Origin: Chitinophaga pinensis
GTDB lineage: Bacteria > Bacteroidota > Bacteroidia > NS11-12g > UBA9320
DNA: 64,000 bases
Assembly: GCA_945907065.1 (NCBI GenBank)
Contig: CAMDSC010000003.1
Span: 1 to 64,000, forward strand
Reading direction: 5' to 3'
In this document: positions 1-64,000 of the stretch, piece by piece
Layout: the number at the start of each line of letters is the position of its first letter
Numbering within the stretch: the stretch's first letter is position 1
Notes under the pieces: model-generated
Told to the model about the DNA's origin: nothing
Seen by the model: only the letters and a program-made list of their open reading frames with translations
Databases searched by the model: none
Position numbers and translations under genes: made by a program

Positions 1-1034
1 AATAAAATAAATAGACCTGTTATGCCATGAATTGCCGCTTCTATAACAAACTGATTGTGGGGTAAAATTCGGTTTTCAATAAAAAGATTTGTATTGTTTA
101 GCTCATACTGCATGCTCATAGCCTGCTTAATATTGCTGCATCCAACGCCTGTTATTGGATGTTTTTTTGCCAAAGCAAAAGCTGTCTTTGACGCTTCAAT
201 TCGCATGCCCATGGATTGATAGTTAGCATCTTTTTGATACCAAATTACTTTCATGTCTTCCTTTGTGTTCAAAACCCTATTGTGAAATGAACTCAAACTA
301 TAAAAAGCTATAACTGGAAGCAGACAAATAGCAGATAATGCAGCAATTAAATAGCGAACTTTAGGTTTTGTATTTAAAATATAAACTAGCCCAAGAATGG
401 AACAGGCAAAATAAAATCCTGCTAAACCGGTTCGTGCAGCAAGGATATGAAGCCCTATAAGATTAATAATTGTGAAAATCCAAAGCCACTTAATTTTTTG
501 AATAAATGCTAAATGAGCTGAAAGAATGACTGCAAATGCACAAAAAACTGAAAATGTAATGTGATGAATTCCTCCGATAATTGGGATGGGTTTGGATTGA
601 AGAACCAAGGCATTAAGTTCGGTATAATTTAATAGGTAATTAATAGTACTGGCAAGAGTAGCCGAAGCAATGGCAATACAATAAGTAATGGAAAACAGTT
701 GCAAAAATTTAGGAGTAATTTTAGATTTAAATACCAAAACTGAAAAAGAAAAAACTAGTAAAGGTAGTTTAATACTGAAGTAAGAAAACCATTCAGCTAT
801 TGATTCAGCCCTAAATATATCAATTAAGAAAAATATCACTAATGCTGATAAACAAAAGAAATATTTGTCTTTTGGAAGCAGAATTTTATTGATAAAAATT
901 TCAGCTAAAGCTGATGCAAATAATAATGCGGTAGATATACTGATTATGGCCCTCGACCAAGGCATTGCTGCTATTAATATAATTAGAGCACCTCTAAAAA
1001 CTATAAAAGGATAATTGTGAAGGTTATTTGGCAA
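1..1034 (-). CDS. O-antigen ligase/polymerase-like membrane protein, 3' end outside window
   Basis: Reading the minus strand leftward from about 1034 gives an open frame to the window edge, so the C-terminus is missing. The product is a polytopic membrane protein with many hydrophobic helices and a large soluble loop. That loop carries a PHNQFV segment (near 70-85) typical of the Wzy/WaaL O-antigen ligase superfamily, which transfers or polymerises lipid-linked glycans at the periplasmic face. Start is uncertain: TTG at 1034 overlaps the stop of the upstream LysM gene by 11 bp and preserves the first membrane helix; the first ATG (965) would cut into it. The overlap suggests co-transcription with the LysM gene. 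The superfamily call is fairly safe; the actual glycan substrate is unknown. Confidence 0.7.
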   Translation of the reverse strand, partial: MPNNLHNYPFIVFRGALIILIAAMPWSRAIISISTALLFASALAEIFINKILLPKDKYFFCLSALVIFFLIDIFRAESIAEWFSYFSIKLPLLVFSFSVLVFKSKITPKFLQLFSITYCIAIASATLASTINYLLNYTELNALVLQSKPIPIIGGIHHITFSVFCAFAVILSAHLAFIQKIKWLWIFTIINLIGLHILAARTGLAGFYFACSILGLVYILNTKPKVRYLIAALSAICLLPVIAFYSLSSFHNRVLNTKEDMKVIWYQKDANYQSMGMRIEASKTAFALAKKHPITGVGCSNIKQAMSMQYELNNTNLFIENRILPHNQFVIEAAIHGITGLFIL

Positions 1035-2070
1035 AACTTATCTTAATAGAGAATTTATCTTTTTTGCTCAAACCAAGATATTCGGCTGTGCTTTTGGTTA
1101 GGTAAACAATAACTGGGTCGTTTTGCTCCCTGCTAAAATTTTTGACTACTTTGGCGTAAATGGATTTATTATTGGTAGGGTTGGTTATTCGGATTATCGT
1201 ATTTTCTGGGGCATTGTGATGAATGACAAAATCTTTGGTTTGGTTAATTTTTTTATCACTCATCACTTTTCCAAATCCTGTTTCAGTTATTTTTTCTACA
1301 TTGTATTCAGGGAAATTTTCAGTAGTAACGGTATAGTCTTTGATATCTCCCGACGATTTTTTATCTTCTTTTTCTGTTGCTACTTCTCTTTCTTTTTTTG
1401 CATTTGATGAATCTTTGTGCTGACTTTCTTTTTCATCTTTAATTTTTGTAGTAGATTTTTTAAGGTCGTTCAAAGTAATATTCGTTTCAACTTCGTTCTG
1501 CTTTGCAATTGAATCGGCCTTAGCTTCATCCACAATAGGAACCAGTATTTCTAAGCCTTCATGAATGCTTTCTTCGTTTAATTTATTGAGTTGCTTTAAA
1601 AAATCTACGGTTGTAAAAAACTTTTGAGCAATACTAAATAAGGTTTCACCTTTTTTTACTTTGTAGGGTGTTGTAAAGGAGGTTTTTGGAGTGCTCGCTA
1701 TATCTGTTTTATCAACAACCTCCGCTTCTTTTGCTTTTGGTTCCTTTGATGGTTTGGTATATTCTCCTTTGTTTTTTGAATATTTTGGTGGTTTGCTGCC
1801 AAAGAATTGTTTTTCGGTTTTACCCGTTGGTATTAATAAGGTTTGCCCAATTCTTATTTTTTCTTCAGAACCAGGATTAGCATCTTTTATTTGGGTCCAA
1901 ACAGTTTTATAACGCCTAGCTATTGCATAAAGTCCCTCACTTTTTTCAACCTTATGGAGAATAAATACTTTGCCATCTTTCAATATTACTCCAGTAGAAT
2001 CATCAACCGATGCAAATGACGAAGAGCATAGAAAGCTCAAAAGGATTATAAATTTTAGTTTTAATAACAT
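1024..2070 (-). CDS. LysM-repeat secreted protein with RlpA-like C-terminal domain
   Basis: Probable cell-wall-binding lipid-free secreted protein of about 348 residues. A hydrophobic signal peptide covers roughly residues 1-20. Two LysM modules follow (about 30-85 and 135-180), each built around the pattern for N-acetylglucosamine binding. A Lys/Glu-rich linker leads to a C-terminal module of about 95 residues resembling the double-psi barrel of RlpA: it has the NKSIYAKVV strand and the late TAEYLGL motif. RlpA proteins act on denuded glycan strands, but catalytic activity here is inference. The longest frame begins with GTG at 2085, but that codon overlaps a promoter-like TAAATTCG (2092 to 2085 on the minus strand), so ATG at 2070, just before the signal peptide, is preferred. 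Confidence 0.75.
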   Translation of the reverse strand: MLLKLKFIILLSFLCSSSFASVDDSTGVILKDGKVFILHKVEKSEGLYAIARRYKTVWTQIKDANPGSEEKIRIGQTLLIPTGKTEKQFFGSKPPKYSKNKGEYTKPSKEPKAKEAEVVDKTDIASTPKTSFTTPYKVKKGETLFSIAQKFFTTVDFLKQLNKLNEESIHEGLEILVPIVDEAKADSIAKQNEVETNITLNDLKKSTTKIKDEKESQHKDSSNAKKEREVATEKEDKKSSGDIKDYTVTTENFPEYNVEKITETGFGKVMSDKKINQTKDFVIHHNAPENTIIRITNPTNNKSIYAKVVKNFSREQNDPVIVYLTKSTAEYLGLSKKDKFSIKISFAK

Positions 2071-2084
2071 GGAAATAAGCAACA

Positions 2085-2092
2085 CGAATTTA
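2085..2092 (-). promoter_or_regulatory. Putative -7 element TAAATTCG for the LysM gene
   Basis: The minus-strand octamer TAAATTCG matches the Bacteroidota TAnnTTTG -7 element with one change (TTCG for TTTG). It lies 14 nt before the ATG at 2070 and overlaps the GTG at 2085. The same octamer precedes mscL. I see no clear -33 TTG at the expected distance, so this is a moderate call. Confidence 0.4.
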
Positions 2093-2241
2093 CTTTAAAA
2101 ATTGATTGACTTTGTTAAAGTAATTTCAACGTATTTTGCCATTAATTCAGTTTTTTATACATACCGTTAATTTTGGTTTAATGTATGATTTTTTTAAAAT
2201 ACTGTTTACTTTAAAATATAAGATTTTTGCAAAATAAAGCA

Positions 2242-3225
2242 TTGAAAATATTAATTATTCGGTTTAGTTCTATAGGTGATATTGTGCTTACAACACCAAT
2301 TATCCGATGTTTAAAAAAACAATTACCTCCCAATTCTGAAATTCATTATTTAACCAAACCTAGTTTTAATTCTTTATTAATAGAAAATCCATATATTGAT
2401 AAATTGTGGCTTTTAAAACAAAACCTTAACGATACCATAGCCGAAATTAAAGCCCAAAAATTTGATTTTGTAATTGATTTGCACAATAATCTTAGGACAT
2501 TAATTATTAAGAAAAGTTGTGGAGTAAAGGCATTTTCTTTTGATAAACTAAATTTTAAAAAATTTCTTTTAACCCAATTTAAAATAAATCAGTTACCGAA
2601 TATTCATATCGTTGACCGATATTTTAACACCGTTAAAAGTCTTGGTATTGTTAATGATGGTGAAGGTTTGGATTACTTTAATCCTGCATCGGCAAATGAT
2701 ATTTTAGGTAAATATGAAGTGTTAAATAATTTAGGTTTTATAACAATGGCAATAGGTGGACAGCATACTACAAAAAAAATGCCGGCAACTAAATTGATTG
2801 AAATAATTGCATTTTCGAAGTGCAAAATTGTTTTATTAGGAGGAAAAGATGATGTTGAAATTGCCAAAGTATTAGAATCTTCAAATCCAGATAAAATAAT
2901 AAACCTTGCTGGCCAGCTAACACTAAATGAAAGTGCAGGAGTGGTGCTAATAAGTAAAGCTTTGGTAACGCATGATACTGGAATGATGCACATAGCCGCA
3001 GCTCTAAAAAAGCCTGTGATCGCTATTTGGGGCAATACTGTTCCTAAATTTGGGATGGCTGCTTATTATGGGGAAAATGAGGTTTATACTAAAAATTTTG
3101 AAGTACAAAATTTAAAGTGTAGGCCTTGCAGTAAAATTGGATTTGATAAGTGCCCAAAAGGACATTTTAATTGTATGAATTTTCAGAATACACTAGTAAT
3201 AGCTGAAACACTAAATAATTTATGA
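2242..3225 (+). CDS. Glycosyltransferase family 9 (heptosyltransferase-like)
   Basis: Cytoplasmic, membrane-associated GT-B transferase of the ADP-heptose:LPS heptosyltransferase family, likely adding a sugar to the lipopolysaccharide core. The N-terminus KILIIRFSSIGDIVLTTP is the classic nucleotide-sugar-transferase opening. Later come the GG.HTTKK acceptor-side motif, HDTGMMHIAAAL (about residues 245-256 of the mature frame) for donor binding, and a Cys-rich tail (CRPC...C...C) that is common in Bacteroidota members. The frame is open from a TTG at 2227, but family members begin at the KIL segment, so the TTG at 2242 is chosen. A TTTTTGC promoter-like stretch ends just upstream. Donor sugar cannot be read from sequence. 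Confidence 0.85.
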   Translation: MKILIIRFSSIGDIVLTTPIIRCLKKQLPPNSEIHYLTKPSFNSLLIENPYIDKLWLLKQNLNDTIAEIKAQKFDFVIDLHNNLRTLIIKKSCGVKAFSFDKLNFKKFLLTQFKINQLPNIHIVDRYFNTVKSLGIVNDGEGLDYFNPASANDILGKYEVLNNLGFITMAIGGQHTTKKMPATKLIEIIAFSKCKIVLLGGKDDVEIAKVLESSNPDKIINLAGQLTLNESAGVVLISKALVTHDTGMMHIAAALKKPVIAIWGNTVPKFGMAAYYGENEVYTKNFEVQNLKCRPCSKIGFDKCPKGHFNCMNFQNTLVIAETLNNL

Positions 3226-3268
3226 TTTTTCCTGATTTTGAAATTTTATAAGATAAAGCATTAAAATT

Positions 3269-3282
3269 TTGTATCGATACAA
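3269..3282. repeat. 14-bp perfect palindrome
   Basis: TTGTATCGATACAA is its own reverse complement. It lies in the 87-bp gap between the convergent glycosyltransferase and TerC genes. It is too short and lacks the T-run of an intrinsic terminator, so it could be a protein-binding site or chance. Confidence 0.4.
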
Positions 3283-3312
3283 TTCTAAAAAATTCTGAAT
3301 TTCCTCATCAAA

Positions 3313-4122
3313 TTATTTTTCGCTGTCCTTGTGCCCTTTTTTATGTTTTGGATACCCAAATATCATTGAACCTATTAAGGGGGTAAAGAAAATAAGAAGT
3401 GTAAGTAAAGAAAATAATTGATCTACTTTTTCCTTAGTGTGATGTTCAATATTACCTCCAGTACCAATGTATTTTATGAATATTACATTTGGGTAATAAT
3501 GTGTGACTAAGGAAATCCCAAGTTTCAATCCTAACACCCCGATAATTAGGTAAGCCGAAGTTTCTAAAAATGGGTATTTAACCATTAGAGTGACAAACCA
3601 AGTGGCTACAAATCGCATTGTTATAATTCCTATAACAACCCCCATAATTATAAGGCTCATATTCTTTGTAAAGGCGACTACCGCTAATACATTATCAATA
3701 GAGAAAGCCAAATCCATTAATTGAATCATAAAAACAGTGGCCACAAATGGTGTGATATATTTTGTTAAAAACGAGTAAGCTTTAGGCTTTTTTACTTCGT
3801 GTATAACTAGATGTTCTTTGTTCTTTTTTCTGAAATAGTTTATAACCAATAACAATAGATAAATACCTCCTATTGGTTCTATCCACCAAATTTGTAAAAG
3901 ATAAGCCGCCAAAAATAAACATAGAACCCTAAATCCAATAGCCCCAATCATTCCATAAAATAAGGCTTTTTTTCTCTGGTTTTTAGGTAAATCCATAACC
4001 ATAGAAGCCAATACCGCCGCATTATCAATAGAAAGCAAACTTTCCATTATTATTATATTTAATACTAAAAGAAGAGTGGCTTTAAGGTCATTTCCTAATA
4101 GTTCAGATGCTATTTCATTCAT
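3313..4122 (-). CDS. TerC family integral membrane protein
   Basis: A 269-residue polytopic inner-membrane protein with about seven hydrophobic helices. Two copies of the family signature occur: SIDNAAVLA near residues 31-39 and FSIDNVLAV near 140-148. Each places a conserved Asp-Asn pair in a membrane helix, the proposed metal-binding element of TerC/Alx proteins. Known members take part in tellurite resistance or manganese export, often linked to secreted-metalloenzyme loading. No ter operon lies nearby, so a general metal-homeostasis role is more likely than tellurite resistance. It is divergent from mscL and convergent with the glycosyltransferase gene. Confidence 0.85.
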   Translation of the reverse strand: MNEIASELLGNDLKATLLLVLNIIIMESLLSIDNAAVLASMVMDLPKNQRKKALFYGMIGAIGFRVLCLFLAAYLLQIWWIEPIGGIYLLLLVINYFRKKNKEHLVIHEVKKPKAYSFLTKYITPFVATVFMIQLMDLAFSIDNVLAVVAFTKNMSLIIMGVVIGIITMRFVATWFVTLMVKYPFLETSAYLIIGVLGLKLGISLVTHYYPNVIFIKYIGTGGNIEHHTKEKVDQLFSLLTLLIFFTPLIGSMIFGYPKHKKGHKDSEK

Positions 4123-4210
4123 TTTTTAAGGAGGTGCAAAAATATAAGGATTCGTATTAAAATTATTAATCTTGAAATTTAAATACTTAAGAAAAAGCAA
4201 AACCTTTTTT

Positions 4211-4241
4211 TTTGATAATTGCTAGTCTTAGCATAAATTCG
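4211..4241 (+). promoter_or_regulatory. mscL promoter (TTTG-N19-TAAATTCG)
   Basis: TTTG at 4211-4214 is followed after 19 bases by TAAATTCG at 4234-4241, matching the two-part Bacteroidota promoter with a TTCG variant in the -7 element. The mscL ATG is 22 nt further on, giving a short leader. This is the best-supported example of the TTCG variant in the window because both halves are present with correct spacing. Confidence 0.6.
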
Positions 4242-4263
4242 ATGCCAATAAATAATCATATAG

Positions 4264-4608
4264 ATGGGAGTAATTAAAGAATTTAAAGAGTTTGCCATGC
4301 AAGGCAATGTTATTGATTTGGCCGTAGGTATTATTATTGGTGCTGAATTCGGGAAAATTGTTAATTCATTAGTAAATGATGTAATAATGCCTCCAATTGG
4401 AAAATTGATGGGTGGAGTAAATTTCACTGATTTAAATATTTCATTGGATGGAACAGCCTACAAAACTTTAGCACTTGCTAAAGAAGCAGGTGCGCCGGTT
4501 ATTGGATATGGCTCATTTTTGCAAGCAGTTCTTAATTTTGTTATTGTTGCTTTTTGTATTTTTATAATGATAAAAGCAGTAAATAAAATGAAGAAAAAAG
4601 AGGCGTAA
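4264..4608 (+). CDS. mscL: Large-conductance mechanosensitive channel MscL
   Basis: A 114-residue inner-membrane protein forming the pentameric emergency-release valve that opens under extreme membrane tension during hypo-osmotic shock. The N-terminal amphipathic segment ([28 protein letters not shown], seen across residues 5-32 in pieces) is the highly conserved pore helix start. A second membrane helix lies near residues 80-103, and the tail is Lys-rich. Length is slightly short of the usual 130-140 because the periplasmic loop and C-terminal bundle are compact. It has its own promoter and is monocistronic. Confidence 0.95.
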
Positions 4609-4700
4609 CATTTTTTATTTTTAGGATTTAATTTATGCTCATAATCTTAAAAAAAGATTTGCATATTTTATCCACATTGATTACAATTGTAACCCGGTTT

Positions 4701-4708
4701 TAATTTTG
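4701..4708 (+). promoter_or_regulatory. TAATTTTG -7 element overlapping the TM2 gene start
   Basis: TAATTTTG is a full match to TAnnTTTG. Its last three bases are the TTG that would be the farthest-upstream start of the TM2 protein. If this promoter is used, the transcript begins inside the assigned frame and translation must start later or on a nearly leaderless message. Confidence 0.5.
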
Positions 4709-5116
4709 GTTACAATACGAAATCATAATGTAATATTAGATGCAGAGTTTGTTAATGACCTTCATCCTAAAATTCTATATGAATTGGGCAAAATTTGTCC
4801 TGAAAATCAAATCAGGTTTCAAGAACTTTATTCAAAAAGAAAGCGATCTTTAGGATTAGCTTTTATTTGTCTTATATTTTTTCCCGGAACACATTATGCA
4901 TTTTTGGGCCGTTGGCAATTACAGATTATGTTTTGGCTTACTTTGGGTGGAGCCTTTGTTTGGTGGTTAGTTGATTTGTTTAGATTACCAACATTAGTTA
5001 AAGAATGTAATTTTTATCAGCAGAAGAAAGTACTTATGGCAATTAACTCAATAAGTATCTTCAAAAATGCCAAACCTGCTCAAATACCTTCTATGAAGGA
5101 AGCTAGGGTTGCATAA
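4706..5116 (+). CDS. TM2 domain-containing protein
   Basis: A 136-residue protein with a soluble N-terminal part of about 45 residues and a TM2 module: two hydrophobic helices (about 50-68 and 75-92) joined by a short turn. The first holds the FFPGTHYAFLGRW segment and the second runs into WWLVDLFRLPTLV, the typical exit motif. TM2 proteins are widespread, small and of unknown function. The only upstream start is TTG at 4706, which overlaps a promoter element, so the true start may be the in-frame TTG in the ELGK segment or an atypical codon. No operon partner is evident. Confidence 0.75.
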   Translation: MVTIRNHNVILDAEFVNDLHPKILYELGKICPENQIRFQELYSKRKRSLGLAFICLIFFPGTHYAFLGRWQLQIMFWLTLGGAFVWWLVDLFRLPTLVKECNFYQQKKVLMAINSISIFKNAKPAQIPSMKEARVA

Positions 5117-5121
5117 GTTTA

Positions 5122-6894
5122 TTAAAAGCGAATTATCTTTTTTGAAATATTTTGGCTACCGCTTACGGAATTAAATTTAAGGTAATATACTCCCGCTTTA
5201 TAATCTTGTGGCATTAATATGATTTCTTTGGTGGTTGCTATAGAAATAATTTTTTGTCCTATATTATCATATATTTCAATGGCATTCCATAAATACGGAT
5301 TGGCTAATTGAATTCTTAATGGAGCCAATCCTTGGCTATAATCTGTAGTATTTAAAATTTTGATCTCTTCCTTAATATTTATTGGATTTAATTTTGTTAA
5401 ACTTCTTGGTACTGTATCCAAAATTCCACGATCAGTAAAGCATTGCCAGATAAAAGCTACATCTTTACCTTTAAAAAGGATACTATCCATTTTAAGGATA
5501 ACCCTTGCCATTTGTGGCATTGTGCTTTGTGACGCTTGCAAGTAATAACTTGAAAAAATTATACTATCTGATTTTGTACCTCTAAATTTATCTCTGATAC
5601 ACATTAATGCCGTTGACCAAACTTCACGATCCACATCTTTTATCCCCGTTAAGTCTTTATATTTTAGACTAGTGTTGGTTGTAAATCCGCTCCAAAATTC
5701 ATTATGACCATCCCAACTAAATACTTCATTACGTTTGTTTTTATTTAAAGATAAAGAGTATGACATGGCCACATAATCTGCCTGACCTTCTTCCATTGCT
5801 ATTCTTTGGTTGCCTTGAACAGTTCCTTGCGAAGCTAGGGTTGATAATGAATGACCAAACTCGTGAATAACAACCTGGCCATCTTCAGCATCATCTACAT
5901 TTCCTGTTCCAAATTCTAAAACATATGGATAAACTCCAGGGTCAAAACTACTATTATCATCACCACTACTTCCATGGGTATCTACATATATAGAATCAAG
6001 AAGTTTACTAAATCCGATTTTTCTTAAATAAGTGCTGTAATTGTGTAAATGATAAAATGCATTAATATCTTCAAACCCTGATTGGTCACGGGTGTAGTTT
6101 AAAAAAGTATCAGTTGGTTCGATAGGGGCAATGGCCGGATCGTGAATGTTTTTAATTGTTATAAGACCATTGGTAAGTTTAAATTTTCCGTTGGCAAATT
6201 TTAAAGGAACCCTAACTTTACTTCTAGCATTGGTTAATTCGGTAGTATTTTTATCCCAATCATCAACAAAACCCTTGTCGCCATATTTAGCATTTGCAGC
6301 TACTATGGGGTTAGGTAAATAAACCATGGCTGAAACCATGCTGTCAGGAGATTGATAATACAATTTAGGATTATAAGTTAAAAGTTTTTGGCCTTCTAAA
6401 GTATAAAAATATTCAAAGGATTGGTGAGTTACACTATCATTCTTTGTGGTTTTATAAGCGGGTGTTAGTCCATAATTTGTATTCATCCAAAAATCTCCTT
6501 TTATAACCAAAGATTTTGGATTAAAGTAATCTTCATATTTCGCAAGATTATTTATTATCAAAATTAAATTTCCCGATTGGTCATAATTAGCTTGAATAGA
6601 GGATTGATAAACGGCCATACCTTTCACTAAATGTTTAAATATATAATGAGTTCCAATAGGTGATTTTTTTATACTTTCAAGTTCCAGTTTTTGGTCGCTA
6701 AGTAATTTATTCAAATAATTTAATTCCAAAAAGGCGATAAGATTTTCTGTAGAATTAAATTGCAATCTTGTATTTATATTAATATAATCAGGGTTTGAAG
6801 GAATATAAAATAATTCAGGTTTCCCAATATGTTTCGATTGGGAAAAACTAATAATGCTTAAAAATAGAAAGATTGTAGTGGTATAATATTTCAT
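5122..6894 (-). CDS. Secreted M36-like (fungalysin-type) zinc metallopeptidase with T9SS sorting domain
   Basis: A 590-residue secreted protease precursor with a signal peptide at about 1-20. A fungalysin/thermolysin propeptide-like region follows (KGMAVYQSSIQANYDQSG). The catalytic centre is HEFGH near residue 344, with the third zinc ligand in EEGQADY about 24 residues later. The last 75 residues form a type A T9SS C-terminal domain (YDNIGQKIISI, KAGVYYLKF, KKIIRF end), so the mature enzyme should be exported across the outer membrane. It is the last gene of an overlapping ribD-yigZ-peptidase operon (4-bp ATGA overlap with yigZ), an unexpected partnership. Substrate is unknown. Confidence 0.85.
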   Translation of the reverse strand: MKYYTTTIFLFLSIISFSQSKHIGKPELFYIPSNPDYININTRLQFNSTENLIAFLELNYLNKLLSDQKLELESIKKSPIGTHYIFKHLVKGMAVYQSSIQANYDQSGNLILIINNLAKYEDYFNPKSLVIKGDFWMNTNYGLTPAYKTTKNDSVTHQSFEYFYTLEGQKLLTYNPKLYYQSPDSMVSAMVYLPNPIVAANAKYGDKGFVDDWDKNTTELTNARSKVRVPLKFANGKFKLTNGLITIKNIHDPAIAPIEPTDTFLNYTRDQSGFEDINAFYHLHNYSTYLRKIGFSKLLDSIYVDTHGSSGDDNSSFDPGVYPYVLEFGTGNVDDAEDGQVVIHEFGHSLSTLASQGTVQGNQRIAMEEGQADYVAMSYSLSLNKNKRNEVFSWDGHNEFWSGFTTNTSLKYKDLTGIKDVDREVWSTALMCIRDKFRGTKSDSIIFSSYYLQASQSTMPQMARVILKMDSILFKGKDVAFIWQCFTDRGILDTVPRSLTKLNPINIKEEIKILNTTDYSQGLAPLRIQLANPYLWNAIEIYDNIGQKIISIATTKEIILMPQDYKAGVYYLKFNSVSGSQNISKKIIRF

Positions 6895-7505
6895 TCGGTT
6901 TTTAAAAACGTATATTCAAAAGTAGCCAAATTCTTGCATTCATTTATAAATGCCTCGTTTTTTGAACCATTAATTGACAAAGTAATCACTGCATTTTGTG
7001 CATGGACAGTTTCAATTATAGTAGCTGAAAATTTTCGGGCAAGATTATAAATAACGTGTTCGTTTTCAAAATCGGTTTCAATATTAAAATAGTCCAAAAG
7101 TGTTTTTGTAACTATTTCACACTTAGCCAAAACCAGTTTGGCCGCCAATCCGTAAGCCTCAATCAATCCCGGGATTCCTAATTTTTTACCCCCAAAATAC
7201 CGAACTACTACTACCAATATATTGGTAAGATCAAGTGCATTTATTTGTTTTAAAATAGGTCTGGCCGCTGTGTTTGCCGGTTCTCCATCGTCATTAATAC
7301 GCTGTGATGATTTGTCGGCATTCATAATCCAAACATAACAATGATGGGTGGCATCTGGGTATTCAGTTTTTAAATTTGAAAGATGATTTTTTATTTGCGG
7401 TTCATTATTTACCAGGTATGCAAATGCTAAAAATCGACTTCCTTTGTCAGTGTAAATTGCTTCCGTAGCATGGGCAATTGATTTATAATCTCTGTCGAAA
7501 AGCAT
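6891..7505 (-). CDS. YigZ/IMPACT family protein
   Basis: A 204-residue cytoplasmic protein of the UPF0029/IMPACT family. The N-terminal domain carries KGSRFLAFAYLV, the ATHHCYVW segment, the DDGEPANTA motif and the YFGGKKLGIPGLI..YG stretch that defines the family. A smaller C-terminal ferredoxin-like domain follows. Eukaryotic IMPACT influences translational control through GCN1; the bacterial role is unsettled. The ATG overlaps the ribD stop by one base (TAATG), and its own stop overlaps the peptidase start by four, so translation of all three is probably coupled. Confidence 0.9.
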   Translation of the reverse strand: MLFDRDYKSIAHATEAIYTDKGSRFLAFAYLVNNEPQIKNHLSNLKTEYPDATHHCYVWIMNADKSSQRINDDGEPANTAARPILKQINALDLTNILVVVVRYFGGKKLGIPGLIEAYGLAAKLVLAKCEIVTKTLLDYFNIETDFENEHVIYNLARKFSATIIETVHAQNAVITLSINGSKNEAFINECKNLATFEYTFLKTE

Positions 7506-8545
7506 TAAATAGTATAGTGTTCTATCAAATTATCTCCTAAAGAAAAACGTTCATCTGGGTTACAATTTAGTAAAGGTGCTTTAATTCCTTTTTCCCAAAT
7601 TTTTGGGGTTATAATCCTAAATATTTCGCCGGGAAGATTAGAGTCTATAAAGGTTTGAAGGGTTTTGCTCCCACCTTCCAGCAAAACGGAGTTTATACCT
7701 AACTCTATCAATTTTTCACTTACGGTTGGCCAAAATAAAGGAACTTCGAAACTTATTTTACTGTAAATAATATCTCCAAAGGTTTCTTCTTTTGTTTCAT
7801 TAAAAATTACAACCTTTCTATTCGATTTAAATAAATTGGAATTCAGTGGGATTTTTAAAGTTCTGTCAATTACAAGGGCAGTGGGTGGTTTGCCAAACCA
7901 AAATCGGTTATCTAAAATGGGATTATCTAGTATAGCCGTGTTTGTTCCAATCATAATGGCATCGGTTTCGGTTCTCAGTTTATGAACAAAGCGTTTTACT
8001 AAATCGTTTGATAACTCACGTTCTTTAGCTGAATTGTAATTCGTTTTGCCCATAAACCCATCCTCACTTTCAGCCCATTTAAGAATAAATTTCACCAATT
8101 TTTTTGCTTTAAATTGCTCAAAAAAGGATTGGTTTAAATCCAAACATTCGTGTTCAAGAATACCGCTTACAACTGAAATTCCTGCATCTTCCAATAATTT
8201 GATGCCTTTGCCGGCCACCAATGGGTTGGGGTCTAAACTTCCAATTACCACATTTTTAATTCCCGAATCAATAATTAGTTGAGTGCAAGGAGGTGTTTTC
8301 CCATAATGGCAACAAGGTTCAAGGTTTACATAAATAGTAGATTTTTTAAGCAAATCTTTATCGATTACCGAATTAATTGCATTTACTTCGGCATGTGGGC
8401 CACCATAATTTTGGTGAAATCCTTCTCCAATAATTTTACTATTATAAACTACAACCGCCCCAACCATTGGATTGGGGTACACTTTGCCAATTGCAAGTTT
8501 GGCTAAGTGGAGGCAGCGGTGGATGTAAAGTTCGTAGGTGGACAA
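7505..8545 (-). CDS. ribD: Bifunctional riboflavin biosynthesis deaminase/reductase RibD
   Basis: A 346-residue cytosolic enzyme that deaminates and then reduces the pyrimidine intermediate in riboflavin synthesis. The N-terminal deaminase domain has the zinc and catalytic motifs GPHAEVNAI (about 49-57) and PCCHYGKTPPCT (about 76-87). The C-terminal reductase domain begins near residue 145 with KFILKWAESEDGF and includes TDAIMIGTNTAILDNP and LLEGGSKTL. Start is TTG at 8545, required because family proteins start just before the YIHRCLHLA helix. A -7 element lies only 5 nt upstream, so the message may have almost no leader. No other rib genes are in the window. Confidence 0.95.
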   Translation of the reverse strand: MSTYELYIHRCLHLAKLAIGKVYPNPMVGAVVVYNSKIIGEGFHQNYGGPHAEVNAINSVIDKDLLKKSTIYVNLEPCCHYGKTPPCTQLIIDSGIKNVVIGSLDPNPLVAGKGIKLLEDAGISVVSGILEHECLDLNQSFFEQFKAKKLVKFILKWAESEDGFMGKTNYNSAKERELSNDLVKRFVHKLRTETDAIMIGTNTAILDNPILDNRFWFGKPPTALVIDRTLKIPLNSNLFKSNRKVVIFNETKEETFGDIIYSKISFEVPLFWPTVSEKLIELGINSVLLEGGSKTLQTFIDSNLPGEIFRIITPKIWEKGIKAPLLNCNPDERFSLGDNLIEHYTI

Positions 8546-8550
8546 GGTGG

Positions 8551-8558
8551 CAAAAATA
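8551..8558 (-). promoter_or_regulatory. ribD -7 element TATTTTTG
   Basis: On the minus strand TATTTTTG matches TAnnTTTG exactly and is followed by GCCACC-like bases, 5 nt before the TTG start. No -33 TTG is at the normal distance. The arrangement implies a very short or absent leader. Confidence 0.5.
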
Positions 8559-8572
8559 AGCAGGTTTAATCC

Positions 8573-8580
8573 TTAATTTG
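8573..8580 (+). promoter_or_regulatory. prmC -7-like element TTAATTTG
   Basis: TTAATTTG, followed by CACCTCC, lies 8 nt before the prmC ATG and back-to-back with the ribD element. It differs from TAnnTTTG at the second base. The downstream TTTGCAC..CC extension is shared with other promoters in the window. Confidence 0.4.
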
Positions 8581-8588
8581 CACCTCCA

Positions 8589-9449
8589 ATGAACAACTCC
8601 CAAATTCAAAAGTATTTTTTCAATGAACTCTCCTCTTTTAATTATAAAAATGAGTTGGCAGCTATTTGGAAGCAAATTTTGGAGTTTGTATTTTTTATGA
8701 ATCCGGTTGTTTTTATTACACAACCTCAAGAAGAAATGGATGAGGAAAAAGTTAGAAAATTGGAGTATATCATTCTAGGACTTAAAAAATTTGAACCCAT
8801 TCAATACATCATTGGCAAAGCTTGGTTTTGTGACAGCATATTTATTGTAGATCCTTCGGTGCTTATTCCCAGACCTGAGACGGAGGAATTGGTTTATATA
8901 GTTTGCGAATACATAATTGAAGGCTCTGAAAATGTTTTGGATATTGGCACAGGCAGTGGTTGCATTGCCATAAGCATTAAAAAAAATAAACCCAAAAGCT
9001 ATGTGGTGGCAGTGGATATTTCGGAAGACGCCCTTAATGTGGCCACCAACAACGCCACTCAAATACTAGGTAACACGTCGGTTTCTTTTATTAATCGCGA
9101 TATTCTAAAACCTGATTTTACAGATATTTTTAACATTAAATTTGATATCATTGTAAGCAATCCGCCATACATTCCTTTGAATGAGAAAGAAACAATTAGT
9201 GAAAATGTTCTAGATTTTGAACCTCATCTCGCTTTATTTTGTGATACTGACCCATTACAATTTTATAAAGCAATTGCAATGCAAGCCCAAAAATTATTAA
9301 ATCCAAAAGGCATGTTATTTTTTGAAGTACATGAAAATTTTTGGGAAGAGGTTAAAAAAATGTTGGTGGAAATGGATTTTAACGAAGTAGAAGTAATTCA
9401 GGATTTTCAAGGCAAAAACAGAATAATTAAAGCAAAATATACACTATGA
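8589..9449 (+). CDS. prmC: Peptide chain release factor N5-glutamine methyltransferase
   Basis: A 286-residue S-adenosylmethionine-dependent enzyme that methylates the Gln of the GGQ motif in release factors, improving translation termination. The N-terminal helical substrate-binding domain covers about 1-90. It is followed by the FCDSIFIVDPSVLIPRPETEELV linker in which the PRPETE motif is diagnostic, then the SAM site LDIGTGSGCIAIS (about 118-130) and the catalytic NPPYIP (about 193-198). Divergent from ribD with a 43-bp shared promoter region; its stop overlaps the K+ channel gene by 4 bp. Confidence 0.95.
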   Translation: MNNSQIQKYFFNELSSFNYKNELAAIWKQILEFVFFMNPVVFITQPQEEMDEEKVRKLEYIILGLKKFEPIQYIIGKAWFCDSIFIVDPSVLIPRPETEELVYIVCEYIIEGSENVLDIGTGSGCIAISIKKNKPKSYVVAVDISEDALNVATNNATQILGNTSVSFINRDILKPDFTDIFNIKFDIIVSNPPYIPLNEKETISENVLDFEPHLALFCDTDPLQFYKAIAMQAQKLLNPKGMLFFEVHENFWEEVKKMLVEMDFNEVEVIQDFQGKNRIIKAKYTL

Positions 9450-10354
9450 TAAAACAATTAAGAGACCCCGGTTTGGGTGAAAAATTTTACCAAAACAAAA
9501 GCCGAATGGTAAATAAAGACGGCTCGTTTAACTCCAAACGAACCGGTATGAAACCTCATCTTTACCATTATTTAATTACAATCGGTCCAATAAAAATTTC
9601 ATCAATAATTGTATCAACATATTTGATTGCTAACTTAATTTTTGCAACTATTTATTCTGCCATTGGTATCGAAAAATTGGGGGGACAGCATTTTGAAAGT
9701 CCATTTTTAACCGGGTTTCTTTTTAGTATGCAGGCCTTTACCACTGTAGGTTTTGGAGCAATTTATCCACATGATTATTTAACCGGACTTATCAGTGGAA
9801 TGGAAGCCTTGTTTGGTCTTTTGTTTTTTGCTTTTGCCACAGGTATTGTTTATGGACGTTTCTCAAAACCAACCGCTTTTATTAAGTTTAGTGAAAATGC
9901 AGTAATAGCACCTTATAAAGATGGGCGGGCTTTTATGTTTCGTATTGTAAATGCTCGACCAAATACATTGATAAATATGAATGTGGGAATAATATTGGCA
10001 ATGAAAACTGAGGAAGGGAATGATATTAACCGAAAATATTACAATCTTGAGATTGAAACTGCTTCTGTAGTTTTTTTTCCAATGCCTTGGACGATTGTGC
10101 ACCATATTAATGAAAATAGCCCATTAAATGGGTTATCGCAAAGTGATTTGGAAAAACTGGATGCTGAATTTTTGATTCATATCACTGGCTTTGATGAAAC
10201 GTATGCCCAAAATACTACTACTATTTTTTCATATAAATTTTATGAAATGCAATGGGCTAAAAAATTTAAACTCAATTATAGTTTAAATGATGCCGGCCAA
10301 GTTGAGTATGATATTAACCGAATTGGGGAAACAGAAGCAGCACCATTGCCTTGA
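9446..10354 (+). CDS. Inward-rectifier (Kir-type) potassium channel
   Basis: A 302-residue KirBac-like channel. Two membrane helices (about 50-72 and 112-136) flank a pore loop with the filter TTVGFG at residues 99-104 (codons 9740-9757). The rest is the cytoplasmic immunoglobulin-like Kir domain, including FMFRIVNARPN, VVFFPMPWTIVHHI and a DETYAQNTTTIFSYKF strand that matches the family. Canonical filters read TVGYG; Phe in place of Tyr is seen in some K+ channels and normally keeps K+ selectivity. It overlaps prmC by 4 bp, which is likely translational coupling without functional relation. Confidence 0.9.
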   Translation: MIKQLRDPGLGEKFYQNKSRMVNKDGSFNSKRTGMKPHLYHYLITIGPIKISSIIVSTYLIANLIFATIYSAIGIEKLGGQHFESPFLTGFLFSMQAFTTVGFGAIYPHDYLTGLISGMEALFGLLFFAFATGIVYGRFSKPTAFIKFSENAVIAPYKDGRAFMFRIVNARPNTLINMNVGIILAMKTEEGNDINRKYYNLEIETASVVFFPMPWTIVHHINENSPLNGLSQSDLEKLDAEFLIHITGFDETYAQNTTTIFSYKFYEMQWAKKFKLNYSLNDAGQVEYDINRIGETEAAPLP

Positions 10355-10355
10355 C

Positions 10356-10796
10356 TTACATCAAAGCAATTTTCTTCACTCTGTTTTTGTGCCTTCCACC
10401 TTCAAAGGCTGTTGCTAAAAATACTTCTAATATTTCTATTGCGGTAGTTTCAGGAATAAATCTAGAAGGTAAACAAAGCACATTTGCATCATTATGAAGA
10501 CGGGCTAATTCTCCTAGTTCTTTATTCCAGCAGAGTGCTGCACGAATTTGTTGATGTTTGTTGGCGGTCATACATACTCCGTTGCCACTTCCACAAATTA
10601 CAATACCAAATTCATATTGCCCATTTGCCACCGACATGGCCAAAGGATGCACAAAGTCAGGGTAATCAACAGAATTGTCAGAAAAACAGCCAAAGTCTTT
10701 AATTTCAAAACTGTCGGCAAATAATGGCATTAGTTTTTGTTTAAGTTCAAATCCGGCGTGGTCGCAGCCAAAGGCTATTCGGGTTTTTGTCTCCAT
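10356..10796 (-). CDS. rpiB: Ribose-5-phosphate isomerase B
   Basis: A 146-residue LacAB/RpiB enzyme interconverting ribose 5-phosphate and ribulose 5-phosphate in the non-oxidative pentose phosphate pathway. The opening FGCDHAGFELK holds the phosphate-binding loop, and VICGSGNGVCMTANKH (about 66-81) holds the catalytic Cys/Gly loop. RAALCW and NDANVLCLPSRF complete the core. Length is normal. It lies 31 bp downstream of tatC on the same strand and may be co-transcribed; it is convergent with the K+ channel gene with a single base between stops. Confidence 0.95.
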   Translation of the reverse strand: METKTRIAFGCDHAGFELKQKLMPLFADSFEIKDFGCFSDNSVDYPDFVHPLAMSVANGQYEFGIVICGSGNGVCMTANKHQQIRAALCWNKELGELARLHNDANVLCLPSRFIPETTAIEILEVFLATAFEGGRHKNRVKKIALM

Positions 10797-10827
10797 AATT
10801 TTTTAGATTGTACGAAATAAGGTATTT

Positions 10828-11640
10828 TTAAGATTCAGTTTGGTCTTTTTTTTCCACTCTTTTTGTAATTATTACCCCAACCTCATAAAGAATAAGAAGT
10901 GGAATGCTTACAAGTATTTGGCTTCCAGCATCAGGAGGCGTAACTATTGCAGCAACTATCACAATTATTAGTATTGCATAACGTCGATATTTTTTTAAGA
11001 ATGCTGCATTTATCAATCCCATCTTTGCCAAAAAATACATAACCAATGGAAGCTCAAAAATTAAGCCGGTAGCCACGGTGAGCATCGACATAAATGAAAT
11101 GTAGCTTTGGATAGTCCAAGTATTATTAATTTGATCAGATATGGAATAACTAGCCATAAAAAACAGAGAAACCGGGGCTAACAAAAAATAACCAAATAAA
11201 ACGCCTATTAAAAACAAACCTGAACTTATAATAATTATTCCACTTGTTTTCTTTTGTTCTTCTGGTTTAAGAGCCGGCTTAAAAAAACGCCAAAATTCAT
11301 AAATTACATATGGAAATGCTGCTATTAAGCCAACAACAAAAGCAATCATCAATCCCATAATAAACTGTCCGGTAACGTCGGTATTTATTATAGTAAACTT
11401 AAATAGCTCGGGATTCATATCAATATGAATTGCGCGAAATAATTTGTAGGTAAAAAAATCTTTTGATCTCGGGCCAAAAATCAAGGTGTTCATTACAAAG
11501 TCATTAAATACAAAAGCCAATATAGCGCCAATAATAACTGCAATTAATGACCTAACAATATGTCCCCGCAGTTCACTGATGTGATCAAAAAACGACATGT
11601 TTTTTTCATTCTCATCTATATCAGTTTGGTCCAATGCCAT
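10828..11640 (-). CDS. tatC: Sec-independent translocase subunit TatC
   Basis: A 270-residue inner-membrane protein with six hydrophobic helices. It is the receptor subunit of the twin-arginine pathway that exports folded proteins. The N-terminal SFFDHISELRGHI segment carries the essential HxxELR signal-peptide-binding motif; the FPYVIYEFWRFFKPAL loop is also typical. No tatA/B gene lies beside it, as is common in Bacteroidota. Promoter-like TAAATTTG lies 19 nt upstream of the ATG, in the region shared with divergent rsmG. Confidence 0.96.
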   Translation of the reverse strand: MALDQTDIDENEKNMSFFDHISELRGHIVRSLIAVIIGAILAFVFNDFVMNTLIFGPRSKDFFTYKLFRAIHIDMNPELFKFTIINTDVTGQFIMGLMIAFVVGLIAAFPYVIYEFWRFFKPALKPEEQKKTSGIIIISSGLFLIGVLFGYFLLAPVSLFFMASYSISDQINNTWTIQSYISFMSMLTVATGLIFELPLVMYFLAKMGLINAAFLKKYRRYAILIIVIVAAIVTPPDAGSQILVSIPLLILYEVGVIITKRVEKKDQTES

Positions 11641-11659
11641 TAGATTTTTTTATAAGGCG

Positions 11660-11667
11660 CAAATTTA
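11660..11667 (-). promoter_or_regulatory. tatC -7 element TAAATTTG
   Basis: Minus-strand TAAATTTG followed by GCGCC, a full match to TAnnTTTG, 19 nt before the tatC ATG. The -33 half is not clear. Confidence 0.5.
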
Positions 11668-11709
11668 AGGTTTAACACTACACAAGGATTATAAAATTTA
11701 AAAATCATT

Positions 11710-11717
11710 TAATTTTG
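11710..11717 (+). promoter_or_regulatory. rsmG -7 element TAATTTTG abutting the start codon
   Basis: TAATTTTG is a perfect TAnnTTTG and is separated from the rsmG ATG at 11719 by a single base. With the usual few bases between this element and the transcription start, any transcript from it would be leaderless or lack the full ATG. Confidence 0.5.
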
Positions 11718-11718
11718 C

Positions 11719-12363
11719 ATGGAATTGAAATTACTAAAAAAATACTTCCCCACTATTTCTGACGATCAACTAAAACAGTTTCAACTTTTAGCAGAATTGT
11801 TCAGTGAATATAATTTAAATGTAAATATGATTAGCCGCAAGGATGTTGAAAATCTTGAAGAACGGCATATTCTACACTCACTGGCTATTGCCAAATTTAT
11901 TACGTTTAAATCTCAAACTCGTATTTTGGATGTTGGCACTGGAGGCGGTTTTCCTGGATTACCGTTAGCAATTCTATTTCCCGACTGCAAATTTTATTTG
12001 GTTGATTCTATAGGAAAAAAAATAAATGTGGTAAAAGAATTGGTAGCTCAACTTGGCTTAAAAAATGTGGAAGCTATAAATGCTCGAGCTGAATCATTGA
12101 CAATAGATATTGATTTTGTGGTATCGAGGGCCGTAGCTCCTATATCCGATTTATACCGATGGTCAAAAAATAGACTTACAAAAGATAAATATAATGACAA
12201 GCCAAATGGTTTTATTTTACTGAAAGGTGGAAATTTAACTGAGGAGAAAAATGAATTTAAAGAAATGCTGAGAAAGAGTATTAAAATTCAGGAAGTGCCT
12301 TTGGATGCTTACTTTAGGGAAGAATATTTTGATACCAAAAAGATTATCTACTTTTCAATTTAA
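11719..12363 (+). CDS. rsmG: 16S rRNA 7-methylguanosine methyltransferase RsmG
   Basis: A 214-residue SAM-dependent methyltransferase that modifies G527 (E. coli numbering) of 16S rRNA in the decoding region. Motifs visible are NMISRKD..ENLEERHILHSL (about 36-55), the SAM loop ILDVGTGGGFPGLPLAI (about 73-89) and VSRAVAPI (about 135-142). The start MELKLLKKYF agrees with Bacteroidota homologues, so the ATG is credible even though it directly follows a promoter element. Divergent from tatC with 78 bp between starts. Confidence 0.95.
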   Translation: MELKLLKKYFPTISDDQLKQFQLLAELFSEYNLNVNMISRKDVENLEERHILHSLAIAKFITFKSQTRILDVGTGGGFPGLPLAILFPDCKFYLVDSIGKKINVVKELVAQLGLKNVEAINARAESLTIDIDFVVSRAVAPISDLYRWSKNRLTKDKYNDKPNGFILLKGGNLTEEKNEFKEMLRKSIKIQEVPLDAYFREEYFDTKKIIYFSI

Positions 12364-12397
12364 AATTAATAATTTTTAAAACCGGTAATGATTTTAG

Positions 12398-12405
12398 TAA
12401 GTTTG
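12398..12405 (+). promoter_or_regulatory. -7 element TAAGTTTG
   Basis: TAAGTTTG matches TAnnTTTG and lies 33 nt before ATG 12439 of the small T9SS cargo gene. It sits downstream of the alternative ATG at 12388, which argues against that earlier start. Confidence 0.5.
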
Positions 12406-12438
12406 TCGTCTAATCAATTTTATAGACAGAAAATAAAT

Positions 12439-13401
12439 ATGAATAAATTATCTACAATCTTTCTTATCATGATTGCATTTGCATTCAGTAGTCAGGCTCA
12501 AATTAAAGTTTCTTCTGCTGCTGGTTCCTTTGATACACTTACCTCGGGTACTTTGATATACTATCAATATGCATGGGATGATCCATTGGATGAAGATTAT
12601 CCTGCTGGGGTACAATTACCTAAACCTGTAAAAGCTTTTGAAATAGTTTGGGATTCAATGTTGGTTTCTGATGGTGCTATTTTTCTTACTTCTACTTCAA
12701 ATCCATCGGCTCTTTTGGCAGTAGATGCAGTTGGATGGGATTTAATAGATAAAGGTTATGAGGATACTATTAACTATCCAAATATTTCTCCAGTTACGGT
12801 ATCTCTTTCAGAAACCGAAGTGGAATGGATGGACTTCGGATTTTATAATGAAATAGATAAATTGTATTTGGCTCCCAGTAAAGGAAGTGTTAAGATTTCA
12901 GTGGATTCTACCAATAAACTTAATATTATTTATGGAGATTTTGCAATAGTTAATCCAGATCTATGTTTTGAAGGTTTTGGAAGTTTACGCCCTTCGGTTA
13001 CATATTTTGATAATTCTTCAAACGTTACTACTTGGTTTATTTATGGAGATCCAACATCTCCAACTATTGATACTTTATCGGACACAGCGTTTGCCAATTT
13101 ACCGCCATTGGGACAAAAAATAACGATTGATTTTAATAAAACTAACTGGATTAAACAGTTGGCTAAAATTTCAATTTCAGTTTCACCTAATCCAGCTATG
13201 GATATAATAACTGTCAATGGTAGTAAGAATTTTTCAGGAAATGTATATCAGTTAATTTCAATGGATGGAAAGTTGATTATTAGAGGTAAAATGGATTCAA
13301 ATAAAATAAATGTTTCGCAACTGAAAACCGGAAATTATATTCTTAAAATTACAGATAAAGGCCAGGGTTACTATAGCAGATTTATTAAATCGGATAATTA
13401 A
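12439..13401 (+). CDS. Secreted protein with T9SS type A sorting domain
   Basis: A 320-residue exported protein of unknown function. The N-terminus from ATG 12439 is a clean signal peptide ending near SSQAQ. The middle region (about 25-240) is acidic and rich in aromatic and beta-prone residues, with no motif I recognise. The C-terminal 75 residues form a T9SS sorting domain (SVSPNPAMDIITVNG, YQLISMDGKLI, LKTGNYILKI). The frame is open from ATG 12388, but those 17 extra residues precede a good signal peptide and a -7 element, so 12439 is chosen. Single gene, convergent with the polysaccharide deacetylase. Confidence 0.75.
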   Translation: MNKLSTIFLIMIAFAFSSQAQIKVSSAAGSFDTLTSGTLIYYQYAWDDPLDEDYPAGVQLPKPVKAFEIVWDSMLVSDGAIFLTSTSNPSALLAVDAVGWDLIDKGYEDTINYPNISPVTVSLSETEVEWMDFGFYNEIDKLYLAPSKGSVKISVDSTNKLNIIYGDFAIVNPDLCFEGFGSLRPSVTYFDNSSNVTTWFIYGDPTSPTIDTLSDTAFANLPPLGQKITIDFNKTNWIKQLAKISISVSPNPAMDIITVNGSKNFSGNVYQLISMDGKLIIRGKMDSNKINVSQLKTGNYILKITDKGQGYYSRFIKSDN

Positions 13402-13410
13402 TAAATAAAG

Positions 13411-14733
13411 TTAATTGGCAATTAAATAGGTCGCATCTTTAATTAATTTCTCATACACCTTTTTCCAATCGCCTTTCCATCGCAGCTTGCCGGATAATGA
13501 TTCGTTATGCCAAAGGCTTATAAATGTTCCGTTTACTTGGATTACTTTTTTTAAAAGTTCCCTGTTCTTTTCGATGGCTTGTTCAGGGGTAAGTTTATAG
13601 TAATGCAATGGGGTAATATCCATACTGCAGAAGGGATAAAGCAATAAATTGGTGGTTTCATCTTTTTCTAAATCATAGAAATAAAAAGGCGAAGCAATCC
13701 CTGCCCTAAAACCATATTGACTGGTGTAGCCTAATGTATAATCTTGTTCAATTCCATTTTTAATTAAATTGGAATACGTGAACGGAAACTGATGGATTAA
13801 AAAGTGCTGGCGGCTGAGTTTGGGTTTTTGCCCTGTAATTTTTTCAAGCCTGTTCATTTCTACTTCTACTAAATCAAATTTAGAATTGGATTGGTAGGAT
13901 GGATGGATGCCTATTTCATAATCCTTGCTTAATTTTTTTATAACGTCAGACTGATTTTTATTATTCCAACTTATATTTTTATCAAACTTGGAGTAATTGG
14001 CCAATAACCAAAAATAAATAACTTCAGTATTGTTGATTTTATGGATTGCTTTTATATCTCCAAACACATCAAAGGTGTCTTTTTTAAATCCAGTTAAGGT
14101 TTTAAAACGGTTGCTAACTTCGGCAAAATTACCTCTAAAAAAATCCTTTAAAAATCCTGAAACCGACCATAAAAATCCTTTTTCCTTGTATTGAAACGTG
14201 CTGTCGATATCAATGGTAGAAATGAATCGGAACTTTGGTTCATCAAAAATCAAATCAGGAAATTTTAGAATCAAGTCCTTTTTTAATTTTTGCACCCAAC
14301 TATTTACCAATGGAAATTCAAAGCTTTTGGTTTTACTTAAAATGCTGGCTTCGGGCGGAAACCGATGATGAGCATCAGGCGTAAAACCTTTGTATTCCTC
14401 ATAACGACTTACCAAATAAAAAATGGCTGCAAATAAATCAAAGTCCCATTCTGTAGATTCTGAAGTTTCAGCAGGAAATAAAATAGTTTCGCTTCCTGAG
14501 TTTTGATGAGGAACCTCTATAGGTTCAAAACCTTTAGAATTTAGTAAATCACTGCAAAGTGGAATATATATATAAGTTGAATTTTTAAAGGTTTTGGAAT
14601 AAACTATATGAGAAGTTTCGGTTTCTGAAACCATTTCATAGTTAATTCCTAAAAGTTGCTTAAAAACCAAATCGAAAACAAAATGAGTTCTGTTGGTTTG
14701 AAATAAAGAGTGTATTTTTAACGTAGAATTCAA
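13411..14733 (-). CDS. Polysaccharide deacetylase family protein (DUF7033-like N-terminus)
   Basis: A 440-residue protein without a signal peptide. The first 150 residues resemble the N-terminal domain found in Bacteroidota deacetylase-like proteins ([16 protein letters not shown] at the start). The rest has NodB-like features: [16 protein letters not shown] holds the paired metal-site aspartates, [11 protein letters not shown] a histidine motif, and [30 protein letters not shown] a second histidine region. LWHNESLSG near the end may complete the active site. Likely acts on a cell-surface or capsule sugar; the adjacent gmd-fcl genes support a glycan role. The substrate is not determinable. 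Confidence 0.75.
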
Positions 14734-14793
14734 TTATTTGCTGGTTTCCAAAACACTGCTAAATAAACCCTTTTACCATAGCTTAACAAATTT

Positions 14794-14801
14794 TAAATTT
14801 G
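14794..14801 (+). promoter_or_regulatory. gmd -7 element TAAATTTG
   Basis: TAAATTTG followed by CACC, 26 nt before the TTG at 14828. It lies inside the longest possible gmd frame (open from 14738) and therefore favours the later start. Confidence 0.5.
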
Positions 14802-14827
14802 CACCTAACATCATTAAATTTCAAGCA

Positions 14828-15967
14828 TTGCAAAAGCGAGCACTCATTACAGGAATAACAGGGCAGGACGGAGCCTATTTGGCAGAGTTTTTATTAAATA
14901 AAGGCTATGAAGTTCACGGTATAAAACGCAGGAGTTCATTGTTCAATACAGATAGGATTGATCATTTGTATCAAGACCCTCATGAACGTAACCTAAAACT
15001 GAAACTTCACTATGGTGATTTAACCGATAGTACCAATTTGATTCGTATTATTCAGGAAGTTCAGCCCGATGAAATTTATAATCTCGCCGCTATGAGCCAC
15101 GTGAAAGTGAGTTTTGAAACTCCGGAATACACTGCCAATGCTGATGGTATTGGAACTTTGCGAATTTTAGAAGCCATGCGAATTTGTAACCTAACTGAAA
15201 AGTGCAGGTTTTATCAAGCCTCTACTTCTGAATTGTATGGTTTGGTGCAGCAAGTTCCGCAAAGCGAAACCACTCCGTTCTATCCCCGTTCGCCTTATGC
15301 TGTGGCCAAAATGTATGGGTATTGGATTACTGTAAACTATCGAGAAGCCTACAATATGTATGCTTGTAACGGAATTCTTTTTAACCATGAATCACCTATA
15401 AGAGGCGAAACTTTTGTTACCCGTAAAATAACCAGAGCTGCTAGCCGTATAGCTATTGGTTTGCAGGATAAATTATTTCTTGGAAACCTAGATGCAAAGC
15501 GCGATTGGGGACATGCTAAAGATTATATCGAAGCTATGTATTTAATGCTTCAACAGCCAAAGGCCGAAGATTATGTAATTGCTACGGGAATTACCACCGA
15601 GGTTCGAGAATTTGTTAGAATGAGCTTTGCTGATCTTGGTATCGGTATCGGATTTAAAGGAAATGGTGTGAATGAAATAGGATTTATTACATCTATTGAT
15701 AAAGCGAGAATGGAGTTTTTAGAACTAAAAAATCCAAACTTGAAAGAAGGCAAAGAGGTTGTTTTTGTTGACCCACTTTATTTTCGTCCTACCGAAGTAG
15801 ATTTATTAATAGGAGACCCAACTAAAGCCAAAACCCAATTGGGTTGGGAGCCAAAGTATGATTTAAATTCTTTGGTAAACGATATGATGAAAGGCGATTT
15901 AAAGTTGATGAAAAAGGAAAAATATCTTCAAGACGGGGGATTTAGAGTATTTAATTATTTTGAGTAA
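14828..15967 (+). CDS. gmd: GDP-mannose 4,6-dehydratase
   Basis: A 379-residue short-chain dehydrogenase/reductase that converts GDP-mannose to GDP-4-keto-6-deoxymannose, the first step to GDP-L-fucose. Motifs: the NADP-binding [15 protein letters not shown] at the N-terminus, [13 protein letters not shown], the YNLAAMSHV segment and the catalytic YAVAK (in [12 protein letters not shown]). The frame is open 30 codons further upstream, but homologues begin at the KRALITG strand, so the TTG at 14828 is chosen, consistent with the upstream -7 element. It is followed by fcl after a short palindromic repeat, and the two enzymes act in sequence. Confidence 0.95.
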
Positions 15968-15969
15968 TG

Positions 15970-16030
15970 TTTTGTCATTCCGACAAATGAGGAATCTGAT
16001 TAAGATGCTTCGTGCCTCAGCATGACAAAA
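15970..16030. repeat. Small palindromic REP/MITE-like unit
   Basis: A 61-bp unit with 9-bp terminal inverted repeats, TTTTGTCAT and ATGACAAAA. Inside are the GAGGAATCT and AGATGCTTCGTGCCTCAGC segments, which can fold on themselves. Its style (GTCATTCCGA... at one end, CAGCATGACAAA at the other) resembles dispersed intergenic palindromes that I know from Bacteroidota genomes. Only one copy is in this window, so its repeat status is inferred. Confidence 0.6.
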
Positions 16031-16042
16031 CCATAATTAGCA

Positions 16043-16969
16043 ATGAATAGCAACAGCAAAATATTTATAGCCGGCCATAGAGGAATGGTAGGCTCTGCAA
16101 TTAAAAGAGCCTTGGAAAACCAGGGATTTACAAATCTTGTTTATCAAACTTCTGCCGAACTTGACCTTAGAGATTTCAATGCAGTAGCTGATTTTTTTGA
16201 TGATGAGCAACCGGAATATGTTTTTCTTGCTGCTGCCAAAGTAGGAGGGATAGTGGCCAATAATACGTATCGTGCCCAGTTTTTGTATGAAAATTTACAA
16301 ATTCAGAACAACGTAATTCATAATTCGTATTTGCATGGTGTAAAAAAACTTATGTTTTTTGGTTCATCGTGTATTTACCCAAAGTTAGCACCTCAGCCCT
16401 TAAAGGAAGAATATCTTTTAACTGGATTATTGGAGCCAACCAATGAGCCGTATGCTATTGCTAAAATTACAGGTATTAAAATGTGCGAAGCCTACCGGAG
16501 CCAATACGGGTGTAATTTTATATCTGTAATGCCTACTAATTTGTATGGACTAAATGATAACTATGATGCTCAGAACAGCCATGTGTTGCCAGCTTTGATT
16601 CGCAAGTTTCATGAAGCAAAAGTTTCAGGTGCAGGTGAAGTGGTTATTTGGGGAAGCGGAACTCCATTACGCGAGTTTTTGTTTGCAGATGATTTAGCCG
16701 ATGCTGCCGTAAAATTAATGTTGGAATATGAGGAAGAAAAGTTTGTAAATATAGGAACTGGCCATGATATAAGTATTAAAGAATTAGCCGAACTTATAAA
16801 AAAAATTATAGGTTTTGAAGGAAAATTGATTTTTGATACTTCCAAACCCGATGGAACCCCCCGGAAATTAATGGATGTTTCTTTTTTGAATAGTTTGGGT
16901 TGGAAATATAAAACCAAACTTGAAGACGGAATTAAGATTGCTTATCAAGATTTTTTAAAAAGGGTTTAG
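16043..16969 (+). CDS. fcl: GDP-L-fucose synthase
   Basis: A 308-residue epimerase/reductase that turns the Gmd product into GDP-L-fucose using NADPH. The N-terminal dinucleotide-binding motif [10 protein letters not shown] (about 9-18), the [21 protein letters not shown] region in pieces, the catalytic YAIAK (about 137-141) and the [13 protein letters not shown] stretch are all diagnostic. Length is normal. The gene sits 75 bp after gmd, with only the palindromic repeat between. A strong terminator follows. GDP-fucose probably feeds surface polysaccharide or glycoprotein fucosylation. Confidence 0.95.
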
Positions 16970-16995
16970 CTCTTGAAGATAATTTTTAAAAATTA

Positions 16996-17049
16996 ACTCC
17001 TCTATAAAAAAAGCCCCGATGAAAATCGGGGCTTTTTTTATAGAGGAGT
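16996..17049. terminator. Perfect 25-bp stem bidirectional terminator
   Basis: Arms 16996-17020 and 17025-17049 are exact reverse complements around a GAAA tetraloop. The GC core GCCCCGAT is flanked by A and T runs, so it should terminate transcription of fcl from the left and of the giant surface gene from the right. The stem continues past the T-run through CTCCTCTAT, longer than a terminator needs. Confidence 0.9.
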
Positions 17050-17064
17050 GATTAACAGCCTTTA

Positions 17065-20000
17065 TTAATTCAAGCGGTTTACTTTGAATATTTTGGTAGT
17101 GTTGCCATATTCCACTTTAATAAAATACATACCTACAGCGTAAGTTGTCATATCAATTTGGATTTCAGCAAGACCTCTAAAGTCTGTTTTTTCGGTGGAG
17201 TATAACATCTCACCGGCAATGTTGATGACTTTTACTTTGAGGATAGCTTCACTGTTGGCACTTACACTAACTGTAGTTAAGCCATTGGTTGGGTTTGGAT
17301 AAACATTTACATAATCCACTGAGGCATCTCTCAATCCATCAAGGTCAGCTTCCAATGATTTCTTACCCATTGTTCCACAAGAACCACATACTGTGTTCCA
17401 GTTAAAGTCGGTATAATGAGCATGAACCTTCTCGGCTATATACATACCTGTAAGTGTATTTCTGCTTTTCTTATCACCTTTGGTGTCAAAATGCTCAAGC
17501 GTATACACGTTGGCATTCATGGTTGTACCTTTTTTGATATCCACTTTTTTCTCGGCATAAATAATTACACTGTTATTAGCGGAATTAAACACGTTATCTT
17601 CATGGATTTTAAGTTCTTTACAAAGGAAGATACGGGTGCAACCAGAAAACTTAATGGTTACATTTTTTTGAGTTTCTATTTCATCGGCATAAATATTTTT
17701 GCTGGTGAAAGTAACCGTTGCATCGCTTTCTATATGAATCTTTTTGAATATAGAATCGGTAATGGTAACTGTAGCTCCTTTTTTAACCTTTACATCATCT
17801 CTGTAGTTGCATTTTGAACTGCTACAATGTTTATGTGAAGAACTATTGCAACTTGATTTACAATGGTAATGCTCGTTGTTAGAACAACTTGAACTGCAAT
17901 GGTGGTGATACTTGCTACTGCATTTTGAATCGCAATACGGATTGTATGCAAATGTTGGAAGAGTGACTGAAACAGCGGTTCCTGAATACGCATTAGTTAC
18001 CGAACTTCCTGATTTCACTTCTACTTCATAAGCTTTTGCAAAAGTACCAGATGCAGTTATCAATGAACTTTCATTCACTTCCACTTCGCCTTTAGTTCCT
18101 GTAGAACCAACACCACCCGATTTAACCACAGATTCTTTTTCAATTTCCGCTTCATCGGTTACTAATACAGTATACGAAGACAATAAATCGGTTTGGCTAT
18201 AAGCAACAGTAGTAGAAGCAGATTTGGTACATCCGTAGCTGTTGGTTACAGTTAAAGAATAGGTTCCGCTGGAATATACACTCGTATTGGCAGTAGTAGC
18301 ATTATTGCTCCAAGCATAGGTTACCGTTTCATTAGACGATGAACTTAACACAACCGCTCCACCTTGGCAAAATACCGGTTGAACGCCTTGGCTTATAGAC
18401 AGAGTTGGTATTTTACCAACAACCGTTACTGTTGCATCGCAAGTGCTAGTGTTACCACAAGCATCGGTTACCGTTAAGGTTACAGTATTAGCTCCAATAT
18501 TAGTACAATCAAAGCTGGTTTTGGAAGCACTTATAGTAACTCCACCGCTGCATACATCATAGCTACCGTTATTAATATCATCGGCTGTAATAGAGGCAGC
18601 TCCATTCACTAATGTAATAGTTGCTGCTTTGCAAATTGCAATAGGCGCTGTTTTATCTACAATAGTAAATGTAGCAGTTGTAGTTGATTTATTTCCACAT
18701 GCATCTTTAACAGTAAATGTAACCTCAGCACTACCAGTAGCACCACAATCATCACTTAAATTAGTAAAGTTATGAGACCAAGTAACACCACCACAATCAT
18801 CAGAAGCAGAAGCTCCGCCGTTAGAAGCTAACCATGCATTTAATGCTGAAGTATTTCCAGAACCGTCACATTCAACGGTTGAGTTAGCAGCATCCGTTCC
18901 AATAGTTGGCGCAGTTTTATCTTCGATAGTAAATGTTGCAGTAGTTGTAGATTTATTTCCACAAGCATCTTTAACAGTAAAGGTAACAGTTGCACTTCCT
19001 GTAGCACCGCAATCATTACTTAAATTAGTAAAGTTATGCGACCAAGTAACACCACCACAGGCATCTGTAGCAACAGCGCCGCCATGATTAGCTAACCAAG
19101 CATTTAAGGTAGATGTATTTCCAGCTCCGTCACAGTCTACAGTTGAGTTAGACGCTTGAGTATTAATAACGGGCGCAGTATTGTCTTTTACATGTATAGT
19201 TTGTGTAAAAAATGCAGATGTGTTATTGCAATCATCTTTAAAATTCCATGTTCTTACTCGGATATATTCATTGGAACATAACTGGGTTACAGCCGTGAAG
19301 TTTGAGGCAACTGTCGTGGAAGCCCCAAGTACGTTATCCGTAGATCTAATATAAAAAGCAAAGTTATCATTGGCAGAAACAGATATTGATTTTGTGCCCG
19401 ATTGATTGTTTGCACCTCCGTTATTTGTTAATTGAACGAATGTTCCATTAAGGTAATACCCAAATGGATCATATCTTGGCCCATCCCTATCAGAGGTTAC
19501 ATATGACCAACTGAAAGTAATTGTTCCAGCAGTTGGCACAGAAATTTGGTAACGAGTATCTTTAGTTCCACCTCCACCGCCATCACTTCCGTTTAGTTGA
19601 ATTGAATTAGGAGCAGAAGCAGTGTTTACACTTCCTGAACTACCTGAAGTTTTTATTAAACTCCAATTGGAAGGTGCATATGAACCTGTGAATCCTGTTG
19701 TAGTAATGGTATTATAGGTATTATCAGTAATCAAACTGCGTGTTGGATTAGAAGTACAATTATCCGAAGCACTTGGTCCAGCTGCAAGCGCAGAAGCAAT
19801 TCCTGAAGCATCAGAACATTCAAGATTTGCATCTAGTGAACCAGTCGAGGTTGTAATTGTCGGAGCAGTTTTATCTTCAATAGTAAATGTAGCGGTTGTA
19901 GTAGATGGATTTCCACATGCATCTTTTACTGTAAATATCACTGTTGCACTTCCAGTAGCTCCGCATAAATCGCTTAAGGCTGAGAAATTATTTGTCCAAG

Positions 20001-21156
20001 TTAGATTACCACAAGCATCAGTTGCAGTAGCACCGCCGTTTGAAGCTAACCATGCAGTTAATGCTGAAGTATTTCCGTGACCATCACATTCTACAATTGC
20101 ATCAGAGGCTTGAGTAGTAATTGTAGGTGCGGTATTGTTTATTGTAAATACAGAAGTTCCATACGTCCAAGTAGTAGTTCTTGATACTTCTTCAATATAG
20201 AAATAATATCTTCCTGCTGGGATGCAAGAAGGTAAAGTCCATGTATAGGATCCTGAATTTGCAATATTACTTGCTGCATAAGTTTGAACAGTATAGGCTG
20301 CACTGTCAATTAGAGCTATATTCACATTCCAACTGGTGCACCCTCCATGCCATTTAATGGTAACCTTTGAACACTCTTCTACTGGACTAGTTATTGAATA
20401 ATCAAAAACCAAGTCCCTTAATATCGTAATAGTGTCTTGGCAAGTAGATACATTGTTGTTATTATCCGTAACGGTTAACGTTAAATAATTAGCACCAAAA
20501 TTTGAACAATTAAAAGATGACTTACTAATAGAAAGAGATTTAATTCCACATGCATCTGATGAACCATTGTCCACGTCATTGACAGTGATAGTTGCTGTTT
20601 CAGAATTATCTAGTTGAATTGTTTTGTTTTTGCAAAGTGCATTAGGTTTTTCAGTATCATTTACTGTAATTGTTTGGGTACAAACATCTGTATTGCTGCT
20701 ATTATCAGTTACCTTCCAAATTATGGTTGTTGTTCCTACTGGGTAATCCGCAGTTAAAGCTAAAGCATCACTTCTAATTCCTACTATAGTTTGTACAGCA
20801 CAATTATCAGTAGCTGTGGCATCTGTAATGGTTATGGTTGCAGCACATTTACCTGCATCATTATTAACGATAATATCATTAGGGCATGTAATAACTGGGT
20901 TTTCAGTGTCTGTTACAGTTACATCAAACGTACAAACATCTGTGCCACAAGAATTGGCAGCAGTGGCTGTAACGGTTGTAGTTCCTACCGCAAAGAAACT
21001 TCCGGAGGCTGGAGAGTATGTAATAGTTGGAGAAGTACCTGTTGATGTTGCTTCAAATGTTACGTTAGCACCACATAAACCAGTTGAATTATTTACTGAA
21101 ATATTTGAAGGGCAAGCTATTGTAGGAGTAATACAACATTGTTTGGTAACAACCAC
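17065..21156 (-). CDS. C-terminal 1363-codon portion of the giant surface protein
   Basis: The open frame after the in-frame TAA; its first usable start codon is the GTG at 21156, which is unlikely to be a true start because no signal peptide follows and the coding signal extends 47 codons further upstream. It contains HYR modules (TENPVITCPNDI type), 88-residue repeats with the phrase ATDACGGVTWSHNFTNLS, a jelly-roll-like insert of about 130 residues, an Ig-like module, a Cys/His-rich segment, a beta-helix-like stretch and the sorting domain (VYPNPTNGLTTVSV ... YAVGMYFIKVEYG). Confidence 0.7.
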   Translation of the reverse strand: MVVTKQCCITPTIACPSNISVNNSTGLCGANVTFEATSTGTSPTITYSPASGSFFAVGTTTVTATAANSCGTDVCTFDVTVTDTENPVITCPNDIIVNNDAGKCAATITITDATATDNCAVQTIVGIRSDALALTADYPVGTTTIIWKVTDNSSNTDVCTQTITVNDTEKPNALCKNKTIQLDNSETATITVNDVDNGSSDACGIKSLSISKSSFNCSNFGANYLTLTVTDNNNNVSTCQDTITILRDLVFDYSITSPVEECSKVTIKWHGGCTSWNVNIALIDSAAYTVQTYAASNIANSGSYTWTLPSCIPAGRYYFYIEEVSRTTTWTYGTSVFTINNTAPTITTQASDAIVECDGHGNTSALTAWLASNGGATATDACGNLTWTNNFSALSDLCGATGSATVIFTVKDACGNPSTTTATFTIEDKTAPTITTSTGSLDANLECSDASGIASALAAGPSASDNCTSNPTRSLITDNTYNTITTTGFTGSYAPSNWSLIKTSGSSGSVNTASAPNSIQLNGSDGGGGGTKDTRYQISVPTAGTITFSWSYVTSDRDGPRYDPFGYYLNGTFVQLTNNGGANNQSGTKSISVSANDNFAFYIRSTDNVLGASTTVASNFTAVTQLCSNEYIRVRTWNFKDDCNNTSAFFTQTIHVKDNTAPVINTQASNSTVDCDGAGNTSTLNAWLANHGGAVATDACGGVTWSHNFTNLSNDCGATGSATVTFTVKDACGNKSTTTATFTIEDKTAPTIGTDAANSTVECDGSGNTSALNAWLASNGGASASDDCGGVTWSHNFTNLSDDCGATGSAEVTFTVKDACGNKSTTTATFTIVDKTAPIAICKAATITLVNGAASITADDINNGSYDVCSGGVTISASKTSFDCTNIGANTVTLTVTDACGNTSTCDATVTVVGKIPTLSISQGVQPVFCQGGAVVLSSSSNETVTYAWSNNATTANTSVYSSGTYSLTVTNSYGCTKSASTTVAYSQTDLLSSYTVLVTDEAEIEKESVVKSGGVGSTGTKGEVEVNESSLITASGTFAKAYEVEVKSGSSVTNAYSGTAVSVTLPTFAYNPYCDSKCSSKYHHHCSSSCSNNEHYHCKSSCNSSSHKHCSSSKCNYRDDVKVKKGATVTITDSIFKKIHIESDATVTFTSKNIYADEIETQKNVTIKFSGCTRIFLCKELKIHEDNVFNSANNSVIIYAEKKVDIKKGTTMNANVYTLEHFDTKGDKKSRNTLTGMYIAEKVHAHYTDFNWNTVCGSCGTMGKKSLEADLDGLRDASVDYVNVYPNPTNGLTTVSVSANSEAILKVKVINIAGEMLYSTEKTDFRGLAEIQIDMTTYAVGMYFIKVEYGNTTKIFKVNRLN
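17815..17922 (-). repeat. Three 12-residue C-x4-H-x-H-C-x3 repeats
   Basis: Reading the minus strand, three consecutive 36-bp units encode C-x4-H-x-H-C-x3: first with H at three positions (KYHHHC), second EHYHC, third SHKHC. An extra Cys lies just before (17934-17932) and one just after (17811-17809), for eight Cys and seven His in 42 residues. The rest is mostly Ser, Asn and Lys. Spacing suggests repeated metal sites, but no family is recognised. Confidence 0.75.
18662..19189 (-). repeat. Two tandem 264-bp (88-residue) coding repeats
   Basis: Units 18662-18925 and 18926-19189 are very similar at DNA level; both encode the phrases CDGxGNTSxLNAWLA, GGVTWSHNFTNLS and CGNKSTTTATFTI. A more diverged third copy lies at 19880-20140, and a jelly-roll-like insert separates it from the pair. 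Such repeats suggest duplication within the gene. Confidence 0.8.
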
Positions 21157-21297
21157 TTCATCTGAAGCAGAGCAACCCTCACTGCTTGTGTAGTTAAGCG
21201 TGTAGGTGGTTGTATTAGCTGGACTAGCAACTGGATTAGCAATAGATGCACTTGAAAGTCCTGTAGATGGTGACCAAGAATAGGTGGGTGATTTACC

Positions 21298-24198
21298 TTA
21301 GGTAACGGTTACCCTTGCAAATGAATTTTGTAAAGAACTACTGAGAATATAGCCCAAACATGTATTGTTATTTCCTATTCTGAAACTATTTGATCCACCT
21401 AATTTATAGCCACTTGGATTTGAGAAGTTTATTGTAAACGGCGAATTAGTGCTACCAGAACAATTGCAATTATAATTAGCTGTAAAATTATTTCCACTCA
21501 GAGAATTTAATTTGGTTGTATGGCTCACATTTGAATGGCATTCAACACCAATTGAAAATTCAACTTTTACATTGGTTACAGTAAATGTTCCTTGATCTTG
21601 CCATGTAAAACCTGGTTCTGCCGTACCGCAACCATTGTAATAAGAGCCGCTTGCACATGAAGATGAAGCATTGAAAAGATTTTGAAGTGCTATAAGGTAA
21701 ACTTTTTCTTCTGTTCCACTAAAAGATGAATCCGTTATATTGCTTGTTAGTTGGGCGCCTCCTGAACAAAAAGTTACATCATTTCCAGCACTGACTGTTG
21801 GCTTTGGATTAACTGTGATGGTAACTGTTTGGGTGCTGTTACATCCAAGATTATCGGTTCCTTTTAATGAATAAGTTGTTGTGGTATTAGGACTAACACT
21901 AATTGAACTATTTGTAGAGCTACCTGGAGTCCATTCCCAACTAGGACCAGATGCTGAAGTTGAAAGCGTAACGGAATTTCCAGAACATATTTTGGTAGAA
22001 GAAGCAGTAATTGTAAAGCTAGGATTAGCCTGCGCAGTAACAGTAGCCGTTCCACTCATTGTAACAGAGTTACCACAACCTGAAGCAATATTTACAGCTT
22101 CTACCTGATAGGTCCCCCCCGTTGCATAAACACCAAAGTCAATGGCTGAGCCATTTCCTTCAATATTGTTAAGGTAAACACTGCCAAGTTTTAACCGGTA
22201 AATTACACCTGTTTGAGAACCGCTTAAACCTATATGGACACCCGAATTATTGCCACAATTAACTCCACCACCAGTTACATTAAAAGATTGAGGGGTTTGA
22301 AGTACTGTAACAGTAATGCTTGATGTGATTTTATTAGAACATTGCGCCCCACCAGTAATTTCAACAGTGTATGTGCCTGACTGGGTAACAGTAATTGCTT
22401 GGGTTGTTTCATTTGTACTCCATAGATAAGAGGAGCCACTAACAGCTGTTAATACCAAAGATCCGCCTGAACAAAATGTTGTAACTCCATTAGTTTGCAA
22501 AGCAACCACTTTAACTGTAGCAGTGCATGAAGCTTGGTTATTATAATTATCTGTTACGGTTAGAATAACAGAATTATCACCAATATTAGCGCAAGTAAAT
22601 GAGCTTTTATTAATAGTCATTGATGATATTCCACAAGCGTCTGATGAACCATTATCAATGTCCGAAGCTGAAATTGTAGCATTGCCACTATTATCCAAAT
22701 AAACGGTAATATTTTTACAGCTAGCAGTAGGATTTGTATTGTCAGTAATTGACGAAGTATTTCTATGTACTCTTAATTGATTGTTACTAATACCACTAGT
22801 AGCAATATCTGGTACATAATCTCCGTCTAAATCACCAACTACAATACCACTCACTTCCGCCTGACCAGAATAATCTATTCTAGTTGCAAAAGCTATATTC
22901 CCTGCACCTGAAGACGTATTTTTATAAACTGAAAATAAGTTTTCACCTGATGATTTAGTTGCAATATCTGGAAATCCGTCACCGTTTACATCACCTACTA
23001 CTATACGATAATTTGATGTAGGGCTGGAAATATTAACAGTTGAAGCCATAGAAATAGTGCCAGAGCTAGAGGTGTTCCTGAATATTGACACTTTAGCACC
23101 ACTATAATTATTAGTAACAATGTCCATTTTGCCGTCTTTGTCAAAATCACCAACGAAGGCACGATAAGGATACGATGAATTAGTATTAAAAAATTGGGGT
23201 GAAGCAAAAGAAAAAGTGGTATTACTAGTTCCGGTTGTATTTCTAATAGCTGAAACAAAATCATTATTAGGACAGCTTGTTATAATGTCCGCTAATCCAT
23301 CCCCATCAATGTCACTTATTGCAATTCCCGTTGTACCGTATGTGTTATTTATTACAGTATTTTTCGAAAAACTAATATTCCCAACACTAGAAGTATTAAG
23401 TAAAGTGTAAACATTTCCTGAAAAATCACTAAAAACCAAATCTAATTTTCCATCATTATTTAAATCACCACTTGCCATTTGGTAAGTGCCAGAAGTGCCT
23501 AAAAAAGAACCATCTAGTCCCAATGGACTACCCATTGAAATTGTTCCGGGAGAGCTTAAATTTCTATAAATATAAATTCCATAACCGTTTGAAGTTACTG
23601 CTAAATCTACTTTACCATCACCATCAAAATCACCTGGAGCAATACAACGAGTATTTGATGGAGTAGAAAATGTTTGTTCCGATGCAAATGAAACAGTTCC
23701 TGGAGTACTTAAATTCCTTACAATACTAATTGTATTAGTTGTAAATCCGGTAACCAATAAATCTGGTTTACCGTCAAGATCCATATCTTGAGAAAGCATT
23801 TGATAACCACCAGATACAGATTGTGAATAGGAAACTGTATTATAGGATGTAGTTGAAAGGGTAGCTTCGCAAAATATTCCATTGAAAGGAATCTTTGATA
23901 AACCGATTAAACCACAACCATTTTTTACAGTTATTGGAGAGTAGGTAGCTCCAATTGGAACTTTAACAACCAATGAAAAAGAATTTCCACTTAATATTGT
24001 TGCCATAGTAGCACCAAAAAACACTTTGTTATTTGAGGGTATCGGATCGAAATCACTACCTGATATTGTTACATTGCTACCAATGTATCCAGTAACAGGA
24101 CTAAAACTGCTTACAACAGGCCTTGAACATTGCGCTAAAACATTTTCACTTTGAATAGTAAATAAAGTGATTGCTAAGATGTATATTATTTTTCTCAT
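21298..24198 (-). CDS. N-terminal 966-residue portion of the giant surface protein
   Basis: This is the part that would be made if the TAA is obeyed. It keeps the signal peptide (cleavage likely after VLAQ), the IPT/TIG domain and the FG-GAP-like beta-propeller repeats, whose Asp-rich loops (DMDLDGKPD, DLNNDGKLD, DIDGDGLAD, DFDKDGKMD, DVNGDGFPD) would bind calcium. It loses every downstream HYR module and the T9SS domain, so it could be exported to the periplasm but not sorted to the surface. Its ATG is 3 bp after the stop of the small secreted gene upstream, implying coupled translation. Confidence 0.75.
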   Translation of the reverse strand: MRKIIYILAITLFTIQSENVLAQCSRPVVSSFSPVTGYIGSNVTISGSDFDPIPSNNKVFFGATMATILSGNSFSLVVKVPIGATYSPITVKNGCGLIGLSKIPFNGIFCEATLSTTSYNTVSYSQSVSGGYQMLSQDMDLDGKPDLLVTGFTTNTISIVRNLSTPGTVSFASEQTFSTPSNTRCIAPGDFDGDGKVDLAVTSNGYGIYIYRNLSSPGTISMGSPLGLDGSFLGTSGTYQMASGDLNNDGKLDLVFSDFSGNVYTLLNTSSVGNISFSKNTVINNTYGTTGIAISDIDGDGLADIITSCPNNDFVSAIRNTTGTSNTTFSFASPQFFNTNSSYPYRAFVGDFDKDGKMDIVTNNYSGAKVSIFRNTSSSGTISMASTVNISSPTSNYRIVVGDVNGDGFPDIATKSSGENLFSVYKNTSSGAGNIAFATRIDYSGQAEVSGIVVGDLDGDYVPDIATSGISNNQLRVHRNTSSITDNTNPTASCKNITVYLDNSGNATISASDIDNGSSDACGISSMTINKSSFTCANIGDNSVILTVTDNYNNQASCTATVKVVALQTNGVTTFCSGGSLVLTAVSGSSYLWSTNETTQAITVTQSGTYTVEITGGAQCSNKITSSITVTVLQTPQSFNVTGGGVNCGNNSGVHIGLSGSQTGVIYRLKLGSVYLNNIEGNGSAIDFGVYATGGTYQVEAVNIASGCGNSVTMSGTATVTAQANPSFTITASSTKICSGNSVTLSTSASGPSWEWTPGSSTNSSISVSPNTTTTYSLKGTDNLGCNSTQTVTITVNPKPTVSAGNDVTFCSGGAQLTSNITDSSFSGTEEKVYLIALQNLFNASSSCASGSYYNGCGTAEPGFTWQDQGTFTVTNVKVEFSIGVECHSNVSHTTKLNSLSGNNFTANYNCNCSGSTNSPFTINFSNPSGYKLGGSNSFRIGNNNTCLGYILSSSLQNSFARVTVT

Positions 24199-24201
24199 GG
24201 C

Positions 24202-24657
24202 TTATTTAAATGAAATAGTTACAATTAACATTTTCTCAGGATCATATCCTTTTGGTAGTTCAATAGCTAAATTATCTTTACTATTAGCAGTGCAAGGTGA
24301 AGCAACAATTGCACCTTTTTTAACATCCAATTTTATACTTTTTTGAAATTTATTAGAATTCATGCCATTTTTTACATCAATATCAAATTCAACGGTTTGA
24401 TCTATTGAATTTTCATTAAAGATTCTTAATTCAATATAGTTAGATGTGTCACATTCAACTATTCTATAAAATACATCGATAAATTTAGCGTTGTTTTCCT
24501 GAAGTAAAGTCCAATCTTTAAAAACCTTTTGGTTAGTTGATGGTGGAATTGCCTTGGGTAAACCAGAGCTCGATAATGCTAATAAAAGCATAAAAGTGAA
24601 GAATGGTACTGTCATAATTTTTGACAGTAGAAAACGATTTAGTTGTTTTTTTTTCAT
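24202..24657 (-). CDS. Small secreted protein in the giant surface gene's operon
   Basis: A 151-residue protein of unknown function. The first 40 residues are basic and then hydrophobic, a signal peptide possibly extended by an early basic stretch. The mature part (about 45-151) is beta-prone, with ELRIFNENSIDQTVEFDIDV resembling a carbohydrate- or protein-binding beta sandwich strand pair and two cysteines (near 89 and 118) that could form a disulfide. Its stop is 3 bp before the giant gene's ATG, so the two are almost certainly co-translated. A role in export or display of the large partner is a guess from position. Confidence 0.65.
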   Translation of the reverse strand: MKKKQLNRFLLSKIMTVPFFTFMLLLALSSSGLPKAIPPSTNQKVFKDWTLLQENNAKFIDVFYRIVECDTSNYIELRIFNENSIDQTVEFDIDVKNGMNSNKFQKSIKLDVKKGAIVASPCTANSKDNLAIELPKGYDPEKMLIVTISFK

Positions 24658-24918
24658 AATTATTTAGTTGATTTTTAGGTTAAAGTTGTAAGAAATGAAA
24701 GATTTTCTATTGAAGAGAAAACGCAATGATTTACATTTTTAAGAATTAGTTTTTTCAAAAGGTATTAAATTTAGTTATGCAATTATTAAACAATAAAATT
24801 TATAAAACAAGTTATTATTCTATTATGTGAAACTAAGATTGCAACAATTTATTTCCATCCTTAGATAAAAGGCTGAAAATAAATAAACTAAAAATTAAAA
24901 AGATTGTTAAAATAAAGT

Positions 24919-26049
24919 TTACTCTAATACTACTTTTTTCAGTTTTTCGACTGCAAAGCGTATATCTTCTTCGGTGGTATATTTTCCAAAAGAAAACCTA
25001 ACACCGGTGCGATTGTCGGGATGATGGATGGCTGCTAGCACATGGCTACCTTTGCTGGCACCACTGCTGCAGGCCGAACCTCCGCTGGCACAAACACCTT
25101 CAATATCTAATTTAAACAATAACATATCGCCCGATGGATTGGGCGGAAGGCTAACATTAAGTACTGTGTATAGACTTTTATCAGTTTCAGCTGGACCATT
25201 GAAATCTACACCCGGTATTTCAGAAATTATTAAATCACGCATTAAGGATTTTAATGCTTGCAAACGTTTTTGTTTTTCAGGTATGATAGCATTTGAAATT
25301 TCTAATGCTTTTGCTAAGCCAACTATTCCATAAAAATTTTCGGTGCCTGCCCTTAAGTTTTTTTCCTGGCCACCACCTGTAATTATTGGTTTTATCTTAT
25401 GTGTGTTTTTTAAAAATAAAAATCCAGAACCTTTAGGTCCATTAAATTTATGTGCTGAACAAACTAAAAAATCCAACCCCAATTCTTCAACATCTATTTT
25501 ATAATGCCCCATGGTTTGCACAGTGTCAGAATGAAAAAGGCAATTGTACCTTTTAGCAATTTCTGAAACTTTTTTTAAATCCAGTAAAGTTCCAATTTCA
25601 TTATTTGCATGCATCAGTGTTATTAAACTCCCGGGATATTTGGCCGCTAATTGCTCTAAATTATTCAAGTCAACTTCGCCTTTTTCATTTATTGAAACCA
25701 AATGCATTTCGGCCAATCCTTTTTCATGCAATTCAGTTGCGGTGTTCAAAACCGCATGATGTTCGATTGGAGAAGTTATAATGTGTTTAACTCCTAAATC
25801 GTATACTGCACATCTGATGGCAATATTATCCGCTTCGGTACCACCTGCCGTAAAAATTATTTCTGATGGCTTTGCATTAATCAGTTCGGCAATTTTGCGG
25901 CGGGCCATTTCCATTATGCCTTTTGCATTTCTGCCAATGGCATGTTGTGCGCTAGGATTACCATAACAATTGGCAATCACTTCACTCATTGCTTTTGCCA
26001 CTTCAGGGTCCATTGGCGTGGTAGCCGCGTTATCTAAGTATATGTGCAT
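24919..26049 (-). CDS. Cysteine desulfurase (NifS/IscS family)
   Basis: A 376-residue PLP enzyme that removes sulfur from cysteine for Fe-S cluster or thiolation pathways. Start at ATG 26049 gives the standard MHIYLDNAATTPMDPEV opening. The PLP lysine is in SAHKFNGPKGSGFLF (about 197-211), the HADTVQ-like segment is HSDTVQ, and the persulfide cysteine lies in ASGGSACSSG (about 323-332). Group I features are present. An ATG-less extension up to 26076 would add residues not found in homologues. The start overlaps the upstream ureohydrolase stop by 20 bp, suggesting one transcription unit with efp at its head. No iscU lies nearby, so iscS versus nifS is left open. Confidence 0.92.
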   Translation of the reverse strand: MHIYLDNAATTPMDPEVAKAMSEVIANCYGNPSAQHAIGRNAKGIMEMARRKIAELINAKPSEIIFTAGGTEADNIAIRCAVYDLGVKHIITSPIEHHAVLNTATELHEKGLAEMHLVSINEKGEVDLNNLEQLAAKYPGSLITLMHANNEIGTLLDLKKVSEIAKRYNCLFHSDTVQTMGHYKIDVEELGLDFLVCSAHKFNGPKGSGFLFLKNTHKIKPIITGGGQEKNLRAGTENFYGIVGLAKALEISNAIIPEKQKRLQALKSLMRDLIISEIPGVDFNGPAETDKSLYTVLNVSLPPNPSGDMLLFKLDIEGVCASGGSACSSGASKGSHVLAAIHHPDNRTGVRFSFGKYTTEEDIRFAVEKLKKVVLE

Positions 26050-26968
26050 TTTTTTTGAAGCAATATTTTGAAACAAAAGTTGGACTTAGGGTGCAATATC
26101 CTAAAAGTTTATACAGCAATTTTGCCAAATTGAATTGGGTTAAAATTTCACCTTCTTTTGGTGCACATTCTACTATATCGAAACCAACAACTTCCCTATT
26201 AGCACAAACTTTTTTTAAGAATTGTAAACCTTCAAACCAACCTAATCCTCCCGGTTCAGCAGTACCTACTGCCGGCATTACCGAAGGATCAAAACCATCA
26301 GCATCAATGGTAATATATACGTTCTGTGGTAAATTAGCAATTAACTGATCTTGCCAATCAGCATTGGTTGCTATTTCATGAGCATACCATGTATTAATAT
26401 TTGGAGATGATTTAATTAATTGAGACTCTTCCTTGCACTGTGCTCTAATACCAACCTGAAAAATTGGAACACCCAAATCATTAATCCGAGCCATTACCGA
26501 GGCATGACTGTATGGGTTGTTGTTATAACTTCGTCTCAAATCAGAATGAGCATCAATTTGCAAAATACACAAGTCGGGATATTTTGCCAAATGAGCTTTA
26601 AAAAACCCAAGGGTAACTGTATGTTCTGCTCCAAGACTTATTACAAACTTTCCGTTATTTAAATTTTCAAACGTTGCCTTTTCTATAAGTTCAATGGCAT
26701 CTGCATTTATTTTTCCTTTAAAATCAAGAGGTGTTAATGTTGCAATTCCTGTTTCTTTATAGGTTTCCTGATCCAGTTCTTCATCATAAAATTCAACAAA
26801 ATGAGAGGCTTCAATAATTGCCGCCGGACCTTTATAGGAGCCGGCTAAGTATGAGGATGTATGCTCGTATGGGGCAGACTGGATAACAACGTTGGCAGAA
26901 TCGTAAGTGTATAAATTTTCTTCTGGTATTGCAAGAAAATTGTTTTCAGAGTTTAAAAAAGAAATCAT
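26030..26968 (-). CDS. Ureohydrolase (agmatinase/arginase family)
   Basis: A 312-residue manganese-dependent ureohydrolase. The metal-binding motifs are GAEHTVTLG (His), DAHSDLR (two Asp, one His) and DADGFDPSVMPAVGTAEPGG (two Asp and the downstream catalytic region). This pattern fits agmatinase (agmatine to putrescine and urea) slightly better than arginase, but I would not assign the substrate. The last 25 residues run into the start of the cysteine desulfurase gene. It lies 36 bp behind efp on the same strand, so they may share the efp promoter; polyamine and EF-P functions both concern translation but a link is speculation. Confidence 0.88.
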   Translation of the reverse strand: MISFLNSENNFLAIPEENLYTYDSANVVIQSAPYEHTSSYLAGSYKGPAAIIEASHFVEFYDEELDQETYKETGIATLTPLDFKGKINADAIELIEKATFENLNNGKFVISLGAEHTVTLGFFKAHLAKYPDLCILQIDAHSDLRRSYNNNPYSHASVMARINDLGVPIFQVGIRAQCKEESQLIKSSPNINTWYAHEIATNADWQDQLIANLPQNVYITIDADGFDPSVMPAVGTAEPGGLGWFEGLQFLKKVCANREVVGFDIVECAPKEGEILTQFNLAKLLYKLLGYCTLSPTFVSKYCFKKNAHILR

Positions 26969-27004
26969 GAAATAGATTGGTTATTCAAAAGGAAGTAAAG
27001 ATAA

Positions 27005-27568
27005 TTATTTTTTTACCCTTTCTACATATTCACCGGTAGTAGTGTTTACTCTTATTATTTCACCAATTTCACAAAATAATGGAACCCTAACTTCGGCACC
27101 TGTTTCCACAGTAGCAGGTTTTCCGGTGTTGGTAGCTGTATCGCCTCTAACTCCAGGCTCTGTATAAGTAATTTCAAGTTCAACGTTTAATGGAGCTTGT
27201 CCACCAATTGGCTGTTCTCCTTCAAACTGAACCATTACTGTCATTCCTTCTTTCATAAATTTGGCAGCATTACCAAACATATCTTCCTGAATATTTATTT
27301 GGTCGTAGGTTTCATTATCCATACATACCAAGGCATCACCTTCTTTATATAAATATTGCATTTCTTTAACATCTACTCTTATCACCACTATTTCTTCGCC
27401 GCTGCGAAAACGGTTTTCCAAGTTTTTACCGTTCTTAACATTTCGCATTTTACATTGATAAAAAGCTCTTAAATTTCCTGGAGTACGGTGTTGCCATTCA
27501 GTAACCTGACAAAGTTCGTTATTGAACCTGATAAACATTCCTGTTGAGATATCTGCTGTAGTTGCCAT
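27005..27568 (-). CDS. efp: Translation elongation factor P
   Basis: A 187-residue three-domain tRNA-shaped protein that rescues ribosomes stalled on polyproline. The KOW-like N-terminal domain (about 1-65) contains the loop with the modifiable position around WQHRTPGNLRAF: the tip residue is Arg rather than the Lys modified in E. coli, in the sequence TPGNLRAF. The OB domain and C-terminal domain end in the conserved ETGAEVRVPLFCEIGEIIRVNT region. Promoter TATTTTTG lies 25 nt upstream of ATG 27568. It heads the efp-ureohydrolase-cysteine desulfurase run. Confidence 0.95.
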   Translation of the reverse strand: MATTADISTGMFIRFNNELCQVTEWQHRTPGNLRAFYQCKMRNVKNGKNLENRFRSGEEIVVIRVDVKEMQYLYKEGDALVCMDNETYDQINIQEDMFGNAAKFMKEGMTVMVQFEGEQPIGGQAPLNVELEITYTEPGVRGDTATNTGKPATVETGAEVRVPLFCEIGEIIRVNTTTGEYVERVKK

Positions 27569-27593
27569 TTAATTTGGTAGTTAATAATTTTTG

Positions 27594-27601
27594 CAAAAAT
27601 A
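27594..27601 (-). promoter_or_regulatory. efp -7 element TATTTTTG
   Basis: Minus-strand TATTTTTG matches TAnnTTTG and is followed by CAAAAA, 25 nt before the efp ATG. No clear -33 TTG at the usual distance. Confidence 0.45.
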
Positions 27602-27636
27602 CGATTTGAAAATTTGAAAATTGAGATGATTTGAAA

Positions 27637-27843
27637 ATGACTTTCAGTTTAGATATTTTGTTTTTTGTAATTGATGCTATAAGTTTATTGCATCTTGCTT
27701 ATTTCCAAAATTCTTTACCTCTGGAAAGTTCCTTCGAGGTATTTCGTTTCGAGTATCTGTTTTTAGCATATTTTCTTTATGTATTTGCAGCTATTTTTAA
27801 GCGTGGAGTTGATTTGAACAACGAATTGGATTCAGTTATCTAA
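27637..27843 (+). pseudogene. C-terminal remnant of a DUF2975-type membrane protein
   Basis: A 68-residue frame with one or two hydrophobic segments. The tail (RFEYLFLAYFLYVFAAIFKRGVDLNNELDSVI in parts) looks like the end of DUF2975 proteins, which normally have about 160 residues and four membrane helices; the first half is missing. It ends 2 bp before a Cro-like regulator, the usual partner of DUF2975. I infer an N-terminally truncated gene; a shortened functional version is possible. No start context beyond TTG 27631 or ATG 27637 is convincing. Confidence 0.5.
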
Positions 27844-27845
27844 AT

Positions 27846-28049
27846 ATGGGATTAGTAGTAAATTTAGATGTGATGATGGCCAAGCGAAAGATTAGTTTGA
27901 ATGAACTATCGGCCAAAGTAGACATTACAATTGCCAATCTTTCGATACTTAAAACCGGAAAAGCGAAAGCCATCCGGTTTTCAACTTTGGAGGCCATTTG
28001 CGAATCGTTGGATTGCCAGCCTGGCGATATTCTAGAGTACCGGAAATAG
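27846..28049 (+). CDS. Cro/CI-family helix-turn-helix regulator
   Basis: A 67-residue DNA-binding protein consisting of one HTH domain. The pattern MMAKRKISLNELSAKVDIT with the recognition helix IANLSILKTGKAKAIRFSTL and the closing LEAICESLDCQPGDILEY is typical of the short YozG-like regulators paired with DUF2975 membrane proteins. It follows the membrane fragment by 2 bp and was probably co-expressed with it. It appears intact even though its partner looks truncated. Confidence 0.85.
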   Translation: MGLVVNLDVMMAKRKISLNELSAKVDITIANLSILKTGKAKAIRFSTLEAICESLDCQPGDILEYRK

Positions 28050-28112
28050 TGAGATTTTTTTTAAAAGATAGAATTCCAACTAATAACCACGCAGTTGAGC
28101 GAGTTATTAATA

Positions 28113-28745
28113 CTATAAACCCGACATTAAACCAAGCAAACCAAGGATTCCTGCAAATATTACAGAACTTAGGCAACAGGCTTCTAATGTTTTTTGTGAC
28201 TTTGATTTTTCTGGTTTCAACTTAATTTTTTTCTCTGCTTCAGGCGGTAATAAATCATTAACAAATATTTCAAAATCTTTTGTTAAATCTTTGCTGTCAT
28301 TCGGTTCACTGGTTTCTTTTTCTATTACAGCATTTCGTACTTGGTATGATAAATAGCTGCTAGTTTTAAGAGGTAAATTGTTTTTACCAGCCGGTATATA
28401 GGTTATAGCATTCCCATATATTTTTTTAATAATTCCACGAATGGTATCCTCTTCGCCAATAATAATTAAATCATACATTCTTGTAACCATTTTTTGATGC
28501 TCATTAAATTCAATTCTAAAATTAAGTGATTCTAATCGTAACACATCCGCTGTATTTATATCTGCAAGATTTCCATCTTTTACATATTCCACAATGTTGG
28601 AGTCTATTTTCCATAAGCTAACTTTATTGATAATTTTCCCGGCATGAGGATAAATTTTAAAGCTTTCTTGTGGAAGAGTAGTGTCCTGTGCTTTGGATGC
28701 AGTTCCTTGCAGAAACAGGTATACTAGAATTATTAGATATTTCAT
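28113..28745 (-). CDS. Hypothetical secreted or membrane-anchored protein
   Basis: A 210-residue protein that I do not recognise. A signal peptide (about 1-19, ending KAQ) is followed by a soluble region with EDTIRGIIKKIYGNAITYIPAGKNN, reminiscent of small beta-domain outer-envelope proteins of Bacteroidota that begin with a description of an internal 'DTIRG' strand. A Lys/Glu-rich stretch leads to a C-terminal hydrophobic helix (about 188-210, with ACC at its start), so it may be anchored by its tail. Single gene, convergent with the HTH gene and 64 bp from it. Confidence 0.6.
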   Translation of the reverse strand: MKYLIILVYLFLQGTASKAQDTTLPQESFKIYPHAGKIINKVSLWKIDSNIVEYVKDGNLADINTADVLRLESLNFRIEFNEHQKMVTRMYDLIIIGEEDTIRGIIKKIYGNAITYIPAGKNNLPLKTSSYLSYQVRNAVIEKETSEPNDSKDLTKDFEIFVNDLLPPEAEKKIKLKPEKSKSQKTLEACCLSSVIFAGILGLLGLMSGL

Positions 28746-29134
28746 CAGCTTGTTTTTTTACATTTCAAAAATATAAAATACTTATCTAAGCCATTATTGA
28801 TTTTAAATACCCAATTTAATATTGTTGGATATTTTGCAACCCGATGCTTTTATACTTTCATTGATTTGCAATTTTTAATTATTGATAAGAGTTATTACTA
28901 AACCAAAAGCTGTATTTGCAAATAATAGCTGACGGGTTTGCAGTAATTACCTGAATTTTATTTCATGATTTTAATATTCGGTTTTTGTAATAAGGACTAA
29001 CTGAGTCAAACTTCTTTGCCTTAGAAAAAGTGTGAATCTAGCAACATATTTCTAAAGTTATGTAATAGCCAAAATGAGCCACAGGTTCAACTTTGTCAGG
29101 TAAAAATTTAACCACTGTGTAAAACTAAACAAAC
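28746..29134. other. 389-bp intergenic region
   Basis: No open frame of interest on either strand and no clear hairpin. It is AT-rich and must hold the promoters for the minus-strand hypothetical gene and the plus-strand CsbD-like gene. A CAACTTTG sequence about 45 nt before the latter is a weak -7 candidate. Confidence 0.5.
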
Positions 29135-29311
29135 ATGGAAAATCTAACCGAATGGAATGGCAAACTGAATAGTACACTGGGTATTTCTATAGTCTCGGGA
29201 ATCGTATTCACACTTTTAGCGGAAAGCAAGAATGATGAAATGATGGATCGGCTAAAGGTAAAACTTGGCAAAACAAAAGAAGACATATTCAGAATTGTTT
29301 CTGAGTTGTAA
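29135..29311 (+). CDS. CsbD-like small protein
   Basis: A 58-residue frame beginning MENLTEWNGKLN. The C-terminal half (KNDEMMDRLKVKLGKTKEDI) closely follows the C-terminal consensus of CsbD-type stress proteins, whose role is unknown. The middle (STLGISIVSGIVFTLLAESK) departs from the usual hydrophilic sequence and has become hydrophobic; this could be a diverged copy or result from two compensating frameshifts. Start ATG at 29135, stop TAA at 29309-29311. No operon partner. Confidence 0.5.
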   Translation: MENLTEWNGKLNSTLGISIVSGIVFTLLAESKNDEMMDRLKVKLGKTKEDIFRIVSEL

Positions 29312-29432
29312 AATTAAACTTTTGCTATCGCTTGTGTCTCACAAATGATTTTATGAAATAGCATCTTGCCAAAATATGCCGGAGGCATTAATAAAAGTCA
29401 CTAGCCAGAGGCAAGCGACATCAAAGATTTTA

Positions 29433-29897
29433 TTAATCCCGTATTGGCAGTTTTAAAATTTCATCCGATTGTATTGTTCTCTTATTATCGGTTTCATCTA
29501 TTAATTTTTTACAGGGAGTATGTATATAAATCAGGCAGTCTGAATGATATTCTATTACCTTTAGCTCGCAATTAAAAAAGGTTATAGCTTGGGAAGTAAC
29601 TTTTATTCCATAAACCACATATTTAGAGTAACCAACATATGAAACCTCCAAAGTGTATTCACCCGCGGGCAAATTAGCGATGGTGTAATCACCATTTTCG
29701 TCGCTGGTGGCAAAAGCTTTTACAACACCATCCTGCTTTACAACAAGAGTGACATAATCTAAAATAGATTGGGTTTTTGCGTCTTTAATTTTTCCCTTAA
29801 GCTGCCCATAATTGGTTTGGGCATTGCATATACTGGCTACAAAAAATAAAAGAAAGAGAACGGAAATTTTTGCGGTGGTTTTAAATAGAGGTTTCAT
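29433..29897 (-). CDS. Carboxypeptidase regulatory-like domain protein, possibly truncated
   Basis: A 154-residue exported protein. Signal peptide at about 1-25; then a CarboxypepD_reg-like beta domain (GKIKDAKTQSILDYVTLVV, ENGDYTIANLPAGEYTLEVSYVGY) as found at the N-terminus of many TonB-dependent receptors. The C-terminus ends with a segment containing RTIQSDEILKLPIRD, which resembles the start of the receptor plug (usually SDEIxxLPxRN). No plug or barrel follows after the TAA, so this is likely a receptor remnant, or a free-standing short member. Monocistronic. Confidence 0.6.
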   Translation of the reverse strand: MKPLFKTTAKISVLFLLFFVASICNAQTNYGQLKGKIKDAKTQSILDYVTLVVKQDGVVKAFATSDENGDYTIANLPAGEYTLEVSYVGYSKYVVYGIKVTSQAITFFNCELKVIEYHSDCLIYIHTPCKKLIDETDNKRTIQSDEILKLPIRD

Positions 29898-30003
29898 AAT
29901 CGAGTTATTAGTAATTCAAACGCTAAGTTCACCATTTATAGCTTTGCTTATTTTTATGTTTTACAAGGCAATACTTTGCGTTTATGAAAGGGTGGATTTT
30001 CTA

Positions 30004-30123
30004 CTTCCAAGCCGAGTCTCAACTGAAAGGGTTTGTGATAGGAGTTGGACTAGGTGGCTCGAAGTTTTGCCGCCGAGTCCTCGCCACGCTTATGCCTTGC
30101 CCGCGGGAGACTCGGCTGGGAAG
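30004..30123. repeat. GC-rich structured intergenic element
   Basis: This 120-bp stretch is 58% GC by count, in otherwise about one-third GC surroundings. Its ends (30004-30020 and 30107-30123) are 17-nt inverted repeats with one mismatch. An inner hairpin, 30047-30058 with 30069-30080, adds eleven pairs with one mismatch and a G-T pair. The octamer GACTCGGC or its complement occurs three times. A 55-codon frame (29984-30151, plus strand) also stays open across it. Probably a mobile palindromic unit or structured RNA; I recognise no family. Confidence 0.65.
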
Positions 30124-30219
30124 AAAAAAAATCAGAAACGAAATTAAATAAATATTATCAAGATCGGTAAATATCTTTCATATAGCAAAATATCCTCAAA
30201 TGAGGACAAGTTGAATAAG

Positions 30220-31038
30220 TTATTTGGAATACATATTCCTTTTCCACCTATCCAAATTATTAAGTTTCTTAATAATTTTTGAAATATATCTGCTATCAAA
30301 CTTTAATATATCTAGTTCCTTTTTCGTGCGATTCTCAAGTTCAATAATTGTTAAGTCTGGTTCAATAAAACGACCATCATCGTAACAATTTTTACAAAAA
30401 TGATAATTGTTCTTACCGTCCTTCTCTTTACCAGGAGTGTTTATTGAATTAAATAATTTACCACAGCTTTGACAATTTTCTGAATAAGTAGGTTTGTCTA
30501 AATTTTGCCTTATTATCAAGATTCGTTCACTTTCTTCCTTTCTAGACCAAGTAATAATACCAACAGCAAATAAAAAGAAGCCCAGAAACAGAAGAATCCA
30601 ATAATTATCTCTATTAAAGTTTAATTCACCTAATTTGTTATTATAAAAATCACTTTCAATAGATTGAGATTTATTTAAACTATCTAGCACAAAATGCTTC
30701 TTTTCATATGTAATATGATAGTATTTATTTTGTCTATTTATTTGACTTCGTAATGAATCTAACTGAATCGTCCACTGATTGAATTGTAATCTTGATATTG
30801 AATCACTTAGCTTTTCGAGTCTTGAACCATAGGTCGATTGCTTGGTCACTTGATTATTCGCCCAATTAAGAAAATCTTTATTGTAATTATTATAAATAAT
30901 CACTGATTTTCTATATTCTATTTCGTAATCACTAATTTTTTCAGCAATATTATTTATAGCAATATATGATGCTATCATTAAGCCTAAACCTATAAAAGTT
31001 AAAAATTTTTCTCGAAATTCAATGTTGGGTATGTTCAT
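30220..31038 (-). CDS. Membrane protein with coiled coil and zinc-ribbon domain
   Basis: A 272-residue protein of unknown function. A first membrane helix lies near residues 14-32. A long, hydrophilic, heptad-like region (about 35-150, with SDSISRLQFNQW and LDSLRSQINRQNK) probably forms a coiled coil. A second helix follows (about 148-166), then a soluble domain with CQSCGKLF and, 20 or so residues later, FCKNCYDDGRF. Together these match the putative zinc ribbon of PF12674 type. The tail LTIIELENRTKKEL is also usual there. Both termini should be on the same side, with the coiled coil outside. Lone gene in an accessory patch. Confidence 0.7.
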   Translation of the reverse strand: MNIPNIEFREKFLTFIGLGLMIASYIAINNIAEKISDYEIEYRKSVIIYNNYNKDFLNWANNQVTKQSTYGSRLEKLSDSISRLQFNQWTIQLDSLRSQINRQNKYYHITYEKKHFVLDSLNKSQSIESDFYNNKLGELNFNRDNYWILLFLGFFLFAVGIITWSRKEESERILIIRQNLDKPTYSENCQSCGKLFNSINTPGKEKDGKNNYHFCKNCYDDGRFIEPDLTIIELENRTKKELDILKFDSRYISKIIKKLNNLDRWKRNMYSK

Positions 31039-31285
31039 ATATAAGAAAGATTATAAAAGGCATCGATGTTTTGTGTTAGTAGTTTAAAATTCTTTAATTA
31101 AGCTTAAAAGGTGAGTATTAACAATTAACAAAACTATGTAATTCTTTTACATTAACAATTTTCAAAGCTATCCTGAGCTTGCAACTCATGATACAAATAC
31201 AACTAAAAAAAAACAATGGCATGCTTCACATAAGTTTTATGTCTTGAGTTACAGACATCAATACGGCCGTTTACTTCGACATTTT

Positions 31286-34200
31286 CTACCCCTCCATCTC
31301 CGCCAACAATCCCAAAGCTTCACCCAATCCTTTAATATCAGTAATTTTTAAAGTCAGTAAATCTTTGGTTTGTTTCAGCACGGCTTTGTTTGGGTTTTTG
31401 CGTATGTATTCCAGTATACGGCCAAATATTTCACCTTGAAAATAGCGGTCGTCTTTGGTAAACCAGCCGGTTAATGATTTTTGCCGCAAGGCTATTTTTT
31501 CAAAACCAAGGCGGCGGCCCAGCCATTTCAGTTTAACACTGCGTATAAGGTCGTTCACCTGTCGTGGCATAGTGCCAAAGCGGTCTTTCATTCGGCCGGC
31601 AAATTGTTCCAGTTCTTCTTCGGTGCTTATCCGTGCCAGTTCGTTGTATAAACTTAACCGTTCGCTAATATTGCGGATATACTGGTCGGGTATCATAATA
31701 TCGAGGTCGGTTTCTATCTGGCAATCACGTATGGTAGGTTCATCGCTGTGCTCAAACATATCATAAAATTCTTCCTCTTTTAGTTCCTTAATGGCTTCGT
31801 CCAGTATTTTATGGTACATCTCAAAACCAATATCGCTGATAAACCCGCTTTGTTCACCACCCAATAAATTACCCGCTCCGCGTATATCCAAATCGCGCAT
31901 GGCCACATTAAATCCACTGCCCAAATCACTAAATTCTTCAATAGCCTTGAGGCGGCGTTTGGCTTCATCAGTAAGGCTTTGCAGCGGTGGTCCAAACAGA
32001 TAACAGTAGGCTTTTTTATTGCTTCGTCCCACCCGGCCACGCATTTGGTGCAAGTCGCTAAGGCCAAAGTAATGGGCATTGTTTATTATCATGGTATTGG
32101 CATTACTTATATCCAATCCCGATTCGATAATAGTAGTAGCCACCAGCACATCGTATTCCCCTTCCACAAATTTTAGCATTACATCTTCCAAAGCATCACC
32201 GGCCATTTGCCCATGACCTACACACACCTTAGCCCGAGGGCAAAGTTCTTCAATCAGACGGGCTATTTCATAAATATCCTTTACGCGGTTATGCACAAAA
32301 AACACCTGTCCGCCACGGGCTATCTCATGGTCAATAGCCGATTTTAAAATTTCTTTATTGAATACATGCAACTCCGTATTTACAGATTGGCGGTTGGGCG
32401 GGGGAGTATTGATTATTGACAAATCCCTTGCCCCCATTATACTGAAATGTAGGGTACGGGGAATAGGTGTGGCTGTAAGCGTTAAGGTATCCACGTTTAC
32501 CCGCAATTCTTTTAATCGGTCTTTAGCCCCAACCCCAAATTTTTGTTCCTCATCTATTATTAATAAACCAAGGTCCTTAAATTTTATGTCCTTGCTCAAC
32601 AGTTTGTGGGTCCCGATAATAATATCCACTTTTCCTTCAGCCAAATTTTTAAGGGTTTCCTTTTGTTGTTTGGCCGTTCTAAAACGGCTTATGTAATCCA
32701 CCTTCACCGGAAAATCCTGCAATCGTTCTCTAAAGGTTTTATAATGTTGCTGCGCCAAAATAGTGGTAGGAACCAAAATGGCGACCTGTTTATTATCGCA
32801 ACACGCCTTGAATGCAGCCCGTATTCCAACCTCCGTTTTTCCAAAGCCCACATCGCCGCAAACCAACCTATCCATAGGATGCGGCGACATTAAATCGCGT
32901 TTCACATCCTCAATGGCTTTGGCTTGATCGGGTGTATCCTCATACATAAAACTGGCTTCCAGTTCCGTCATCATGTAATTATCGGGTGAAAAACTATAGC
33001 CCGATTGGGTTTTACGTTTGGCATACAGCAATATCAAATCTCGGGCTATGTCCTTTACCTTCGATTTGGTTTTGCGTTTCAGGTTTTGCCAGGCATCACT
33101 GCCCAGTTTATTAAGAGTTGGCTCTGTTCCTTCCTTCCCGCTGTACTTTGAAATTTTGTGCAGCGAATGAATATTAACATACAGCAGGTCGTTATTTTTA
33201 TAACTAATCCTTACGGCTTCCTGCATGGTACCGGCCATTTCTATTTTTTGAAGGCCTTCAAATTTTCCTACCCCGTGGTCAATGTGCACCACGTAATCAC
33301 CCGGTACCAAATCGCGCAATTCCTTTAAGGTTAATGCCTGGTTTCGGGTATAGCGGGTTTTGGTTTTAAAGCGGTAATACTTATTAAAAATTTGATGCTC
33401 GGTGTAATACGCCATTTTACCATCGCCATCCAAAAACCCTTTGGACAAGCCTTGATAAACGGGAGTAAAATCAACATTGGCACTTAAATCTTCAAAAATG
33501 GATTGCAAACGTTCAATCTGTTTTCCGGTTTCTGAAAAAACGAGATTAGTTATTTTTGATTGGTCGTTTTGCCTAAGGTGGCTTATTAGTAAATCAAAAC
33601 TTTTATCAAATGTTGGCTGGGGTGAAATTTTAAAATCAACCACATCTCCGGCTTTAAAAACCGTTCGAGGGCCATTTTCAATTACTCTGAACCGGCTTAT
33701 TTTTGTTTGAATAAAATTAGGTGGATCGAACAAAACGGCAGGAGAGGTGAGGCCCTCAGAAATATCTTTATCATCAAAAAAATGATGGGCTTTGTCAATG
33801 CCATGATGAATAATATCAAGACTTAACTGCAAATCTTCGGTAAAAATAAGACTGTCGTCGGCAATGTAATACCAGATGGTGGTTCGTTCCGATATGATTT
33901 CATCTTTTGTAATATTGGGAACAATGCTGGCAAACTGTAAGTCCTTAACCGAAAGTTGTGAAATTGGGTCAAAAGCCCGGATGGACTCAATCGTGTTGCC
34001 ATCCAATTCAACCCGATATGGGAAATCAAACGAAAAGGAGAAAACATCAATAATACCCCCACGAATGGAAAATTGCCCCGGCTCATATACAAAATCTACC
34101 CGTTCAAAATGGTATTCATTTAAAAATTCAATGATAAAATCCACATCAAATTTATCGCCAATGTTTATTTCCACCCGGTTCTTTTTCAGGTCTTCGTGTG

Positions 34201-34597
34201 GAATTACCGTTTCTGCCAGTGCCTCAGGATAGGTAATAAGGATATAAGGATTTTTGCGTTTGTATAAACCGTTTAAAATCTCCGTTCGCTGCTGAATATT
34301 GAATGAATCGGGCTGATGTATATAAAAAGGCTTAGTAAACGAATCAGGTAAAAAAAGAACCTTGTTCTCACCAATCAGGTTTTCAATATCGGATTTAAAA
34401 TAATTGGCGGATTCTTTGTCAGGTAATATTGCCACAATGGATTTTTCATAGTTTTGAAAAAGCCCTGCTACCGCAAACGCATTGGAACTGCCTAATAAAT
34501 TTTGAACATTGGTATTGGAGTAGGTCTGCACCGATTCCATCAGCGAACGAAAATTCCGGCCACTGCAAAAATGATCTAAGACGAGTTTGGCGTTCAA
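31286..34597 (-). CDS. mfd: Transcription-repair coupling factor Mfd
   Basis: An 1103-residue ATP-dependent translocase that removes RNA polymerase stalled at DNA lesions and recruits UvrA. Domains in order: UvrB-like region (about 1-350), CarD-like RNA polymerase interaction domain (PGDYVVHIDHGVGKFEG, about 440-456), and superfamily 2 helicase with CGDVGFGKTEV (Walker A, about 580), IIDEEQKFG (about 680), TLTATPIPRTL, and GLDISNANTMII, then the C-terminal TRCF domain. Start is a TTG at 34597, needed because homologous sequence begins at once. Visible GC content is higher than in the flanks. Single gene, preceded by a TATTTTTC -7-like octamer. Confidence 0.96.
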   Translation of the reverse strand: MNAKLVLDHFCSGRNFRSLMESVQTYSNTNVQNLLGSSNAFAVAGLFQNYEKSIVAILPDKESANYFKSDIENLIGENKVLFLPDSFTKPFYIHQPDSFNIQQRTEILNGLYKRKNPYILITYPEALAETVIPHEDLKKNRVEINIGDKFDVDFIIEFLNEYHFERVDFVYEPGQFSIRGGIIDVFSFSFDFPYRVELDGNTIESIRAFDPISQLSVKDLQFASIVPNITKDEIISERTTIWYYIADDSLIFTEDLQLSLDIIHHGIDKAHHFFDDKDISEGLTSPAVLFDPPNFIQTKISRFRVIENGPRTVFKAGDVVDFKISPQPTFDKSFDLLISHLRQNDQSKITNLVFSETGKQIERLQSIFEDLSANVDFTPVYQGLSKGFLDGDGKMAYYTEHQIFNKYYRFKTKTRYTRNQALTLKELRDLVPGDYVVHIDHGVGKFEGLQKIEMAGTMQEAVRISYKNNDLLYVNIHSLHKISKYSGKEGTEPTLNKLGSDAWQNLKRKTKSKVKDIARDLILLYAKRKTQSGYSFSPDNYMMTELEASFMYEDTPDQAKAIEDVKRDLMSPHPMDRLVCGDVGFGKTEVGIRAAFKACCDNKQVAILVPTTILAQQHYKTFRERLQDFPVKVDYISRFRTAKQQKETLKNLAEGKVDIIIGTHKLLSKDIKFKDLGLLIIDEEQKFGVGAKDRLKELRVNVDTLTLTATPIPRTLHFSIMGARDLSIINTPPPNRQSVNTELHVFNKEILKSAIDHEIARGGQVFFVHNRVKDIYEIARLIEELCPRAKVCVGHGQMAGDALEDVMLKFVEGEYDVLVATTIIESGLDISNANTMIINNAHYFGLSDLHQMRGRVGRSNKKAYCYLFGPPLQSLTDEAKRRLKAIEEFSDLGSGFNVAMRDLDIRGAGNLLGGEQSGFISDIGFEMYHKILDEAIKELKEEEFYDMFEHSDEPTIRDCQIETDLDIMIPDQYIRNISERLSLYNELARISTEEELEQFAGRMKDRFGTMPRQVNDLIRSVKLKWLGRRLGFEKIALRQKSLTGWFTKDDRYFQGEIFGRILEYIRKNPNKAVLKQTKDLLTLKITDIKGLGEALGLLAEMEG

Positions 34598-34664
34598 ATG
34601 CCGGTTGAAAAATAAGGGTGCGAAGGTAGGTTTAGATTTGACAACTTTTAAAAGACATCAAATC

Positions 34665-35009
34665 CTATTTTTTTCGGTCGTATTGGCAACAACCATGAAG
34701 TTTTGCATATGCTTTATCGTCGGCTTTAAATGACTCGGTGTCATATCCAACCGCGGCAATGGCTTTTTGAATGGCTTCGTTTGAGGTTTCGGTGGGTTTG
34801 TAAGTTACAGTCAGGATTTTTTTGTCAACGTCCCATTTCGCTTTAACAACTCCTTTTACTTTTTTAGCTGCTTTTTCAATAGTGGTTTGGCACATTTCGC
34901 AATTTCCCCAAACTTTTATGGTTTCTGTTTTAGTTGGAGCTTTGTCTTTAGCCGTTAAAGAAGGAAACGTAAAAAACACTAGAGTCAGCATTATAATAAT
35001 TTTGTTCAT
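34665..35009 (-). CDS. Exported heavy-metal-associated (HMA) domain protein
   Basis: A 114-residue periplasmic or lipoprotein-like protein with a signal peptide (about 1-20). The HMA fold region has the metal site GNCEMCQ (CxxC, about 36-42), a GVVKAKWDVD strand and a closing AVGYDTESF segment, as in copper chaperones and in CopA/MerP domains. An additional Cys pair lies in HGCCQYD at the C-terminus. It probably binds Cu(I) or a similar soft metal. No P-type ATPase gene is near. Confidence 0.85.
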   Translation of the reverse strand: MNKIIIMLTLVFFTFPSLTAKDKAPTKTETIKVWGNCEMCQTTIEKAAKKVKGVVKAKWDVDKKILTVTYKPTETSNEAIQKAIAAVGYDTESFKADDKAYAKLHGCCQYDRKK

Positions 35010-35398
35010 AATTGATTTTATAAATTAAAAACAAAATTAAGGCTTATGATAATGATAAATACAATTTAGTTTATAGACGTAATAGAAATATAGGTTAAGT
35101 TTTTTATACAATAAGAAAGTGAATTTTGGAAAGCAACTTTTAAATAATTTTCGTTCACCTAAAACCCTGAAACCTTTAATAGTTATTGATCCTGAATTTA
35201 ATAACAGACCATAAATCTTTTGATTGGGATTGAAAGCTAACTAAAAACTTTATTTCCTATTTAATAGAAGCAATTAGATAAAGTTATTGGAAATTAAATT
35301 GGGTTCAAAAAAATCAAGAAGTTTATCCCTAATTATTAGTCATTTTAAATAAGATAAAACAATCTAAAAAAATGCTTGATTAATAAAGATATTAATAT
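35010..35398. other. 389-bp intergenic region
   Basis: AT-rich sequence between the HMA gene and the rpsU promoter. No open frame, no convincing hairpin and no similarity to neighbouring genes is visible. It only contains the divergent promoters, with the rpsU one at its right end. Confidence 0.5.
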
Positions 35399-35406
35399 TT
35401 ATTTTG
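35376..35406 (+). promoter_or_regulatory. rpsU promoter (TTG-N20-TTATTTTG)
   Basis: TTG at 35376-35378 and, after 20 bases, TTATTTTG at 35399-35406, followed by CACTCCTTAAAAATA. The same downstream sequence with one or two changes follows the tRNA-cluster promoter. The rpsU ATG is 19 nt further on. Confidence 0.6.
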
Positions 35407-35425
35407 CACTCCTTAAAAATACAAA

Positions 35426-35620
35426 ATGATAATAGTAAACGTTAAAGAAAACGAATCATTAGACAAAGCGATTAAAAAGTTTAAAAAGAAGTTTGAAAAA
35501 ACTGGTGTTGTTAGAGAACTAAGAGAACGTCAGGCTTTTACAAAGCCGAGCATTAAGCGTAGAATGCAAGTAATTAAAGCTACTTACAAGCAAACTATGC
35601 AACAAGAAGAAAGTAATTAA
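35426..35620 (+). CDS. rpsU: 30S ribosomal protein bS21
   Basis: A 64-residue very basic protein of the small subunit. MIIVNVKENESLDKAIKKFKKKFEK, in pieces, and the RELRERQAFTKPSIKRR core are diagnostic. bS21 sits near the 16S rRNA 3' end; in Bacteroidota it takes part in sequestering the anti-Shine-Dalgarno sequence, which fits the lack of SD sites in this window. Short leader from a good promoter; xerC-like gene follows after 41 bp. Confidence 0.96.
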   Translation: MIIVNVKENESLDKAIKKFKKKFEKTGVVRELRERQAFTKPSIKRRMQVIKATYKQTMQQEESN

Positions 35621-35661
35621 TATTTAAAAATTTTAATATAACTTGCCCATGCTAATTTAGT

Positions 35662-36549
35662 ATGGGCATTTTTTTTACAGAGCAATTTATAGAATATCTC
35701 CAATATCAGCGGAAACTCAGTCCGCATACTATAACTGCATATAAAAGTGATTTATTAGAATTTATTAATTTTATTGAAGAAAAATTTGAAATTCAAAAAT
35801 CAGAGGAAATAAATAATGATATGGTTCGATCATGGGCCAGTGAATTGATAGAAAACAGTTTAGAGCCGGTATCAGTCAGGCGAAAGGTTTCTACACTTCG
35901 TTCCTATTTTAAATATCTTCAAAAAGAGACAATTTTAGAAAAAAGTCCCATAACAAACGTTCCTCAGTTAAAGGTAGCAAAAAAACTTCCTGTTGTAATC
36001 AGTTATGAAAGTATTAATTCAATATTTGATAATAAACCAATCGATTCCGGTTATAATGAAAGTTTGAATCATATAGTAATATGTATACTTTATGGCACCG
36101 GTATCCGACGTGCAGAATTAATAGGTTTGAAAGAGTCTAATATTGATTTGGAGCAAAGACAAATTAAGGTTTTAGGAAAACGAAATAAAGAAAGAATTGT
36201 TCCTATTACAATGGAATTGGCAGAACAAATTTTATGGTTTATCGAAATAAAACGAAATACAGGTATTATTTCAGACAATCTTCTCGTTACTATAAAAAAC
36301 GAAATATTATATCCCGGTTATATTTATAATGTGGTAAAAAAAACTCTAACTTTGCACCAGGTAAACGGTAAACGTAGCCCTCATATTTTAAGGCATACTT
36401 ACGCCACACGTTTGCTTCAAAATGGTGCAGAGCTGCTAAGTGTAAAAGAATTATTAGGACATTCAAGTTTAGCTTCTACCCAAGTTTATACTCATGTTAA
36501 TATAGAAGACCTAAAAAAAATATACAAAAAAAATCACCCAAAACAATAA
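35662..36549 (+). CDS. Tyrosine recombinase XerC/XerD-like
   Basis: A 295-residue site-specific recombinase. An N-terminal SAM-like DNA-binding domain (about 1-85, FIEYLQYQRKLSPHTITAYKSDL) precedes the catalytic domain with Arg in GTGIRRAELIGL (about 150), Lys in LGKRNKERIVPI, His-x-x-Arg in SPHILRHTYATRLL (about 240), His in LLGHSSLASTQVYTHV and the Tyr of VYTHV. This is the usual set for the enzyme that resolves chromosome dimers at dif, and its place between rpsU and hpf is the normal chromosomal position in Bacteroidota, arguing against a mobile-element integrase. Confidence 0.9.
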   Translation: MGIFFTEQFIEYLQYQRKLSPHTITAYKSDLLEFINFIEEKFEIQKSEEINNDMVRSWASELIENSLEPVSVRRKVSTLRSYFKYLQKETILEKSPITNVPQLKVAKKLPVVISYESINSIFDNKPIDSGYNESLNHIVICILYGTGIRRAELIGLKESNIDLEQRQIKVLGKRNKERIVPITMELAEQILWFIEIKRNTGIISDNLLVTIKNEILYPGYIYNVVKKTLTLHQVNGKRSPHILRHTYATRLLQNGAELLSVKELLGHSSLASTQVYTHVNIEDLKKIYKKNHPKQ

Positions 36550-36556
36550 CTTAACA

Positions 36557-36859
36557 ATGAACATAAAAATCCAATCCATTCATTTCGACGCCGATAAAAA
36601 ATTAATTGATTATGTAACTCAAAAAGTAGAAAAACTTGAACACTTTTATGACAGAATAATAGAAGCCAATGTTTACTTGAAGGTAAATAATCATCGTACA
36701 AAAAGTAATAAACATGTAGAGGTTAAAATTAATATTTCAAATAATACACTTTTTAAAGAGGCAGAGGCAGAGTCATTTGAAGCTGCGTCAGATATGGTAG
36801 TAGAAGCTTTAAAAATTCAAATAAAAAAGCACAAAGAACTACTTTTAGAAAAATCTTAA
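36557..36859 (+). CDS. hpf: Ribosome hibernation-promoting factor (short form)
   Basis: A 100-residue protein of the HPF/RaiA family that binds the ribosomal A/P-site region and reduces activity in stationary phase. MNIKIQSIHFDADKKLIDYVTQKVEKL and the VEVKINISNNTLFKEAEAESFEAASDMV region match the family, seen in parts. The dimerisation tail of long HPF is absent. It is 7 bp downstream of the recombinase gene, likely in the same operon. Confidence 0.92.
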   Translation: MNIKIQSIHFDADKKLIDYVTQKVEKLEHFYDRIIEANVYLKVNNHRTKSNKHVEVKINISNNTLFKEAEAESFEAASDMVVEALKIQIKKHKELLLEKS

Positions 36860-36876
36860 AAAATATTGTTCAACGC

Positions 36877-36907
36877 TTGAACTTTTAAAAAATTAGACAT
36901 ACTTTTG
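36877..36907 (+). promoter_or_regulatory. tRNA-tuf cluster promoter (TTG-N20-TACTTTTG)
   Basis: TTG at 36877-36879 and, after 20 bases, TACTTTTG at 36900-36907, followed by CAGTCCTTAAAAATA. Both halves and the spacing match the Bacteroidota primary-sigma promoter. It lies about 50 nt before the first tRNA. Confidence 0.7.
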
Positions 36908-36958
36908 CAGTCCTTAAAAATAATGTGTAGGAAAACTATTGTTATTTTTAATGAACAA

Positions 36959-37031
36959 GCCACTTTAGCTCAGCTGGTAGAGCAACTGATTTGTAATCAG
37001 TAGGTCATTGGTTCGATCCCGATAAGTGGCT
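36959..37031 (+). tRNA. tRNA-Thr (anticodon TGT)
   Basis: Acceptor arms GCCACTT and AAGTGGC pair. The D-stem (GCTC...GAGC), an anticodon loop TTTGTAA with TGT, and the GGTTCGATCCC T-arm are visible. No encoded CCA follows the discriminator T. Confidence 0.95.
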
Positions 37032-37117
37032 CTTTTAAAACAAAAGGGGAAGGTGTGTGTGTGATTACGTTTTTTGACATATTGAAACATTTCAAAAGGG
37101 GAATTGTAAAATTAAGA

Positions 37118-37198
37118 GGGGAGTTACCAGAGTGGCCAAATGGGGCAGACTGTAAATCTGCTGCGAGAGCTTCGGTGGTTCGAATCCACCACTCCCCA
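37118..37198 (+). tRNA. tRNA-Tyr (anticodon GTA)
   Basis: Acceptor GGGGAGT pairs with ACTCCCC. Anticodon loop CTGTAAA gives GTA; a long variable arm typical of tRNA-Tyr precedes the GGTTCGAATCC T-arm. The tail is ACA rather than CCA. Confidence 0.95.
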
Positions 37199-37217
37199 CA
37201 TTTAATTTTGAATATTT

Positions 37218-37290
37218 GCGGGAGTAGCTCAGTTGGTAGAGCGACAGCCTTCCAAGCTGTAGGTCGCCGGTTCGAACCTGGTCTCCCGCT
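37218..37290 (+). tRNA. tRNA-Gly (anticodon TCC)
   Basis: Acceptor GCGGGAG pairs with CTCCCGC; the anticodon loop CTTCCAA has TCC. D- and T-arms are normal. No encoded CCA. Confidence 0.95.
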
Positions 37291-37302
37291 CTAAAATACC
37301 AA

Positions 37303-37374
<72 letters not shown>

Positions 37375-37470
37375 CTAACTTTATTATGATAAAAGAAATG
37401 TTTCAATAAAAATAAAAGCATTTAAGAATTAAATAAATATTTAAAAAACAATAATTAAACAAATACCAAA

Positions 37471-38658
37471 ATGGCAAAAGAAAAATTCGACCGGTCCAAA
37501 CCGCACGTAAACATCGGGACAATTGGTCACGTTGACCACGGTAAAACTACCTTGACCGCTGCAATTACAAAGGTACTTGCAGAAAAAGGTTTATCAGAGA
37601 TGAGATCTTTCGAGTCAATTGACTCGGCTCCGGAAGAAAAAGAACGTGGTATTACTATTAATACTGCTCACGTTGAATATTCAACGGCAAATCGTCACTA
37701 TGCACACGTTGACTGTCCAGGACACGCTGACTATGTTAAGAACATGGTAACAGGTGCCGCTCAAATGGATGGTGCAATTATAGTTGTTGCTGCTACTGAC
37801 GGTCCAATGCCTCAAACAAAAGAGCATATCCTTCTTGCACGTCAGGTTGGGGTTCCTCGTTTGGTTGTTTTTATGAACAAAGTGGATATGGTAGACGATG
37901 ATGAAATTTTAGAAATCGTAGAAATGGAAATCCGTGATCTTTTAAAATTCTATGAATTTGATGCCGATAATACTCCAATTATTCAAGGATCTGCCTTAGG
38001 TGGATTGAATGGTGAGCCTAAATGGGTTGATAAAATTATGGAATTAATGGATGCAGTAGATTCTTGGATTCCAATTCCTCCACGTTTAACAGATTTACCA
38101 TTCTTGATGCCAGTTGAAGATGTTTTCTCAATCACTGGTCGTGGCACCGTTGCTACGGGACGTATTGAGAGAGGTGTCATTAATGTTGGTGATCCTGTTG
38201 AGATTATAGGAATGGGTGCTGAAAATTTAACTTCTACATGTACAGGGGTTGAAATGTTCCGCAAACTTCTTGATAGAGGTGAAGCTGGTGATAATGCAGG
38301 TTTATTGCTTCGTGGTATTGATAAAACAATGATTCGTAGAGGTATGGTTATCTGTGCTCCAAAATCAGTAACACCGCATAAAAAATGCAAAGCTGAAGTA
38401 TACGTGCTTTCAAAAGAAGAAGGTGGACGTCATACTCCATTCTTTAACAAATACCGTCCACAATTCTATTTCCGTACAACAGATGTTACAGGTGAAATAA
38501 CCTTACCAGCTGGAACAGAAATGGTAATGCCGGGCGATAACTTAACAATCACCGTAGATCTTTTAAGTCCTATTGCGATGGAAAAAGGTTTGAAGTTTGC
38601 TATCCGTGAAGGTGGCAGAACTGTAGGTGCCGGACAAGTAACCGAAATATTAGATTAA
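37471..38658 (+). CDS. tuf: Translation elongation factor Tu
   Basis: A 395-residue GTPase that brings aminoacyl-tRNA to the ribosome. G1 is GHVDHGKTT (about 18-26), G2 [13 protein letters not shown]3 [11 protein letters not shown]4 NKVD and G5 GSAL. Domains 2 and 3 are complete and end in the conserved [10 protein letters not shown]. Codon use is more GC-rich and consistent with high expression. It is co-transcribed with four tRNAs upstream and tRNA-Trp downstream; no intervening terminator is visible. Confidence 0.98.
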
Positions 38659-38676
38659 ATATAACTGATATTACAA

Positions 38677-38747
38677 ACGGACATAGTTCAATGGTAGAAT
38701 AGAGGTCTCCAAAACCTTTGATCAGGGTTCGAATCCTTGTGTCCGTG
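38677..38747 (+). tRNA. tRNA-Trp (anticodon CCA)
   Basis: Acceptor ACGGACA pairs with TGTCCGT; anticodon loop CTCCAAA gives CCA. It sits between tuf and secE, the usual Bacteroidota position, and lacks an encoded 3' CCA. Confidence 0.95.
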
Positions 38748-38759
38748 CTAATAAAATTA

Positions 38760-38954
38760 ATGGAAAAGATAAAACTATTGTGGCATAATACCATTGATGA
38801 GCTTTTGAACAAAGTTTCATGGCCATCATGGGATGAGTTAAGAACAAGCACAATAATTGTTCTGATTGCGTCTCTTATCTTTGGTGTTATTATATATGTT
38901 ATAGATACCTCTGTTGGATTTACATCCGATATGTTTTATAAATTTATGGAGTAA
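38760..38954 (+). CDS. secE: Preprotein translocase subunit SecE
   Basis: A 64-residue inner-membrane protein with one C-terminal membrane helix (about 28-50), the essential small partner of SecY. The NKVSWPSWDEL amphipathic motif just before the helix is diagnostic. The frame is open upstream through the tRNA, but ATG 38760 fits the family length and avoids the tRNA gene. It ends 5 bp before nusG. Confidence 0.95.
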   Translation: MEKIKLLWHNTIDELLNKVSWPSWDELRTSTIIVLIASLIFGVIIYVIDTSVGFTSDMFYKFME

Positions 38955-38959
38955 ATTGG

Positions 38960-39511
38960 ATGGAAAGGTCGCAGGATGAATTTAAATGGTATGTGGTTAG
39001 AGCCATAAGCGGTCAGGAACGCAAAGTGAAAGCAATGATTGAATCTGAACTTACACGTGAAAAAATTGCACACAATGTACCAACTATTTTAATTCCAATG
39101 GAGAAGGTTTATGAAATAAAGAATGGGAAAAAGTCATCAAAAGAAAAGAGTTTTTATCCGGGATATATATTAATAAATGCCAACTTAGTTGGTGAAGTTG
39201 TTCCTACAATAAAGGCAATAAACGGAGTTGTAGGTTTTTTAGGTACACAGGGTGTACCTATACCTCTTCGCCAGTCTGAAGTGAACAGAATTTTAGGTGC
39301 GGTAGATGAAAATAATGAAAAAGGCGAATCAAACATTGAGCCATTCATTTTAGGAGAGTTTGTAAAAGTAATCGATGGTCCGTTTAATGGATTTAGTGGT
39401 GTGATAGAAGAGATCAACGATGAAAAGAAAAAGTTAAAAGTAATGGTGAAAATTTTTGGAAGAAAAACACCATTGGAATTGAATTACTTACAAGTAGAAA
39501 AAGAACAATAA
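38960..39511 (+). CDS. nusG: Transcription termination/antitermination factor NusG
   Basis: A 183-residue RNA polymerase-binding factor. The NGN domain begins KWYVVRAISGQERKVKAMIE and contains FYPGYILI; the C-terminal KOW domain has VKVIDGPFNGFSGVIEEI and DEKKKLKVMVKIFGRKTPLEL. It links transcription to translation. Start ATG 38960; rplK begins 3 bp after its stop. Confidence 0.97.
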   Translation: MERSQDEFKWYVVRAISGQERKVKAMIESELTREKIAHNVPTILIPMEKVYEIKNGKKSSKEKSFYPGYILINANLVGEVVPTIKAINGVVGFLGTQGVPIPLRQSEVNRILGAVDENNEKGESNIEPFILGEFVKVIDGPFNGFSGVIEEINDEKKKLKVMVKIFGRKTPLELNYLQVEKEQ

Positions 39512-39514
39512 AAG

Positions 39515-39943
39515 ATGGCAAAACAAATATCAGGCTTTGTAAAATTACAGGTTAAGGGCGGTCAGGCGAATCCTGCACCTCCAATTGGTCCGGCTTTAGG
39601 ATCAAAAGGGGTTAACATAATGGAATTCTGTAAGCAATTTAATGCCCGAACTCAGGAAAAGCAAGGGAAAATATTACCGGTTATAATTACTGTTTATGCT
39701 GATAAGTCGTTTGATTTTATTATTAAAACGCCTCCTGTTGCTGCACAATTATTAGAAGTAACTAAAATTCAGAAGGGTTCAGATCAATCAAATCGTAAAC
39801 GTGTTGCAAGTGTTACTAATGAGCAAGTTCGTAAAATAGCTGAAGAAAAGATGCCCGACTTAAACTGTTTTACAGTGGAAGCAGCAATGAAAATGGTAGA
39901 AGGTACGGCAAGGAGCATGGGGATTGCTGTAACAGGTAATTAA
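39515..39943 (+). CDS. rplK: 50S ribosomal protein uL11
   Basis: A 142-residue protein of the ribosomal GTPase-associated centre. The N-terminal [30 protein letters not shown] and the C-terminal RNA-binding part ending in EGTARSMGI match the family, seen in pieces. Full length. Cotranscribed after nusG. Confidence 0.98.
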
Positions 39944-39969
39944 TACAATAATTAATTTTTCAGAAGAAA

Positions 39970-40662
39970 ATGACTAAGTTAACAAAAAACAGAAAAGTAG
40001 TATTATCAAAGTATGATAAATCTAAGGTATACACTTTAAAAGAAGCTACTAACGTAGTTAAAGATATTACATTTACTAAATTTGATTCATCAGTTGATAT
40101 TGATGTTAAGTTAGGTGTAGATCCTCGTCAGGCCAATCAAATGGTTCGAGGTAGTGTTTCTCTTCCTCATGGTACAGGTAAAGAAGTAAAGGTACTTGTA
40201 CTTTGTACTCCTGATAAAGAAGACGAAGCAAAAGCAGCTGGGGCTGATTTTGTAGGACTAGATGATTATATTGATAAGATTTCTGCCGGATGGGTAGATG
40301 TAGATGTTATAATCACAATGCCAAGTATTATGGGTAAATTGGGACGTTTGGGTAAAATTTTAGGTCCTCGTAATTTAATGCCTAATCCAAAAACAGGAAC
40401 TGTAACGATGGATGTTGCAAAAGCAGTTGAAGCTGTAAAAGCTGGTAAAATTGATTTTAAAGTTGATAAAACTGGAATCATTCATACCGCTGTTGGAAAA
40501 GTAAGTTTTAATCCTGAAAAGATATTTGATAATGCTAAAGAGGTTATAGATACGATTACTAAATTAAAGCCTTCAGCGTCAAAAGGAACTTATGTTCAAA
40601 GTATTACTTTGTCAAGTTCAATGAGCCCAGCCATTAAAATAGATGTTAAGTCGATCGTTTAA
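39970..40662 (+). CDS. rplA: 50S ribosomal protein uL1
   Basis: A 230-residue protein of the L1 stalk. Conserved features include the [27 protein letters not shown] region (in parts), [25 protein letters not shown] and [21 protein letters not shown]. In many bacteria L1 represses its own operon by binding mRNA. Its gene is 26 bp after rplK. Confidence 0.98.
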
Positions 40663-40686
40663 TAAATAATATATAAATAGAAGATA

Positions 40687-41202
40687 ATGACTAGGGAAGA
40701 AAAGAATAACGTAGTAAATGAGCTTTCTGAATATTTTACAAATTATAAATTTGTTTATGTTACGGATGCATCATCAATGAGTGCTAAAGATACTAATAAT
40801 ATGAGAAGAGTGTTTTTCAATAAGCAAGTAAAAATGCGTGTTGCAAAAAATACTTTAATTATTAAGGCCTTGGAAAAATCAAATGTTGATTTCAAAGAAT
40901 TGACCGATACACTTAAAGGTTCAACTGCATTGTTGTTTGCTGAAAACGCAAAGGATGCAGCTAAAGCAATTTCTGAGTTTCGTAAAAAAGGAACAAAGCC
41001 GCAATTAAAAGGTGCTTATATTGACAGCGATGTTTATATAGGTGATGATAAATTAGAAGTTTTAAATAACTTAAAGAGCAAAGAAGATTTGGTTGGAGAA
41101 ATCATTGGATTATTACAATCACCAGCCAAAAATGTTATTTCAGCACTTAAATCAAGTGGTGGAAAAATAGCAGGAATAGTGAAAACCTTATCAGAACGAT
41201 AG
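40687..41202 (+). CDS. rplJ: 50S ribosomal protein uL10
   Basis: A 171-residue protein forming the base of the L7/L12 stalk. N-terminal rRNA-binding region (VVNELSEYFTNYKFVYVTD, KMRVAKNTLI) and the C-terminal helix that binds bL12 dimers (LLQSPAKNVISALKSSGGKIAGIVKTL) are recognisable. 24 bp after rplA. Confidence 0.97.
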   Translation: MTREEKNNVVNELSEYFTNYKFVYVTDASSMSAKDTNNMRRVFFNKQVKMRVAKNTLIIKALEKSNVDFKELTDTLKGSTALLFAENAKDAAKAISEFRKKGTKPQLKGAYIDSDVYIGDDKLEVLNNLKSKEDLVGEIIGLLQSPAKNVISALKSSGGKIAGIVKTLSER

Positions 41203-41243
41203 AATTAAAACAATTAAAACAAAACAAATTTTAAATAAATAAA

Positions 41244-41627
41244 ATGGCAGACTTAAAAGCATTTGCAGAACAACTTGTAAATTTAACCGTAAAAGAAGTA
41301 AACGAATTAGCTTCTATTTTGAAGGATGAGTATGGTATCGAGCCGGCAGCGGCAGCGGTAGCAGTAGCAGCTGGCCCAGCCGGTGGAGGTGGTGCTGCAG
41401 AAGCAGCAGCAGAGCAAACAGAATTTACTGTAATGCTTAAACATGCAGGTCCTTCTAAATTGAATGTAGTTAAGACAGTTAAAGATATTACAGGTCTTGG
41501 TCTTAAAGAAGCAAAAGATTTAGTAGACGGAGCTCCAAAAGAAGTGAAAACCAATATCTCGAAAGAGGAAGCTGAGATGATCAAAGCTAAATTGGTAGAA
41601 GCTGGAGCAGAAGTTGAAGTTAAGTAA
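41244..41627 (+). CDS. rplL: 50S ribosomal protein bL12
   Basis: A 127-residue stalk protein that recruits translational GTPases. N-terminal dimerisation domain, Ala/Gly-rich hinge (about 33-57) and C-terminal domain with [20 protein letters not shown] and [28 protein letters not shown], in parts. A hairpin without T-run separates it from rpoB and may act as an attenuator, as known for rplL-rpoB in enteric bacteria. Confidence 0.97.
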
Positions 41628-41646
41628 TAACAACTCAACTCATTAA

Positions 41647-41681
41647 ACGAAAGACCCCGGAATATTCCGAGGGTCTATCGT
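41647..41681 (+). terminator. rplL-rpoB intergenic hairpin (possible attenuator)
   Basis: ACGA-A-AGACCC pairs with GGGTCT-A-TCGT, and between them CGGAATATTCCG is self-complementary, giving a long stem with a small A bulge and one A-A mismatch. Only a short T-rich stretch follows, so it probably pauses or partially terminates rather than ending transcription. Confidence 0.6.
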
Positions 41682-41733
41682 TGTTTATATAGATTTAATA
41701 TTATTTTTAAACGTTTTTTAATTTCTTACAGTC

Positions 41734-44700
41734 TTGTCAAAAAACATAACATCTACCGAAAGGGTTAATTTTGCAAGTATCGGGAAGGTAATAGATTACC
41801 CTGATTTCCTCGATATTCAAGTACAATCATTTGGAGAATTTTTCCAATTGGAAACATCTTCCGAAAACAGAAAAAATGAAGGCTTATTTAAAGTATTTGC
41901 TGAAAATTTTCCAATTACAGACACCAGAAATATTTTCGTTCTGGAATTTTTGGATTATTTTGTTGATCCTCCTCGTTACAATACAGACGAATGTATTGAA
42001 AGGGGTTTAACTTATGCAGTTCCCTTAAAAGCAAAACTAAAACTTTCGTGTAACGATATTGAACACGAAGATTTTGAAACTATCGTTCAAGATGTGTATT
42101 TAGGTCCAATACCCTACATGACCCCGAGCGGTACATTTATTATCAATGGAGCCGAGCGAGTTATTGTTTCTCAATTACACCGTTCACCTGGTGTATTTTT
42201 TGGGCAAACTTATCACTCAAATGGTACTAAACTTTATTCAGCGCGTATCATTCCATTTAAGGGAAGCTGGATTGAGTTTGCAACCGATGTTAACAACGTA
42301 ATGTATGCTTATATCGACAGGAAAAAGAAGTTTCCTGTTACTACTCTTCTGCGCGCTATCGGTTATGAAACTGACAAAGATATACTAGATATTTTTGGTC
42401 TTGCAGAAGAAATTAAGGTTAGTAAATCAGGCCTTAAAAAGGTTTTAGGACGTAGATTAGCTGCCAGAGTTCTTCGTAGTTGGATTGAAGATTTTGTGGA
42501 TGAGGATACTGGAGAGGTTGTTTCAATTGAGCGTAATGAAATTATTATTGAGCGTGATACAATACTAGAAGATCGTCAGATTGATGATATTATCGAGGCA
42601 GGTGTTAAAACAATTATTTTAACTCGCGAAGACGATAATAAAAATGATTTTGCAATTATTCAAAATACTTTACAAAAAGATACTTCTAACTCTGGTAAAG
42701 AAGCGGTAGAACATATTTACCGTCAATTGCGTAATACTGATCCACCGGATGAGGAAACGGCCCGTGGAATTATTGAAAGACTTTTCTTTTCGGACAAGCG
42801 TTACGATTTAGGCGATGTAGGTCGTTATAGAATTAATAAAAAATTGAAGCTTGATATTCCAATGGAAACAAAGGTTTTAACCAAACCTGATATTATTTCC
42901 ATCATCAAGTTTTTAATTGATTTGAGTAACTCACGTACTGATGTGGATGATATTGACCATTTAAGTAACAGAAGGGTTAGAACGGTAGGTGAACAATTGT
43001 ATGCTCAGTTTGGAGTAGGATTGGCACGTATGGCTCGTACAATTCGTGAAAGAATGAATATTCGTGATAATGAAGTATTTACACCAACGGATCTTATCAA
43101 TGCAAGAACATTAGCGTCTGTAATTAATTCATTTTTTGGAACAAACCAGTTATCACAGTTTATGGATCAAACCAATCCATTGGCCGAGATAACACACAAA
43201 CGCCGTTTATCGGCACTTGGACCTGGTGGACTTTCAAGAGACCGAGCTGGTTTTGAGGTACGTGACGTTCATTATACTCATTATGGTCGCCTTTGTACTA
43301 TTGAAACTCCTGAAGGACCTAATATTGGTTTGATTTCTTCACTTTGTGTGCATGCCAAAATTAATACACTTGGTTTTATCGAAACCCCTTATAGAAAAGT
43401 AGTTGGTGGTAAAGTAGATAATAAAGGTGGTGTAATTTACTTAAGTGCGGAAGAGGAAGATGGAAAAATAATTGCTCAGGCTAATGCACAATTAGATGCA
43501 GAAGGAAATTTCCAAACCAATGAAGTAAAAGCAAGATTTGAAGGTGATTTTCCTATGGTAGAGCCTGCAAAACTTCAATTTATGGATGTTGCTCCAAATC
43601 AGATTGTATCTATTGCAGCTTCTTTAATTCCTTTTCTTGAACATGATGATGCTAACCGTGCTTTGATGGGCTCGAATATGCAACGTCAGGCAGTTCCTTT
43701 GTTTAGACCAGAATCTCCTATTGTTGGAACCGGACTAGAAAAGAAAGTAGCTACAGATTCAAGGACATTAATGATTGCAGACGGAGATGGAGTTGTGGAA
43801 TATGTTGATGCTACTGAAATCAGAGTTAGATATATTCATACTGAAGAAATGGAGTTGGCATCATTTGGTGGTGAAGTAAGATCTTATAAACTTACCAAAT
43901 TCCGCAGAACCAATCAAAATACGACTGTAAATTTACGTCCAATAGTTAGCAAAGGACAAAAAGTTAAAAAAGGGGATGTATTAGTAGAGGGTTATGCTAC
44001 ACAATTAGGAGAATTGGCCTTAGGCAGAAATCTAATGGTAGCCTTCATGCCTTGGCAAGGATATAACTTTGAGGATGCGATTGTGATTTCAGAAAAAGTA
44101 GTTAAAGAGGATTATTTTACATCTTTGCACATTACTGAATACGATTTGGAAGTTAGAGATACCAAACGTGGTGAAGAAGAATTAACCAACGATATACCAA
44201 ATGTTAGCGAAGAAGCTACAAAAAACCTTGATGAAAATGGTCTGATAAGAATTGGTGCCAGGGTAAAAGAAGGAGATATCTTAATTGGAAAAATAACTCC
44301 AAAAGGTGAAACAGAACCATCACCTGAGGAAAAACTTTTACGTGCAATCTTTGGTGATAAAGCTGGTGATGTAAAAGATGCTTCATACAAAGCACCGCCA
44401 AGCACAGAGGGTATTATCGTAGATAAAAAATTATTTAAAAGAACCAAAAAGGACAAAAATTCTAAAGCAGAAGAAAAAGGCCAATTGGTGAAAATAGAAG
44501 CCGAATACGATAAAAACATAGCTAAACTTAAATCTATCTTAATAGATAAATTATTCAGGGTAGTAAATGGTAAAACTTCTCAAGGTGTATATAATATATA
44601 TGGGGAAGAAGTTATTTCTAAAGGAACTAAATTTACACTTAAAAATATTGGGGATATTGATTTCAGTATCGTTTCTTATAATAATTGGACAACTGATCAG

Positions 44701-45546
44701 GAGAAAAATGCTCTAATTGTTCAGATTTTTAATAATTTTAAGTATAAATATAATGATGTAACTACCGAATTTAAGCGTAAGTATTATGCCATTAGTGTAG
44801 GTGATGAATTGCCAACAGGTATACTTAAAATGGCTAAGGTTTATATAGCTCACAAACGTAAATTAAAAGTGGGTGATAAAATGGCTGGTCGTCACGGAAA
44901 CAAAGGTATTGTGGCCAAAATTGTACCTGAAGAAGATATGCCTTTCCTTGAGGATGGAACCCCTGTTGATATAGTTCTTAACCCTCTTGGTGTGCCTTCG
45001 CGTATGAACTTAGGACAGATTTATGAAACTGTATTAGGATGGGCTGGAAAAGAATTAGGTTTGAAATTCGCAACTCCAATTTTTGATGGAGCTTCTGAAA
45101 AGGAAATTTGTGATTTAGTAGACAAAGCAAAACTTCCTAAATGGGGTTATACTCACCTTTACAACGGATTAACAGGTGAAAGATTTGACCAAAAAACCAC
45201 CGTAGGTGTAATTTATATGCTTAAACTTGGTCACTTGGTTGATGATAAAATGCACGCAAGAAGTATCGGACCATACTCACTTATTACGCAGCAGCCATTG
45301 GGTGGTAAAGCTCAATTTGGAGGTCAGCGTTTTGGTGAGATGGAAGTTTGGGCTCTTGAAGCATTTGGAGCAGCAAATATTCTTCGTGAAATTTTAACCA
45401 TAAAATCAGATGATATTATGGGTCGTGCCAAGGCTTATGAAGCTATAGTAAAAGGTGATAATCTTGGGGAACCAGGAATACCAGAATCCTTTAACGTATT
45501 GGTACATGAATTACGTGGATTAGGATTAGATGTAACATTTGAATAA
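41734..45546 (+). CDS. rpoB: RNA polymerase beta subunit
   Basis: A 1270-residue catalytic subunit. Recognisable elements are the rifampicin-region core [40 protein letters not shown] in pieces (about 475-515), RYTHTEE-like middle parts, and the C-terminal [28 protein letters not shown] and [29 protein letters not shown], again in pieces. Start is a TTG (41734); homologues begin at the [13 protein letters not shown] segment, so no later start is possible. Rif-region residues are the wild-type-like ones. Confidence 0.98.
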
Positions 45547-45573
45547 TTATTAATTATTTTTTAGAAGTAAAAC

Positions 45574-48500
45574 ATGTCATTTAATAAAAAAGATTTAAGA
45601 TTAAAAAGTAATTTCACCCAAATAAGGATAAGTTTAGCTTCGCCTGAAATTATCCTTCAACGTTCTTATGGTGAAGTAATAAAACCTGAAACAATAAACT
45701 ATCGTTCGTATAAACCTGAAATGGGAGGATTATTCTGTGAAAGAATATTTGGCCCCGTTAAGGACTATGAATGCCATTGTGGAAAGTACAAGCGTATTCG
45801 TTACAAGGGTATTGTTTGCGACCGTTGTGGAGTAGAGGTAACAGAGAAAAAAGTAAGACGCGAAAGAATGGGCCATATTGAATTGGTTGTTCCTGTAGCA
45901 CATATTTGGTATTTCCGTTCATTACCAAATAAAATTGGTTATTTGTTAGGATTACCTACTAAAAAATTAGATATGCTTATTTACTACGAGCGTTATGTAG
46001 TAATTCAAGCTGGTATAAAGGCTGAAGATGGTGTAAACTATCTTGACTTTTTAACCGAAGAAGAATATTTAGATATACTTGATACTTTACCAAAAGATAA
46101 TTTCTATTTGGATGATAAAGATCCTAATAAATTTATTGCCAAAATGGGTGGTGATGCTATGTGGGAACTATTATCACGTATTAAATTAGATGAACTTTCT
46201 TATGGTTTACGTCACCAAGCTGCGAATGAAACCTCTCAACAGCGTAAAGCAGAAGCTTTAAAGCGTTTGAAAGTAATAAGCAGTTTCCGTGATTCTAATT
46301 CACGTTTTGAAAATCGTCCGGAATGGATGATTTTGAAAATGTTACCGGTTATTCCACCAGAATTACGTCCTTTAGTTCCTTTGGAAGGTGGACGTTTTGC
46401 AACATCGGATTTAAATGATTTATATCGTCGTGTAATTATTCGTAACAACCGTTTAAAAAGACTTATAGAAATTAAGGCACCGGAAGTAATTTTACGTAAC
46501 GAAAAGCGAATGCTTCAGGAGTCGGTAGATTCATTGTTGGATAATACTCGTCGTGCCAATGCTGTAAAATCTGAAGGTAACCGTCCGTTAAAATCCTTGA
46601 GTGATATGCTAAAAGGTAAGCAAGGACGTTTCCGTCAAAATCTTTTAGGCAAAAGGGTTGACTATTCAGGTCGATCGGTAATTGTGGTTGGACCATGGTT
46701 AAAATTGCACGAATGCGGTTTACCAAAAGGTATGGCTGCTGAGTTGTTTAAACCTTTTATTATTCGCCGCTTAATTGAGCGTGGGGTAGTAAAAACAGTT
46801 AAATCTGCTAAGAAAATTGTTGACAGAAAAGACCCAGTTATTTGGGAAATTCTTGAAAATATATTGAAAGGGCACCCTATAATGTTAAACAGGGCCCCTA
46901 CACTTCACAGATTGGGTATACAATCTTTTCAACCAAAATTAGTGGAAGGAAAAGCTATTCAATTACACCCTTTAACTTGTACAGGATTTAATGCGGATTT
47001 TGACGGTGACCAGATGGCTGTTCACGTTCCATTGGGCCATGCGGCAATATTAGAAGCTCAGCTTTTAATGCTTGCTCCTCATAATATTCTGAATCCTGCT
47101 AATGGTGCACCTATTGCGGTTCCTTCTCAGGACATGGTTTTGGGATTGTACTACATGACCAAAATTAGAAAAAGCACTAAGGAGCATCCTGTAAAAGGTG
47201 AAGGCATGACTTTCTATTCAGATGAAGAAGTTACCATAGCCTTTAACGAAGGAAAAATAGATCTTCACGCAATTATTAAAATTAAAACTATTGTTCGTGA
47301 GAATAAAGTATTAGTTACTAAAATAATTGAAACAGGAGTTGGTAGAGTATTATTTAATCAATTTGTACCAAAAGAAGTTGGATTTATCAATTTGGTATTA
47401 ACCAAAAAATCACTGCGTGATATCATTGGAGATTTGGTAAAAATGACCGGGATTGCTGTAACAGCTGAATTCCTTGATAATATTAAAGACTTAGGATTTA
47501 AGTTCTCTTTTAAAGGTGGATTATCATTTAACATTGCTGATATTCCGGTACCAGTAGAAAAAGATAGTTTGGTAGCTAATGCTAAAAAAGAGGTTGAAGA
47601 AGTTTGGAGTAATTATAACAATGGATTTATAACTAACAACGAACGATATAATCAGGTAATTGATATTTGGACACGTGTTAACTCAAAAGTTTCCGATGCA
47701 CTTATCAAACAATTAACTGGAGATAACCAAGGTTTTAATCCGATATTTATGATGTTGGATTCAGGAGCGAGGGGTTCTAAGGAACAAATTCGTCAGTTAG
47801 GTGGTATGAGGGGATTGATGGCAAAACCACAGAAAAAAGTTGGTGGCGGCGGAGGTGAAATTATCGAGAATCCGATTTTATCAAATTTTAAAGACGGACT
47901 TTCTGTATTAGAATATTTTATTTCTACCCACGGTGCTCGTAAAGGTTTGGCGGACACGGCTTTAAAAACGGCTGATGCTGGTTATTTAACACGTCGTTTA
48001 CATGATGTGGCACAAGATGTAGTAATTTCGATTGAAGATTGCCAAACATTGCGTGGAATTGAAATGACAGCTTTAAAAGACAATGAAGAAGTTGTAGAAT
48101 CTTTATATGAAAGAATTTTAGGACGTTCATGCCTGTATGATATTCATAACCCGTTAACAGGTGAATTAATTTGTATAGCAGGTTCTGAATTGTCAGAAGA
48201 TATTTGTGAGCAAATAGAAAATTCACCAATAGAAACTGTTGAAATTCGTTCAGTACTTACTTGCGAATCAAAAGCTGGAGTGTGTGTGAAATGTTATGGA
48301 AGAAATCTTGCTTCAGGACGTGTTGTTCAAAATGGTGAAGCCGTTGGTGTTATTGCAGCACAATCCATTGGTGAACCTGGAACACAGCTTACTCTTCGTA
48401 CATTCCACACGGGTGGTGCGGCATCGGGTATTGCTTCTGAATCTACAATGTTTGCTAAATTTGGAGGTAAAGCTGAATTTGACGGAGTTAAAACAGTAAA

Positions 48501-49890
48501 GACAACCGAAGATAATGGGGATGAAATAACTATCGTTATTGGTCGTTCAGGAGAAGTTAGGATTATGGACGATAAAGAAGCCGATCCTATTATCACAATG
48601 AACGTTCCTTACGGTGCTCATTTATTAATAAATGATGGTCAAAAAATAACTAAGGGGGATGCTATTTGTAAATGGGATCCATTTAACGCGGTTATTGTGA
48701 GTGATGTTCCGGGAAAAGTATTGTATAAGGATATTGTTGACGGTTTAACTTACCGTGAAGAAATAGACGAACAAACTGGTCACGTTGAAAAGGTGATGAT
48801 AGAAAGTAAGGACAAAAAACTGGTTCCTGTACTTGAATTAACCGGAAAAGGTGAAGAAATTATTAAAGAATTTAACTTACCTGTTGGTGCACATATTGTG
48901 GTAGAGAATGGTGAAAAGATTAAAATCGGAACTATTCTTGTAAAAATCCCTAGAACACTTGGTAAAACAGGTGACATTACAGGAGGTTTGCCACGTGTAA
49001 CTGAATTATTTGAAGCACGTAATCCATCAAATCCAGCCATCGTTTCTGAAATTGAAGGTATTGTTATTTATGGTGGTATTAAACGTGGAAACAGAGAGAT
49101 TACTATTGAATCAAAAGATGGTTTAAAGAAAAAGTACTTGGTACCTTTATCTAAACACATTTTGGTTCAGGATGGTGATTTCATCAAAGCTGGTTTCCCA
49201 TTATCAGACGGTGCTATTACCCCTCAGGATATTTTAAGTATTCAAGGGCCGGGTGCCGTTCAACGTTATATATTGAATGGTATTCAGGAAGTTTATCGTT
49301 TGCAGGGGGTTAAGATTAATGACAAACATATTGAAGTGATCGTGAGACAAATGATGCAAAAGGTACAAATTGTAGAACCTGGAGATACTAAATTCCTTGA
49401 AGGAGAATATGTTGAAAAACTGGACTTCAAAGAAGAGAATGACTTTATCTACGATCAAAAAGTGGTAATAGAAGAAGGAGAAAGTACTTCTTTAAAGCTG
49501 GGACAAATTGTAAGCTTACGTCGTTTGCGTGATGAAAACTCAATGCTTCGTCGTAAGGATATGAAGATAGTTGCGGTTCGTGATGCTGTGCCTGCTACAT
49601 CTTCTCCATTGCTTATGGGTATTACCCGTTCGTCATTGGGTACATACAGTTGGTTAAGTGCTGCATCGTTCCAGGAAACTACCAAAGTACTGAACGAAGC
49701 TGCAATAGCCGGTAAGGTAGATCAAATGCTAGGTTTGAAAGAAAACGTTATCACAGGACACTTAATTCCAGCTGGTACAGGAATGAGAAGCTACCAAAAT
49801 TTAGTGGTAGGTTCTCGCGAAGAATACGACTTACTTATGGCCTCAAAAGAGGCAGATAAAGAAGAAGTAGTAGAAGAAATGTCAAACTAA
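45574..49890 (+). CDS. rpoC: RNA polymerase beta-prime subunit
   Basis: A 1438-residue catalytic subunit. The N-terminal zinc-binding [23 protein letters not shown] (about 68-91, in pieces), the catalytic [15 protein letters not shown] (about 470-484) carrying the Mg-binding Asp triad, the bridge helix and trigger-loop region, the second zinc site [17 protein letters not shown] and the [15 protein letters not shown] motif are all in place. 27 bp after rpoB and followed by a strong terminator. Confidence 0.98.
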
Positions 49891-49909
49891 TATTAAAATT
49901 TAAAATAAC

Positions 49910-49940
49910 ACAAAAGGGAGATTAATAGTCTCCCTTTTGT
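49910..49940 (+). terminator. rpoC terminator
   Basis: Perfect 12-bp stem, ACAAAAGGGAGA (49910-49921) with TCTCCCTTTTGT (49929-49940) and a 7-nt loop. It lies just after rpoC and before the DUF3467 gene, so that gene is expressed by readthrough or its own promoter. Confidence 0.85.
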
Positions 49941-49956
49941 TTAAACAAAAAAAATC

Positions 49957-50271
49957 ATGGCAAAAAAAGAAAACGAAAATCAAATAGATATTGAATTATC
50001 TGAAGAAGTTGCCGAAGGAATTTATTCTAACTTAGCTATCATATCGCATTCCAATGCTGAGTTTGTAGTGGATTTTGTAAGGATGCTTCCTGGAGTGCCA
50101 AAGGCAAAAGTAAAATCAAGAATTGTACTTACACCTCAACATGCCAAACGCTTATTATTAGCGTTGGGTGAAAATATCAATAAATACGAAGATATTTTTG
50201 GAAACATTGAAATGCATGAAGGCCAGCAAGGATTCCCAATGAATTTTAGCGGGCCAATGGGAGAAGCTTAA
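49957..50271 (+). CDS. DUF3467 family protein
   Basis: A 104-residue acidic cytoplasmic protein. IDIELSEEVAEGIYSNLAIISHSNAEFVVDFVRMLPG, in parts, followed by AKVKSRIVLTPQHAKRLLLALGENINKYE, is the conserved DUF3467 sequence, of unknown function. The gene follows rpoC in most Bacteroidota that I know of, which hints at a role with RNA polymerase or gene expression. The rpoC terminator lies between them. Confidence 0.9.
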   Translation: MAKKENENQIDIELSEEVAEGIYSNLAIISHSNAEFVVDFVRMLPGVPKAKVKSRIVLTPQHAKRLLLALGENINKYEDIFGNIEMHEGQQGFPMNFSGPMGEA

Positions 50272-50290
50272 AAAATTATATAAATGCTTT

Positions 50291-50327
50291 AAAAAAGGTT
50301 TGATTCCAAAAGAATCAAACCTTTTTT
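50291..50327 (+). terminator. DUF3467 terminator
   Basis: 16-bp perfect stem: AAAAAAGGTTTGATTC (50291-50306) with GAATCAAACCTTTTTT (50312-50327) and loop CAAAA. The T-run on the 3' arm makes it a strong intrinsic terminator at the end of the rpoBC region. Confidence 0.9.
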
Positions 50328-50466
50328 GTTGCAACAATTTTATGTTTTGCAGCATCATTATAAGTGTTGAGAAATGCCATATTAGTGCAAAAGTTTATAA
50401 AAACCTCAGATTAGGTCGCAACCTATCGTAAGTTTGACTGTCTAAGAATTAAAGGGTTTTTAATCC

Positions 50467-53400
50467 ATGAGTAGAAAAATACTTTTATCTATAGTTATTA
50501 GTTTAATTCTTTCCGTTTCCTCAATGGCTAATCATTTGGCAGGAGGAGAAATTACTTATAAATATTTAGGCAATCAAAAATATGATGTTACGTTTAAGTT
50601 TTATAGAGATTGTAGGGGAGGGTCTTTGATTTCACCAAGCTTTAAACTATTAGATGTAAATACAACTGCAGAATTATACCTTTATCCTAACTTGGTTAGT
50701 ATTCGTGATATTTCCAATGTGTGTGATACATTTTCTAAAAAGTGCAATCCATCTAATAAACCAATCAGCACATCAGTACCAATATTTGAAGAGCATATTT
50801 ATACGTATCAAATTGATTTTAATGGAAATGAATCAAGTTTTAACAAAGCTTGTCTATTGAAAATCGGAATGGGGCAATGTTGCAGGCCTTCTAATTTGAC
50901 TACAGGTGGAGCTAGTAATAATTTTTGGGTTACCGCAAGTTTTAATTTGTGCACCGCACAAAAAAATTCATCTCCAGTTTTTTTAACTCCCCCTATTTTA
51001 AGCCTTTGTTGTAATCAACCCGTCTATGTAAGTTATACCGCAGTCGATACTATCGACAGAGATTCTCTATCATTTTCTTTAACTGAGCCAATGCAAAATT
51101 GGTTTAGTAAAGTGGATTGGTCCTCTGCTCGCAGTTACAAAAGTCCCTTAGAAGATTATTGGCCTATTGGGTATGACAAAAACAAAGGCCCAAATCCAAA
51201 TGTAAATCCACCAATTGGAACTTATTTTGATGAATACGAAGGAGGAATGATTTTTACCCCAACAAATTGTGCGGAGATAACAAAAGTGGCAATAAAAGTA
51301 ACCGAATGGCGAAAAGATAGTACTGGTAAATATAAAGCTATTGGAGATATTACACGCGATCTTATTTTAAATATCATTACGTGTCCTGATAATAATTCTC
51401 CACTGCTTTATGGTCCTTATAAATATAATGTGTGTGCCGGAAATCAAATTTGTTTCACAATTACATCAGATGATAAACAGTTTATTCCAGCACCACCTAA
51501 AAAACCGAATCCCCCTGATACTGTTTCCCTGAGTTGGAACAATCCTATAAAAAATGCTTCATTAACAATTGTAGACCCAAAAGAAAGGCTTCAAAGGGTG
51601 AAATTTTGCTGGATACCAAAAGAATCAGATGTTAGTAGTATCCCATATGTATTTACAGTAACAGCCGAAGATAATCATTGTCCCGGAATTGCAAAAACAA
51701 GTAAATCGTATTCCATCATTGTTAAGCCTCTAGCAAAAACCAATCGTATAACTAAAGCAATTGCCGATAATAAAATAGCATTGGAAAGCCAGATTATTAA
51801 TATCACTGGAACACCAACTTATTTATGGGATATTGTTGATACAACGGGAAAGGTTATTTCCAATACTAATAATTTCTACTTTTTGAAAACAAAATCATAT
51901 AAATCTATTTCATCCAAAGATACTGTTGTATTCAGAAAAAAGGGGATATACTTCATCCGTCATACCATCAATACCTCACCTGTAAATTGTCCTACATTGT
52001 ATTTTGATACTGTAAAAATACCAGATGTAATGGATGTTAGATTTTTTGTTACCTCAGATACCGCAGTTTGCAAAGGGTGGGGACTTGATTTTAATGCTAA
52101 GGTAATAAATGCTACAGCACCCTATAGTTTTAAATGGGGAAAAGGAACACCTACTTCATCAAGCTACTTATATTATGAAGTTCTTCGCGACAGCATTATA
52201 GAATTAGAGGTGACTGATGCTAAAGGACAAAAGATGTACAGTTGGTGTAATATAAAATTATTAAAAAGTACTATTGACGCAGGATTAGATAAAGTCATTT
52301 GTAAAAGCGACAGTATTTCATTAATTGCTAGTGCTACAAATTTTTCAAGTATAATTTCATGGTCTTGGTTTTTTAAAGGGAATAAAATAGGTAGTCAAAA
52401 TCCTATAAAGGTATCAGATGCCGGATTATATGCAGCTAAAGCAACTGATAGCACGGGATGTTTTTCTAAGGACAGTGTTTTGGTCACAAACTTTCTTTTG
52501 CCAATTATTAAACTTAACGACAGCAGTTATTGTCAGGATAAAAATACATTGAATCAATTTGAATTAATCTTAAAGCCTATTAATATTAATCTTTATAATA
52601 ATGTTCAATGGAAACTTTTAAAGTCTTTAAAAAATCCAAAAGGTTTGGATAACACATTGACTGATTTACTTGCTGATTTAGACACAACCCTTAATTATAA
52701 TTTTTCAGTTGACTTTGATAAATCGCGAATAAACCTAGGAGCAAAAAACAAAGATTCTTTAATCTTTTCAATCCAAGTAACAGATTACAACAAATGCAAG
52801 GCTTCGGATACTGGTATAATTATTATTAAAAAATCTCCAACCTTGAAATTTAAATATCAGAATAAAAAGTTTTGCAGAGGTGAAACAATCGATTTGGATA
52901 GTTTGGTAAACCAAGACGGGGATAGCCGAACATGGACAAAAGTAAATGATTCAGGTTATAGTCATTACCCAACAACCGGTGAAGTAAAAGATGGAATTAT
53001 CAACCCTTCCGATTTTAATATCCAGGGCGGTTTTTATAAAATAAACTTGTTATCAAAAACAGGGGATTGTGAAACCAAAGGCTCAATGGATTTGGACGTA
53101 AAGCCAATGCCTATCCCATTAATTGAAAAAATGGTGATGAAAGATTCCGTAAAGTTTACCGATAAATCATTGTACAACACATCCCGTTTCTGGTTTTTGG
53201 ATACTGTGCTTGTATCAAATAATACAAGTATTACATTAGGCAAAAAAGTAGCAGACGGTAAATCAATAACCTTAAAATTAGCTAATTTTAATTGCTACTT
53301 AGATACCATGTTTACTTATAAAATGGTTGGAATGAAATTTTTAAAAGATGATATAATAAAAATTTATCCCAATCCGGTTAATCAAACCTTAACTATTGAA

Positions 53401-53580
53401 ACCAATAATTCAAAGCCCTTTCAGATAAAGGTTTTAAACTCCTTAGGGCAAATAGTTTTAACAAAAGACGTGGATTTGCCTAAAGCAAAAATAGATATGG
53501 CCCAATTGTGTGAAGGAGTTTATACCTTAGAAATAGTATCTGATAGTGCAATAAGCAGATCAAGATTTATAAAAAATTAA
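50467..53580 (+). CDS. Large secreted surface protein with T9SS sorting domain
   Basis: A 1037-residue exported protein. Signal peptide about 1-21. The N-terminal region opens with NHLAGGEITYKYLGNQKYDVTFKFYRDC in pieces, a motif that recurs in Bacteroidota gliding and adhesion-type surface proteins. Cys pairs (CRG, CCRP, CCNQ) point to disulfides. Central Ig-like or PKD-like modules follow (about 330-950), and the final 75 residues form a type A T9SS C-terminal domain (KIYPNPVNQTLTIET, LCEGVYTLEIV, RSRFIKN). Function is not known; a surface adhesin or structural role is inferred. Single gene. Confidence 0.8.
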   Translation: MSRKILLSIVISLILSVSSMANHLAGGEITYKYLGNQKYDVTFKFYRDCRGGSLISPSFKLLDVNTTAELYLYPNLVSIRDISNVCDTFSKKCNPSNKPISTSVPIFEEHIYTYQIDFNGNESSFNKACLLKIGMGQCCRPSNLTTGGASNNFWVTASFNLCTAQKNSSPVFLTPPILSLCCNQPVYVSYTAVDTIDRDSLSFSLTEPMQNWFSKVDWSSARSYKSPLEDYWPIGYDKNKGPNPNVNPPIGTYFDEYEGGMIFTPTNCAEITKVAIKVTEWRKDSTGKYKAIGDITRDLILNIITCPDNNSPLLYGPYKYNVCAGNQICFTITSDDKQFIPAPPKKPNPPDTVSLSWNNPIKNASLTIVDPKERLQRVKFCWIPKESDVSSIPYVFTVTAEDNHCPGIAKTSKSYSIIVKPLAKTNRITKAIADNKIALESQIINITGTPTYLWDIVDTTGKVISNTNNFYFLKTKSYKSISSKDTVVFRKKGIYFIRHTINTSPVNCPTLYFDTVKIPDVMDVRFFVTSDTAVCKGWGLDFNAKVINATAPYSFKWGKGTPTSSSYLYYEVLRDSIIELEVTDAKGQKMYSWCNIKLLKSTIDAGLDKVICKSDSISLIASATNFSSIISWSWFFKGNKIGSQNPIKVSDAGLYAAKATDSTGCFSKDSVLVTNFLLPIIKLNDSSYCQDKNTLNQFELILKPININLYNNVQWKLLKSLKNPKGLDNTLTDLLADLDTTLNYNFSVDFDKSRINLGAKNKDSLIFSIQVTDYNKCKASDTGIIIIKKSPTLKFKYQNKKFCRGETIDLDSLVNQDGDSRTWTKVNDSGYSHYPTTGEVKDGIINPSDFNIQGGFYKINLLSKTGDCETKGSMDLDVKPMPIPLIEKMVMKDSVKFTDKSLYNTSRFWFLDTVLVSNNTSITLGKKVADGKSITLKLANFNCYLDTMFTYKMVGMKFLKDDIIKIYPNPVNQTLTIETNNSKPFQIKVLNSLGQIVLTKDVDLPKAKIDMAQLCEGVYTLEIVSDSAISRSRFIKN

Positions 53581-53628
53581 AATCAGAAATTGGATTTTAT
53601 CTGTTGTAAAAATCATTAAAATTTTAGC

Positions 53629-53659
53629 TTGTCTATTTATTCTAAAAAATTAATCTTTG
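53629..53659 (+). promoter_or_regulatory. acpP promoter
   Basis: TTG (53629-53631) and, after 20 bases, AATCTTTG (53652-53659), followed by CCCC. The -7 element differs from TAnnTTTG at its first base. The acpP ATG is 25 nt further on. Confidence 0.5.
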
Positions 53660-53684
53660 CCCCAATAATATAAAACTAAAAAAA

Positions 53685-53921
53685 ATGTCAGACATTTCAT
53701 CACGCGTTAAAGCCATTATAGTTGACAAACTTGGCGTAGAAGAATCAGAAGTTACTACAGAAGCCAGTTTCACAAACGATCTTGGCGCTGATTCATTAGA
53801 CACAGTAGAATTAATCATGGAATTTGAAAAAGAATTCAACATTGCTATTCCAGATGACCAAGCCGAAAAGATTGGTACAGTAGGACAAGCAGTAGATTAT
53901 ATTTCTGCCAACGTAAAGTAA
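53685..53921 (+). CDS. acpP: Acyl carrier protein
   Basis: A 78-residue acidic carrier of fatty acid synthesis. The phosphopantetheine site is Ser in [11 protein letters not shown] (about residue 38). Length and helices are standard. First gene of an acpP-fabF-rnc operon, with fabF 13 bp downstream. Confidence 0.98.
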
Positions 53922-53934
53922 AAATCAAAATCAT

Positions 53935-55176
53935 TTGAAACGAGTTGTTGTAACAGGTATTGGTGCCCTTACGCCCATTGGTAATACCGCTCCAGAATAC
54001 TGGGAAGCGTTGTGCAATGGTACTAGTGGTGCCAACCTAATTACTCGTTTTGATGCTGAAAAATTTAAAACAAAATTTGCCTGCGAGATAAAAAACTTTG
54101 ATGCCCAAAATTACATGGACAGAAAAGAGGCTCGCCGTATGGATCCTTTTGCTCAGTATGCCATGATTTCGGCAGATGAAGCTATTAGGGATGCTGAAAT
54201 TGAAGGTAAATTTAATCCTGATAGAACCGGAGTTATCTGGGGGTCGGGTATTGGCGGACTTACCACTTTTTTAAAGGAATGTACAGATTTTGCCAAAGGC
54301 GATGGTACGCCTCGTTTTAGCCCTTTTTTTATTCCAATGATGATTTCCGACATTGCCGGAGGTCACATTTCCATTAAATACGGTTTAAGAGGTCCTAATT
54401 TTACCACCGTTTCGGCTTGTGCATCTAGCAACAATGCCATTTTTGATGCGTTTAAGTATATTCAGCAAGGTATTTCAGATGTTATTATCACCGGAGGTTC
54501 CGAAGCCTGTGTGAATGAAGCCGCCATGGGTGGTTTCAATTCAATGAAAGCGTTGAGCGAACGAAACGATGATTTTTTAACAGCTTCACGCCCGTTTGAT
54601 ATGAACCGCGATGGATTTGTATTAGGCGAAGGTGCTGCATGTTTGGTGTTGGAAAGTTTAGACCATGCCTTGGCTAGAGGTGCTAAAATTTATGCTGAAT
54701 TAGCTGGAGGAGGTTTATCTGCCGATGCTTATCATATTTCGGCTCCACATCCCGAAGGTATTGGTGTAATTAATGTAATGAACATTGCTTTAGCCGATGC
54801 AGGAATGAAACCTGAAGATATTGATTATATCAATGTGCATGGAACAAGTACTCCATTAGGCGATATTGCAGAAACAATAGCTATAAAAAGTGTGTTTGGC
54901 GACCACGCTTATAAATTAAATATAAGCTCAACTAAATCCATGACTGGGCATTTACTGGGCGGGGCAGGAGCCGTGGAAGCTGTGGCCTCTATTATGGCTA
55001 TAAAAGAAGATATAGTTCCACCAACTATTAATCATTTTACCGATGATCCAGAATTGGATTCTCGTCTCAATTTTACGTTTAATAAAGCTCAGAAACGAAT
55101 AGTTAATACTGCATTGAGCAATACATTTGGTTTTGGTGGCCACAATGTATCCGTTATCTTTAAGAAATATATTTAA
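53935..55176 (+). CDS. fabF: 3-oxoacyl-ACP synthase II
   Basis: A 413-residue condensing enzyme that extends fatty acids, important for membrane-fluidity control. The catalytic Cys lies in SACASSNNAI (about 163), with His in NVHGTSTPLGD (about 303) and in STKSMTGHLLGGAGAVE (about 340). Start TTG 53935: KRVVVTGIGALTP is the invariant opening, so no later start works. rnc follows 3 bp after the stop. Confidence 0.97.
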   Translation: MKRVVVTGIGALTPIGNTAPEYWEALCNGTSGANLITRFDAEKFKTKFACEIKNFDAQNYMDRKEARRMDPFAQYAMISADEAIRDAEIEGKFNPDRTGVIWGSGIGGLTTFLKECTDFAKGDGTPRFSPFFIPMMISDIAGGHISIKYGLRGPNFTTVSACASSNNAIFDAFKYIQQGISDVIITGGSEACVNEAAMGGFNSMKALSERNDDFLTASRPFDMNRDGFVLGEGAACLVLESLDHALARGAKIYAELAGGGLSADAYHISAPHPEGIGVINVMNIALADAGMKPEDIDYINVHGTSTPLGDIAETIAIKSVFGDHAYKLNISSTKSMTGHLLGGAGAVEAVASIMAIKEDIVPPTINHFTDDPELDSRLNFTFNKAQKRIVNTALSNTFGFGGHNVSVIFKKYI

Positions 55177-55179
55177 ATT

Positions 55180-55938
55180 TTGAGCCGCAAAGGGCTAATA
55201 CCATTTCTGTTTAGGAATAAAGAAGATAAAACTTTTGCAAAATTATTGCGAGGTGTTACAGGTGTGTATCCTGTTAATTTAAAATTATATCATCAGGCTT
55301 TTATGCATAACTCGGCGGTATTGCATAAAAATACAGAACGCTATAGCAATGAGCGATTGGAGTTCTTGGGAGATGCGGTTATTGATTTGGTAGTTGCTGA
55401 ATTTGTTTTCAAAAAATTTCCGGGAAAAGGCGAAGGCTATCTTACAGAAATGCGTTCAAAAATTGTGAGCCGTGAGCAACTTTCAAATATTGCCCGAAAA
55501 TTGGGTATTGAAAAGCTGCTAACGCTTAACGATTCGCTTCGCAAAACTAAAACCACTAACCTTTATGGTATTGCTGGTAATGCACTGGAAGCTTTTACAG
55601 GTGCAATTTATCTTGACCATGGTTTTAAAGTAGCTCAAAAATTTGTAATTACTAAACTAATTCGTCCTTATATTGATATTGAAAATTTGGATACAATTCA
55701 TGAAAATTACAAAAGCATCCTAATTCAATGGGGGCAAAAAAATAAAAAGGTGGTTGATTTTAGATTAATAGAGGAAGTGATTGATCGACATGGAAAATTA
55801 TTTAAAATAGGAGTTTATATTGATGATGAACTTTTGTTAGATGCCTTACACCAAACCAAGAAAAAAGCCGAACAAACAGTTTCAGAAAAAGCAATCGCCC
55901 ATTTGCAATTAAATATTTCGGAGTATAAACTTACATAG
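55180..55938 (+). CDS. rnc: Ribonuclease III
   Basis: A 252-residue double-strand RNA endonuclease used in rRNA and mRNA processing. The RNase III signature NERLEFLGDAVIDLVVAEF (about 60-78) provides catalytic acidic residues; ENLDTIHENYKSILIQWGQK leads into the C-terminal dsRNA-binding domain (about 170-245). Start is TTG 55180. Its place after acpP-fabF is typical. Confidence 0.95.
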   Translation: MSRKGLIPFLFRNKEDKTFAKLLRGVTGVYPVNLKLYHQAFMHNSAVLHKNTERYSNERLEFLGDAVIDLVVAEFVFKKFPGKGEGYLTEMRSKIVSREQLSNIARKLGIEKLLTLNDSLRKTKTTNLYGIAGNALEAFTGAIYLDHGFKVAQKFVITKLIRPYIDIENLDTIHENYKSILIQWGQKNKKVVDFRLIEEVIDRHGKLFKIGVYIDDELLLDALHQTKKKAEQTVSEKAIAHLQLNISEYKLT

Positions 55939-55940
55939 AT

Positions 55941-57653
55941 TTATATTTTCTCTCGTTTAAAAACTTTATAACCACCTTTATTCATTACAAGCTTAAATAG
56001 TCGGTTGGTATCCATATCTTCATTATGGTTAATTTTATAAACCAAATAAACCGGCTTATCAATCTCACCTTTCAAAAACCACTGTTTTTTAAAGCTATTT
56101 ACTAGCCCACGCTGGCTTTCGCTCAACTGGCCAATGGTATCAATACCTTGTTGTACACAATATTCGAAAGTTTCTTTATGCAATCCCTCTGATTTTTTGG
56201 GGTTACTTTTTTGAGTATAATAATAATGGGCATAGCTTTTAAAACCAACGGTTTCAATATAAATGTCTTTTCCTTGCAGGCCTTTATAAAAATTTATAAT
56301 ACTTCCTTGAACGTGGTTTTCAACTTTAGGAACTACAAAAATTCCAAGTTCTAATAAAAACACAGCATTTCCGATGAGCCAAATTTTTATACCTTTTCCT
56401 TCAGAGTTATTGTAAATAAAACCAATAATAAGAATAGATAAAAACAGTATTCCAAAAATCCATTCCCAACCTAACCAAGGTGTGGAAGTTAAAATGTTTT
56501 CTTTTGCAAAATCGTCATTAATTTTTGTTAAAACATATTTTTTAACTGTGGTGTTGGAAGTAATTAAAGGGATTAGTAAAAAAATGAGGCTATAAATAAA
56601 ACCTACAATTCCAATCAGTATTTTTTGCCAAAGCTTTAAAAATCCATCGGACTGATGCAAACCCCAAGCCCCTAAAAAAGTCAATGGTAAATAACACAGT
56701 GATGAGTAATGGACAATTTTTGTGGTTACCATTGAAAATAAAATCAACACTACCCAAAACATAATTTTCATCCATTTTATAAACGATTCATTATTTGAAT
56801 TGTCGGTTTTGAAAATATATGGCAAAGCAATAATTGCAGCCGGAAAGCACCCGATTAAAAGTACTACAGGATGATAGAACCATGGCTGACCATGCGACGC
56901 CACAGGGTGTAAAAATAAATCAACCTGGTACTTTAAAAATTCGTTAGTAAACCAAAATCCATTAGTAAGCCAGTCGGGCAAAAACCAAAGCAAAGGAATA
57001 ATTAGCATTGAAACTGTTAAGACGAATAAATCAAAGAAGCTGAAGTAAAGTTTAAATTTATTGACTATTAAATAAACCAAGCCGCATAGCCCAACTATTA
57101 ATATGGCTACCGGGCCTTTGGTAAGTAGGGCTAAGCCTAAAAAAAGTGCACATAAAATATAATTTTTTGTTCTAGCTTCGGATTTATTGGCACCTAAATA
57201 AAGTTGAACAATACCAAGAAAAATAAAGAGATTGAACCAGGGATCAATAATCCCGCTTTTAAAATAAAAATGGGGAGTAATGGAACCTAAGTAAAGCAAA
57301 ACCCACCACCAAGCCAACGTTTCATTAAATAGTTTTTTGCCATAAAAGTATAAAATATTTAGGGTAAAAATTCCGCAAATGGCGTTGGGTAATCTAGCTG
57401 CAAATTCACTAATACCAAACAGTTTCATACATCCCACCTGCATCCAAAAAAACAAGGGGGGTTTTTCCCAAAAAGGTTCATAATTTATTTGCACCCGACT
57501 ATAGTTGCCGGTTAAAATCATTTCACGTGCAGCTTCAGCAAAGTTTATTTCATCCCAATCAAATAAATGAACAGCCCCCAAAAAAGGAATAAAACCTGCT
57601 GCGGCAATTATGGTTATTAATAAATGAGGGTATTTTTTTATCATTCTTTTCAA
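55941..57653 (-). CDS. ArnT-like membrane glycosyltransferase (family 39/83)
   Basis: A 570-residue polytopic membrane enzyme using lipid-linked sugar donors at the periplasmic face. The first luminal loop after helix 1 has HLFDWDEINFAEAAREMI, which carries the DE metal/acceptor motif, followed by YEPFWEKPPLFFWMQV, also family-typical. About eleven helices follow, then a soluble C-terminal part. The TTG at 57653 overlaps the PAP2 gene stop; the ATG at 57644 is equally possible. Coupling to a PAP2 phosphatase suggests a lipid A or other lipid-linked glycan modification pathway. Confidence 0.85.
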   Translation of the reverse strand: MKRMIKKYPHLLITIIAAAGFIPFLGAVHLFDWDEINFAEAAREMILTGNYSRVQINYEPFWEKPPLFFWMQVGCMKLFGISEFAARLPNAICGIFTLNILYFYGKKLFNETLAWWWVLLYLGSITPHFYFKSGIIDPWFNLFIFLGIVQLYLGANKSEARTKNYILCALFLGLALLTKGPVAILIVGLCGLVYLIVNKFKLYFSFFDLFVLTVSMLIIPLLWFLPDWLTNGFWFTNEFLKYQVDLFLHPVASHGQPWFYHPVVLLIGCFPAAIIALPYIFKTDNSNNESFIKWMKIMFWVVLILFSMVTTKIVHYSSLCYLPLTFLGAWGLHQSDGFLKLWQKILIGIVGFIYSLIFLLIPLITSNTTVKKYVLTKINDDFAKENILTSTPWLGWEWIFGILFLSILIIGFIYNNSEGKGIKIWLIGNAVFLLELGIFVVPKVENHVQGSIINFYKGLQGKDIYIETVGFKSYAHYYYTQKSNPKKSEGLHKETFEYCVQQGIDTIGQLSESQRGLVNSFKKQWFLKGEIDKPVYLVYKINHNEDMDTNRLFKLVMNKGGYKVFKREKI

Positions 57654-58291
57654 TTGCTATTTATTTGTTTTGGCTCCCAATTAAATCCACTTGCTAACCA
57701 GGCCGAAATTAAACCAATAATAGCCCCACCTGTTACATCTTCTAAAAAATGTTGTTGCAAATAAACTCGACTTAACCCAACCCCAATAGCCATTAAAATA
57801 ACAATTAAACTTACTTTTTTATTTTTAAACCAAAATGCCAAAGTTAGTGCTATAGCGAATGCTGCGGATGAATGACCGGAAGGAAAACTATGATATTCAT
57901 GAACGGAAACCCCTTCGGTAAATACCAAATTAAATTTGTGAAGTACTAGTTTAGGGCGATTGTAATCAAATACTACAAATTTTAAAAACACAGTTAAAAG
58001 TGAGTTAATAATAAATGTGACTGCAAGCCGAATTGTGAAATTTGAACTTCTGATTATAAAAATTAGAATAACACCGATTGGCACTAATAGCCACTCTTCA
58101 CCAAGATTGGTATAGTATTTAAAAAGAAATCCTAAGTTATTTTGGTAATGATTGCTTAACCAAATATTAAAATTCCCATAAGGGGTAATGATAACAGAAG
58201 CTATGCAAAACATAATAAAACTGGCCCAAAACACAAGCACCCATTTATGTTCAATCAAGAACCTTTTATCAAACCCTTTCCATTTTAGCAT
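57650..58291 (-). CDS. PAP2-family phosphatase
   Basis: A 213-residue membrane phosphatase with about five hydrophobic helices. Active-site motifs: KFVVFDYNRPKLV (the K-x6-RP motif), SFPSGHSSAAFA with the PSGH core, and SRVYLQQHFLEDVTGG with the second catalytic His. It likely removes phosphate from lipid phosphates such as undecaprenyl pyrophosphate or lipid A. Translational overlap (4 bp) with the ArnT-like gene suggests that both act in one envelope pathway. Confidence 0.9.
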   Translation of the reverse strand: MLKWKGFDKRFLIEHKWVLVFWASFIMFCIASVIITPYGNFNIWLSNHYQNNLGFLFKYYTNLGEEWLLVPIGVILIFIIRSSNFTIRLAVTFIINSLLTVFLKFVVFDYNRPKLVLHKFNLVFTEGVSVHEYHSFPSGHSSAAFAIALTLAFWFKNKKVSLIVILMAIGVGLSRVYLQQHFLEDVTGGAIIGLISAWLASGFNWEPKQINSN

Positions 58292-58299
58292 ATTTTTAC

Positions 58300-58307
58300 T
58301 ATATTCG
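58300..58307 (+). promoter_or_regulatory. TATATTCG element
   Basis: TATATTCG, a TAnnTTCG variant, lies 55 nt before the START-like gene ATG and adjacent to the divergent PAP2 start. No -33 TTG is evident. Low-certainty call. Confidence 0.3.
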
Positions 58308-58362
58308 CGAACTTTAATTTTTTTTATACCCTAAAAAGTATATTTTTTAATTCTCGAATCGT

Positions 58363-58767
58363 ATGCAAAGTTCTAAAATAAATGACAAGCGGCAAAGAAT
58401 AGAATTGGAATTTCCAATGCATTGCTCGGCAAATACTTTATTTACCTATATATCATCCCCTTCAGGCCTATCTTCGTGGTTTGCAGATGATGTTTCTGTT
58501 CATGGAAATAATTATGTTTTTACATGGGATGATGGCGAAACTATCGAAGGCGAATTGGTTAAAAATCAAAATCGTAAACATATTAAGTTTCGTTGGATTG
58601 ACGGGCCTAATGTTAATGAAACTCTAGAATTTATAATTCATAAGGACGAAGTAACGGATGATTTAGCATTAATCGTTTGTGATTATGCCGAAGAAGAAAA
58701 TTATGATGAATTTGAAATGGTTTGGGAAAATCAGGTTCAAAATCTTAAAAAGCAAATCGGAGCCTAA
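58363..58767 (+). CDS. START-like (SRPBCC) domain protein
   Basis: A 134-residue cytoplasmic protein with the helix-grip fold typical of small ligand-binding SRPBCC proteins. RIELEFPMHCSANTLFTYISSPSGLSSWFADDV, in parts, is the conserved N-terminal section of the Bacteroidota version, and the acidic C-terminal helix (EMVWENQVQNLKKQIGA) closes the pocket. Ligand unknown. The next gene begins 8 bp downstream. Confidence 0.85.
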   Translation: MQSSKINDKRQRIELEFPMHCSANTLFTYISSPSGLSSWFADDVSVHGNNYVFTWDDGETIEGELVKNQNRKHIKFRWIDGPNVNETLEFIIHKDEVTDDLALIVCDYAEEENYDEFEMVWENQVQNLKKQIGA

Positions 58768-58775
58768 ATTTCTTT

Positions 58776-59387
58776 ATGCTTCAGTTAGCTGCATTTAGCC
58801 TACTACTTAGTCTTATTCATGTTTTAGTACCGCATCATTGGTTGCCATTGGCTTTATTGGCCAAGAGTGAAAAATGGAGTCGCCGACAAACTTTTAAATT
58901 ATCAGTTGTTGTAAGTTTGGCTCATGTTTTAAGTACCATTATTTTAGGGGTCATTATTGGTATCATCGGAATGGAAGCAGCCAATAAAATGAGTGGATTT
59001 ACCGAATGGTTTGCTCCGCTTTTATTGATTCTTTTTGGAATTATTTATGTGAGTCTTGGAGATCATCATCATCATGACGAAAAAGTTAAATTAAAAACAC
59101 ATTCGTTTGCAAAAATTGTAACCACAATGGCGGTTGCTATGTTTTTTTCTCCATGTCTAGAAGTTGAAACTTTTTATTTTAAAGCCGGAACCTATGGTTG
59201 GAAAGGAATAATTGCTGTTTCAGCAATTTATTTGGCCATAACTATTATTGGTATCACTGCACTTACCCTTTCGGGCAAAAAGACTATGGAGCGATTCAGA
59301 TTGCATTTTTTGGAACATTATGAAAAAAAAATAACAGGGGTAATTCTAATACTACTTGGCATTCTGTCTTACTTTGTGAAATTCTGA
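58776..59387 (+). CDS. NicO/LysE-type membrane protein with His-rich loop
   Basis: A 203-residue inner-membrane protein with about six helices. The opening LIHVLVPHHWLPLALL with adjacent histidines, plus a GDHHHHDE loop near residues 90-97, fits the NicO/RcnA-like (nickel or cobalt efflux) branch of the LysE superfamily, though the sequence is divergent and could be another metal or small-molecule exporter. MFFSPCLEVETFYF after the loop is an unusual Cys/Glu stretch in a helix. It is in an operon with the START-like gene. Substrate is not assigned. Confidence 0.6.
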   Translation: MLQLAAFSLLLSLIHVLVPHHWLPLALLAKSEKWSRRQTFKLSVVVSLAHVLSTIILGVIIGIIGMEAANKMSGFTEWFAPLLLILFGIIYVSLGDHHHHDEKVKLKTHSFAKIVTTMAVAMFFSPCLEVETFYFKAGTYGWKGIIAVSAIYLAITIIGITALTLSGKKTMERFRLHFLEHYEKKITGVILILLGILSYFVKF

Positions 59388-59399
59388 CAGGTCATTTTT

Positions 59400-59431
59400 T
59401 TTGGAAAACCTTTTGCAACAAACTAGCTTTG
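59400..59431 (+). promoter_or_regulatory. tig promoter (TTTG-N20-TAGCTTTG)
   Basis: TTTG ending at 59403 and, after 20 bases, TAGCTTTG at 59424-59431, followed by CACACC. The GTG start of tig is 28 nt downstream. Confidence 0.65.
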
Positions 59432-59459
59432 CACACCTAAAAAATAATATCAATATATA

Positions 59460-60842
59460 GTGAACATATCATTTCAAAAAATCGACAATCTTAATGGCAC
59501 TCTTTCAATAAATTTGGAAAAAGCTGACTACGAACCTAAAGTAGATGAACAAATAAAAGTTTATCGTAAAAAGGCTCAAATTCCTGGATTTAGGCCAGGA
59601 ACCGCGCCAGTATCTATGATAAAAAAACTTTATGGAAAAACATTTATAGCAGATGAAGTAAATAAATTGGCTACCGAAAAAATGTATGGTTATCTAAAGG
59701 ATAATGAGATTGATATTTTAGGTCAACCACTTTTAAGTATCAATACTCCATCGGATGTTGATTTTGATAAATCAGAAAACTTTACCTTTAATTTTGATTT
59801 AGGTTTAGCTCCCAACTTTGAATTTAATATTTCAGATAAAGACAGTATTACAAAATATGTGATAGAAGTAGATGATAAAGAAGTAGAAGCAGAAATTAGC
59901 AATCTTTGCCGTCGTCATGGTGTGCTTGAAAAAGTTGAAGAAAGCACTTCCGAATCGGATAGTATTTTAGTTATTCTTACCGAATTGGATAACGAAAACA
60001 AACCTTTGGAAGGTGGAGTTACAGGAAAGGAAACGACTGTGATTCCTGAATTGGTAAAGGATGAATCAACTAAAAACTTGTTTATGAATAAAAAAACAGG
60101 GGATAAAGTGTTTGTAAATATCAATACGTTGTTTAACGATAATGAAACAGTGATGGCTTCTGCAACAGGTATTCCAAAAGAAGGATTAATTGATTTGAAT
60201 CCGAATTTTGAAGCCGAAGTGAAGAATATTCAAAAATTTACTCCTTCCGAAATTAATCAGGACTTATTTGATAAAGTGTTTGGCCCCGGGGTTGTGACAG
60301 ATGAAGAAACTTTTAAGTCTAAAGTGAAAGAGAATGTGGAGATATATTATAATTCAGAAAGTGAGCATCATTTAGAACATGAATTGGATCATTTTATAAT
60401 GGACAAACATAATTTTGAATTGCCGGATACTTTCCTTACACGTTGGTTAATTGATTCACATCCCGAAGCTTATACTCCTGAAAATGCAAATGAAAAATAT
60501 GAAAAGGAATCAGGATCATTGCGTTATCAGCTTATTCAGGAAAAAGCAATAAAATTATATAATATTGAAATATCAGAAGATGAATTTAATCAAACTGCCT
60601 TGGGTTATTCAGCAAGTTTGCTTCGCAATTATGGTATTTCAAATCCTGAGTTTGCTTGGGTGCAGGAGTTTACTGAAAAACAAAAAAAGGATCAACGGTT
60701 TATGGATAAAGTGAGAGAAATAGCTATTCAACGTGCAGTTATTAATCACTTAAAAAATGTTGTAACTGTTGTAGAACAAAAAACAACAGTTGAGGGTTTT
60801 TATGATATGATCAAGGTACATAATCACCAACATAATCATTAA
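59460..60842 (+). CDS. tig: Trigger factor chaperone
   Basis: A 460-residue ribosome-associated chaperone. The N-terminal domain has the ribosome-binding region PGFRPGTAPVSMIKKLYG (about 43-60; the usual GFRxGKxP loop, here with T in place of K). The middle PPIase-type domain is degenerate, as in many Bacteroidota, and the C-terminal helical domain runs from about 270 to 450, ending in a His/Asn tail. Start codon is GTG. clpP begins 50 bp downstream. Confidence 0.92.
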   Translation: MNISFQKIDNLNGTLSINLEKADYEPKVDEQIKVYRKKAQIPGFRPGTAPVSMIKKLYGKTFIADEVNKLATEKMYGYLKDNEIDILGQPLLSINTPSDVDFDKSENFTFNFDLGLAPNFEFNISDKDSITKYVIEVDDKEVEAEISNLCRRHGVLEKVEESTSESDSILVILTELDNENKPLEGGVTGKETTVIPELVKDESTKNLFMNKKTGDKVFVNINTLFNDNETVMASATGIPKEGLIDLNPNFEAEVKNIQKFTPSEINQDLFDKVFGPGVVTDEETFKSKVKENVEIYYNSESEHHLEHELDHFIMDKHNFELPDTFLTRWLIDSHPEAYTPENANEKYEKESGSLRYQLIQEKAIKLYNIEISEDEFNQTALGYSASLLRNYGISNPEFAWVQEFTEKQKKDQRFMDKVREIAIQRAVINHLKNVVTVVEQKTTVEGFYDMIKVHNHQHNH

Positions 60843-60892
60843 TCAAAGATTTTTAAAAATAAAAAGTATAACAATTTAACCATAAAACAACC

Positions 60893-61558
60893 ATGAACGA
60901 CGGTAGAGAATTTAAAAAATACGCAACCAAGCATTTAGGAATAAATAGCTTACATGTAGATCATTATATTGAAAATATGACTCCTTATATTCTTGAGGAA
61001 CGTGAAATGAGAGTATCTCAAATGGATATCTTTTCACGATTGATGATGGATAGAATTATATTTTTAGGAACTGGAATAGATGATAATGTGGCCAATATTG
61101 TTGTTGGTCAGTTATTATTTTTAGATTCTTCTAATCCCGGTCGTGATATTCAAATATACCTTAACTCACCTGGAGGATCGGTTTATGCTGGCTTGGGTAT
61201 TTATGATACAATGCAATACATTACCAGTGATGTAAGTACCATTTGCACCGGTATTGCTGCAAGTATGGCAGCTGTATTGATGTGTGCAGGTAAAAAAGGA
61301 AAGCGTACTGCTTTGAAACATTCTCGTATTATGATTCACCAACCTTTGGGAGGAACTCAAGGTCAGGCTTCAGATATGGAAATTACGGTTAAAGAGATTC
61401 AAAAATTAAAAAAAGAACTTTACGATATTTTAGCAAATCATTCGGGTCAACCTTTCAAAAAAATTGAAAAAGACAGTGATCGTGATTATTGGATGACTGC
61501 CGATGAAGCTAAAGCTTATGGCATGGTGGATGAGGTATTGATTAAGAAAATTGTATAA
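60893..61558 (+). CDS. clpP: ATP-dependent Clp protease proteolytic subunit
   Basis: A 221-residue serine protease forming the Clp barrel. The catalytic Ser is in [10 protein letters not shown] (about 121), His in MIHQPLGG (about 146), Asp in DSDRDYWMT (about 196). The N-terminus is about 25 residues longer than E. coli mature ClpP and may be processed. The clpX start overlaps its stop by one base (TAATG), so the two are coupled. Confidence 0.97.
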
Positions 61559-62769
61559 TGGCGCAACCCATTTGTGCTTTTTGCGGACGGCCTAAAAACC
61601 AGGTTGGAATACTTATAACAGGTGTTGAAGGAAACATTTGTGATGATTGCATACAACAGGCTGTTTTAATATTAGAAGAGGACAGTTCTGGCAAAAAAAC
61701 AAAAGGGCTGAAGTACAAACCTTCAAAAGTATTATTACCAAAAGATATTAAAGAACACCTTGACCAATGGGTTATCGGTCAAGATCAAGCAAAAAAAATA
61801 CTTTCAGTAGCGGTTTATAACCATTTTAAACGCCTTGCTTCGGATGTTGGAGATGACGGGGTGGAACTTGAAAAAAGTAATATTTTAATGATTGGGGAAA
61901 CCGGTACAGGAAAAACCCTTTTAGCCAAAACACTTGCAAAAATATTAGATGTACCATTTTGCATAGCTGATGCCACCGTTTTAACAGAAGCTGGATATGT
62001 TGGCGAAGATGTAGAAAGTATAATCACCCGACTTTTGCAAGCTGCTAATTACAATGTTGAAGCTGCCCAAAGGGGTATTATTTATATTGATGAGATGGAT
62101 AAAATATCAAGAAAATCAGATAATCCATCTATCACTCGTGATGTATCTGGCGAAGGTGTTCAGCAGGCTTTATTAAAATTATTAGAAGGAACCATTACAA
62201 ATGTTCCGCCACAAGGAGGAAGAAAACATCCCGACCAAAAATATATAGCTGTGGATACTAGTAATATATTATTTATCTGTGGTGGTGCTTTTGAAGGAAT
62301 TGACAGAATAATAGAACGACGACTTAATAAACAAACAGTTGGCTTTAAATCTACTAATGAAAGGAAATCAACTGAAAATATCCTTGAAAATGTTTCAGCT
62401 ACGGATTTGCGAAAGTTTGGTCTTATTCCTGAAATTTTAGGTCGGTTGCCAGTTTTGGCTAATCTTTCTCCATTAGATAAAGCTACCTTAAAACGAATAC
62501 TATTAGAACCTAAAAATGCATTATTAAAACAATATAAAAAATTGTTTGAACTTGAAAATAAGGAATTGGTGGTGTCGCATGAAATTATTGAACTTATTGT
62601 AGATACAGCATACGATTGCAAACTAGGAGCACGTGGATTAAGAAGTATTTGTGAATCTATTTTTATGGATGCAATGTATGATGCGCCATCAAATAATGAC
62701 GAGAAAGTTGAAATCAAAAAATCATTTGTTCAGGAAAAAATTGCAAAGTTTTTTGAGCAAGCGGCCTAA
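61558..62769 (+). CDS. clpX: ATP-dependent Clp protease ATPase subunit ClpX
   Basis: A 403-residue AAA+ unfoldase that feeds substrates to ClpP. An N-terminal zinc-binding domain with CAFCGRP and CDDC (about 6-32) is followed by the AAA core: Walker A GETGTGKT (about 112), GYVGEDVES pore-region, Walker [11 protein letters not shown], and sensor motifs ending ARGLRSI. Length is normal. Convergent with udk; 12 bp separate the stops, with an AT-rich inverted repeat across them. Confidence 0.97.
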
Positions 62770-62781
62770 ATAAATTAGGGA

Positions 62782-63387
62782 TTACAATTTATTTATTCGT
62801 TCAATTACTGAATTTAATCCTACTTCAAAATCATAGTTATTGGTTATCAAAATATCAGCTTTTTCCTTGTAAGGAAGTAAGTATTTCTTAAATGAGGGAA
62901 CAACCTGACTGTGCCACTGATAATGAATTTCAGAAATATCCATTCCTCTTTCTTCTGAATCCCGTTTTAGTCTTCGGTTATATTTTATTTCTTCATCCGC
63001 ATCAATAAAAATTTTTAAATCCAGTTTATTTGAAATATCACTGCGGTTCATAATAAATAAGCCTTCTACTATAATTATTGCAGCAGGCTTGATTGTGATT
63101 ATGTTTGGTATTTTATTAAAATTGTTAAAATGATATTCATCAATAACTAATTCATTTCCAGATTCCAAAATTTCAATATCGGCTAAAAATTTATCAAGAT
63201 TAAGACTTTCCGGTTCATCAAAATTTATTTCACCATTTTTATCTATTAGCTGCAAATGCAAAGGTTTGTAATAATGGTCTTGAGATAAAACTGATAAATC
63301 TGTATCGCTAAAAACCTCCTTTAATTTTTTAATAAACGTTGATTTGCCCGAAGCACTTCCACCTGAAATACCTATAATATAAGCCAT
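62782..63387 (-). CDS. udk: Uridine kinase
   Basis: A 201-residue nucleoside kinase of the pyrimidine salvage pathway. P-loop GISGGSASGKSTF (about 6-18), the DHYY and EPESL substrate segments, EGLFIM, and RRLKRDSEERG are typical. It is slightly short but complete. The T9SS gene upstream is on the same strand with an 18-bp gap. Confidence 0.92.
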   Translation of the reverse strand: MAYIIGISGGSASGKSTFIKKLKEVFSDTDLSVLSQDHYYKPLHLQLIDKNGEINFDEPESLNLDKFLADIEILESGNELVIDEYHFNNFNKIPNIITIKPAAIIIVEGLFIMNRSDISNKLDLKIFIDADEEIKYNRRLKRDSEERGMDISEIHYQWHSQVVPSFKKYLLPYKEKADILITNNYDFEVGLNSVIERINKL

Positions 63388-63404
63388 CCGGAACTACTGA
63401 ATTT

Positions 63405-64000
63405 TTATTCTGATTTAATAAATGCTATTGAAACTGTTCCTACTTCTGTAGTATATTTTAAATAATAGGGGCCTGGTTTCAAATTCAGTAAGTCAATTTG
63501 TTCTTCCTTGCTTTTTGTGATTCCACTTATTACTTTTATACCCAATACATTAAATATTTCAAACGTCGAAGGTACCCAAGTGTCTAACTGTTTGAGAACT
63601 AGAAAAGTGTTCGCAGGATTGGGATAAACCTCAATTTTAGACGATTTTATTTTTGATATTCCCAAGGTATTCATAATAATGGTGGTGTCTTTTGTGCATC
63701 CAATATTATCTGTAAGTTCAAGTCGTATAGGTTGCATGTGAGCAAAAGTTCTACTTATAGCCAATGAATCATCGGTTGAATATAAAATATTATTAATAAA
63801 CCATTTTCGGCTTTTAATATTGGTGCTAAAGTCTTTAAATATTACAGATGGATTTCTGAAGGTTACTGTTATAACAGGTTTGGGCAACTGCAAGGCATTG
63901 ATAATTAAAGAATCACTTACTGTGCAAATTTCTATAGTTGCTTCCAACTTTATTTTGTAAGAACCTGGTTTTGTAAATGTACCTGTTAATAATGAATCCC
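63405..64000 (-). CDS. T9SS cargo protein, 5' end outside window
   Basis: The C-terminal part of a secreted protein; the frame is open to the right window edge, so the signal peptide is not seen. Visible are two Ig- or PKD-like modules: one ends around 63947 with GTFTKPGSYKIKLEATIE, the second has IKSRKWFINNILYSTDD and PIRLELTDNIGCTKDT. The last 75 residues are a T9SS sorting domain (KIEVYPNPANTFLVLKQ, EIFNVLGIKVI, LKPGPYYLKYT). Upstream of udk on the same strand. Confidence 0.8.
   Translation of the reverse strand, partial: DSLLTGTFTKPGSYKIKLEATIEICTVSDSLIINALQLPKPVITVTFRNPSVIFKDFSTNIKSRKWFINNILYSTDDSLAISRTFAHMQPIRLELTDNIGCTKDTTIIMNTLGISKIKSSKIEVYPNPANTFLVLKQLDTWVPSTFEIFNVLGIKVISGITKSKEEQIDLLNLKPGPYYLKYTTEVGTVSIAFIKSE

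Follow-up and report, generated by a model that had tools for sequence, protein, structure and literature searches.

Within the window, the 64,000-nucleotide stretch of Bacteroidia DNA analysed here, a gene for a very long surface protein is crossed by one in-frame TAA. The question is whether this codon silenced the gene, is an error of the record, belongs to a reversible switch, is read as sense by the cell or marks the true end of a first gene that is followed by a second. The reading that we favour, with a probability of roughly two in three, is a single very long gene for a T9SS-exported surface protein that was recently inactivated by one nonsense mutation.

A single stop codon divides one long reading frame

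Translation of the gene gave 2378 codons in one frame with codon 967 as the only internal stop (Table 1), in agreement with the first-pass annotation, which had placed two open reading frames in the same phase and found no other stop between them. These two frames, of 966 aa (21298..24198, beginning with ATG) and 1363 aa (17065..21156, beginning with GTG), are separated by 47 codons, and counted from the TAA the frame runs on for 1410 codons without interruption. Because 888 of the 21384 single-base changes possible in the codons of this gene create a stop, an open frame of that length is far beyond chance.

Pfam analysis assigned a TIG domain and FG-GAP repeats to the N-terminal half, which also carries Ig/HYR-like repeats, and HYR repeats together with Por_Secre_tail to the C-terminal half, the latter domain occurring in this half only. 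Por_Secre_tail scored above the curated cut-offs of both collections (47.9 bits against 27 for Pfam, 38.2 against 23 for NCBIfam). Inspection of the sequence and the domain matches concur with the initial statement that the signal peptide is confined to the N-terminal half and the T9SS domain to the C-terminal half; the two do not occur in one translated protein, the TAA separating them.

Table 1. Coordinates of the interrupted gene, its domains and its upstream neighbour in the window
Feature	Position	Strand	Basis or remark
Interrupted surface-protein gene, one frame	17065..24198	-	single internal TAA
Signal peptide MRKIIYILAITLFTIQSENVLAQ, the only one	24130..24198	-	sequence inspection, no dedicated predictor
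TIG domain and FG-GAP repeats	22750..24132	-	PF01833, PF13517, PF01839
Host Ig_7-like domain, first part PKPTVSAGNDVTFCSGGAQLTSNIT	21733..21807	-	Ig_7 match, repeat alignment
Inserted ~144-residue domain, ending ...NSFARVTVT before the stop	21301..21732	-	homologues; low-confidence all-beta model
In-frame TAA (codon 967), where homologues of the inserted domain conserve a tyrosine	21298..21300	-	homologues
Host Ig_7-like domain, second part GKSPTYSWSPSTGLSS...VVVTKQ, past the stop	21139..21297	-	Ig_7 match, repeat alignment
C-terminal part orthologous to the G006:C11 gene: HYR repeats, C-terminal module, T9SS sorting domain	17065..21135	-	
T9SS type A sorting domain (Por_Secre_tail)	17068..17310	-	Pfam and NCBIfam
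Small secreted-protein gene directly upstream	24202..24657	-	counterpart precedes the G006 orthologue, 29% identity

Two local features of the C-terminal half were also observed. Near the C-terminus, positions 17800-17937 encode a stretch rich in His, Cys, Ser and Lys (YCDSKCSSKYHHHCSSSCSNNEHYHCKSSC...), whose length and sequence vary in the orthologue and which, judged from its residues, could bind metal. At 18644-19151, a 264-base unit encoding HYR-like repeats is present in nearly two tandem copies, whose 84% matches suggest a fairly recent internal duplication.

The stop lies where a domain inserted into an Ig-like domain ends

The 47 codons past the stop had been described as Ig-like sequence, and GKSPTYSWSPSTGLSSAS... 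was indeed recognised as the latter half of an Ig_7-like domain. Residues 823-966, the 144 that precede the TAA, form a separate domain rather than an ordinary Ig strand. This domain sits within one Ig_7-like domain (21139-21807), the first half of which, PTVSAGNDVTFCSGGAQLTSNIT, ends 144 codons ahead of the TAA, while GKSPTYSWSPSTGLSSASIANPVASPANTTTYTL follows the insert. When the two flanks are joined, they give a clean alignment with uninterrupted Ig repeats of this and other genomes; the Ig_7 match across the junction is weak (16.5 bits against a cut-off of 27.3) and spans positions 3-79 of 84. The position of the stop at the exit of a nested domain had escaped the first-pass annotation, as had the dissimilarity of the N-terminal half to that of the orthologue and the breakage of a second family member, both described below.

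A single-sequence search with the insert against 395 genomes of the phylum and GTDB and IMG-VR contigs yielded no convincing homologue, and the search of a 97-genome set of relatives returned the host Ig part only. The first homologue was obtained from G075, of the same order (36% identity), and a two-row profile built from it led to further genomes of the class; the same profile also matched two GTDB records, L247, which is the G075 contig, and L246, whose domain sequence is identical to that of G041. Once two spurious matches had been discarded, the set comprised 15 homologous domains, drawn from 11 genomes of the class besides this one. A 16-row profile run on the phylum sample matched the query alone. 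Pfam gave no match to the inserted domain of the window and matched single members of the 16 only at E > 0.03. Structure prediction from a three-row alignment gave all-beta models whose pLDDT values, 46 and 54, did not warrant a fold search, and the inserted domain is predicted to be all-beta at low confidence.

Each of the 15 homologous domains belongs to an open frame (about 1040-2740 codons) that continues past the point in question, and 14 of them have a tyrosine at the position of the TAA (VTVTY, VTVNY, VTVDY and similar). Homologues that genuinely end at this codon had been named at the outset as the outcome that would speak against an interruption; since every homologous domain continues, homologues do not end at the TAA position. 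Relative to them the stop is premature, as in a nonsense pseudogene, and the product loses a domain that its localisation requires, the signal peptide lying before the stop and the T9SS domain past it. The original suggestion that the stop uncouples export from surface sorting is strengthened by this continuation through a tyrosine.

The nesting itself recurs among the homologues. G726, G725, G515 and G583 carry the domain within an Ig-like domain, inserted at the same position as in the present gene. G729 has two copies in HYR domains; for the one tested, HYR reaches 39.6 bits across the junction and 29.3 when the right flank is scored by itself. In G790, where the domain is located near the last strand of Ig_7 domains, the corresponding Ig_7 scores are 53.0 bits across the junction and 46.1 for the left part by itself. 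This unnamed domain of ~144 residues was thus found inside Ig_7 (in two different places) and HYR, in long T9SS proteins from several families of the class, and was also seen directly after signal peptides. Import of the stop together with the inserted domain, as the end of another gene, was considered and rejected, given that the homologous domains read on through a Tyr and show the same kind of nesting.

The C-terminal half has an intact orthologue and the lesion is recent

The closest relative of the C-terminal half is an intact gene of 1854 aa from the same genus (G006:C11). Comparison of the two over 1256 codons revealed 85% identity, with dN of 0.105, dS of 0.90 and dN/dS of 0.12, and in view of this ratio the C-terminal half was a functional protein during most of its history. 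Reliable homology starts at residue 1022, 55 codons past the TAA. Over the C-terminal ~1350 residues the 85% identity holds, whereas the N-termini (21136-24198 here, L067 4437-5970 in the relative) are completely unlike, with FG-GAP repeats in the former and an unrelated domain in G006. No orthologue of the N-terminal half was found in the genus, so that the full-length intact gene as such has not been seen, which counts against the favoured reading. As judged from this comparison, the N-terminal module may have been replaced while the small secreted-protein gene upstream was retained.

The lesion is recent, because the rest of the frame is intact and holds no second stop. With 888 single-step nonsense paths, a neutral change of 1% would bring in about 3 further stops, and none is present.

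A second gene of the same family is broken

The genome (G000; 2.70 Mb, 63 contigs, 99.9% complete) contains 139 T9SS tails, in our own judgement, rather than by comparison, an unusually large cargo set for 2.7 Mb. The stretches around 117 of the 139 were checked for a signal-peptide-like start with a rule based on hydrophobicity, failures and late hits being inspected as well; this rule took the place of a dedicated predictor. In seven cases the frame extends beyond the stretch or the contig, leaving 110 assessable genes, 108 complete and two broken; the broken ones, lacking a signal-peptide start, are the present gene and C8:70159. The latter (L070 508..3899, G000:C8:67007-70398) is a T9SS gene with a related C-terminal module and a one-base frameshift near L070:2400, and its G006 orthologue is one intact frame of 1145 aa (L071 1712..5149).

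The two broken genes are the only members of one C-terminal module family in the genome, and breakage therefore affects 2 of 2 family members against 0 of 108 others (Fisher p = 1.7e-4, for an association noticed post hoc). G006 has two assessable members, both of them intact, and a third that a contig end truncates. The housekeeping genes mfd, tuf, rpoB and rpoC of the window are intact. Widespread decay of T9SS genes was considered and rejected: 15 stretches, mostly with short frames, proved to be contig-end cuts or small signal-peptide genes.

An error of the record is the main rival explanation

The main rival to a nonsense mutation is an error of sequencing, consensus or assembly, such that the organism has a sense codon here and the gene is intact. 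The first-pass annotation had listed this together with inactivation, and of these inactivation fits best, the error being compatible with the locus and on balance improbable, though it deserves real weight. One base only is at issue in an otherwise perfect frame, its position is that of a tyrosine conserved in homologues, and the assembly is a draft of 63 contigs; misassemblies at repeats are known in draft Bacteroidia genomes (PMC5771137). The site, however, lies outside homopolymers and near-identical repeats, and the region has no second copy in the genome. The present gene and C8:70159 share 43% protein identity, which is too different for reads of the two to be confused. Base errors are expected to scatter randomly, and because random errors would not be expected to pick both members of one family among 110 T9SS genes, the family pattern favours real gene loss. 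On these grounds, and from one genome of the species, we infer that the TAA is present in the organism and not only in the record.

Phase variation, recoding and two separate genes are unlikely

A surface antigen subject to reversible phase or clonal variation, with an intact gene in some cells, would account for a surface protein of which two family members are off simultaneously. This was among the options first put forward, and it finds no sequence basis at the site, so that we give it little credence. Neither lesion has a simple-sequence tract or flanking inverted repeats, the inverted repeats near the TAA being chance-level pairs only, and neither an invertible segment at the site nor a silent cassette copy in the genome was detected. 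The closest recombinase gene observed lies about 11 kb from the site and resembles an ordinary Xer-type integrase. A palindromic motif common to both lesions, RGYAACSGTTRCY, was examined as a candidate and rejected. With 7 genomic sites as compared with 4 for the reversed control it is not clearly enriched, and it shows no link to other breaks, none of its five remaining sites lying at a broken T9SS gene. A literature search on phase variation, T9SS and premature stops found no paper.

Recoding or readthrough, likewise offered as an option, would yield the full-length protein, for example with tyrosine at UAA. It agrees with the intact frame past the stop, with purifying selection on that frame for most of its history and with the replaced residue being tyrosine, but it is opposed by the tRNA set, by stop-codon usage and by the absence of other cases, and we regard it as very improbable. 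No suppressor with a UUA anticodon is present among the 33 tRNAs found; TAA terminates 23 of the 32 genes counted in the window; the 117 T9SS frames hold no other in-frame stop, the second broken gene having a frameshift instead; and orthologous and paralogous genes do without recoding. The locus resembles genes of alternative codes or readthrough (TAA reassignment) in that the coding signal continues beyond an in-frame TAA, and differs from TAA-reassignment genes in having neither a suppressor tRNA nor further cases in the genome, where TAA serves as a terminator. Basal readthrough of the TAA is possible and needs no special mechanism. Equally far-fetched, in our estimate, is a more elaborate version in which the insert family nests repeatedly in Ig_7 (two loops) and HYR of T9SS proteins and the TAA is usefully read through, with both periplasmic and surface forms as the outcome.

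That the N-terminal half truly ends at the TAA and the C-terminal half is expressed alone can practically be dismissed. In its favour, the G006 orthologue shares the C-terminal half and not the N-terminal one. Against it, the stop falls within the host Ig domain with its two halves on either side, homologous domains never end there, the C-terminal half is devoid of the signal peptide that all 108 other complete T9SS genes possess, and the G006 orthologue is one gene.

Discussion

In the reading that we prefer, inactivation by nonsense mutation, the stop would have replaced the tyrosine that closes the inserted beta-domain within the Ig-like domain. Translation would then give a 966-residue fragment that has the signal peptide and would enter the periplasm without a C-terminal T9SS signal. 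The remaining 1410 codons bear the sorting signal and, even if translated separately, would have no export signal of their own. The T9SS C-terminal domain acts as an outer-membrane export signal (PMC4804311), and by analogy the 966-residue product would presumably be halted in the periplasm for want of it. The product is probably non-functional.

The gene resembles nonsense pseudogenes of adhesin and T9SS cargo genes in its single premature stop within a conserved frame, which parts the export and sorting signals; it is unlike the known ones in that the lesion coincides precisely with the end of a nested domain and is known from an assembly rather than from reads. With T9SS type A cargo (TIGR04183 / PF18962) it shares a signal peptide, Ig-like, HYR and FG-GAP repeats and a C-terminal sorting domain, but here the two protein ends lie on opposite sides of a stop codon. 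As to Ig_7 (PF19081) and HYR (PF02494), the host is Ig_7-like here and HYR in a homologue, interrupted by the unnamed domain of ~144 residues.

For a giant surface gene with a conspicuous in-frame stop, recent loss of function is thus the simplest explanation, and this lineage appears to be in the process of losing a T9SS adhesin family. The more interesting by-product is the inserted domain, which represents a family with no Pfam entry that nests in other beta-sandwich domains; such nested insertion conceals host Ig and HYR domains from automatic annotation.
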